From a virus, in the IMG/VR virus record IMGVR_UViG_3300035698_006339, positions 1 to 33,328 of that record: DNA of 33,328 nucleotides. One strand, 5' to 3'. The stretch's first letter is position 1. Each line of letters begins with the position of its first letter. Below are positions 1 through 33,328 of the stretch, in pieces. The notes below the pieces were generated by a model. That model worked only from the letters and a program-made list of their open reading frames with translations, had not been told where the DNA came from and did no database searches. The position numbers were made by a program, and so were the translations under genes.

Positions 1-76
1 ATCAAATGCAACAAGCGGGTGAAATATCGGCGCGTGACGTGGTCATTGACCCGACTCAGCCGATACTCAGCACGAG
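1..76. repeat. Left copy of 76-base terminal direct repeat
   Basis: These bases are identical to 33253-33328. Because the sheath gene reads through the join in frame, the repeat marks a circular contig cut at an arbitrary point, most simply an assembly overlap. A genuine short terminal redundancy placed inside a structural gene is much less likely. Confidence 0.95.
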
Positions 77-164
77 CAAGCTCGTGATCGGTGTCAAAAT
101 TGTACCCGTTGGTGTTGCTAGAAATATCGAGGTCAATATCTCATTCGCCTTGAAAGTAAGTTAA
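1..164 (+). CDS. Tail sheath protein, C-terminal end (continues from 32241-33252)
   Basis: This is the last part of the contractile tail sheath gene that starts at 32241. The frame here has codons starting at positions divisible by three and ends with TAA at 162-164. Removing the 76-base overlap gives one 1176-base gene of 391 residues. The segment includes the stretch ending SFALKVS, a beta-strand-rich end as is usual where sheath subunits interlock. The tail tube gene follows after 19 bases. Function is inferred from the whole protein and its place directly before a tube gene. Confidence 0.8.
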   Translation, partial: QMQQAGEISARDVVIDPTQPILSTSKLVIGVKIVPVGVARNIEVNISFALKVS

Positions 165-183
165 ACCCATAAAAAACGAAACA

Positions 184-609
184 ATGACACCAAACAACAC
201 ACCATTGATAAACGGGCGAGCTTATGACTTTGCTCAGATCGTTGCGAACGTTCTCGGGGTGCCCCTCATGGGTATCACCTCGGTAACGTACTCAGAGGAA
301 CAAGAGAAAACGAACAATTTCGGAGCGGGCAAGTGGGCGGTTTCGAGAGGACACGGCGCCGTTGAGGCGAGTGCGTCTTTCGATATTCACATGAACGACA
401 TCGAAGCGTTGAGAGACGCGGCGCCGAACGGTCGTTTGCTTGACATACCCCCTTTTGACATTCCTATCACGTTTTTGAACGAGAACAAGGTCGTGACCCA
501 CACTTTGAAAAATTGCGAGTTCACAACCGACGGAGTTGAGGCGTCTCAGGGCGATACTCAAGTCTCTCGATCTTTTGACCTTGTGATTTCGCATGTAGAA
601 TATCGCTAA
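184..609 (+). CDS. Tail tube protein
   Basis: The 141-residue product fits the inner tube of a contractile tail: a small beta-rich protein following the sheath gene, as in Mu and P2-like phages. It begins with a short arm (TPNNTPLINGRAYDFAQI), has a GITSVTY strand typical of tube proteins that recognise their neighbours, and ends in alternating polar/hydrophobic strands (SRSFDLVISHVEYR). It starts 19 bases after the sheath stop, behind an A-rich leader. The family is inferred from size, composition and position; no catalytic motif is expected. Confidence 0.75.
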   Translation: MTPNNTPLINGRAYDFAQIVANVLGVPLMGITSVTYSEEQEKTNNFGAGKWAVSRGHGAVEASASFDIHMNDIEALRDAAPNGRLLDIPPFDIPITFLNENKVVTHTLKNCEFTTDGVEASQGDTQVSRSFDLVISHVEYR

Positions 610-627
610 TTCGTCAAAATTTCGTAC

Positions 628-635
628 TATATTTG
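628..635 (+). promoter_or_regulatory. Putative promoter box TATATTTG before tail chaperone
   Basis: TATATTTG matches the Bacteroidota -7 consensus TAnnTTTG and lies in the 57-base gap between the tube and chaperone genes, 31 bases before the ATG at 667. No clear TTG -33 element sits at the usual distance, so it may be weak or act as an internal booster of the late operon. Confidence 0.4.
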
Positions 636-666
636 CGGGCATAACAACCCAGTAAAAATTAGAGAA

Positions 667-1008
667 ATGGAGATAAAAGACAACAACAACGCCGCCGCGG
701 GTTCTGATGAGCTTGCGGCGTCTTTGTACCCAAAAGGCGCGAAATTTGAGATCACTCTCGAAGATGGTGAAAAGATGTATTTGAAAGGTATTAATCGCCA
801 ACAACTCGGCATTGTGCTGAGCTTGATCATGCCGTCGTCGGGGCAACCTGATTACATAAGAGCGGGCGAGGTCATTCTTGAGAATTGTGCCTTGAAAGAC
901 GCGGGCGATTTTGAAGCGATCAAAGCCGACGAAATGCTCTTTGTTGGTGCATGCTTTCAAGCGTACCAAATTATCGAACTCAAGACGGGTACGATAAAAA
1001 AGCTATAA
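667..1008 (+). CDS. Tail assembly chaperone, short form (gpG / Mu gp41-like)
   Basis: This 113-residue protein sits between tube and tape measure genes, where most tailed phages encode tail assembly chaperones that coat the tape measure before tube polymerisation. It contains the phrase KFEITLEDGEKMYLKGINR and a long helix-prone second half. The last codons form the slippery heptamer A AAA AAG (996-1002) directly before CTA TAA, so a fraction of ribosomes should slip by -1 and make the long form ending at 1208. The role comes from position and frameshift architecture, since these proteins are poorly conserved in sequence. Confidence 0.75.
   Translation: MEIKDNNNAAAGSDELAASLYPKGAKFEITLEDGEKMYLKGINRQQLGIVLSLIMPSSGQPDYIRAGEVILENCALKDAGDFEAIKADEMLFVGACFQAYQIIELKTGTIKKL
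996..1002 (+). promoter_or_regulatory. -1 ribosomal frameshift site (A AAA AAG)
   Basis: In the frame of the 667 gene the codons read ATA AAA AAG CTA TAA, so positions 996-1002 form the X XXY YYZ heptamer A AAA AAG, a strong bacterial -1 slippery site also used in E. coli dnaX. A modest hairpin can form downstream (GGCA 1018-1021 with TGCC 1028-1031, flanked by CCG 1010-1012 and CGG 1033-1035). The -1 frame stays open to 1208. Confidence 0.75.
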
Positions 1009-1208
1009 GCCGATACGGGCACCTCGTTGCCACGGTGAAAGACATGAGTGCGCACGAGATCGCCAAAATTGAGGCTCTTGTGCGCTTTCATTTCAAGATC
1101 GACCCGACGGTCTTGAGTGATGACGATCTCGGTCGGCTTTGGGGCGATTTGCAATTCGCTCTCGAATACAATAAAATGATGACGGGAAACGTGAACCCTT
1201 TAAATTGA
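1002..1208 (+). CDS. Tail chaperone extension made by -1 frameshift (gpGT / Mu gp42-like)
   Basis: After slipping at 996-1002, translation continues at GCT 1002-1004 and gives 68 further residues to the TGA at 1206-1208. The fused product would be 180 residues (112 plus 68). The extension is helix-rich and includes MSAHEIAKIEALVRFHF and DDLGRLWGDLQFALEY. It has no well-placed start of its own (the ATG at 951 lies inside the first gene), which favours a fusion over a separate gene. The tape measure gene starts 4 bases after its stop, as expected for the gpGT partner. Confidence 0.7.
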   Translation, partial: AISRYGHLVATVKDMSAHEIAKIEALVRFHFKIDPTVLSDDDLGRLWGDLQFALEYNKMMTGNVNPLN

Positions 1209-1212
1209 AACA

Positions 1213-2973
1213 ATGCAACATGTCGAGGAAATCGTATTAAGACTGAAAGACCAGTTCAATAAAACAATGGGCTCAGCCGAGCGTAGCACAAAAAAAGTGC
1301 GAAATCAAACGAAACAACTCGACGGTCAAGTCAATAGATTACAAAAGACAGCGGTGAGGGCTTTCGGAGCCTTTGCGGCGGTTCAAATGGTCAAGGGTAT
1401 CGCGAACCTTGGTATCGAAATGGAGCAAACGAGGGTCGCGTTCTCGACCTTTCTCGGCGATGCTGACAAAGCGAACGCAACGATCAAAGAGCTCAATGAG
1501 TTCTCGAACGTGACACCATTCACGAACGACCAAGTGATCAAGGCGGGCAAGAGCTTGCTAGCATTCGGCACGCCCGTCGAGAACCTCAAAGGTCAGCTCA
1601 AAAGTATCGGCGATATTTCAGCGGGTACGGGCAAAGATTTCAACGAACTCACAACCATATACGGCAAGGCTCAAATCGCGGGCACGCTTTACGCTGAGGA
1701 CATCAACCAACTCGTCGAGGCGGGGATCCCTATTATTGGCGAATTTGCCAAACAATTGGGCGTCAATGAAAGTCAAGTAAAAAAACTCGCAAGTCAAGGC
1801 AAGATCGGGTTCGGTGAGTTGCAAACGGCATTTCAAAACCTCACGGGCGACGGCGGCACCTTTTTCAATTTAATGGAGAAACAAAGCAAGACGGTAGGCG
1901 GGCAAATCAGCACGCTCAAGGGCAAGCTCGGCGACGTCGGTGTGACAATCGGCGAGGCTCTCTTGCCAGTCATGCAAACGGTGATCTCAAAGGTGTCTTT
2001 GCTTACTGAGTGGATAAGCGCAAACAAGGCGTCAATTGCCGCGTGGGTGCCTACAATCGCGAAAGTCATCGGCATCGTTCTCGCGGTCATTGTCGCAATC
2101 AAGGCTTGGATGGTTGTACAGACGATTTTGAACTTTCTCTTGACTGCGAACCCGATCGGTATCATTATCGTCGCAATCGGTGCGCTCATTGCGATCATTT
2201 TCCTCTGGCGTGACGCCATTTCCGAGGCAATCGAAACGAATAGCGACCTCGGAGTTGTCATCAAGCTGATGTTCGGGCCGTTGATTATTCTGGTCACGGT
2301 CATCAAATGGCTATACGGCGCCATCAAAGAGTGGCTCACCACGAGCAAGACGGGCATGAAAATCATCGCCGCGTTTCGTCTCGGTATGGATATGCTCGGG
2401 CAAGCGGTCAAGGCCGTCGGCGATTGGTTTACCGATTTGCCGAACAAGGCGCTCTCAGCGTTCGAGGTTATCAAGCAAAAAGTGAGCGGGTTCGTTACCG
2501 CGATCGTCGGAGCTTTCAAGGTGATCACGAACCCATTCGACGAGAAAGCTCGAAACGAGGGGCTCAAGCAATTGAAAGAGGGGTACGGCAAAATGACCGA
2601 GAATTCGGGCGACATATATCGGAAAGCATACAAAGAGCGCAAGCAAAAGCAACTCGAAGATGAGAAAAAAATCAACGACGAGCTCAACGCTGAGGCGGGC
2701 GGTGATACCGCGGCGGCTGAAAGCGAGGCGGGCAAATCGACGGGGCTTGGCAATTTAGTCGGCGCCAAGGGAGCCGCAAAGAGCGGCGTTTCGGGTGGTT
2801 TGTCAACCGTTGCAAGCTCAGCGCCGAAAAGTGTCACTATAAGCATCGAAAAGCTCGTTGAGAGCCTTAATATAAACACGACGACATTGAAAGAGGGCAC
2901 CGCTGAGATACGTGAGGAAATCACAAAGGCGCTATTGACCGCAATCAACGACTCACAAATACAATCAAGCTAA
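1213..2973 (+). CDS. Tail tape measure protein
   Basis: The 586-residue protein sets tail length and helps DNA pass the host envelope. Residues about 1-50 are charged and helical. Residues about 50-260 match the tape-measure N-terminal domain type, with GIEMEQTRVAFSTFLGD, a FSNVTPFTNDQV segment and SQGKIGFGELQTAF. Strongly hydrophobic stretches lie around 280-335 and 350-370. The C-terminal part is helical and Ala/Gly/Ser rich. By the usual rule of about 1.5 angstrom per residue the tail would be near 90 nm. It overlaps neither neighbour and is followed at once by the next tail gene at 2974. Confidence 0.9.
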   Translation: MQHVEEIVLRLKDQFNKTMGSAERSTKKVRNQTKQLDGQVNRLQKTAVRAFGAFAAVQMVKGIANLGIEMEQTRVAFSTFLGDADKANATIKELNEFSNVTPFTNDQVIKAGKSLLAFGTPVENLKGQLKSIGDISAGTGKDFNELTTIYGKAQIAGTLYAEDINQLVEAGIPIIGEFAKQLGVNESQVKKLASQGKIGFGELQTAFQNLTGDGGTFFNLMEKQSKTVGGQISTLKGKLGDVGVTIGEALLPVMQTVISKVSLLTEWISANKASIAAWVPTIAKVIGIVLAVIVAIKAWMVVQTILNFLLTANPIGIIIVAIGALIAIIFLWRDAISEAIETNSDLGVVIKLMFGPLIILVTVIKWLYGAIKEWLTTSKTGMKIIAAFRLGMDMLGQAVKAVGDWFTDLPNKALSAFEVIKQKVSGFVTAIVGAFKVITNPFDEKARNEGLKQLKEGYGKMTENSGDIYRKAYKERKQKQLEDEKKINDELNAEAGGDTAAAESEAGKSTGLGNLVGAKGAAKSGVSGGLSTVASSAPKSVTISIEKLVESLNINTTTLKEGTAEIREEITKALLTAINDSQIQSS

Positions 2974-3537
2974 ATGTCAAGATCGGTTTTCATAGTAACG
3001 GGCGCGGGCTTACAAGCCGTTAAAACGCAACTTTTTGACGTTGGTGAGTTCACCGGTGACGAGGCGAGCAAAACCTCATTAATGGGCACAAACGTATGGT
3101 CAAATCTCGTGTTCCCCGCGGGCACGTACGAAACGCTCGAAGGCGACGAGATTGAGTTCAACGAGATCACATTCGACGCGGTGCTCTTGAGTATCTCGCA
3201 AAGCAAGAACGTGGTCACGACCCAAGTGCAAGGGCGCAACGGGTCTGTGAAAGAGTATATCAGTGACGGCGACTTTCAAATCAGTATTTCTGGGGCAATG
3301 ACGGGCGAGAGCTCTGACGTTTACCCAGAGAGCGAGGTCGTTGATCTTGTCGAGATACTCAAGGCGCCCGTCTCTCTGAAAGTTGAGAGCGAGTTCTTGA
3401 ATTTTTTCGACATTGATGAGATCGTTGTGACGGGGTACTCTTTCCCTCAAAAGATAGGTTCAAGAAACACTCAGCCCTTTCAGATCACGGCGCTCTCAGA
3501 TGAGGCGCTTGAGCTCAAAGACTTAAATAATATATAA
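2974..3537 (+). CDS. Tail protein, DUF6046-like, with displaced C-terminus
   Basis: The 187-residue protein lies between tape measure and hub, the place of LysM/DNA-circulation-type tail proteins. It resembles the DUF6046 group seen in Bacteroidota phages, with a strand motif LLSISQSKNVVTTQVQGR followed by GSVKEYISDGDFQISISG. It begins one base after the tape measure stop. Oddly, its frame stops at 3535-3537 while the next 88 bases remain open in the +1 frame with normal codon use up to 3625, so a C-terminal piece of about 30 residues has been put out of frame, either by mutation, sequence error or programmed shifting. Confidence 0.65.
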   Translation: MSRSVFIVTGAGLQAVKTQLFDVGEFTGDEASKTSLMGTNVWSNLVFPAGTYETLEGDEIEFNEITFDAVLLSISQSKNVVTTQVQGRNGSVKEYISDGDFQISISGAMTGESSDVYPESEVVDLVEILKAPVSLKVESEFLNFFDIDEIVVTGYSFPQKIGSRNTQPFQITALSDEALELKDLNNI

Positions 3538-3625
3538 AAAGGCGTTCGGCGACAAGGTTGAGCGATTCACTGAGGTCGATGACTTGCTTGATTACTTGGC
3601 GCCCGAAATTGTTATCACAAAATAA
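3533..3625 (+). pseudogene. Out-of-frame C-terminal segment of the 2974-3537 tail protein
   Basis: Codons starting at TAT 3533 read YKKAFGDKVERFTEVDDL and then LDYLAPEIVITK before TAA at 3623-3625. There is no start codon, the codon choice matches the neighbours (GAG, GTC, GCG rich), and the stop lies 6 bases before the next ATG at 3632, like the tight spacing elsewhere. It is best explained as the original end of the upstream protein, one +1 shift away at the A/T-rich run 3526-3540. Confidence 0.6.
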
Positions 3626-3631
3626 AAAGAC

Positions 3632-4579
3632 ATGATCAGACCAACGTGCAACATCAAAATCAACGACTTTGAGTTCGACTTTCTCAACGAGCTCGAACTC
3701 GTTAGCGCGTGGAAAAATTTGACCGATACGGGCACGCTCAGAATACCCCGAAAAATCAAACTCGGCGGTAAAACCCTTGTCGCTGGCTCGAACAATCTAT
3801 TTAAGAGAGGCGACAAGGTTGAGATCAGTCTCGGGTACTATCCTGAGAGTGCTCGCGTATTTACTGGGTTTGTGAGCGCAATCTTGCCCGAGTCGCCTCT
3901 TGTTATTCAATTAGAAGATGCCGCGTACTTGTTTAAGCAAGAATCGCTCACGGTTTCGTACAAAGAAACGACCCTCAAGCAACTATTGACAGACGTTTGC
4001 CCGATCGAGTTCGTCAGTGTTGAGGCAAACCTCGGGGGCTTTCGCATATCGAATGCAAACTTTGCTCAGGTTCTAAATGAGTTGAAAAAAACGTACGGGC
4101 TCACAAGTTGGGTGCGCAATTCGGTCTTGTATTGCGGGCTCGCTTATTTCCCTGAAACGAGCATCACGCACGAGCTTGTCTTTCAAAGAGGTGTGATTGA
4201 CAACTCGCTCGAATACATGAGAGAGGACGACGTCAAAATCATGGTCAAGGCGATCTCAATCTTTGGCGACAACTCGAAAATCGAGGTCGAGGTCGGTGAT
4301 CCGCAAGGGTCTCAACGCACGCTCACGTATTACGGGCTCAATGAAAGCGATCTCAGGGCAACCGCTGAGCGTGAATTGCCGAAACTACGCTTTGAGGGTT
4401 ATCGTGGCGCATTGACGACCTTTGGCACCCCTACGATAAACCACGGCGACACCATTGAATTGACTGATTTGAAATTTCCCGAACGAGGCGGCGAGTATCT
4501 CGTCGATGAGGTGACCACGACCCAAGGGTTGAGCGGTTACCGTCAGAAAATCGTTCTCGGGGCAAAAGTAAGCACATGA
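3632..4579 (+). CDS. Baseplate hub / late control protein (gpD, Mu gp44-like)
   Basis: The 315-residue protein fits the trimeric hub that joins tube and spike (T4 gp27 / P2 gpD group). Its beginning, with a strand-rich INDFEFDFLNELELVSAWK, an RGDKVEISLGY turn and VFTGFVSAI, follows the usual hub pattern of two beta barrels. The end (HGDTIELTDLKFPERGGEYL) resembles the closing barrel of gpD proteins. It starts 6 bases after the displaced frame described at 3533-3625 and its stop overlaps the next ATG by 4 bases (ATGA), indicating translational coupling with the spike gene. Confidence 0.75.
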   Translation: MIRPTCNIKINDFEFDFLNELELVSAWKNLTDTGTLRIPRKIKLGGKTLVAGSNNLFKRGDKVEISLGYYPESARVFTGFVSAILPESPLVIQLEDAAYLFKQESLTVSYKETTLKQLLTDVCPIEFVSVEANLGGFRISNANFAQVLNELKKTYGLTSWVRNSVLYCGLAYFPETSITHELVFQRGVIDNSLEYMREDDVKIMVKAISIFGDNSKIEVEVGDPQGSQRTLTYYGLNESDLRATAERELPKLRFEGYRGALTTFGTPTINHGDTIELTDLKFPERGGEYLVDEVTTTQGLSGYRQKIVLGAKVST

Positions 4580-5139
4580 AAGATAAAAATATACGAGAGC
4601 TAATTCAAGAGCTTGCGGGTGATCTAGCCGCCGAGTATTACGGCAAGCCATGCGAGGTACTTGAGATTGATGAGATGGCGAGAACTTGCGATGTTAAACC
4701 ATACGACGGCACGGCGATCATTTACGGCGTCAGATTGCAAGCAATTGAGGGTTCTGAAAAAGGGGTCGCAATTGTGCCAAAAAAGGGCTCGGGCGTGCTC
4801 GTGGTCTTTATTTCAAAGAGCCGAGCCTTTGTTGCCTTGGGTGAGCAACTTGACAAGCTGATCATTGATTGCGACGAGGTTACATTCAACGGGGGCGATC
4901 TCGGCGGGTGGTTCAAAGCCCCCGACATGAACGTCGAATTGAACAAGCTGAAAGCGAGGCAAGCGGCGCACGAGCTTGCACTCATTGCATTCGCCGCCGC
5001 TCAGAACACCGCGGCGCTCTCGGTGCCTTTGTTTGCGCCCCTTGCGGTTGCACCCGCGGCACTCAATGCGAGCATGACCGCGTTGCCCCCGAACGGGGTA
5101 TTTAACGCCTCATTAATTGATGACAAAATAACCCATTAA
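4576..5139 (+). CDS. Baseplate spike protein, OB-fold (gpV / Mu gp45-like)
   Basis: The 187-residue protein has the layout of small membrane-piercing spikes. An N-terminal OB-fold-like part carries PCEVLEIDEMARTCDVKP and KKGSGVLVVFISKSRAFVAL. A short strand-rich part (LDKLIIDCDEVTFNGGDLGG) would begin the helix of the needle, and a low-complexity Ala/Pro end follows. The 4-base overlap with the hub gene and position before the wedge gene support the call. The exact tip metal-binding motif seen in P2 gpV (HxH) is not present. Confidence 0.7.
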   Translation: MKDKNIRELIQELAGDLAAEYYGKPCEVLEIDEMARTCDVKPYDGTAIIYGVRLQAIEGSEKGVAIVPKKGSGVLVVFISKSRAFVALGEQLDKLIIDCDEVTFNGGDLGGWFKAPDMNVELNKLKARQAAHELALIAFAAAQNTAALSVPLFAPLAVAPAALNASMTALPPNGVFNASLIDDKITH

Positions 5140-5140
5140 C

Positions 5141-5446
5141 ATGAAAGAGAACGCAAAAGATATTACATTTGCTGACGATCTTGAGATCGCGAACGGCGAC
5201 TTTGTTGTGAGCGAAAGCGACGGGCAACATATTGAGCATATATTGAGGGCTGACCGAGGTCAGTTTCGACAATTTCCTCTTGTTGGCGTTGGTTTACAAA
5301 AGCAAGCAAACGCAAGCCCGAACCGCCAAAAGCTCAAGCAAGAGATCAAGTTGCAATTGAGAGCCGACGGTTTCGGAGTTAAAAAAATAGGCATAAGTGA
5401 TGGCGAAGTCATGGGTGTCATAATTGATGCAAAACGGGTAAAGTAA
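5141..5446 (+). CDS. Baseplate wedge protein (gpW/gp25, Mu gp46-like)
   Basis: The 101-residue product begins with ITFADDLEIANGDFVVSES, then HILRADRGQFRQFPLVGVGL, a pattern of short wedge proteins in which a start-up activity phrase is followed by a conserved R-G-x-F/W-x-x-x-P-L-x-G-x-G element. It lies directly after the spike and its stop overlaps the next ATG by one base, fitting the standard spike-wedge order in Mu and P2-like baseplates. Confidence 0.65.
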   Translation: MKENAKDITFADDLEIANGDFVVSESDGQHIEHILRADRGQFRQFPLVGVGLQKQANASPNRQKLKQEIKLQLRADGFGVKKIGISDGEVMGVIIDAKRVK

Positions 5447-5760
5447 TGGGGTACGAAAAGAGAAACAAAGCAACGATCAGATCAAAGCAAAATTTGCTCG
5501 ACATTGCCGTGCAAGAGTATGGCAAAGCTGACGCGTTGTTCACTCTCATCGACCTCAACGCGAACCGAGATTTCACAATCGACTCGATACTCGACGATAT
5601 TGTGACCGAGCAAGTATTTGCAGACAACCAAACCGACCAAGAAATTGAGCTCGTCAAAAAGTTCAACCTCGAAGGGCGCAACGTTGTAAATGAAGATTTT
5701 GAAACAATTATCGGCGGCATTGGAGTCATGGGCATTGAGTTCGATTTCGTTGTCGATTAA
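5446..5760 (+). CDS. LysM-like small tail protein (gpX-like)
   Basis: The 104-residue protein contains QNLLDIAVQEYGKADALFTL followed by a short IDLNANRD turn, which resembles a LysM repeat (the helix-turn with Y-G and L-N). Such proteins lie next to baseplate wedge genes and are thought to be baseplate or tail-tip parts. The gene begins at the last base of the previous stop (TAATG), so it is translationally coupled. Peptidoglycan binding is not shown and its role is inferred. Confidence 0.5.
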   Translation: MGYEKRNKATIRSKQNLLDIAVQEYGKADALFTLIDLNANRDFTIDSILDDIVTEQVFADNQTDQEIELVKKFNLEGRNVVNEDFETIIGGIGVMGIEFDFVVD

Positions 5761-5771
5761 ACGCATATAAA

Positions 5772-6407
5772 ATGAGCACAAGAGCAGAATTAAAAACATT
5801 TTTTGAGACGGGCGACGTACCGACCGAGGCGCAATTTGCTGACCTCATCGACTCCCTCTTGCACTCGTCTGGCGACACGACTGACGAGCTCGCTGAGGGC
5901 GTTATCAATTTGTACATGCAAGTCGCCGAACGAGCGAAACTTGCGGGCATCGCGGCGGGTGCTGAGGTGAACCCCGAACTCGTTTCTCAGGCTGAGGCTG
6001 AGGCGGGCGTTTCAACGGTTGAGCGCATTTGGTCGTCTTTGCGTATTGCTCAGGCAATTGCCGCTCTTGGTGGTGGCGCTCTTACATTAGATCCGGTAGC
6101 AAAATCGAGCAATTTCACCGCCGTCGTGGGTACAATGCACGCCGTGAGGACTCAAACGAATGCAGTCTATTGCACACCCCCAAGCTCACCTAGTGTTGGC
6201 GACAAGTTCGGAATAACGGACTCACGGCGCGCGTTTTTGATAAACGATTGCATCGTGAAATTTAATTCGGCGAGCGTTCGTTTTTGTGGTGACGCGGGTG
6301 TAACGGCGAACATAAGACTTGATCAAAAAGATGCGACTTGGATTTTTGAATATATGAGCGCAGCGTACGGGTGGGTGCTCGTTGGTGGTGGCGGTAAAAT
6401 ATCGTAA
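5772..6407 (+). CDS. Tail fiber-like / receptor-region protein
   Basis: The 211-residue protein starts with RAELKTFFETGDVPTEAQF, an opening seen on several tail-fiber-like proteins of Bacteroidota phages, and includes AERAKLAGIAAGAEVN, a short repeat motif common in phage fibers. The second half is strand-rich and ends in glycines (LVGGGGKIS). It stands between the LysM-like and baseplate J-like genes. I infer a baseplate-attached fiber or short appendage; receptor specificity cannot be read from the sequence. Confidence 0.5.
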   Translation: MSTRAELKTFFETGDVPTEAQFADLIDSLLHSSGDTTDELAEGVINLYMQVAERAKLAGIAAGAEVNPELVSQAEAEAGVSTVERIWSSLRIAQAIAALGGGALTLDPVAKSSNFTAVVGTMHAVRTQTNAVYCTPPSSPSVGDKFGITDSRRAFLINDCIVKFNSASVRFCGDAGVTANIRLDQKDATWIFEYMSAAYGWVLVGGGGKIS

Positions 6408-6410
6408 ACA

Positions 6411-7289
6411 ATGGCAAGATCAGTACAAGAAATATATGACGCGCTTATCGCCGAGAAAGAGGCGCTAGCAATTCTCAGCGGCTTAGAGCCAAACCCTGAC
6501 GAATTTCAGACGTTTTTGCAAGACCTGACGAGCTCGTCAAAAGTGGCAATTTGGCGTCTATTCATTTATGTTGTGGCATTCGGTCATTGGGTCATCGAGG
6601 TGCTCTTTGATCGTCATGTTGAGACGGTGACGGCTCTCAAGTATATCTTGATCACGGGCACAATTCGGTGGTATCAGCAAAAGGCTCTCGAATTTCAGTA
6701 CGGCGATTCGTTGACGTGGAACAATGCGCAATACGTGTATGACCCGATCAATGAGGTCAATCAGATCGTCAAGAGGGCGGCGGTGATCGCCTCGGGTGGC
6801 ATCACTCGGGTCAAGGTTGCAAAGCTCGACGTTGACGGTGTCACACCGATACCACTGACGGCGCCCGAGAATGTGAGTTTCACGGCTTACATGCAAACGA
6901 TCGCTTTCGCGGGTGTCAACGTCATTGTGATTTCAACAGACGCCGACGACATTATTATTGCCGCGACGATATATTACGACCCTCTCGTGCTGACCCCGAC
7001 GGGCGCCTTGATCACTGACGGAGCAATTTTCCCCGCTGAGGACGCGATCAACGGGTACTTGTCGAACCTACCTTTCAACGGGGTATTCAACAAGACCGAG
7101 CTCGTTGACGCCTTGCAAGAGGCTGAGGGCATCATTGACCCCGTTCTCGGCTTATTATTGGCAAGGTATGGCGGCAATGCTTTTGCGGCTGTTGGTGACA
7201 ATTACACGGCTTTTGCGGGTCACATGACCGTTGACTCAGGCGCACCATTAAACACAACTCTCAATTATGTTGATGCATCAAACTTGTAA
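6411..7289 (+). CDS. Baseplate wedge protein J (Mu gp47-like)
   Basis: The 292-residue protein fits the baseplate J family that closes the wedge around the hub. It has an N-terminal helical section including FQTFLQDLTSSSKVAIWRLF, an aromatic-rich segment (IRWYQQKALEFQYGD) and later EDAINGYLSNLPFNGVFN, a phrase characteristic of the J C-terminal domain. It follows the fiber-like gene after 3 bases and precedes a gpI-sized gene after 3 bases. Moderate to good confidence. Confidence 0.7.
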   Translation: MARSVQEIYDALIAEKEALAILSGLEPNPDEFQTFLQDLTSSSKVAIWRLFIYVVAFGHWVIEVLFDRHVETVTALKYILITGTIRWYQQKALEFQYGDSLTWNNAQYVYDPINEVNQIVKRAAVIASGGITRVKVAKLDVDGVTPIPLTAPENVSFTAYMQTIAFAGVNVIVISTDADDIIIAATIYYDPLVLTPTGALITDGAIFPAEDAINGYLSNLPFNGVFNKTELVDALQEAEGIIDPVLGLLLARYGGNAFAAVGDNYTAFAGHMTVDSGAPLNTTLNYVDASNL

Positions 7290-7292
7290 AAT

Positions 7293-7766
7293 ATGTATAA
7301 TTTCGACGCATTTCGTTTGTATTTGAGGCTCGTGCCTTGGTTCCTGAGAAAGCCGATTTTCAAGTCTTGGCTCTCAGTTTTGGCGAGCGCTTTGTCTTTC
7401 ATTCAAGGCTTGCTTTTGGCGTTCGTCAATCAAACGACTTTCGACCTCTTGTTCAATGCTCAAATCATTTACCTCGAACACGTCCTCAACGACGTCTTTG
7501 ACTCAACGCCTGACATATACATCGAGAACGTGTTCTTGCCCCCTTTTTACTTGTACAATGACGTCGAGGCTCAGCCCCCGAACTATTTCAGACAAGCGAG
7601 CGAGAGCGACCCGACATATATGCGCAACTCTGAGGAATATTTCAGCGCGACGCAATACATCGTTCACGTCGATGCCGCTCTTGCGGGTGACGTCATATTG
7701 ATCGCCGCGTTGATCGACACGTACAACCTAGCGGGCATGCAATACGAAATTATTTTTGACCTTTAA
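7293..7766 (+). CDS. Baseplate protein I-like
   Basis: This 157-residue product follows the J-like gene, the usual place of gpI. The first 60 residues are rich in hydrophobic and aromatic residues (LRLVPWFLRKPIFKSWL), followed by a polar, acidic middle and a closing strand-rich segment. It may bridge the wedge to the fibers. No domain can be assigned with certainty from the sequence alone, so position carries most of the weight. Confidence 0.5.
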   Translation: MYNFDAFRLYLRLVPWFLRKPIFKSWLSVLASALSFIQGLLLAFVNQTTFDLLFNAQIIYLEHVLNDVFDSTPDIYIENVFLPPFYLYNDVEAQPPNYFRQASESDPTYMRNSEEYFSATQYIVHVDAALAGDVILIAALIDTYNLAGMQYEIIFDL

Positions 7767-7777
7767 AATTTAGAAAA

Positions 7778-8632
7778 ATGAACTCTTTAAAAACTAACAT
7801 TCTCGGCGGCTTTCCTTGGGTACTTGATGACTTTCGTTGGCATCATGATCAAACTCGCGAGGCTCTAACTGCTATAATTCTCGGGCTAAATATTGACGGT
7901 GGCAATTGCCGCTTGCAAGGCGTTGTCGGAACGTTAAACTCACCTAATTGGGATATAAGCGCGGGGTATTTGCTTATCAATGGCGAGATCGTTCGAGTTG
8001 ACGCTCAAACGGTTGCCGATATAGATCTCGGTTTCGATTATTATCACGTTACAGTGAGTGAGACGTTAGACCCATTGGGTACAAAGTCATTTGAGGACGG
8101 CGGCACGGGTGACGCCTATATCAAAAGGCGCGGCATAATCAATGCGAACGGTTTTAACCCCGTGGGCGCTGATTTGAAAATTACTTTAAGCCCTAACGGT
8201 TTGGGCGACTCATTTCCGACACTGACGTCAGTGATTGCAAATACGAATACTGATTTCACAAGCGAGTGGTCGAGTATCCCCGCCGCTACACTTGACGCCT
8301 TGGCTCACAACCAAATTGACAACGTTGTCAGCGGCTCGATCAGGTACAAGAAAGTCGGCAAGGTTATGTTCACCGAATGGAATTTGATTCTTGATTTCAC
8401 GGGCGCGACTAGCGTTTTTGAACTCACAGTACCCGCTCAGTTGACGCCCGCAATGAATCAACAAGCGTACGGCATTGCAGTACTCGGCAACTCGGGCGGC
8501 TTGTACAATAAATGGGTGAGCGTAACGCACTCAATAAGTAATATTTTTTCTTTCTCGGTCAACAATAACGAGTACACGGTTTCTGGATCAACGGCGGCTT
8601 TGCAATTCTCAACATCTTATCGCGTAGCTTAA
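7778..8632 (+). CDS. Tail fiber / appendage protein
   Basis: The 284-residue protein follows the gpI-like gene. Its early part (GGFPWVLDDFRWHHDQTREA) anchors to the baseplate in my reading, followed by a strand-rich part including WDISAGYLLINGEIVRVDA, a motif common in phage structural proteins with beta-domain repeats. The end (TVSGSTAALQFSTSYRVA) is beta-rich like a receptor-binding tip. The gene ends the structural cluster and is followed by lysis genes, as with fibers in other phages. Confidence 0.55.
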   Translation: MNSLKTNILGGFPWVLDDFRWHHDQTREALTAIILGLNIDGGNCRLQGVVGTLNSPNWDISAGYLLINGEIVRVDAQTVADIDLGFDYYHVTVSETLDPLGTKSFEDGGTGDAYIKRRGIINANGFNPVGADLKITLSPNGLGDSFPTLTSVIANTNTDFTSEWSSIPAATLDALAHNQIDNVVSGSIRYKKVGKVMFTEWNLILDFTGATSVFELTVPAQLTPAMNQQAYGIAVLGNSGGLYNKWVSVTHSISNIFSFSVNNNEYTVSGSTAALQFSTSYRVA

Positions 8633-8641
8633 ACCTCACAA

Positions 8642-9040
8642 ATGAAAAATGACGAGCTGAAAGAGCTCGCGGCACTAATTAACCCGCCACAACAAAACAA
8701 TGACCTCAAGCGTTGGCTTTTGCCAGTTCTGGTGGGTCTGAGTATTGCGTTCATTGGTTGGTTTGCAAATAAGAGCTCGCGAGACATCGAGAACACGACC
8801 ACAATCAACAAGACGCTTGAGTTCATGCAAACGCAACAAGCGACAACGAACGACGCTTTGAAAGATCAGCTCGGTGATATGAAAGATACTTTTGAGAAAT
8901 CAATCGAAAAGATCAACGGCAAACTCGGCGAGCAATTTACTCGCGAAGATTTCAACCGTGAAATGCTATATCGCGACCAAGATTTCAAACGAATGCAAAA
9001 CCAAGTCGAGGAGGTTCTCGACAAATTAAACGACAAATAA
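8642..9040 (+). CDS. Membrane-anchored coiled-coil protein of lysis cassette
   Basis: The 132-residue protein has a single membrane segment at about 24-42 (WLLPVLVGLSIAFIGWFA) followed by a charged coiled coil to the end, with QTTNDALKDQLGDM-like heptads and many K/E residues. It is directly followed by the endolysin gene with no gap. A spanin- or holin-accessory role is possible, but a tail-base or anchor role cannot be excluded. No lipobox is present, so a two-component o-spanin is unlikely. Confidence 0.5.
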   Translation: MKNDELKELAALINPPQQNNDLKRWLLPVLVGLSIAFIGWFANKSSRDIENTTTINKTLEFMQTQQATTNDALKDQLGDMKDTFEKSIEKINGKLGEQFTREDFNREMLYRDQDFKRMQNQVEEVLDKLNDK

Positions 9041-9532
9041 ATGAAAGCAAACAACGCATTGATCGCCGTAGCAATGAGCCAACTCGGCACGAAAGAGATC
9101 GTCGGCGGCAACCATGAGCCCGAGGTGCTCAAGTATTACAAAGAAATAGGGCACGCATGGGTCAAGGACGACGAAACCCCTTGGTGCGCCGCGTTCATGA
9201 ATTGGGTATGCTTGCACGCTCTCGTTCCAATGGTCAAGAAATCGCAACGGCTCAGGGCTCGCGGTTTCCTCGATTGGGGCATGACCGTAAACGTGCAAGA
9301 ATCGAAGCAAGGCGACGTTGTCGTGCTTTGGAGAAAGAGCCCGTCATCGGCATCCGGTCACGTGGGCATTCTGATCGGTTGGTCAATGGACGGTTCTCTT
9401 GTGTATCTCTTGGGCGGTAATCAGTCGAATCAAGTCAAGATTGCCGCATACTCATCCGACCGCATTCTCGATATACGTCGGGGCGATGTGAATCGAGATT
9501 TCATTTTCTCGGCTAAATTGGGCGCGTCATGA
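9041..9532 (+). CDS. Endolysin, CHAP/NlpC-P60-like (TIGR02594 type)
   Basis: The 163-residue protein resembles the TIGR02594 amidase/peptidase family. Cys49 lies in the PWCAAFMNW motif and His107 in SGHVGI, together forming the expected Cys-His catalytic pair; Gln/Asn in GGNQSN (126-130) could supply the third residue. There is no signal peptide, so release to the wall would need the holin. The gene starts directly after the coiled-coil gene and its stop overlaps the holin start by 4 bases (ATGA). Confidence 0.85.
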   Translation: MKANNALIAVAMSQLGTKEIVGGNHEPEVLKYYKEIGHAWVKDDETPWCAAFMNWVCLHALVPMVKKSQRLRARGFLDWGMTVNVQESKQGDVVVLWRKSPSSASGHVGILIGWSMDGSLVYLLGGNQSNQVKIAAYSSDRILDIRRGDVNRDFIFSAKLGAS

Positions 9533-10014
9533 AATGGCTCACCGAATTGTTCGGCGGTAAGATTGTCGAGGACGTGGGCACCGCAATCGACAACCTCACC
9601 ACAAGTAACGAGGAAAAAAGCAACGCAAAAAATGCGATCGCGAAAACCGTGTTCGACTCTCTCAACAGACTAGGAGATGCGCAACGCGACGTTCTGGTGA
9701 CTGAACTCAAGGGCAACGCCATACAAAGAATGTGGCGCCCTGTGACGATGCTCGCTTTCGCTTTCATCGTGGTGTTTCATTTTTTCATATACCCATTGAT
9801 CAAGACGTTCACCCCTGAGTTGCCCGACTTGCCGCCTCTTGAGTCTTATTTTTGGGAACTATTGAAAATTGGGCTCGGCGGGTACGTTGTCGGTCGGTCA
9901 GTTGAGAAAGTTGCCGAGACGATGACCAAGAACACCGACCTCTCGTTTCTCAAACGAAAAGATCGCCGCAAGGCAATGAAAGATCAAGTCGAGGTTGATG
10001 ACTCAGAAGATTAA
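9529..10014 (+). CDS. Holin, three-TM superfamily type
   Basis: The 161-residue protein has a soluble N-terminal helix, then hydrophobic segments at about 68-91 (MWRPVTMLAFAFIVVFHFF) and 108-125, and a charged end, matching the 3-TM holin / GTA-holin family in which the first helix holds the RMWRP motif. It is coupled to the endolysin gene by a 4-base overlap. It would form the membrane lesion for endolysin release. It is the last gene of the late operon and is followed by a terminator. Confidence 0.75.
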   Translation: MKWLTELFGGKIVEDVGTAIDNLTTSNEEKSNAKNAIAKTVFDSLNRLGDAQRDVLVTELKGNAIQRMWRPVTMLAFAFIVVFHFFIYPLIKTFTPELPDLPPLESYFWELLKIGLGGYVVGRSVEKVAETMTKNTDLSFLKRKDRRKAMKDQVEVDDSED

Positions 10015-10040
10015 GCGAAACAAACATCTCAGACGCAAAA

Positions 10041-10062
10041 AGAGCCTCAAATTTGGGGCTCT
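10041..10062. terminator. Bidirectional terminator between convergent operons
   Basis: AGAGCC (10041-10046) pairs with GGCTCT (10057-10062), with further pairing inside (CAA/TTG). On the minus strand the hairpin is followed by TTTTT, and on the plus strand by CGTTGTTTT. It stands between the holin (plus) and the 78-residue minus-strand gene, so it can stop both transcripts. Confidence 0.75.
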
Positions 10063-10084
10063 CGTTGTTTTATGATGGCAATAT

Positions 10085-10098
10085 ACCGCCGAGGCGGT
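10085..10098. repeat. Short palindrome ACCGCC-GA-GGCGGT
   Basis: Six-base arms flank a two-base centre, 20 bases downstream of the minus-strand stop at 10118. It could be an additional hairpin for the minus-strand transcript or a protein-binding site, but no U-run follows it. Confidence 0.35.
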
Positions 10099-10117
10099 GA
10101 TCGTCGTTTCTCGGTTT

Positions 10118-10354
10118 TTATTGGCGCCTTTTCATTCTAACGCTTTCAATGTGAAACTCAAAAAAGAGCCATTTGCACGCATAGCTTGCGCGATCTTTAG
10201 CGCCGACCGTTGCCGTGCCTCGTTGGTAGTATTTCCACCAGACGGGCAAGAGGTCGATCGAAATTTTCGGCAAGATAAAAACTCTCGTTTGATACTTGAC
10301 ATCGTCAAGATCGACCGCATTGCCTTTCTCTCGGGTGATTTTTGGTTTGCTCAT
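10118..10354 (-). CDS. Hypothetical protein, early minus-strand operon
   Basis: The 78-residue protein is the last gene of the minus-strand operon and starts 3 bases after the ATPase stop. It is basic and aromatic, with LPVWWKYYQRGTATVGAKDR and CKWLFFEFHIESVRMKRR, which suggests a small beta-rich nucleic-acid-binding fold. I do not recognise the family. Because of its coupling to the SbcC-like ATPase it may work with it, but this is only inference. Confidence 0.65.
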   Translation of the reverse strand: MSKPKITREKGNAVDLDDVKYQTRVFILPKISIDLLPVWWKYYQRGTATVGAKDRASYACKWLFFEFHIESVRMKRRQ

Positions 10355-10357
10355 GGT

Positions 10358-11581
10358 TTACGCTTTTTGGGTTATAGTTTCAGCGTCCTCGATAAATTCA
10401 AAGCGCAAATCTTTCTCATTTCTATCAACTAGCTCGACAAATAATTGCAAGCCCTCAGCCTCAGCGAACTCACTCACGGCGTCAAGACTTTCTTGATCAA
10501 GCAATGAGCCCTCAAATCTCGCTATCTTGACGTCACCCAATAGACCCGCACCCAATTTGAGCCCAGCAACAATTTGCGCCGCCGTGTTGTTTTGGTCAAT
10601 ATGAAACGGCAAGCCGTCAAGCATGAACCCGAGCTCGTCGTCATAACTGAAACCCTTGATTTTTTCAGTGTACTCGCTGATCAATAGCTTTTTTGTTATT
10701 TGCTTGTTGAGCTTGTCCTCTTTCAGTTGTTCGAGCGTTTTCTCAATCTGATCAACCTCGTCGTGCAATTTCTTTTGTTGCTTAGCGGTGGCGATCGCGG
10801 CGGTTGAATCGTTCGCCGTGTCAAGTTGCGTTTTGATTGCGTCGGTGTCTGTTCTTGATTGTTTTGAGAGCCATGCGTCGCCCTTGGTGATCTTTTCAAT
10901 CGTCTCGGCGAGTTCAGTCTCAAGAACTAATTTTTGAGCCTTGAGATCGCTCACGGTGCCCTCAAACTTTTCGATCTTGGCATTGTGGTTGACCGCCTCT
11001 TGATATTGAGTTGAGAGTGTTGACAAGTCAACGGGCTCTTTTTTTGCAAGCTCAGGGTCGTACACGTCACATTGATCTTGCAAAGAGTTCAATCTCTTTT
11101 TGTCGAATGTAGCAACCTCATTGATCTCTTTGATGTCATCATTGAGCGCGGTGATACCTTTAATGCCGAACACCTTGCAAAAGTAGTTCAATTGCGGCGT
11201 CGGCTGCATGCGCATGAACTCGAAAGGGTTGAACTCAAGGTTGCCGATTATGGCGTCAAGTCTTGCTCGGGGTGAGTCGAGTTTCTCGCCGTCATCAGTC
11301 GAATACAAGGCGAGTGTTTTCTCGATCTTTTTGCCTTTCTTTTTGAATGAAAGCTCAACGGCATACCCGTCGAGCTCGACCTCAATTTTGCCAGTTAGGG
11401 CATTGCCTTTGATTGGACTCGGCGGCATGTCTTTGCCAGTCAAGGCGAGAAAGATTGCCGAAATGAATGAAGTCTTGCCCGCGGCATTGCCGCCGACAAC
11501 ATACACCGAACGACCGCCAAGCTCAACGCCAAGCGATTCGATGCCTTTGAAATTTTGAATTTTTACGTTTTCAATTTGCAT
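10358..11581 (-). CDS. SMC/SbcC-RecN-like AAA ATPase
   Basis: The 407-residue protein opens with IENVKIQNFKGIESLGVEL, the typical first strand and FKG motif of SbcC/RecF/SMC ATPases, followed by the Walker A GGNAAGKTS (30-38). A coiled coil extends over about 150-320, with many K/E/Q heptads. The C-terminal lobe is short and the signature and Walker B motifs are not clear (GLPFHIDQNNTAAQIVAG and KIARFEG stand in the expected places). No SbcD/Mre11-like nuclease is encoded nearby. It probably aids DNA repair, recombination or genome processing during replication. Confidence 0.75.
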   Translation of the reverse strand: MQIENVKIQNFKGIESLGVELGGRSVYVVGGNAAGKTSFISAIFLALTGKDMPPSPIKGNALTGKIEVELDGYAVELSFKKKGKKIEKTLALYSTDDGEKLDSPRARLDAIIGNLEFNPFEFMRMQPTPQLNYFCKVFGIKGITALNDDIKEINEVATFDKKRLNSLQDQCDVYDPELAKKEPVDLSTLSTQYQEAVNHNAKIEKFEGTVSDLKAQKLVLETELAETIEKITKGDAWLSKQSRTDTDAIKTQLDTANDSTAAIATAKQQKKLHDEVDQIEKTLEQLKEDKLNKQITKKLLISEYTEKIKGFSYDDELGFMLDGLPFHIDQNNTAAQIVAGLKLGAGLLGDVKIARFEGSLLDQESLDAVSEFAEAEGLQLFVELVDRNEKDLRFEFIEDAETITQKA

Positions 11582-11583
11582 AA

Positions 11584-11838
11584 TTAGATTGTTTTGATTT
11601 GGTTCTCGATTTTTTCGATCTCTTGGTCGATGGTGGCGATGAGAACTTTGAGCGCCGCCTCTTGCATTTCTATTAATGGCACGGGTATATCGTAATGAGC
11701 AATCGAGAATTGAGGAAATGCGCCGCCTCTGAGTTGAACGTCAAAAAGCTCACCTTTCAAGGCTCGGTTTTTCTCGTGCTCTAGGTGTTCAATTTGATTC
11801 GTTAGGCTGACGGCGTGTTTTGCGTCTTGTATTTTCAC
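11584..11838 (-). CDS. Hypothetical small protein before ATPase
   Basis: An open frame reaches upstream to 11913, but that would overlap the preceding gene by 56 bases. A GTG at 11838-11836 gives 84 residues (VKIQDAKHAVSLTNQIEHLE), 19 bases after the previous stop, and is my preferred start. The protein has a helical N-terminus, a middle RGGAFPQFSIAHYDIPVPL segment and a C-terminal amphipathic helix (DQEIEKIENQIKTI). It ends 2 bases before the ATPase start. Function unknown. Confidence 0.55.
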   Translation of the reverse strand: MKIQDAKHAVSLTNQIEHLEHEKNRALKGELFDVQLRGGAFPQFSIAHYDIPVPLIEMQEAALKVLIATIDQEIEKIENQIKTI

Positions 11839-11857
11839 TTGTTTGAATTTTAGGGGG

Positions 11858-12133
11858 TTAATAGTCAGGGTACTCAGTGAATGCGTCGAGGTTGTCAGCA
11901 ATATGCTCGTCAATACTCTCGCGGGTTGCCTCGCTCAGCATTTCAGTGACGTCAGCCGTGACCGTTTTGTCGGGCTCTGATTGCAAGGTGAGATCGCAAA
12001 AGATGCGGGCGACCTCAAAGTGCTCAGGCTCGGCGGGTGTTTCGTGGTTGTATTTCTCAGCCTCGAAAAACGTGCCCTCGACCTCGTACGTCACGGCGTC
12101 GAGGGTCACGTATGTTGTTGCCTTGTTACTCAT
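11858..12133 (-). CDS. Hypothetical acidic protein, early operon
   Basis: The 91-residue protein overlaps the stop of the SSB-like gene at its first base (TAATG), so the two are coupled. It is acidic, with strand-rich YVTLDAVTYEVEGTFF at the start and a helical, acidic end (SIDEHIADNLDAFTEYPDY). This composition resembles small phage proteins that bind DNA-binding partners or mimic DNA, but I cannot assign a function. Confidence 0.65.
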   Translation of the reverse strand: MSNKATTYVTLDAVTYEVEGTFFEAEKYNHETPAEPEHFEVARIFCDLTLQSEPDKTVTADVTEMLSEATRESIDEHIADNLDAFTEYPDY

Positions 12134-12831
12134 TAGAACGGCGGCTCGTCGGCATCGGTGCCCGCATCGGCGCCCTCAGCAATTGCCTCAGCAACCTCGT
12201 CGCTTGGCGTTGTTCCTTCGCTCTCGTCCTCAGTGCTCTCACTGACTGGTCGCTCGATTTTGAGCGCCGCCCATTCGGCTGACGTGACGATCTTGTCTTG
12301 CACGTACTCAGGCACCGACTTGAACACCTCGATCAACTCAGCAATCGGCAAGTCATACATGAAAAGAACCGAGTCGAGCACTTGATCGGCGACCGTGACC
12401 CCTTTCATGACCTTGGCAACCGCCGCGATCTTTGCATACGGCTTTTGAGAAGTCACCCCGATACCGTTGAGAATCGAAAGTTGACACGGTTGCCCGAGTA
12501 TTTTCGACACGTCGAACCCTTTCAACTCGTCCTCGGTGAACGGCTTACCTCTCCATGCGTCTAGGTCTTTGCGCAAGTTTGCCTTGTCTGAGAGGCTGAG
12601 AGTGTACTCTTTCGAGATGATTCTCGGCTCGGCGCCTCTTACCTCATCGAACTTGTACAACTCGGTCGGGAGTTCCCAAGCGATACGCACTTTGTTCGGG
12701 GTTGTTTTTTTGCCTTGGTACTCATCGGGCACGGTGCCGACGTGTACGACTTGAATACATCGAGCGGGGTATGTGCCCGCCTCAATTACGGGTACATTTG
12801 ACCCGCCTGAATTACTTGCATTAATTGCCAT
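12133..12831 (-). CDS. Putative single-stranded DNA-binding protein
   Basis: The 232-residue protein has a beta-rich body (about 15-190) with VIEAGTYPARCIQVVHVG at the start and CQLSILNGIGV in the middle, followed by a low-complexity acidic tail and a final DADEPPF. A tail of acidic residues ending in P-F is the hallmark of SSB C-terminal tips that recruit replication and repair proteins. The start sequence is like phage SSB-type proteins of the DUF669/structural-conserved group. It lies two genes upstream of the ATPase in the same operon, fitting a recombination and replication role. Confidence 0.65.
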   Translation of the reverse strand: MAINASNSGGSNVPVIEAGTYPARCIQVVHVGTVPDEYQGKKTTPNKVRIAWELPTELYKFDEVRGAEPRIISKEYTLSLSDKANLRKDLDAWRGKPFTEDELKGFDVSKILGQPCQLSILNGIGVTSQKPYAKIAAVAKVMKGVTVADQVLDSVLFMYDLPIAELIEVFKSVPEYVQDKIVTSAEWAALKIERPVSESTEDESEGTTPSDEVAEAIAEGADAGTDADEPPF

Positions 12832-12857
12832 AATATTGAAAATTTAGAATTGATTAA

Positions 12858-13163
12858 TTACGATTTTTTGACGCCGATATTTCCTTTCGCTTTCTCGCTC
12901 TCGGTGAGGTCGGCAAGCGCCTCAAATTTTTGGGTGATGTCCTCGTCAACGATTGAAAGGTTGAACACGAGGCGCACGCGGCTCGATTTCTTGTACGCGT
13001 TGAACTCAGGGTGCAACGAGATTAACGTCGTCACGGCGCCCTTTGGCAACCGTTGCTTGACCGTGACCATGCGCTTGCGCAAGTCATTGACCTCGTCGCT
13101 CGATCGCCGTGACACGGCGTTCGCTTTCTTGTCGGCGAGGTTTTGTTTTTCGTTGTTTGACAT
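12858..13163 (-). CDS. Hypothetical first protein of minus-strand early operon
   Basis: I place the start at ATG 13163-13161 (MSNNEKQNLADKKANAVSRR), giving 101 residues. An upstream TTG at 13211 is excluded because it lies inside the promoter box. The N-terminus is basic and helical with SDEVNDLRKRMVTVKQRLPK, followed by a strand-rich half (RVRLVFNLSIVDEDIT). It is the first product from the leftward promoter, so an early regulator or replication accessory is possible. It does not match any family I recognise. Confidence 0.65.
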   Translation of the reverse strand: MSNNEKQNLADKKANAVSRRSSDEVNDLRKRMVTVKQRLPKGAVTTLISLHPEFNAYKKSSRVRLVFNLSIVDEDITQKFEALADLTESEKAKGNIGVKKS

Positions 13164-13208
13164 TGGTTTGAAATTTGGGTTGATATTTATTTCGTTTTGA
13201 ATGAGGTG

Positions 13209-13216
13209 CAAACATA
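13209..13216 (-). promoter_or_regulatory. Leftward early promoter box TATGTTTG
   Basis: On the minus strand TATGTTTG matches the Bacteroidota TAnnTTTG box, 46 bases before the ATG at 13163. The module reads dyad, 18 bases, box, and a TTGAA lies 12 bases before the box, the same spacing as in the rightward copy. Confidence 0.75.
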
Positions 13217-13234
13217 CGACATTTCATTCAATAG

Positions 13235-13245
13235 ACTGATACAGT
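13235..13245. promoter_or_regulatory. Operator dyad ACTGATACAGT, left copy
   Basis: ACTG and CAGT form an inverted repeat around ATA. The same 11-mer occurs at 13343-13353, and in each case TTTAA borders the side facing the centre and GTC or GAC the side facing the promoter. It covers the position expected for a -33 element of the leftward promoter, so binding would control transcription. Confidence 0.65.
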
Positions 13246-13342
13246 TTAAGGCATATTTTTGAATTATTTTTCGCCTTGCTCTGAACCCCTCGTCAATAGG
13301 GCGTTCTAAAGGGTCGGTTTGGGGTATGGTCAACTTTTTTAA

Positions 13343-13353
13343 ACTGATACAGT
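13343..13353. promoter_or_regulatory. Operator dyad ACTGATACAGT, right copy
   Basis: This second copy of the dyad lies 21 bases before the rightward TATGTTTG box. Together with the left copy it forms a mirrored pair, 108 bases apart start to start. Confidence 0.65.
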
Positions 13354-13374
13354 CAGAAATTGAAAACTTTGACG

Positions 13375-13382
13375 TATGTTTG
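13375..13382 (+). promoter_or_regulatory. Rightward early promoter box TATGTTTG
   Basis: TATGTTTG lies 28 bases before the ATG at 13410, and TTGAA sits 12 bases upstream of the box as in the leftward promoter. The region around it is nearly identical to the reverse complement of 13209-13249. Confidence 0.75.
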
Positions 13383-13409
13383 CGAAAATTAATTCAAAAC
13401 ACTCATCAC

Positions 13410-13637
13410 ATGAAAACACCGATCACATACCCGACGCCCCCGCTCGACTATGCTCAGACCGACACGATCATCGTGCTCGTGACTGAGTTGTCAGGGCTGA
13501 CGTTTGCCTTGCTCGACTACAACGCCGAGCCGATCGGTGTGAGGTACCCGATCAAGACTTTCAAGTCTGTTGAACGCGCGTACGCTTTTGCGACCTCTGA
13601 GGGGCATCAATTATTCACAACGATACCAATACGTTAA
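13410..13637 (+). CDS. Hypothetical early protein
   Basis: The ATG at 13410 is the first after the rightward promoter box and gives 75 residues (MKTPITYPTPPLDYAQTDTI). An upstream in-frame ATG at 13326 lies before the promoter and is rejected. The protein is beta-rich with a VLVTELSGLTFALLDYNAE segment and a YAFATSEGHQLF helix, reminiscent of small phage early proteins. It is the first gene on the rightward transcript, so early expression is expected. Function unknown. Confidence 0.65.
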   Translation: MKTPITYPTPPLDYAQTDTIIVLVTELSGLTFALLDYNAEPIGVRYPIKTFKSVERAYAFATSEGHQLFTTIPIR

Positions 13638-13640
13638 GCA

Positions 13641-13913
13641 ATGGCAAAGGGCTCAATTTACTACGCAAAAATCACTCTCAAGTACAAGTCAGGCGTCTCA
13701 AAGGCGACCAGAACCTCAACAATGAAAACCTCGTGCGTTGGTTATGACCTCGATGACGCTCTTGAGCGGATCAGATTGAAACCCGACGCACTTGCCTCTC
13801 GTATGAAAAAAACACTCGGCAAGATTCGCGACGTTGAGGTGCTCGACCTCAACGTTTTGCACGAGAGCGGGTTCACGATGTACGACATCGAAACGGGCAA
13901 AACACTCAAATAA
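13641..13913 (+). CDS. Hypothetical early protein
   Basis: The 90-residue basic protein follows the previous gene after 3 bases. Its first half is strand-rich (GSIYYAKITLKYKSGVSKAT) and contains a single CVGYDLDDALERI segment that looks like a helix with acidic face. I do not recognise the family. It shares the rightward early operon and its tight spacing. Confidence 0.6.
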   Translation: MAKGSIYYAKITLKYKSGVSKATRTSTMKTSCVGYDLDDALERIRLKPDALASRMKKTLGKIRDVEVLDLNVLHESGFTMYDIETGKTLK

Positions 13914-13945
13914 GAATCAAAATCAAATCAATAAATTCAAGTATT

Positions 13946-14308
13946 ATGAAAATCAAATTCAGAGAAACACAACTAGGCAACAAGCGCCTCGGCGTCCTGA
14001 GCACAATCGGCTCGGAAAGCAAAACACTAAGAAAGCAAGAGTATTTTTTCGCAATCCTGAGCTCATGCGATAGCCGTATTTTGAAACTTGGCACGCCCGT
14101 TGCGTGTCGAGTTGTCAAGAGCTCAAGAGAGGGCAAGCCTGACATTTTTCACGTTGGTACTGAGAACACTGAGAACTTTTTGATTGTCAGAAAACCGACT
14201 TTCTCGAAAATGATCAGGGCGGGCAAAGCTGAGGCTCTCGGCTCAAAATGGAAAGCGTTTCTTGAGGACGCTCTCAAGGTTTCAAAGCTCAAATTCACCT
14301 CGCAATGA
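13946..14308 (+). CDS. Hypothetical early basic protein
   Basis: The 120-residue protein is basic (KIKFRETQLGNKRLGVLS at the start) and ends with a helix GKAEALGSKWKAFLEDALK. It begins 32 bases after the previous gene and ends in an ATGA overlap with the small gene at 14305. A nucleic-acid-binding role would fit its charge, but this is inference. No known motif is visible. Confidence 0.6.
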   Translation: MKIKFRETQLGNKRLGVLSTIGSESKTLRKQEYFFAILSSCDSRILKLGTPVACRVVKSSREGKPDIFHVGTENTENFLIVRKPTFSKMIRAGKAEALGSKWKAFLEDALKVSKLKFTSQ

Positions 14309-14475
14309 GAAAGCCCATATTTGACGCATACGACCGCATGATCATGCACGGGCACCGAGACGGAAATCAAACCGTCTCGGGTGCTTTTTTGTATTTTCAG
14401 CTTGCCGTGCTAAAACTCAGGCGAGAGGTGTGTGATCTCTTGCTCATGATTCACCACAAAATACAAGGCAAATGA
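14305..14475 (+). CDS. Small 56-residue protein overlapping both neighbours
   Basis: ATG at 14305 begins a 56-residue frame (MRKPIFDAYDRMIMHGHRDG) that stops at TGA 14473-14475. It overlaps the previous stop and the helicase start by ATGA, so both junctions look translationally coupled, the arrangement seen for real genes here. The second half (FLYFQLAVLKLRREVCDLLL) is a helix. Inside the frame lies a strong terminator-like hairpin (14352-14390), so the gene may double as an attenuator region. No family recognised. Confidence 0.65.
   Translation: MRKPIFDAYDRMIMHGHRDGNQTVSGAFLYFQLAVLKLRREVCDLLLMIHHKIQGK
14352..14390 (+). terminator. Terminator-like hairpin inside the small gene
   Basis: GCACCGAGACGG (14352-14363) pairs with CCGTCTCGGGTGC (14372-14384), with one bulged base, followed by six T at 14385-14390. 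This is a textbook intrinsic terminator, placed within a coding region and before the helicase gene, so it could limit expression of the helicase and downstream genes. Confidence 0.65.
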
Positions 14476-15956
14476 AACTCAGACCATACCAACAAGACAG
14501 CAAAGACGAGGCTCGAAAATTATACATCGACGGGCACCGTCGGGTCATTCTATGCAAGCCCACTGGCTCAGGCAAAACGGTGACCTTTGCATCAATGGCG
14601 AGCGACGCCGTGCTCAAGGGTTCAAAGGTTGCTATTTTAGTCGATCGCAAAGAGTTACTTGAGCAAGCGGCTGAGAAACTCAAGGCGTACGGTTTACGCC
14701 CTCAGATCATTCGAGGAAAGAACCGCGTGAACTATCAAAGCAAGTGTTTCGTTGCCACGCTTCAAACCCTGATCAACCGACCGCAACTTGATGTCAGCTT
14801 GCTCATAATTGATGAGGCGCACAAGCAAACGTTTGACAAATTGCTCGCTCTTGACGCATACGACAAAACGTTCATAATTGGGGCAACGGCGACGCCGATG
14901 AGGTCGGGGCGTATGAAACAACTCTCAGATAATTACACCGCCATGATCGAGCCCGTGACGATCAACGAATTGATCTCTGACGGATTTCTCGTGCCCGCGA
15001 TCACATACGCCGCCAAAGCGGGCGGTGCTGATATGTCAAGCGTCAAGACGAAACTCGGTGACTTTGACAAGAAAACCATGTTCGACGCGTTCAACAAGTC
15101 ACAATTGTATGACGGGGTCGTTGGTCAATACCGGAAATTCTCAACAGACGAAAGAGCGATTTGTTTCAACATCAACGTCGAGCATTCAAAGAACACCGTC
15201 GAGGCTTTTGAGTCTCAAGGAATAACGGCAAAGCATTGCGACGGCTCAATGACTGAGAAAGAGCGCACGAGTATCTTGAGAGAATGGCGTCTCGGTCTGT
15301 TTGATGTTCTTTGCAATTGTGACTTGTTCACGACGGGGTTCGACGAGCCAACGATCGAGACGGTGATTGTAAACCGAGCGACTCAGAGCGTGCCGTTGTG
15401 GCTACAAATGTGCGGGCGTGGGTCAAGACCTTCAAAGGGCAAGGGTGAGTTCAAAATCATCGACATGGGCGCTAATGTGTACCGCCTCGGGTTCTGGGAA
15501 CAAGAGCGAGTTTTCAACCTGACCCATGAGAGCAAGAAAAGCAAAGGCGAGGCGCCCGTAAAAGAGTGCGACCCAACGATCGGCGACCTCAACGGGCTGA
15601 TCGGTTGCGGCGCGGTTGTGCCCGCCTCATCGACAAAGTGCAAACATTGCGGGTTTGTCTTTCCAGTGAAAGAGCGCAAGCTCGTTGTCGGTGATTTCGG
15701 ACAAGTGACCGACAAGAACAATGTCTTGCCTGATCACCTAGCAAATAAAGCATTCAAAAATATGAGCCTCAACGAGCTTGATGAGGTGCGAAAAATTCGC
15801 AAGTATAACCTCGGTTGGCTTGTGCGTCAAGTGGCGACACGTGACGACCTGAGCCTTGAGCAATTACAAGAGTTCAAAGGGTATAAAAAGAGTTGGGTCG
15901 CCGTAACAAAAGAGCGCCTCGGTCTTGAAAAAATCAATCAAAAAATCACATCATGA
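14472..15956 (+). CDS. DEAD/DEAH-box superfamily 2 DNA helicase
   Basis: The 494-residue protein has the motifs of an SF2 helicase of the type III restriction/SSL2 group: Q-motif-like LRPYQQDS at the N-terminus, Walker A TGSGKT (31-36), DEAH box in LIIDEAH (111-117), GATATPMR (motif III region), and QMCGRGSRPSKGK (motif VI). A Cys cluster (GCGAVV...KCKHCGFVF) near residues 380-400 may bind zinc. It likely unwinds DNA at the replication origin or during recombination. It overlaps the small gene before it by 4 bases. Confidence 0.9.
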   Translation: MKLRPYQQDSKDEARKLYIDGHRRVILCKPTGSGKTVTFASMASDAVLKGSKVAILVDRKELLEQAAEKLKAYGLRPQIIRGKNRVNYQSKCFVATLQTLINRPQLDVSLLIIDEAHKQTFDKLLALDAYDKTFIIGATATPMRSGRMKQLSDNYTAMIEPVTINELISDGFLVPAITYAAKAGGADMSSVKTKLGDFDKKTMFDAFNKSQLYDGVVGQYRKFSTDERAICFNINVEHSKNTVEAFESQGITAKHCDGSMTEKERTSILREWRLGLFDVLCNCDLFTTGFDEPTIETVIVNRATQSVPLWLQMCGRGSRPSKGKGEFKIIDMGANVYRLGFWEQERVFNLTHESKKSKGEAPVKECDPTIGDLNGLIGCGAVVPASSTKCKHCGFVFPVKERKLVVGDFGQVTDKNNVLPDHLANKAFKNMSLNELDEVRKIRKYNLGWLVRQVATRDDLSLEQLQEFKGYKKSWVAVTKERLGLEKINQKITS

Positions 15957-15960
15957 AATA

Positions 15961-16107
15961 AATGAACCAAGAGGCAAAGAGACGTTGCACTCGTTGACAA
16001 GGTCGGCGACTTGCTCGGCAAGATCGCCAAACGACTCTTTCCAGGCGGGGCACAAAGAGGGCTTTGAAAAGGGCAAGGCTGAGAAATTCACGTTCACTAA
16101 AAACTAA
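15961..16107 (+). pseudogene. Frame-broken small gene after helicase
   Basis: ATG at 15961 opens MNQEAKRR and stops soon in its own frame. The next stretch reads sensibly only one frame later (VALVDKVGDLLGKIAKRLF), and the end only one frame later again (QAGHKEGFEKGKAEKF, then TFTKN and TAA at 16105-16107). Joined, they would form one coherent helical protein of about 47 residues. Two single-base insertions (near 15983-15990 and 16039-16043) explain the pattern. A longer frame from 15925 covers the same span, but its middle looks like a shadow. Confidence 0.5.
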
Positions 16108-16111
16108 AGCA

Positions 16112-16372
16112 ATGAAACAAAGAGTCATTCAATACATCAAGACAAAGTTCGGCAGCAAGTGGGTCGCTGAGCGTATCGACTACAAAGCGCAAGCGTACAC
16201 AACTGACATGATTTGTGACCTTGATCATCAAGAGCTCAAAGATATTGTTCGAGAGGAAATTGCCGAGGACGTACTCAATGAGCTCGGGTACGCTGAGGAA
16301 AGGTTCGAGTTTGAGGCGGGCATCGAGATCAATGAGCTGATCAATGGAATCTTTCAAATACTTAAGCCATGA
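16112..16372 (+). CDS. Hypothetical protein, replication region
   Basis: I start at ATG 16112 (MKQRVIQYIKTKFGSKW), giving 86 residues, because the frame upstream overlaps the broken gene before it. The product is acidic and almost entirely helical, with AEDVLNELGYAEERFEFE in the middle. Its stop overlaps the next ATG by 4 bases. Function unknown. Confidence 0.65.
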   Translation: MKQRVIQYIKTKFGSKWVAERIDYKAQAYTTDMICDLDHQELKDIVREEIAEDVLNELGYAEERFEFEAGIEINELINGIFQILKP

Positions 16373-16581
16373 AAAAACCGTATTATATAAAGCATCGCCA
16401 TGAGCTCAAACCGCGTGAGATCGTGAGGTTAACCGACAGAGAGAAAGAGAGCTGTGAGGATGAGGTTTTGGGTCAAGACCTCATTCTTGTACGCACAACA
16501 GAGCCCGCGTTGAGGTTGTTTTCCATCATGGGCAACCCCCTCGAATGTGAAATTCAAAGCCACGACGATGCGGTCGATTGA
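16369..16581 (+). CDS. Hypothetical small protein
   Basis: The 70-residue protein overlaps the previous stop by ATGA. It is strand-rich (KPREIVRLTDREKESCED; ALRLFSIMGNPLECEIQS) and could be a small beta-barrel or SH3-like fold. Its end overlaps the HNH-like gene. No family recognised. Confidence 0.6.
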   Translation: MKKPYYIKHRHELKPREIVRLTDREKESCEDEVLGQDLILVRTTEPALRLFSIMGNPLECEIQSHDDAVD

Positions 16582-16993
16582 CGAGCAACGGCGGCGCTTG
16601 TACGACCTTGACTTGCGAAAGAACAAGAGAGGAAGGTGCGCGGTTCGTTATTGTCGAGGGGTGAAACCTAAAACAAAACGAATTTGTCACAAGTGCAACA
16701 AGAGGCGGCTCAAGATCAACAACCCAGTCGCGTATACTTACAACACCACCAAGCAAAACGCAAAGAGGCGCGGCAAGGTGTTTTCGCTCTCTTTGGGCTA
16801 CTTTCAAGAGCTATGCCTTGAAACGGGGTACCTTGAGAATAAAGGTCGAACCTCGACCGCTATGAGCCTCGACCGTATCAACCCGACGTTCGGGTACATT
16901 GAGGGCAATGTTCGGGTCATCGCATACGGCGTGAACTCGGGGCGATCTCAAGACGATATTGATCACGACCCGACGAACGCGTGCCCTTTTTAG
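16568..16993 (+). CDS. HNH-like endonuclease, atypical
   Basis: I start at ATG 16568 (MRSIDEQRRRLYDLDLRK), giving 141 residues; a GTG at 16547 is an alternative. The protein has four zinc-ligand-like cysteines and a histidine (CAVRYC; ICHKCNK), then AMSLDRINPTFGYIEGNVRV, which is the LDRI/GN-V pattern of HNH-type nucleases and homing enzymes, and ends in HDPTNACPF. The usual first catalytic His is not obvious, so activity is uncertain. It stands among replication genes and may be a resolvase or mobile nuclease. Confidence 0.6.
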   Translation: MRSIDEQRRRLYDLDLRKNKRGRCAVRYCRGVKPKTKRICHKCNKRRLKINNPVAYTYNTTKQNAKRRGKVFSLSLGYFQELCLETGYLENKGRTSTAMSLDRINPTFGYIEGNVRVIAYGVNSGRSQDDIDHDPTNACPF

Positions 16994-17037
16994 GTAATTT
17001 GCAACCCCCGAAAATCATCACAAAACCAATCTTTCAA

Positions 17038-19311
17038 ATGTCAAAAATTTCATTTTATCAGTCAGTAAAAAATATAAGTCAGATGACCGAACTCGACCTC
17101 GACGACATCATGACGAGCATACAAATCGGCGAGTATCAAGAGATCGTTGAGCAAGTACGAGCGGCGACCGACCCAGAACTCAAAAAGAAACTCAAGACGA
17201 GTTTGCCCGCATTCACGGGCTCGGGCACATTCTCGAAACGACTCAATGAGAGCCTCATCAAGCACTCGGGTCGTATCATCATTGACCTCGATCATCTTGA
17301 GGACGTAAACGAGGCAAAGAGCCAACTCGGCGCCGATGAGTTCGTTGAGTACGCATTCACCTCAGTCGGTGGTCAAGGACTCGCCGTGGTGTTCAAAATA
17401 GACGGCTCAACACATGGGCAATCTTTTCAACAAATCAAGCAATACATCGAGACGAAATACGGGTACCAAGTTGACAAGGGTGTCAAAGAGGTAGCGAGGT
17501 TGAGGTTCGTCTCGTTTGACCCTGATCTCATGTACAACGCCGACGCGATTCAATGGGAGCCTCAAGCACTCGGCGGGCGTGAGGTATACGACACCGACCG
17601 CATCAAGCACATAATCGGCACCAACTTGAACAAGGCGATCGCGGGCGAGCGTCATTTTTTCAGAGTGAGAAACGCACGTCTTGCGGGAGGTTTCGTTGCG
17701 GGCGGCATGATCAGCGAGGACGAGATGCGCGACTTTATGCAAAATGAGATCATTTCGAGAGGCATCGACGGCACCAGACGGCAAGCGGCATTCAAGACAA
17801 TCGAGGACGGTTTAATTTATGGGCGCAAAGACCCGATCACAAAAGAGAAAGCCCAAGAGTACGAGGCGCGGCACGCCCAGACGACGAGCGCGATCAAGGA
17901 CGTGTTCGGGTTCGCGAATGAAGTCAACCGAGCTGGGCGCGATTTCACAAATACCGACATCGACCACCTTGCCAAGCAACACGGGCTCAATTTTTCAGAG
18001 GTTGAGACGATATTCAAGCGAGTGTTTCACGAGAATCGCGACGAGCACGGCATTGATGACAAGCCCGAGATTGACAAGGTTGAGCTCTTTCTCTCACGTG
18101 CTTACGAGTTTTTTTTCAATGAGGTCACTCAAATGCGTGAGTATCGAATCAAGGGCACGAATGACGATTTTGTGAAAGTGAACTATGACACTATTTGGCG
18201 AGCACTCTCAAAGCGCGGTTTCAAATTTCCGCTCGACAAACTCAAGAGCCTCTTGCGATCTGATTTCGTGACGATTTACAACCCGTTCAAGATGTACTTT
18301 GACCAATTGCCAACGTGGAAAGCTACAAAAGAGGGGCATGACCCAATCGGCGACCTCGCTGATCACGTGGTCACAACAACCCCCGGCTTTTTTCGTGAGC
18401 AACTCAAGAAAGCCCTCGTCAGACAAATCGCTTGCGCTCTCGGTAACTATGTCAACCGCATCGTGATCGTGCTCGTTTCTGAGGCACAAGCGACGGGCAA
18501 GAGTACGTTCATTCGATTTTTGAACCCTTTCGGCTTGGAGTATTACACCGAGAGCCCCTTGCAATCAAACAAAGATACCGAATTTGCATTTGTCGAGAAT
18601 TTCATGTATAACCTTGAGGAACTTTCGAGCCTCTCAAATACCGACGTGAACCGCCTCAAGGAGATCATCTCAAAAGCCTCGATCAAAGAGCGCAAGCCAT
18701 ACGCCCAAGATGCCGAAAGTCAGCCGAGGCGTTGCACATTCTGGGGTTCAACCAACAAGACCGAGTTCTTGACAGACACGCAAAACACTCGTTGGCTTTG
18801 TTTCACGGTTGAGTCAATCAAATGGGCGTACTCGAAAGAGATCGACATCAATGAGGTGTATGCTCAAGCTCTTGCTTTGTATAATGACCCGAATTTCAAC
18901 TTTGAGCTCAATGCTGACGAACAAGAGAAACGTGATTTCATCAACAAGGGCTTTGAGATCGTTGACATTGAGAAAGAGCTCATCATGCTACACTTTAAAG
19001 TATGCGCCAAGAACGCGGGCGAGTTTGTCAGCAATGCCGACATACTTGAGCGCCTGACTAATTTCACCGAGGGCAAGGTCAAACTCAATACGCGCATAAT
19101 TAGCAAAAGCATGGTTCAACTAGATTTTGATCGAGACATCAAGAAAGCAAACGGTCACGCCGTTCGGGGTTTTTGGGTCAAACAATATGCGAAGCCAAAG
19201 TACGTAATTGACACAGAAATGAACCTCAACCTCGACGAAAAGATTAAGAGAGCGAAAGCGAACCGCAAGATGATCGCCGACGGATCAGGTGACGGCGGGC
19301 AACCGTTCTAA
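17038..19311 (+). CDS. Primase-helicase (VirE_N plus VapE/DUF5906-like)
   Basis: From ATG 17038 the product is 757 residues; a longer frame from 16981 is rejected because it overlaps the preceding gene and lacks family start features. The N-terminal third resembles BT4734/VirE_N (RIIIDLDHL at about 79-87, an hDhD metal-site pattern, then TSVGGQGLAVVF), and the C-terminal half is a VapE-like helicase with Walker A region EAQATGKST (482-490) lacking the usual first glycine. An AEP-type primase followed by helicase is common in Bacteroidota elements. It is the phage's replication initiator enzyme in all likelihood. Confidence 0.85.
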   Translation: MSKISFYQSVKNISQMTELDLDDIMTSIQIGEYQEIVEQVRAATDPELKKKLKTSLPAFTGSGTFSKRLNESLIKHSGRIIIDLDHLEDVNEAKSQLGADEFVEYAFTSVGGQGLAVVFKIDGSTHGQSFQQIKQYIETKYGYQVDKGVKEVARLRFVSFDPDLMYNADAIQWEPQALGGREVYDTDRIKHIIGTNLNKAIAGERHFFRVRNARLAGGFVAGGMISEDEMRDFMQNEIISRGIDGTRRQAAFKTIEDGLIYGRKDPITKEKAQEYEARHAQTTSAIKDVFGFANEVNRAGRDFTNTDIDHLAKQHGLNFSEVETIFKRVFHENRDEHGIDDKPEIDKVELFLSRAYEFFFNEVTQMREYRIKGTNDDFVKVNYDTIWRALSKRGFKFPLDKLKSLLRSDFVTIYNPFKMYFDQLPTWKATKEGHDPIGDLADHVVTTTPGFFREQLKKALVRQIACALGNYVNRIVIVLVSEAQATGKSTFIRFLNPFGLEYYTESPLQSNKDTEFAFVENFMYNLEELSSLSNTDVNRLKEIISKASIKERKPYAQDAESQPRRCTFWGSTNKTEFLTDTQNTRWLCFTVESIKWAYSKEIDINEVYAQALALYNDPNFNFELNADEQEKRDFINKGFEIVDIEKELIMLHFKVCAKNAGEFVSNADILERLTNFTEGKVKLNTRIISKSMVQLDFDRDIKKANGHAVRGFWVKQYAKPKYVIDTEMNLNLDEKIKRAKANRKMIADGSGDGGQPF

Positions 19312-19313
19312 TT

Positions 19314-19331
19314 ACATAATCATTACATAAG
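19314..19331 (+). repeat. 18-base direct repeat, copy 1
   Basis: ACATAATCATTACATAAG matches ACATAATAATCACATAAG at 19381-19398 at 16 of 18 positions. It lies right after the primase stop. Copy 2 ends at the base before the ATG at 19399. Confidence 0.5.
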
Positions 19332-19380
19332 GAAAGCACCTGAACGCCTACAGATTGCCGCACAAAACGACCCTCGGGTC

Positions 19381-19398
19381 ACATAATAATCACATAAG
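19381..19398 (+). repeat. 18-base direct repeat, copy 2, before small gene
   Basis: This copy ends immediately before the ATG at 19399, so it forms the translation start leader of that small gene. Between the two copies lies GACCC-TC-GGGTC (19369-19380), a short palindrome. Confidence 0.5.
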
Positions 19399-19557
19399 AT
19401 GGAAGTACAAATATTAACATTCTCAGGGCGTAAAGCCGACAATGATGCCGCCAGTTGGGCGATTAAAATGATCGAGCAAGATTTCACGGTCACGCATTCG
19501 CTTGCGATTGATCAGCAAAACGGCAAACATCTTTCAATGCTCGCCGTCAAAAACTAG
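19399..19557 (+). CDS. Small hypothetical protein next to origin
   Basis: A 52-residue frame (MEVQILTFSGRKADNDAAS) begins at ATG 19399 and ends with TAG at 19555-19557. It includes WAIKMIEQDFTVTHSL, a compact helix-strand pattern. It directly precedes the repeat array at 19561-19829 and follows the 18-base repeat leader. The size and codon use are consistent with coding; function unknown. Confidence 0.6.
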   Translation: MEVQILTFSGRKADNDAASWAIKMIEQDFTVTHSLAIDQQNGKHLSMLAVKN

Positions 19558-19560
19558 AAG

Positions 19561-19829
19561 TGTAACCGAATGTAACTTTGCCGCGTTGCCCGTCTGTTCT
19601 ACGATGTAAGAGATTACGTCGTCAGCGGTTACATTAGTTACACTCGATTTGTATATAGTTCTTTTTGCGTCAGCGTCAAGGCGTGGGCATGGCGCCCTTT
19701 ATTTATTAAGTCTTTGACAATCTTTTCTTAAAATAGAAGTGTAACTAGTGTAACCCGAAGAGCAAACCCAAAGAGGGCAAGGATTTCAGAGGTTACGTTG
19801 CAAGTGTAACCAAGTGTAACTAATGTAAC
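19561..19829. other. Candidate replication origin with TGTAAC iterons
   Basis: The 273-base gap (19558-19830) holds seven TGTAAC words (19561, 19571, 19740, 19749, 19805, 19815, 19824) and two inverted copies GTTACA (19628, 19637), plus near matches GTTACG 19792 and TGTAAG 19605. Within each cluster the spacing is 9 or 10 bases, about one helical turn, with consensus AGTGTAACnnAnTGTAAC. An AT-rich stretch (19701-19736) lies between clusters. Location directly after the primase-helicase supports an origin or initiator-binding array. Confidence 0.65.
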
Positions 19830-19830
19830 T

Positions 19831-20187
19831 ATGATTCAAGCCCAAAGTGAAATCCAATTGCAAGCCGAATGCGTAAGATACATGCGCAACGAATTGCGCG
19901 TCGTTTACGGCACTTTTTTCTCAGTGCCTAACGAAGGCAAGCGTGGGGTCGTGAACGCATCGAGAATGATCGCTCAAGGCTTGCTCGCGGGTATTCCTGA
20001 CCTCGTTTGGCTGATTGATGAAACCGTCGTATTTTTTGAACTGAAAGCAAAGAACGGTTCGACGAGCGCAAAGCAAAAACTCATTCACGAGAATCTCAGA
20101 GCCGAGGGGTATGAGGTTCATATAGTTAAAACGTTCACCGAATTTGAAAAAATCGTATGTTTGCGAATCAATAAACAAACCCTATAA
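19831..20187 (+). CDS. VRR-NUC domain nuclease
   Basis: The 118-residue protein shows the VRR-NUC pattern: GIPDLVWLI (D57), then FFELKAKNG (E70, K72) and a following Gln (Q82), which are the PD-(D/E)XK-like catalytic residues. Small phage VRR-NUC proteins act as Holliday junction or flap nucleases. It begins just after the iteron array and its last part overlaps the promoter of the next gene. The ATG follows the final TGTAAC by one base, so its leader is made of iterons. Confidence 0.8.
   Translation: MIQAQSEIQLQAECVRYMRNELRVVYGTFFSVPNEGKRGVVNASRMIAQGLLAGIPDLVWLIDETVVFFELKAKNGSTSAKQKLIHENLRAEGYEVHIVKTFTEFEKIVCLRINKQTL
20156..20163 (+). promoter_or_regulatory. Promoter box TATGTTTG before lipoprotein gene
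   Basis: TATGTTTG, identical to the two early promoter boxes, lies inside the end of the nuclease gene, 35 bases before the ATG at 20199. The three bases before it (TCG) and two after (CG) match the early module, but no ACTGATACAGT dyad is present, so it may be constitutive or differently timed. Confidence 0.6.
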
Positions 20188-20198
20188 ATTCACCAATT

Positions 20199-20891
20199 AT
20201 GAAAAAAGTAATTTTTTCAACGCTTGGGCTCGCCCTTACTTTTTTTACAGTTTCCGCAACCCTGAGCTCTTGCTCAAAGGAAAACGTCGAGACAAAAGTA
20301 TCAAACCCTGATCAGGTTCTTGAGATCAAAACCGTGCTTGATAGAATGGCGATCGAAATGCGTGCCCCTGATCTCATATTTTCAATTACAGAGATCGACC
20401 AGGCAATGCAAGGTAATCACCCAGCTCTTGTCGCAAGCCGTGACGCTTGCGAGCCTTTTTGTCTGAAACGCAAAGTCGGTGGCAATGCGAGTGAATATCG
20501 TGCGAACATTGTCACCGTGCTCGAATACCTGAGCATTTTCGGCTCTGAGGTCGAGACGTATGACCCACGTGACACCAACGGCGACAATTTCATCAACATG
20601 AGCGACGTCCTTGTGATACTGGCGAGCTTTGGCAATGAATTTGAAACCGTGCCCCTCTCAGCAGTTGATGCGGTCGGCGGTGAAATATCGGGCTCGGGTG
20701 AGCTTGCTCTCTATCCTGACGAACTAATTGTCAACGGTGAGATTCTCACCCCGATCAGCTTGTTCAAGGGTTCAAATTGCTTTGTACAAGACTACGAGAG
20801 CGACGAGTATAACGCCGAATTTTGCTACAATCAAACGATGCTCTCTTTTGCAACGAGCGGCGGCACAATCAAGTATTTTCACATCAATTAA
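20199..20891 (+). CDS. Predicted lipoprotein with dockerin-like EF-hand
   Basis: The 230-residue product begins with a signal peptide and lipobox (KKVIFSTLGLALTFF, then TLSSC with Cys25), so it should be lipid-anchored outside the cytoplasm. Residues 125-136 (DTNGDNFINMSD) form an EF-hand/dockerin-type calcium site, followed by VLVILASFG, the usual dockerin continuation. The C-terminal half is beta-rich. It has its own TATGTTTG box and is unlike the replication genes around it. A role at the host surface such as superinfection exclusion is a guess; acquisition from a bacterial secreted protein is plausible. Confidence 0.8.
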   Translation: MKKVIFSTLGLALTFFTVSATLSSCSKENVETKVSNPDQVLEIKTVLDRMAIEMRAPDLIFSITEIDQAMQGNHPALVASRDACEPFCLKRKVGGNASEYRANIVTVLEYLSIFGSEVETYDPRDTNGDNFINMSDVLVILASFGNEFETVPLSAVDAVGGEISGSGELALYPDELIVNGEILTPISLFKGSNCFVQDYESDEYNAEFCYNQTMLSFATSGGTIKYFHIN

Positions 20892-20903
20892 AAGCAAAGA
20901 CAA

Positions 20904-21152
20904 ATGTCAAAACGCACAACATTCTCAGACCTAAAAAAAGGCGACAAGGTTGAGATCAGAAAGAACGCCGACGAGAAAGGAATAATCAAAGAGGTCAACG
21001 ACGTATCGAAAGGTAAGTACGGCACAAAGATCAGCCTCGGCTACAATTTCAAATTCGTAGTCGATAACGAACAAGCCTTGTTCGTGACTGAGTTCTTTGA
21101 TTCACGTCAAAAGTACGTATACATCATTGATCAACAAAAGGCGGCAAAGTAA
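20904..21152 (+). CDS. Hypothetical small basic protein
   Basis: The 82-residue protein is basic and strand-rich: TTFSDLKKGDKVEIRKNAD followed by KGIIKEVNDVSKGKYG, a pattern like a small SH3/KOW-type barrel. It starts 12 bases after the lipoprotein gene and is followed by a terminator at 21171-21200, so it closes the transcript. Function unknown. Confidence 0.6.
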   Translation: MSKRTTFSDLKKGDKVEIRKNADEKGIIKEVNDVSKGKYGTKISLGYNFKFVVDNEQALFVTEFFDSRQKYVYIIDQQKAAK

Positions 21153-21170
21153 TCGAAAAACAACATCAAG

Positions 21171-21200
21171 AAAGCCCTCGACAAAATCGGGGGCTTTTTT
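21171..21200 (+). terminator. Intrinsic terminator before packaging genes
   Basis: AAAGCCC-TCGA pairs with TCG-GGGGCTTT around a short AAAA loop, followed by a run of six T (21195-21200). It ends the transcript from the replication/lipoprotein region. Confidence 0.75.
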
Positions 21201-21218
21201 CAATCAAAACCTTATCAC

Positions 21219-21584
21219 ATGCTCATCACAAAAAAGTCACTCAATTACGTTCTCGAGATCACGAAATACTTGTATTTCAACCTGGAAATCAACCAAGAAA
21301 TCGAGGTCAAAAAGATCACCAAACAAAACAACAGAGATATGTTTGCCGCCGCTCTTGATTTCATCATTGACCGCAATTTGACGTTGCTCGGTGCCTTTCA
21401 AATAAGATACACCGACGAGACACGTGAGTCGATCAAGAAAGTGCCCCATTTCCTCGCTAAAGAGGTCGAGGGAATGAAACTCGACAAGCACGTGATGCCT
21501 TTCGAGTTCAAAATGACACCGGACAACAAACCGCTCGTTGTGAGCGAAAAGTATGTAAAACTTTTACAATATGGCAACACCTAA
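21219..21584 (+). CDS. Hypothetical protein before terminase
   Basis: The 121-residue protein starts 18 bases after the terminator and overlaps the terminase small subunit by 14 bases. It is helix-rich (LNYVLEITKYLYFNLEINQ) and ends with a strand segment FEFKMTPDNKPLVVSEKY. It may be a packaging accessory or HNH-neighbour type protein, but I recognise no motif. No TAnnTTTG box was found between the terminator and its start. Confidence 0.6.
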   Translation: MLITKKSLNYVLEITKYLYFNLEINQEIEVKKITKQNNRDMFAAALDFIIDRNLTLLGAFQIRYTDETRESIKKVPHFLAKEVEGMKLDKHVMPFEFKMTPDNKPLVVSEKYVKLLQYGNT

Positions 21585-21999
21585 AAAATCAGCGCATACT
21601 TTGTCTGAGATGTACGGCTTTGGAACAAAAACGGGGCGACCGCCTCTTTTTGCAACACCCGAGGCAATGAGCGCCAAGGTCAACGAATACTTTGCGCATT
21701 GTGATGAGAACAAGCAACCGCCCACAATCACGGGCTTGAGCCTCTTTTGCGGGTTCTCAGATCGTCGGAGTTTTTACGATTATGAAAGCGACAAGCCCTC
21801 GTTTTCTCACGTAACGCGTGCGAGCCGCACCGTGATAGCTCACTTTCATGAGATCATTGTAGCGACGAGTGATAAGCCTCAAGGGTCTATTTTCATGCTC
21901 AAGAATTTCGGTTTCTCAGACACCCAGACAATCGAGCACACGGGCAAGGCTGAGGTCGCCCAAACGTTCAAGATCGGCAACACGGTCGTAACTTTCTAA
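21571..21999 (+). CDS. terS: Terminase small subunit (P22 gp3-like)
   Basis: The 142-residue protein fits the GP3_package/TerS group: TGRPPLFATPEAMSAKVNEYF, a helix-turn-helix-like region GLSLFCGFSDRRSFYDYE, and AHFHEIIVATSDKPQGSIFML. The RPPLF and FCGF motifs are characteristic. It recognises the packaging site and hands DNA to the large subunit directly downstream. It overlaps the preceding gene by 14 bases, and the large subunit begins 21 bases after its stop. Confidence 0.8.
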   Translation: MATPKKSAHTLSEMYGFGTKTGRPPLFATPEAMSAKVNEYFAHCDENKQPPTITGLSLFCGFSDRRSFYDYESDKPSFSHVTRASRTVIAHFHEIIVATSDKPQGSIFMLKNFGFSDTQTIEHTGKAEVAQTFKIGNTVVTF

Positions 22000-22020
22000 T
22001 TACCAACAGACGTTCGACGC

Positions 22021-23445
22021 ATGACAGAGATTGCCATTCCGCCCCTCTTTGAGCCTTTCCCGAAACAAATCGAGTTTCTTGAGAAAGCCCTCGACGCTCA
22101 CACAAGCCTCGTATTATACGGCGGCGCGATTCGTGGGGGCAAGACATTCGCGGGGCTTGGCGCTTTGATATTGTTGTGCAAAATGTACCCCAACTCGCGT
22201 TGGGCGGTCGTGCGTAAAGATTTGCAAACGCTCAAGCGTAACATCGTGCCACCATTCAGAAAAATCGCCCCGAGCAACTTTTGCAAGGGTGGCTCGTTTG
22301 ATACGGCGTACAATCAGCAAGATCAAGTCGTCACGTTCACCAATGGCTCGCAAATCATTCTTTTCGCTGAGAACTATGCCCAAGACAAGGAACTCAACCG
22401 ATGGAAGGGGCTCGAAGTGAACGGCTTTTTGCTTGAGGAATGCAACGAGCTACAAGAGGACGGTTTCAACAAGGCAATCGAGAGAGCGGGCACGTGGATA
22501 TTGCCCCAAGGTCAGATACAACCGCCCGCCAAGATATTGCTCACGTGTAACCCCGCGCAAAATTGGGTCAAGAAACTCTTGTACGACCCAGCTCAGCGCA
22601 ACGCTTTGCCTGACGAATGGCACTATATTCAAGCCCGCATATTTGACAACCCGTTCATGCCCAAGTCGTACATCGAGGGGCTCAAGAGGTTGCCTAAAAA
22701 TCAATATCAGGTATTCGTTCTCGGAAATTGGAATATCAAGCTCAAGAGTGGCGCCGAGTTTTACCACAAATTCAACCTCGATACAAACGTCGGCACGGCT
22801 AAGTATGACCCGACCATGCCTTTGCATATCTCATTTGATGAGAACGTCAACCCGTACTTGCCCGCAACGATCTGGCAAGGCGATGGTGATCACATTCGTC
22901 AGATCGACGAGATCGCTCTCAAAAAGCCGCACAACAAAATAAAAAGCGTTTGCAACGAGATCGCCCGCCGTTACAAGTTCCATACGGGCGGCGTGTTCAT
23001 ATATGGCGATGCGACGAGCCGAAAAGATGACACCAAAGTCGAGCACGGCATGAATTTCTTTAACTTAGCCGCGCGGTATCTTGATAAGTTCAAGCCCACA
23101 AAACGAGTACCAAAAAGCAACCCGAGCATCGTCATGCGGGGCAATTTCATCAACGCATTGTTCGAGGGTGAGATCGAAGGGGCGACAATTGTGATCGGTG
23201 AGCAATGTGAACTCTCGATTGCTGATTTGACGAACGTGCTCGAAGCTAGTGATGGCAAGAAACTCAAGATCAAAGAAACCGACCCAAAAACGGGTATCAG
23301 TTTCGAGCCTTGGGGTCACTTGTCAGACTCGACCGATTATTTCGTTGTTTGGTATTTTAAAGCACAATTTCGCGCCTATCAGGGCGGGGCGTCTCCCGAG
23401 GCACCTCGAACGATTAAGCGCCGCACCATAAAAAGAACTTATTGA
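22021..23445 (+). CDS. terL: Terminase large subunit
   Basis: The 474-residue protein has Walker A GGAIRGGKT (34-42), Walker B in GFLLEECNEL (135-144; E139/E140), and nuclease-domain acidic residues in HISFDENVNP (D273), VFIYGDATS (D330) and HLSDSTDYF (D436/D439). This is the packaging ATPase-nuclease that fills the head and cuts the DNA. It is not the Mu terminase type, an important point because the rest of the head genes are Mu-like. Confidence 0.93.
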   Translation: MTEIAIPPLFEPFPKQIEFLEKALDAHTSLVLYGGAIRGGKTFAGLGALILLCKMYPNSRWAVVRKDLQTLKRNIVPPFRKIAPSNFCKGGSFDTAYNQQDQVVTFTNGSQIILFAENYAQDKELNRWKGLEVNGFLLEECNELQEDGFNKAIERAGTWILPQGQIQPPAKILLTCNPAQNWVKKLLYDPAQRNALPDEWHYIQARIFDNPFMPKSYIEGLKRLPKNQYQVFVLGNWNIKLKSGAEFYHKFNLDTNVGTAKYDPTMPLHISFDENVNPYLPATIWQGDGDHIRQIDEIALKKPHNKIKSVCNEIARRYKFHTGGVFIYGDATSRKDDTKVEHGMNFFNLAARYLDKFKPTKRVPKSNPSIVMRGNFINALFEGEIEGATIVIGEQCELSIADLTNVLEASDGKKLKIKETDPKTGISFEPWGHLSDSTDYFVVWYFKAQFRAYQGGASPEAPRTIKRRTIKRTY

Positions 23446-23446
23446 C

Positions 23447-24154
23447 ATGAATTTTATACTCAAACACGATTTACTCACCAAGATCAAGGCGCCAGAACTG
23501 ACGATCTTGACCGAGGACACCCAAAACCCCGCTGAGGAATTGCTCACTAGTATCTCAGCGGCTCAAAAAGAGCTCACAAGCTATATAACGCACCGCCATG
23601 ACGTCAGGGTTGTTATGGCGCCACTTTGGTATTTCAACCCCTCAGATCGTCGTGAAACTGGCGAAACGGTGCTCTTGTACACTGAGGTCGAGTTCGACAT
23701 CGCCGAAACGTACGGGCTCAATGACATTGTCAAGAGCGAAATCGACGGGCGTGTATATCGTTCAGCAATATCGGGCAACACTGGTAACCCCATAACGGGC
23801 GCTCCTTGGGTACCGATCGGCACACAATACTCTTTTTATACGAGCTTAATCGACGACAATGATGACGACCCGATCACGGGGCTATCATACACGCCGCTCA
23901 CATCGGACCCTCGTGACGCATTACTCAAGAGGCTCTTGATTGATCTCACGTTGTACGACTTGCATGCTCGTATCAAGCCGCGGCAAATACCTGAGCACCG
24001 TGTGCAATTGCGCGACGATGCGATCAAGTTCTTGAGAGACTCAGCCGACCCGCGCAAGAATATCACACTCGACTTGCCCTTGACTGATCACGGCGAGAAA
24101 TCAGGCGTTGACCTGACATTCGGCGGCAACGCGAAAATATCACACTCATACTAA
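23447..24154 (+). CDS. Mu gp36-like (DUF1320) protein
   Basis: The 235-residue protein has the DUF1320 layout: a helical start, a strand-rich middle, and the late helix DPRDALLKRLLIDLTLYDLHA followed by KPRQIPEHRVQLRDDAIKF. Such proteins act at head-tail joining in Mu-like phages. It starts one base after the TerL stop and precedes the portal gene. In Mu it sits after the major head gene, so its position here is a rearrangement. Confidence 0.6.
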   Translation: MNFILKHDLLTKIKAPELTILTEDTQNPAEELLTSISAAQKELTSYITHRHDVRVVMAPLWYFNPSDRRETGETVLLYTEVEFDIAETYGLNDIVKSEIDGRVYRSAISGNTGNPITGAPWVPIGTQYSFYTSLIDDNDDDPITGLSYTPLTSDPRDALLKRLLIDLTLYDLHARIKPRQIPEHRVQLRDDAIKFLRDSADPRKNITLDLPLTDHGEKSGVDLTFGGNAKISHSY

Positions 24155-24158
24155 GATC

Positions 24159-25448
24159 ATGAAAATACCGTACACAAATATCACAATCGGAAAGGTCACC
24201 AACAAAGCCGAGAGAAAGCGCCGCGACATGGCTGACATCATTCAAAGAATCAAGAAAACGCAACTCATACGAACACGTGAGGACGTCAAGAAATGGCGAG
24301 ATGCTCTTGAGAAAGCCGAAAGCATGTATTTGCCTGATCGCACTGACCTCAACCGTATATTCAACGACATTATGCTCGACGCTCACCTCACGAGCCTCGT
24401 GCAAACGATCGTTCTAAAGACAACCTCAAGCCCTTTTTACATTGAGGGCGCTGACGGTGAGATCGACAATGAATTGACCGATGTTTTCAAAAAGAAATGG
24501 TTTCGCGATTTCATGAAGTACGTGGTCGAGGCGCCGATATATGGGTACTCTCTTGTGCAATTCGGCGACGTTGTGGGCTCTCAGTTCAAAAACACCGAGA
24601 GCGTGCCACGTGAGTACGTTATACCAGAAAAACGAGCCGTCAAAGAGAACCTCAGACAAGCCGCCACGGGCTTGACCTATTTCGACGACCGCCCGTTCGA
24701 CTTGTGGACGATTTTTATACATGAAAAATATGACCTCGGGCTTTTGACCAAGGCGGCTCCGCTTGTGATCTGGAAAAAAAACGTACTCGGGGCATGGTCT
24801 GAGGCAGCTGAGTTGTTCGGCATGCCGATCAGAGTCGGCAAAACCGACATCAACAACCCCGTCGCATACAAGAATATGACCGACATGCTTGAGAACATGG
24901 GGTCGGCGGCTTGGGCGGTGATGGACGAGAGCGACGAGATCGACTTGAAAGAGGTCACAAAAAGCGATTATTACAACGTTTACGACCGACTAATCGACCG
25001 AGTGAACTCAGAATTGAGCAAACTCATACTCGGGCAGACCATGAGTTCAGACAACGGCTCGAGCAAGTCTCAAGCCGAGGTTCATGAGCGTGTACTCGAC
25101 GACTATGTGAGTGCGTGCAAGATGCTCGTCGCTGACGTTGTGAACGATCAACTTATACCCTTGATGCAACGGCATGGCATGATTTCCGAGGGCTTTGTAT
25201 ATCGTCAGGATAACGAGGAAAAAATCGACATCAAGGCGAGGTTCGAGATGGTTGATAAAATAAGCAAGTGGACGGGCGCAAAAGTGCCTCTCGATTATGT
25301 GACCGAGACTTTCGGCATACCGCTTGAGGAAATCGAGCCGTCCCCACTCCCCCCAACAGACCCGAACGCACCAAAAGAGGACGACGACGATAGTGTGATG
25401 CCTACCGTGAGCAACTTGTACGAGGAAATGAACCAACACAAGCACTAA
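24159..25448 (+). CDS. Portal protein (DUF935, Mu gp29-like)
   Basis: The 429-residue protein shows the portal pattern of DUF935: central ILGQTMSSDNGSSKSQAEVH (the G-Q-T-x-x-x-x-G-S motif region), acidic EDDDDSVMPT near the C-terminus, and an N-terminal region rich in helices. It forms the dodecameric DNA gate and headful sensor. It lies 4 bases after the previous gene and one base before the head morphogenesis gene. Confidence 0.85.
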   Translation: MKIPYTNITIGKVTNKAERKRRDMADIIQRIKKTQLIRTREDVKKWRDALEKAESMYLPDRTDLNRIFNDIMLDAHLTSLVQTIVLKTTSSPFYIEGADGEIDNELTDVFKKKWFRDFMKYVVEAPIYGYSLVQFGDVVGSQFKNTESVPREYVIPEKRAVKENLRQAATGLTYFDDRPFDLWTIFIHEKYDLGLLTKAAPLVIWKKNVLGAWSEAAELFGMPIRVGKTDINNPVAYKNMTDMLENMGSAAWAVMDESDEIDLKEVTKSDYYNVYDRLIDRVNSELSKLILGQTMSSDNGSSKSQAEVHERVLDDYVSACKMLVADVVNDQLIPLMQRHGMISEGFVYRQDNEEKIDIKARFEMVDKISKWTGAKVPLDYVTETFGIPLEEIEPSPLPPTDPNAPKEDDDDSVMPTVSNLYEEMNQHKH

Positions 25449-25449
25449 G

Positions 25450-26331
25450 ATGCCGATACAACAATTCACATATATACGCAAGCAACTCGACAAGCTCATG
25501 AAAGACGTGTTCGAGGGCGCGGTCAACCCAGCGAGCTTGCCCGTGGACTTGTACGAGGCGACCTTGATGACACTGAGCTCAGGCGTCGCGCGTGGATTTG
25601 GAAAGGGCAACTTGACTAATGAAATGAGCGACTTGCTCGGACATTTCGACCACAATGTCGGCGTATTCTCAGCCGCCAAGACGCACCAACAAGTTGCCGA
25701 CATGACGAGAGCCCTCATCGATCCCGAGACGGGGCTCAAGAGGTCGTTCTCGTCATTCAAGTCTCATGCGGGTGAAATATTCGATCAGTATAATACAAAT
25801 TGGCTGAGGACTGAGTACCGCACGGCATTCAATCAAGGGCTCGGCGCTCGACAATGGCACGAAATGCAAAAGGGCAAGGAAGATTTGCCCGTGCTGAGAT
25901 ACGAGACGAGCGGCGACGAGAGAGTACGAAAAGAGCACGTCAGCCTTGATAATATCGTGCGTCATATTGATGACCCGTTTTGGCGTCAATGGTTTCCGCC
26001 TAACGGGTGGAATTGCCGCTGTGACGTAACGCAACACGAGCTCGGTGACGTTGAGTTCACCAATGACGACGTACTTGCGGGCCTTGACGCCCCAAGTAAA
26101 CTATTCAACGGCAACCCCGCGCTTGACAAGGTCATCTTTGACCCGACTCACCCATACATGAGCCGCGTCGCTGAGCGTTACAAGGTGCAACAAGCTCACA
26201 ATTTTCACATGCCAGTGCCACCAAAACCAAAGCCCGTCAAGACGGTCAAGAAAGTGGTCGCGAAAGCACTCGGTGAGAGCGTGAGAGTGACCGACGCCGA
26301 CGATCAGCCAACACGCGCCGAGTATGCCTAG
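25450..26331 (+). CDS. Minor head / head morphogenesis protein (Mu gpF, SPP1 gp7-like)
   Basis: The 293-residue protein carries the family hallmark WFPPNGWNCRC with the surrounding TEYRTAFNQGLGARQW and RYETSGDERVR. Mu gpF-like minor head proteins take part in capsid assembly and DNA ejection. The C-terminus ends in a basic stretch (KPVKTVKKVVAKAL). It starts one base after the portal stop and overlaps the next gene by 8 bases. TAG is its stop, showing that TAG terminates here. Confidence 0.88.
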   Translation: MPIQQFTYIRKQLDKLMKDVFEGAVNPASLPVDLYEATLMTLSSGVARGFGKGNLTNEMSDLLGHFDHNVGVFSAAKTHQQVADMTRALIDPETGLKRSFSSFKSHAGEIFDQYNTNWLRTEYRTAFNQGLGARQWHEMQKGKEDLPVLRYETSGDERVRKEHVSLDNIVRHIDDPFWRQWFPPNGWNCRCDVTQHELGDVEFTNDDVLAGLDAPSKLFNGNPALDKVIFDPTHPYMSRVAERYKVQQAHNFHMPVPPKPKPVKTVKKVVAKALGESVRVTDADDQPTRAEYA

Positions 26332-26752
26332 CAGAAAGCAAATTAATTTCGACCGCATCAACCGAAACCTTGACCGAATGGCGACCTCTTTGCCTATATT
26401 AATAGGCAACGCGGCGCTCAATCACTCAAAAAAGGCTTTCAGAGATCAGGGTTTCACCGATGACTCTCTCACGGCATGGCAAAAGAGGAAAACGTCAAAT
26501 CAAGCCGATAGGCGAACGACTCGCTCGCGTGCGATACTTATCGACTCGGGTGCGCTCAGGCGTTCGCTAAGGGTGCGCAAAGCGTCGTTCAGAGAGACGG
26601 CGATCGGTTCATACGGCATTTCGTACGCATCACGACACAACCGAGGGCTCTCAGGTATGCCGAAAAGGCGATTTGTGGGGCGTTCAAAAACATTAACGAG
26701 AAACCTCGAACGCATCGCGATGAGAGAGTTCAAAAAAGTATTTGAAACATGA
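26324..26752 (+). CDS. Virion morphogenesis protein (Mu gpG-like)
   Basis: The 142-residue basic protein matches the phage virion morphogenesis (gpG/S) type: DDSLTAWQKRK, then ILIDSGALRRSLRVRKASF and IGSYGISYASRHNRG, followed by PKRRFVGRS. This family completes the head-tail connector. It overlaps the gpF-like gene by 8 bases and the next gene by 4 bases, so expression is coupled. Confidence 0.85.
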   Translation: MPSRKQINFDRINRNLDRMATSLPILIGNAALNHSKKAFRDQGFTDDSLTAWQKRKTSNQADRRTTRSRAILIDSGALRRSLRVRKASFRETAIGSYGISYASRHNRGLSGMPKRRFVGRSKTLTRNLERIAMREFKKVFET

Positions 26753-27285
26753 GCAAGATAATATTATACAACGAGATCAAGCAAGTCATTGACGCCCTGG
26801 ACGGGTTTCATTGTTTCGGTCTTTTCAATGGTCAATTTGAGAGAGAGGTCGATGAGGACGTCCTAAATTACCCCGCGGTTTTCATTGAGTTCGCACCGAT
26901 CGAGTGGTCGAACGTTATCGGCACGGTCAAGAACTTGCAAGAGGCTCGGCTTGAGATTCAATTGCATGTCGGATTCAAGCAACTCGACAAGGACAACGAG
27001 AGCACGCTCTCAGAGGTTGACAAACTATTCGTCGCCCTTGAGGCGCTCAGCAATAACGAGTTCGACCCTTTGAGGCGTGTGCGAGAGGTTCAAGATATTG
27101 GGTACAACAATATCGAGGTGTGGGTTCTTACCTTTAAGACGGTATTGCGCGACACTCAAGCGACAATGACGGGCACGATCACGCACACAATCGAAAGCCT
27201 CGACGCACGAACCGAGATCTCTCTCAAGATCGACAACGATGAGATCAGGAGCGGCACGAACCTCTCTCTCCCAACAGACGATTGA
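26749..27285 (+). CDS. Tail terminator-like protein (Mu gp37-like)
   Basis: The 178-residue protein overlaps the gpG-like gene by 4 bases. It has a helical start (YNEIKQVIDALDGF), a strand-rich middle (YPAVFIEFAPIEWSN; LEIQLHVGF) and a second helix near residues 90-110, the layout of tail terminator/gp37-type proteins. It is the last gene of the packaging and head block before the accessory island. Family assignment rests mainly on context. Confidence 0.5.
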   Translation: MSKIILYNEIKQVIDALDGFHCFGLFNGQFEREVDEDVLNYPAVFIEFAPIEWSNVIGTVKNLQEARLEIQLHVGFKQLDKDNESTLSEVDKLFVALEALSNNEFDPLRRVREVQDIGYNNIEVWVLTFKTVLRDTQATMTGTITHTIESLDARTEISLKIDNDEIRSGTNLSLPTDD

Positions 27286-27380
27286 GCGACGGGGGCATGA
27301 CCCAATTGTAAAACTAAATTTTTTATCGTATATTGCGAGCCGAAAGAATTAAACTTTCAAAGTGAAGTGATGAGCTCTTT

Positions 27381-27409
27381 TTGAATTGTTTAGTATTAGA
27401 TTAGTTTTG
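27381..27409 (+). promoter_or_regulatory. Promoter TTG-N18-TAGTTTTG
   Basis: TTG at 27381-27383 and TAGTTTTG at 27402-27409 are separated by 18 bases, fitting the Bacteroidota consensus TTG-N17-23-TAnnTTTG. It faces the membrane protein gene at 27472, but a terminator-like hairpin (27425-27450) lies just downstream. Confidence 0.55.
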
Positions 27410-27424
27410 GTTAATTAAGGCAAC

Positions 27425-27450
27425 GAGGGCGTCATCAAGGCGCCCTTTTT
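27425..27450 (+). terminator. Terminator-like hairpin after the head-gene block
   Basis: AGGGCG (27426-27431) pairs with CGCCCT (27441-27446), loop TCATCAAGG, followed by T residues through 27450. It can end the packaging transcript. Because it lies 16 bases downstream of a promoter box it may also act as an attenuator or end of a short RNA. Confidence 0.65.
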
Positions 27451-27471
27451 GTTGTAATAAAGATTTGAATC

Positions 27472-27768
27472 ATGAAAAAAAACCTCACCCCGTCGTTCTG
27501 GAAATGGACGCTCAAGAGTAGCGGCAAACGCGGCACTCTCATCTTTTTGATCTTGTTCTCGATGCTCGGGCGCTTGTATATGTACACCGATCTCGTGGGC
27601 ATACCGTGCGACGACGGCTTTCTTTTCGGGTTCTGGCGACATCTTGACGAGTTGCCGATCACCCTGATCATTGTGTACGAATTTTTCACCACGATACCCC
27701 TCGGGCTTGTGATTCTCTCATTTTGGGGGCTATACAAGGCGAATGTGCTATTCAAAGCGGCAAAGTAA
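27472..27768 (+). CDS. Small membrane protein of accessory island
   Basis: The 98-residue protein has two hydrophobic segments (about 21-38, GTLIFLILFSMLGRLYMY; and 61-88, LPITLIIVYEFFTTIPLGL), a short charged loop between them with GIPCDDG, and basic ends. It follows a predicted promoter/terminator pair and precedes a coupled 35-residue frame. Candidate roles are superinfection exclusion or an auxiliary holin, but nothing in the sequence decides. Confidence 0.6.
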   Translation: MKKNLTPSFWKWTLKSSGKRGTLIFLILFSMLGRLYMYTDLVGIPCDDGFLFGFWRHLDELPITLIIVYEFFTTIPLGLVILSFWGLYKANVLFKAAK

Positions 27769-27875
27769 TGCAAGACGTGCTTGATTTCCTTGAACGGGCT
27801 CTCAGAACCTCACAAGACGACCCTCGGTTCATTCTGGCGGGAAATTCGCACACATCATATTGCCGTCCGTTGTAA
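27768..27875 (+). CDS. Small 35-residue protein coupled to membrane protein gene
   Basis: ATG at 27768-27770 overlaps the previous stop (TAATG) and opens MQDVLDFLERALRTSQDDPR to TAA at 27873-27875. A helix with a DDPRFILAG turn is visible. A phrase resembling LERALRTSQDDPR is encoded after the primase stop (19335-19383, PERLQIAAQNDPR), which hints at a shared short element. Confidence 0.45.
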   Translation: MQDVLDFLERALRTSQDDPRFILAGNSHTSYCRPL

Positions 27876-27892
27876 GGGATTAAAACGATTTC

Positions 27893-27929
27893 ACAACACG
27901 GTTATAGTTTATACCTAATTCCGTGCTGT
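27893..27929. terminator. Inverted repeat at end of minus-strand AT-rich genes
   Basis: ACAACACGG (27893-27901) and CCGTGCTGT (27921-27929) can pair; on the minus-strand RNA a G-U pair completes nine base pairs around a 19-base loop. Downstream on the minus strand is CGTTTTAAT, so it can end the 28419-27947 transcript. It is also downstream of the plus-strand gene ending at 27875. Confidence 0.45.
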
Positions 27930-27946
27930 ATCAAAGTTTCGTGCTT

Positions 27947-28156
27947 CTAATCTTTTTCTTTTATTTTTTTCCCACCCCTCTCAAGATTGCGTTTAACAAT
28001 TCTATAAATATCATTTTCAAATTCTTCTTTTTTCAATCTGCTAAAATGGTACTCTAAACTTTGCTTATCAAGTTCAGTAATTTCTTCACACATAATTGGT
28101 AAAGAGCCGAATATTCTCGGCTCTTTTGTTTTTTTATTCAAAAACCAATAAGCCAT
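27947..28156 (-). CDS. AT-rich hypothetical protein
   Basis: The 69-residue product starts at the last base of the upstream stop (TAATG), so it is coupled to that gene. It is charged and helical: MAYWFLNKKTKEPRIFGS, then a CEEITELDKQSLEYHF helix and a basic end (RNLERGGKKIKEKD). Codon choice is far more AT-rich than the surrounding phage genes. It may be a small regulator or anti-host protein, but no motif is clear. Confidence 0.65.
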   Translation of the reverse strand: MAYWFLNKKTKEPRIFGSLPIMCEEITELDKQSLEYHFSRLKKEEFENDIYRIVKRNLERGGKKIKEKD

Positions 28157-28419
28157 TATTTGGTAAAATAATAATCAGTTACTATTTCGCTCTCACCCCA
28201 AATCTCCATCATAAATTCTTTATCTTCAATCTCACCTTTTTCAAATTCAGAAGTGAAAACTGTGAACTCAGTAATTTGAGAAAAAGTACCATCTGCCCTC
28301 TTTACCTCATTACTAAATTCTAACTCACTTTTAGCATCTTCAAGATTATGAAAGAATCCTAAAAAATCACCCATATTATTTGTGTAATCGTCAGCTCTGT
28401 AAATTGTTGTAGTTTTCAT
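28156..28419 (-). CDS. AT-rich hypothetical acidic protein
   Basis: The 87-residue acidic protein (MKTTTIYRADDYTNNMGD at the start; SEIVTDYYFTK at the end) is the first of two coupled minus-strand genes. A leftward promoter (28462-28493) lies 43 bases upstream. Base composition differs sharply from the phage core, which suggests later acquisition. The fold looks strand-rich with one acidic helix (HNLEDAKSELEFSNEVK). Function unknown; a host-takeover role is speculation. Confidence 0.65.
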   Translation of the reverse strand: MKTTTIYRADDYTNNMGDFLGFFHNLEDAKSELEFSNEVKRADGTFSQITEFTVFTSEFEKGEIEDKEFMMEIWGESEIVTDYYFTK

Positions 28420-28461
28420 AATTTTTGTTTTTTAAATTGTTATTAATTAATTATTGCACTA

Positions 28462-28492
28462 CGAATATATAACTTATTTTGTTTTAAAACAA
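28462..28492 (-). promoter_or_regulatory. Leftward promoter TTG-N20-TATATTCG of AT-rich genes
   Basis: On the minus strand TATATTCG (28469-28462) is one base from TAnnTTTG, and TTG lies 20 bases upstream, in range for a Bacteroidota -33 element. It is 43 bases before the ATG at 28419. Confidence 0.55.
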
Positions 28493-28493
28493 A
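28478..28493. promoter_or_regulatory. Perfect palindrome TTTGTTTTAAAACAAA
   Basis: This 16-base perfect palindrome overlaps the -33 part of the leftward promoter, the position of a repressor operator. It could be the binding site of a dimeric regulator that keeps the AT-rich genes off. Confidence 0.5.
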
Positions 28494-28560
28494 TTCAAAA
28501 AGCAAAATGTTTCAATTATTATGTATTTTAGGCTAAAAAGGCTAATTTGCCAACGCTCTA

Positions 28561-28600
28561 AAAAAATAAAATAAAAAGCGATAGTGCTTAAACTACGCTT
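28561..28600 (-). terminator. Minus-strand terminator after broken gene
   Basis: Read on the minus strand, AAGCG-TAGT (28600-28592) pairs with ACTA-T-CGCTT (28585-28576), loop TTAAGC, followed by an almost pure T tract across 28575-28561. It stands 8 bases after the stop at 28609 and so ends the transcript of the HTH-like gene at 29017-28817. Confidence 0.7.
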
Positions 28601-28608
28601 ATGTAGAT

Positions 28609-28804
28609 TCATTGTCCTGTCCATTTTCGAAGTTCTTCTTGTAGAATTAAAGCTTCTTGATATGACGGTTGGCACCTCGTCCAGTTCGCGCAATGGTCAT
28701 TCGTTTCTTTCGCGGTGGTTTTTGCCTATGGGTTCACGTGTAACGAGTGGCGTTTTTGGGCTTTTTGGGTCGTGACCCGTGGATTGCTCACGAGCTCGTT
28801 CTCA
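28609..28804 (-). pseudogene. Frame-broken small gene downstream of HTH-like gene
   Basis: The final part (TGA at 28611-28609) reads HCANWTRCQPSYQEALILQ and then EELRKWTGQ, with an in-frame TAG and no start upstream. The preceding part is coding-like one frame over (DPKSPKTPLVTREP, then IGKNHRERN). Joined at about 28693-28699 they form a continuous protein with a C-x(4)-C pair. A terminator follows the stop directly, which shows the end is that of a real transcript. One frameshift and a missing start explain the damage. The bases 28494-28560 hold nothing I can name. Confidence 0.5.
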
Positions 28805-28816
28805 GCGTTTTACGAC

Positions 28817-29017
28817 TCAGTATTTCGAGGACGTCGCTGAGCCGCCCGTGCGTCGGTCATTAAGCGCCTTTTGCAAGTCGTACCAAATGGTTCGCTCACT
28901 CAAATACAACTCACTCGAAAGCTCTCTAATTGCTCTTGATATGGGTATCGGGCGCCTCTCTATTTCATCAAATATATGCTTTGCCCTCTTGTCGAGCTTG
29001 CCGTTTTCTCGTCTCAT
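28817..29017 (-). CDS. Small HTH-like protein
   Basis: The 66-residue protein is basic with KLDKRAKHIFDEIERRPIP followed by ISRAIRELSSELYLSERTIWY, the second half of which looks like a helix-turn-helix recognition unit (LSSELYLSERTIWYDLQKAL). It could bind DNA or sense a regulatory site. It is divergent from the protease gene at 29088 and the first gene of a minus-strand unit ended by the terminator at 28561-28600. Confidence 0.65.
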   Translation of the reverse strand: MRRENGKLDKRAKHIFDEIERRPIPISRAIRELSSELYLSERTIWYDLQKALNDRRTGGSATSSKY

Positions 29018-29034
29018 TTACTGCAAAGATTGAT

Positions 29035-29046
29035 TTGCGTGCGCAA
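29035..29046. promoter_or_regulatory. Inverted repeat TTGCG-TG-CGCAA in divergent spacer
   Basis: The 70-base spacer between the HTH-like gene and the protease gene holds a dyad with 5-base arms. It lies where an operator of both genes, possibly of the HTH-like protein itself, would be. TTAATTTG (29075-29082) next to the ATG is a near match to the TAnnTTTG box but is too close to the start to be the main promoter. Confidence 0.35.
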
Positions 29047-29087
29047 GATAATACAAAATTGAAGTCAAAACGCCGTTAATTTGTGGC

Positions 29088-30245
29088 ATGAATTTACAAT
29101 ATGTCGAAAATTTTGCCGACGGCAAGGTTGTATTACTTGTGTACGGTGCGATCGGTGGCGATGAGGGTGTCAATGGCGCCCGTTTTGCTGAGGTCATAAA
29201 CTACTTGCAACACGAGCCTGCAGTTCACGAGATCGAGGTGAGAATCAACTCTCACGGCGGCGTCGTTCTTGATGCGCTCAACATATTCAACGCAATACGA
29301 GGTTCTAAAAAGCCATGCAACACCGTCATCGACGGCATTGCGGCGAGCTCGGGCGGTTTGGTAGCAATGGCGGGGCACAAGAGAATGATCAACGATTTCG
29401 GTCGTTTAATGGTTCACGCGCCTCAATTGTCAGACAAGGTCAGGGTTGACCTTGATGAGAATGTGATCAAAATGCTTGATCAGTTTCAAGACCTCATCGC
29501 CGACCTATTGACGGCAAATTCAAGGCACGAAAAGGCTCAGATCAACGCAATGATCAGCGCCGAGACATGGTTCACGGCTGACCAAGCACTCGCCGACGGG
29601 TTCGTCGATGAGGTGCTCAATACCGACCGAGATTTCACGGAAATATTTAACGAGCTTGATCTTGCAAACGCTGATCTCGCTCTTGTAGTCAATCAAATAT
29701 CAAATCACAAAAACGTTCCAAAAATGGAGACAATCAAAAACACGCTAGGGCTTGACTCAAGTGTCAGCGAGCAAGTGGTGAACACGGCGATCAGTAAGAT
29801 CGTCAACGCCAAAGATGACGCCGAAAAGGCGCTCTTGAAAGAGCAAAATGCTCACAAAGCGACGAAAGACGCGCTTGACGTTGCCAACGTGGCAACAAAA
29901 GAGGTGAACGATGCGGCGGCAACGGCGTACGTTGAAAACGCTATCAAAGACGGCAAATTTAAGCCCGAACAAAAGGAAATCTTGACCGCTCAGGCGATCG
30001 AAAATCTCGGCGATTTCAAGGCTATTTGTAAGTCAATCGCAACACCCGCGAAAAGAATCACCGACACGATCGACACCGAGGGCGACGCTAAGAAAGCGAA
30101 AGCGGGCGAGGTTGTCAACGGTAAACTTGACGGCAAGACTTTCAGAGAAATCGAGAAAGATGCGCCTCAAGTTCTTGCGCAATTGCTTGTGAACGAACCA
30201 ACAAAGCACGCCGAGCTTTATGCGGCACAATACCCGAAAGCGTAA
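29088..30245 (+). CDS. Head maturation protease (ClpP-like) fused to scaffold region
   Basis: The 385-residue protein has an N-terminal ClpP-like serine protease: RINSHGGVVLDALNIFNA, the active Ser87 in IDGIAASSGG, His110 in RLMVHAP, and the later WFTADQALADGFVDEVL element. After about residue 200 follows a coiled-coil, K/E/A-rich scaffold part, with YVENAIKDGKFKPEQKEI, as in Mu-like protease/scaffold proteins. It processes the capsid and itself during head maturation. The gene starts the late block and is split from portal and minor head genes by the accessory island. Confidence 0.9.
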   Translation: MNLQYVENFADGKVVLLVYGAIGGDEGVNGARFAEVINYLQHEPAVHEIEVRINSHGGVVLDALNIFNAIRGSKKPCNTVIDGIAASSGGLVAMAGHKRMINDFGRLMVHAPQLSDKVRVDLDENVIKMLDQFQDLIADLLTANSRHEKAQINAMISAETWFTADQALADGFVDEVLNTDRDFTEIFNELDLANADLALVVNQISNHKNVPKMETIKNTLGLDSSVSEQVVNTAISKIVNAKDDAEKALLKEQNAHKATKDALDVANVATKEVNDAAATAYVENAIKDGKFKPEQKEILTAQAIENLGDFKAICKSIATPAKRITDTIDTEGDAKKAKAGEVVNGKLDGKTFREIEKDAPQVLAQLLVNEPTKHAELYAAQYPKA

Positions 30246-30293
30246 ACTCGGGCACTCAATTCATTTATTTAAAAATCATCTAAAAAAAACACG

Positions 30294-31388
30294 ATGAAAA
30301 CAATTTTCTCATTTATGAGTGCTTTCTTGATCGGCGTCGTACTGGCGACCGTTGCGGGCACTTTTGGGGTTGAAATCAACCCATTAATCGGCGGCGTCGC
30401 AACGACTGGCGCCCTCGCCATTTCGGGCGTGCATTCGTTCGTCTCAGGTATTTCACAAGTCGGCACCCTTTGCGCTTTGCAAAAAGAGGTTTGGGTCGCT
30501 GATATTATGGAAAACCTATTCCTCGGCAACGAGTTCATCACGCGCTCGATTGACGACGGTGCAATGATCAACAACTCAATAGTGCATATTCCTCAAGCGG
30601 GCAACGCGCCGAGCATTGTGAAGAACCGTGCTGTCTTTCCCGCAACAATTTCAGAAAGAACCGACGCCGAATTGACGTACTCAGTTGCCAACTTTACAAC
30701 TGACCCGATCAGAGTGCGAAACTTTGACGAGGTTCAAGTATCGTACGCAAAGAGGCAATCAGTTCTAGGCGAGCACACGAGCGCATTGAGCGAGAGAATG
30801 GGCGACGAGGTTGCTCAGATTTGGGCACCGACGGCAGACGCCTCGCTTGTTCTTAGAACAACTGGAGCTGCAACGGCTGATCTTGCTCACGCAACCGCAA
30901 CGGGTACGAGGTTGAGATTGACGAAAGAGGACGTTGCGAAAATGGCTAAAAAGTTAGACAAGGACAGAATGCCAAAGCAAGGGAGAACGTTGCTTTTGAG
31001 CCCCGAAATGTACTACGAGTTGTTTGAGGTTGATCAATTGATTCTTGCCGATGCAATGGGTCGTGTAGCGTTGCCAGAGGGTGCGATCAACCGTTTGTTC
31101 GGTTTCGACATCATGGTGAGAGATACGATTGTGACATACAACAACAACGCGGCGGGTGTCAAGAAAGCGGTCGGTGCGGCTGATGCGGCAACTGATTGCC
31201 TCGGAGCTATTGCATGGTCTAAATTTGCGACGCGTCACGCGTTAGGGTCTGTCGGGGTTTACTTGAACGAGGCGCAAGCTGAGCATTTCGGTGACATCAT
31301 GAGTGCCGAGGTCAATCTCGGTGCGAGCATTTCAAGAACCGACTCGAAAGGTATCGTCGGAATTGCTCAAGGTTACGTTGCACCATAA
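30294..31388 (+). CDS. Major capsid protein with hydrophobic N-terminus
   Basis: The 364-residue protein follows the protease, the standard place of an HK97-fold major capsid protein. Features are EVWVADIMENLFLGNEF (the usual start of the mature protein in this capsid group), RAVFPATISERTDAELTYS and a late AEHFGDIMSAEVNLGAS. Residues 1-50 are unusually hydrophobic (FSFMSAFLIGVVLATVAGTF), resembling a membrane segment; it may be a cleaved prodomain. The only sensible start is ATG 30294, 48 bases after the protease stop. A strong terminator follows. Confidence 0.8.
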   Translation: MKTIFSFMSAFLIGVVLATVAGTFGVEINPLIGGVATTGALAISGVHSFVSGISQVGTLCALQKEVWVADIMENLFLGNEFITRSIDDGAMINNSIVHIPQAGNAPSIVKNRAVFPATISERTDAELTYSVANFTTDPIRVRNFDEVQVSYAKRQSVLGEHTSALSERMGDEVAQIWAPTADASLVLRTTGAATADLAHATATGTRLRLTKEDVAKMAKKLDKDRMPKQGRTLLLSPEMYYELFEVDQLILADAMGRVALPEGAINRLFGFDIMVRDTIVTYNNNAAGVKKAVGAADAATDCLGAIAWSKFATRHALGSVGVYLNEAQAEHFGDIMSAEVNLGASISRTDSKGIVGIAQGYVAP

Positions 31389-31412
31389 GTAACACCAACT
31401 CATTGAATTTGA

Positions 31413-31443
31413 AAAGGGGCGGCTCTCGGCCGCCCCTTTCTTT
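31413..31443 (+). terminator. Strong terminator after major capsid gene
   Basis: GGGGCGGC (31416-31423) pairs with GCCGCCCC (31429-31436) around the loop TCTCG, with AA/TT extending the stem, followed by TTTCTTT. Ending most transcripts here would give the capsid gene the highest mRNA level and reduce read-through into tail genes. Confidence 0.85.
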
Positions 31444-31463
31444 AACCCCCAAAACCGAACGAA

Positions 31464-32219
31464 ATGAAAATATCGGAATTGAAAAAAATCGCAGCTGAGT
31501 TCATCAAGGGTAAGAACCCAAAGAACGCAAAAGGGTGCTATGTCGCACCTGACGGCTCGGTTTTTTATAGAGATTACTCAGGCTTACAATATGCAAGAGC
31601 TCAAGCGGGTAACCCGCAAGAGGTTTGCGAGTTTGACGAGAAAGGCGATCTTGTAAAGCACAAAGATGCTGACGCCGAACGCGCTGATCTCTTGGTGAAA
31701 ATAAGCCAAGACCCGACAAGCAAATACCAAGTCGCACAACTGGCAAACCTCAGCAATGAGAGCTTGAGAAACTTGACAGCTGACTTGACCGCCCCATCAA
31801 CTACAACAGACGCAAAAGCGCCTCAAAATAGTGACGACGGTGACACGATCGACCTCGATCGAATGAAGCACGCCGACCTTGTTGCTTTATTGTTAGATAT
31901 TGACCCGACCCACGTGATCGAGAAAGAGACAAAAGGACAATTGAAAGACTTGATCGTTGCCTCGAACTCATTGACCGACCACGACGACGCGAAATTGATC
32001 TCAATGATCAAAGCGTTCGACCCTGAATTGATCACCGAGGACACGACCGACGAGGACGTTGTCAAAGTGCTAAGCAATGACGACCTCAAAGCGATCGTTC
32101 TCAATGTGAGAGACGGGGTTGAGGTCGACCAAGACATCACCGACAAATTGTTCACTCTCGACTCACCTGACGGCTCTGAGGACACTCAAGAGGACAGTGA
32201 CACCGATGAAAATAATTAA
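31464..32219 (+). CDS. Acidic head-tail region protein with repeated helical motif
   Basis: The 251-residue protein lies between capsid and sheath genes. Its start (MKISELKKIAAEFIKGKNP) and two later segments, MKHADLVALLLDIDPTHVI and DAKLISMIKAFDPELITED, look like related helix-extended-helix (HeH/SAP-like) units. The C-terminal tail is strongly acidic (GSEDTQEDSDTDENN). The place in Mu-like genomes corresponds to small head-tail joining genes. A head fibre or decoration role is possible; no catalytic residues are seen. Confidence 0.55.
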   Translation: MKISELKKIAAEFIKGKNPKNAKGCYVAPDGSVFYRDYSGLQYARAQAGNPQEVCEFDEKGDLVKHKDADAERADLLVKISQDPTSKYQVAQLANLSNESLRNLTADLTAPSTTTDAKAPQNSDDGDTIDLDRMKHADLVALLLDIDPTHVIEKETKGQLKDLIVASNSLTDHDDAKLISMIKAFDPELITEDTTDEDVVKVLSNDDLKAIVLNVRDGVEVDQDITDKLFTLDSPDGSEDTQEDSDTDENN

Positions 32220-32240
32220 CCCCCATTAAAACACGTTAAA

Positions 32241-33328
32241 ATGAACGATGTAAAATTTAATAGAGGCAACGGCGCACTCGGTCGACCACTTCCATCACGT
32301 GACCACGTGAGCGCGTTGTCCTTTCCGATGACTGACGCCAACTTGCCCGCGGGCTTTGAAACAACTGACCGTATCAAACTTGTGTACTCGCCCGCTGATG
32401 CTGAGGCGTTGGGTATTGTCGCAAGTGTAGCAACGACCGCAAAAGCTCACTATCACATTGATGAGTTCTTTCGATTAAACCCGAAAGGCGAGCTCTATAT
32501 CTACCTTTATGACGCCGCGGCAACAACAGCGGCGGTTTACTTGCAACCCGTTATTGAGTACCCTGAGAATGGTGAGATCAGACAAGCCGCGGTTTGGATT
32601 GACGACGGCATTCAAACGGCTGACGTCACCGACATGCAAAGCGTAGTTTCGGCGATGAGAATCGTGCATCGACCTTTCTCGGTTGTTTGTGGTTTCTCTG
32701 ATTATGCCGCGGCGAACGATTGGAGCCTTGCGCCTGATTTGCGAGCTCTTGAGGCTGACGGTGTCGGCGTTGTGATTGGAGCCTCGGGCTCAGGTCTTGG
32801 CGCGTCGATTACAACGACGGGCAACAACATGCCCGCGATCGGTGCGGTACTTGGTGCCGTTTCTTTGGCGTCTGTTCATGAGTCGATTGGTTGGGTTGCA
32901 AAATTCAATTTCAGCGACGGCGTTGAGCTTGAAAAGCCAGTTATCGGCGACAAGGCTGACTTTGTCAATGATCACCCTGACACTCTATTGACGGCACTGA
33001 CGACAAAAGGGTACATATTTTTCAAAAAGCACCTCGGCATCACTGGGTCATACGCGAACGACTCGTCGAACGCTGACCTTGCGACGTCAGATTATGCGTA
33101 TATCGAAAACACCCGAACAATTGACAAGGCAATCAGAGGCGTGCGAACGTTTCTTTTGCCTCAGTTATCGAGCCCTGTGTATTTGAACGACGACGGCACC
33201 TTGAGAGAGGACACCGTCGCAAATTTCAGAGCCCTCGCGTTGAGAGCTCTCGATCAAATGCAACAAGCGGGTGAAATATCGGCGCGTGACGTGGTCATTG
33301 ACCCGACTCAGCCGATACTCAGCACGAG
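32241..33328 (+). CDS. Tail sheath protein (DUF2586-like), N-terminal part
   Basis: From ATG 32241 the frame stays open to the end of the window and continues after the overlap to TAA at 164, giving a 391-residue protein. It has NRGNGALGRPLPSRDHVSAL near the start, a domain with VYLQPVIEYPENGEIRQAA, and GVGVVIGASGSGLG and GYIFFKKHLGITGSYAND in the second half, which fit the contractile sheath (DUF2586) of Bacteroidota phages. Tube and chaperone genes follow. The gene is artificially cut by linearisation. Confidence 0.8.
   Translation, partial: MNDVKFNRGNGALGRPLPSRDHVSALSFPMTDANLPAGFETTDRIKLVYSPADAEALGIVASVATTAKAHYHIDEFFRLNPKGELYIYLYDAAATTAAVYLQPVIEYPENGEIRQAAVWIDDGIQTADVTDMQSVVSAMRIVHRPFSVVCGFSDYAAANDWSLAPDLRALEADGVGVVIGASGSGLGASITTTGNNMPAIGAVLGAVSLASVHESIGWVAKFNFSDGVELEKPVIGDKADFVNDHPDTLLTALTTKGYIFFKKHLGITGSYANDSSNADLATSDYAYIENTRTIDKAIRGVRTFLLPQLSSPVYLNDDGTLREDTVANFRALALRALDQMQQAGEISARDVVIDPTQPILST
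33253..33328. repeat. Right copy of 76-base terminal direct repeat
   Basis: This is the exact repeat of bases 1-76. Its position is not next to the terminase genes or any evident packaging site, so it is most probably an assembly overlap. Confidence 0.95.

Follow-up and report, generated by a model that had tools for sequence, protein, structure and literature searches.

A TGTAAC iteron array downstream of a VapE-type primase-helicase gene as the likely replication origin of a Bacteroidetes phage

The TGTAAC array at positions 19561-19829 is very likely a phage replication origin bound by the primase-helicase encoded beside it, as judged from sequence comparison and structure modelling. The window, that is, the whole stretch of DNA analysed, is the 33,328-base virus record IMGVR_UViG_3300035698_006339. 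A portal, a major head protein, a head protease, a tape measure, a baseplate hub and both terminases are encoded in the window. Since these structural and terminase genes are present, the element is taken to be a tailed phage, complete in appearance, and not a satellite island. It is a Bacteroidetes phage, and its closest isolated relatives, as judged by the helicase, are Flavobacterium phages of the Winoviridae. The features of the array region are listed in Table 1.

Table 1. Positions of the array, its elements and the neighbouring genes in the window
Feature	Position	Strand	Remarks
Primase-helicase, 776 aa	16981-19311	+	BT4734-like N-terminal domain, VapE/SF3 helicase, predicted C-terminal winged helix; proposed initiator
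C-terminal region, residues 640-776	18898-19308	+	Predicted winged helix; proposed iteron-binding domain
Wing-strand codons, residues 718-735	19132-19185	+	I720 (19138-19140), A727 (19159-19161)
52-aa small gene	19399-19557	+	Candidate partner in the earlier note; not conserved alongside the array
Iteron block A	19561-19576	+	TGTAAC at 19561 and 19571; more variable in relatives
Iteron block B	19628-19642	-	Inverted TGTAAC at 19628 and 19637; invariant in four aligned sequences
AT-rich segment	19697-19738	none	81% AT against a window mean of 51.7%; between blocks B and C
Iteron block C	19740-19754	+	TGTAAC at 19740 and 19749
Iteron block D	19805-19829	+	TGTAAC at 19805, 19815 and 19824
VRR-NUC nuclease gene	19831-20187	+	Same place kept in relatives and isolates; the model does not need VRR-NUC

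An earlier note on this DNA had described seven forward and two inverted TGTAAC words in four clusters, spaced by 9-10 bp within clusters and lying in a gene-free gap. All nine positions and the spacing were recovered, and no ORF of at least 45 aa lies wholly inside the gap. The accompanying claim that the sites face one side of the DNA holds only approximately, because the modal same-strand spacing in TGTAAC-bearing relatives is 9 bp (mostly 7-12), nearer to 0.86 turn than to a full turn. Counted on both strands, TGTAAC occurs 16 times in the window, against 9.9 expected from shuffles, and 9 of the 16 copies fall within these 269 bp. When 16 sites were placed at random, none of 20,000 placements put nine within a 269-bp span, which rules out chance clustering and bears out the array as a local concentration of the word. 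The AT maximum is flanked by four and five sites, and the AT-rich segment is the proposed melting element. Two imperfect copies absent from the earlier note, TGTAAG at 19605 and GTTACG at 19792, were also found within the array; relative L005 has a perfect GTTACA aligned with the second of these. The array starts 250 bp past the helicase stop codon, with one small gene between them (two in relative L003).

A scan of the window against Rfam matched no known RNA, and promoter and terminator predictions were no more numerous than in shuffles. The cumulative GC skew of the whole window gave a broad plateau at about 16-20 kb, with no clear minimum and no clear origin signal. In the stretch 19313-19398, which precedes the 52-aa gene, TTACATAA is repeated at about 19313 and 19324 and TCACATAA at about 19380 and 19391, both at 11-bp spacing. 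These pairs are possibly degenerate iterons; they were not seen in L003 or L005.

The entire layout is retained in relatives whose helicase or VRR-NUC protein is 72-84% identical. Across the window and three relatives, all 42 site bases in blocks B-D (seven sites) are invariant, compared with 51 of the 160 other bases. Two further words within the array but outside the iterons, CGTCTGT (19591-19597) and TATATA (19652-19657), are invariant in the four sequences as well.

An unbiased set was assembled by fetching relatives of the primase-helicase by protein alone; the seed alignment included array-bearing proteins, and the search itself used only the protein. The set comprised 56 distinct relatives, 54 of them with enough downstream sequence, and arrays were called by a de novo hexamer search scored against base composition. 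A significant hexamer cluster was present in 38/54 downstream regions, compared with 3/50 upstream regions and 4/56 gene interiors, and about 30% of the relatives had no detectable array in 900 bp. Homopolymers aside, the hexamer that clustered most often was TGTAAC (16/54 downstream regions and no upstream region); the other array words included TGTTAC, GTTACC, TACTAC, TGTTCC, TGGTCA and TGTTGAC. At 39 of 40 array loci, the AT maximum has at least two iterons on either side. Among the isolates, FPSV-S1 has a TGTAAC array in the gap between helicase and VRR-NUC genes, lotta8-1 has a TGTTCC array and phi17:1 has TGGTCA repeats. The matches listed in collection-wide pattern scans included false positives in repetitive coding genes such as collagen-like and PASTA ORFs, and these scans were not used for rates.

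The origin half of the earlier reading is thus supported by the conservation of the sites, the iteron sets flanking an AT-rich segment, the 3′ position in dozens of phages and the match to the SaPI/PICI origins described below. The other half, which made the 52-residue gene the partner, was rejected. In a tblastn search over all loci compared, the 52-aa protein was matched in the window and in relatives L003, L004 and L005 and nowhere else; the isolates FPSV-S1 and lotta8-1 have an array, and no gene is annotated between their helicase and VRR-NUC genes. Because the small gene is not conserved with the array, it was not taken as the binder, and the protein that the earlier note could not name is most likely the primase-helicase.

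In the primase-helicase, Pfam recognised BT4734-like_N (7.6e-18) and VapE-like_dom (9e-28), and phmmer matched it to 7pds_A, 'Similar to D. nodosus vapE' (E 9.6e-9). No Toprim match was obtained. The AlphaFold2 model of the C-terminal region (mean pLDDT 83.7) has winged-helix secondary structure, with wing strands at residues 718-723 and 726-735. A search of the PDB with the C-terminal sequence profile gave no convincing match. By structure, the best match was the RFX DNA-binding domain (8zjr, Z 8.7; 1dp7, Z 7.5), at Z values below 9, which can reflect a common fold. The RFX half-site RGYAAC resembles TGTAAC. Foldseek matched the P4 alpha origin-binding domain 1ka8 weakly (rank 8, E 0.24); its absence from the 50 structural matches listed in the comparison that found RFX says nothing either way. 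Pfam DUF3874 matched a third of the family C-terminal regions scanned, and the region of the window itself fell below that threshold.

The association between the iteron word and the protein was then compared over 716 protein columns. The two best predictors of the word were I720 and A727, one on each modelled wing strand. A727 reached z 7.2 (99% of null maxima, 5.9) and I720 z 5.6 (99% of null second-largest values, 5.3). TGTAAC arrays mostly go with V/I/L at 720 and T/P/A at 727, TGTTAC/GTTACC arrays with Q/M at 720 and N/K at 727, and TACTAC-type arrays with P at 727 in 6 of 7 cases. The A2 relatives, many of which share more than 90% identity with one another, carry differing words, and the wing letters that follow 'GK' differ along with them. 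On the helicase-core tree the word class showed about 18 changes against a shuffled mean of 19.4, that is, little phylogenetic signal. The word changes about as often as shuffled labels do, and therefore relatedness does not drive the covariation comparison. At independent TGTAAC/TGTTAC switches, the matching change of residue 727 was found in 5 of 5 (sign test p 0.06, the minimum for five pairs). L255, whose C-terminus aligns badly, was omitted from the pair tests, L289 was taken out manually, and L272 (CTACCC) was counted under 'other' through an orientation error.

For a hold-out comparison, the rule was fixed in writing before new loci were fetched. The word was predicted correctly at all 8 loci where both a prediction and an array were present, the word classes having been set after viewing the training set and the held-out loci being partly related to it. 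Seven more predictions fell on loci without a detectable array, four of them with a shortened wing; for loci with 'other' words the rule made no prediction. No downstream array was detectable for several held-out VapE proteins with a four-residue wing gap (L462, L475-L478, L483 and L484), which suggests that these proteins lost or replaced this mode of origin recognition.

The window fits the Rep-ori module of SaPI/PICI elements in every sequence feature tested. In SaPI Rep helicases, the C-terminal domain recognises iterons directly downstream of the gene (PMC7581432), and PICI origins always contain two iteron sets flanking an AT-rich region, an organisation said in 2018 to exist in 'no other known bacterial replicon' (PMC6092414). 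The window and its family share the VapE-type Rep helicase, the iterons immediately 3′ of the Rep gene and the two iteron sets around an AT-rich region. Unlike those elements, the window is a complete-looking tailed phage that encodes terminases, a portal, capsid and tail proteins of its own, its helicase has a BT4734-type N-terminal domain, and a small gene separates helicase and array. PICI satellites are recognised by the lack of a full structural gene set, and the window does carry such a set.

P4 alpha is a primase-helicase whose C-terminal winged-helix domain binds origin repeats (PMC4234260), and the window protein is likewise a primase-helicase with a predicted C-terminal winged helix, but the alpha primase is of the Toprim (DnaG) type and the fold match is weak. 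For SCCmec Cch2, a helicase proposed to load itself, the C-terminal domain on its own binds direct repeats (AAGTG iterons) just 3′ of the gene in vitro (PMC7581432). Cch2 differs in that its helicase is of the D5 type, its iterons number only three and the polymerase-primase is separate. In RFX proteins, wing W1 reads the major groove (PMC2533330), and such reading is consistent with wing residues setting the word. RFX proteins are eukaryotic transcription factors, and the likeness is one of fold rather than of demonstrated sequence homology.

On the proposed mechanism, the C-terminal winged helix of the VapE-type primase-helicase would bind the TGTAAC iterons, the bases probably being read by the wing in the RFX mode. 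Helicase copies would assemble as two rings on the iteron sets A+B and C+D, and the rings would melt the AT-rich segment and then load on the single strands. The N-terminal domain may then prime bidirectional synthesis. The support for iteron recognition by a Rep-type C-terminal domain is the I720/A727 covariation.

Other explanations of the array were weighed against this origin. It could be an operator at which a TGTAAC-binding repressor or activator controls VRR-NUC and the downstream packaging genes; block D stops 1 bp short of the VRR-NUC start codon, and the conserved TATATA lies just past block B. However, the array follows the helicase gene regardless of what lies downstream, an operator would not usually have sites on both strands that span about 270 bp with an AT-rich core between them, and the word covaries with the wing of the helicase and not with the rest of the protein. 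We regard the operator as improbable, and autoregulation by the initiator could be a secondary effect. Even less probable is binding by the terminase small subunit, which would make the array a packaging (pac) site. The array is 1.7-2.2 kb upstream of the terminase genes, and in another phage group TGTAAC arrays stand directly beside Terminase_2 small subunits, but in the primase-helicase family the word tracks the helicase wing and the position of the array is set by the helicase, not by the terminase.

The two remaining candidates concern the identity of the binder. The 52-aa protein adjoins the array, as do its relatives in L003/L004/L005, but it was not found by the other TGTAAC arrays compared, VRR-NUC directly follows the helicase in the gene annotation of FPSV-S1 and lotta8-1, and the 52-aa protein had no Pfam or PHROGs match; it is a highly implausible origin-binding partner. 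The chance that the repeats are bound by a host protein, for instance a chromosomal initiator, appears just as slim. TGTAAC arrays do occur in unrelated phages and bacterial contigs among the matches listed, yet closely related phages differ in their word, which follows a pair of residues encoded by the phage.

With the primase-helicase as the likely binder, the two-residue rule ties a phage initiator to its origin word, and the C-terminal domain DUF3874 gains a proposed role. Novelty appears to lie in the two-residue code and in how far the layout extends, the mechanism being a known one. An origin layout called unique to PICIs in 2018 (PMC6092414) is suggested to be widespread among complete tailed phages, Flavobacterium isolates among them. 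Should the rule hold, sequence could be used to predict origins, compatibility groups and the interference between phages and satellites that acts through origins. A broader and more tentative reading, to which we give somewhat better than a one-in-three chance, is that a portable RFX-like winged-helix module with a short code, chiefly at two wing positions, sets origin specificity in VapE/D5/DUF927/PrimPol-type replicons, whether these belong to phages, to islands or to some archaeal elements, and that TGTAAC is its commonest word. Origins and replicon compatibility would then be predictable from sequence across these replicons.

TGTAAC arrays were also seen in other settings. In a second phage group (L062, L117, L056, L075, L107 and L017), they lie directly beside a Terminase_2-like small subunit, in some cases with a family A DNA polymerase nearby and with no VapE helicase adjacent. 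In L242, L074, L170, L141, L118 and L187, the arrays adjoin primase-helicases of other types, among them a Pacearchaeota PrimPol-MCM protein and PrimPol proteins of the D5 type; several of these primase-helicases end in a similar wing motif.

Two further features of the window were observed. Between the VRR-NUC and terminase genes, positions 20199-20891 encode a predicted lipoprotein with a dockerin/EF-hand-like motif (DTNGDNFINMSD), which is kept in L003, L005 and L006 and is a candidate superinfection-exclusion protein. Within the head and packaging gene block, an AT-rich island with minus-strand ORFs at 27900-28700 (GC 0.355 at 28001-29000) looks like a recent insertion.
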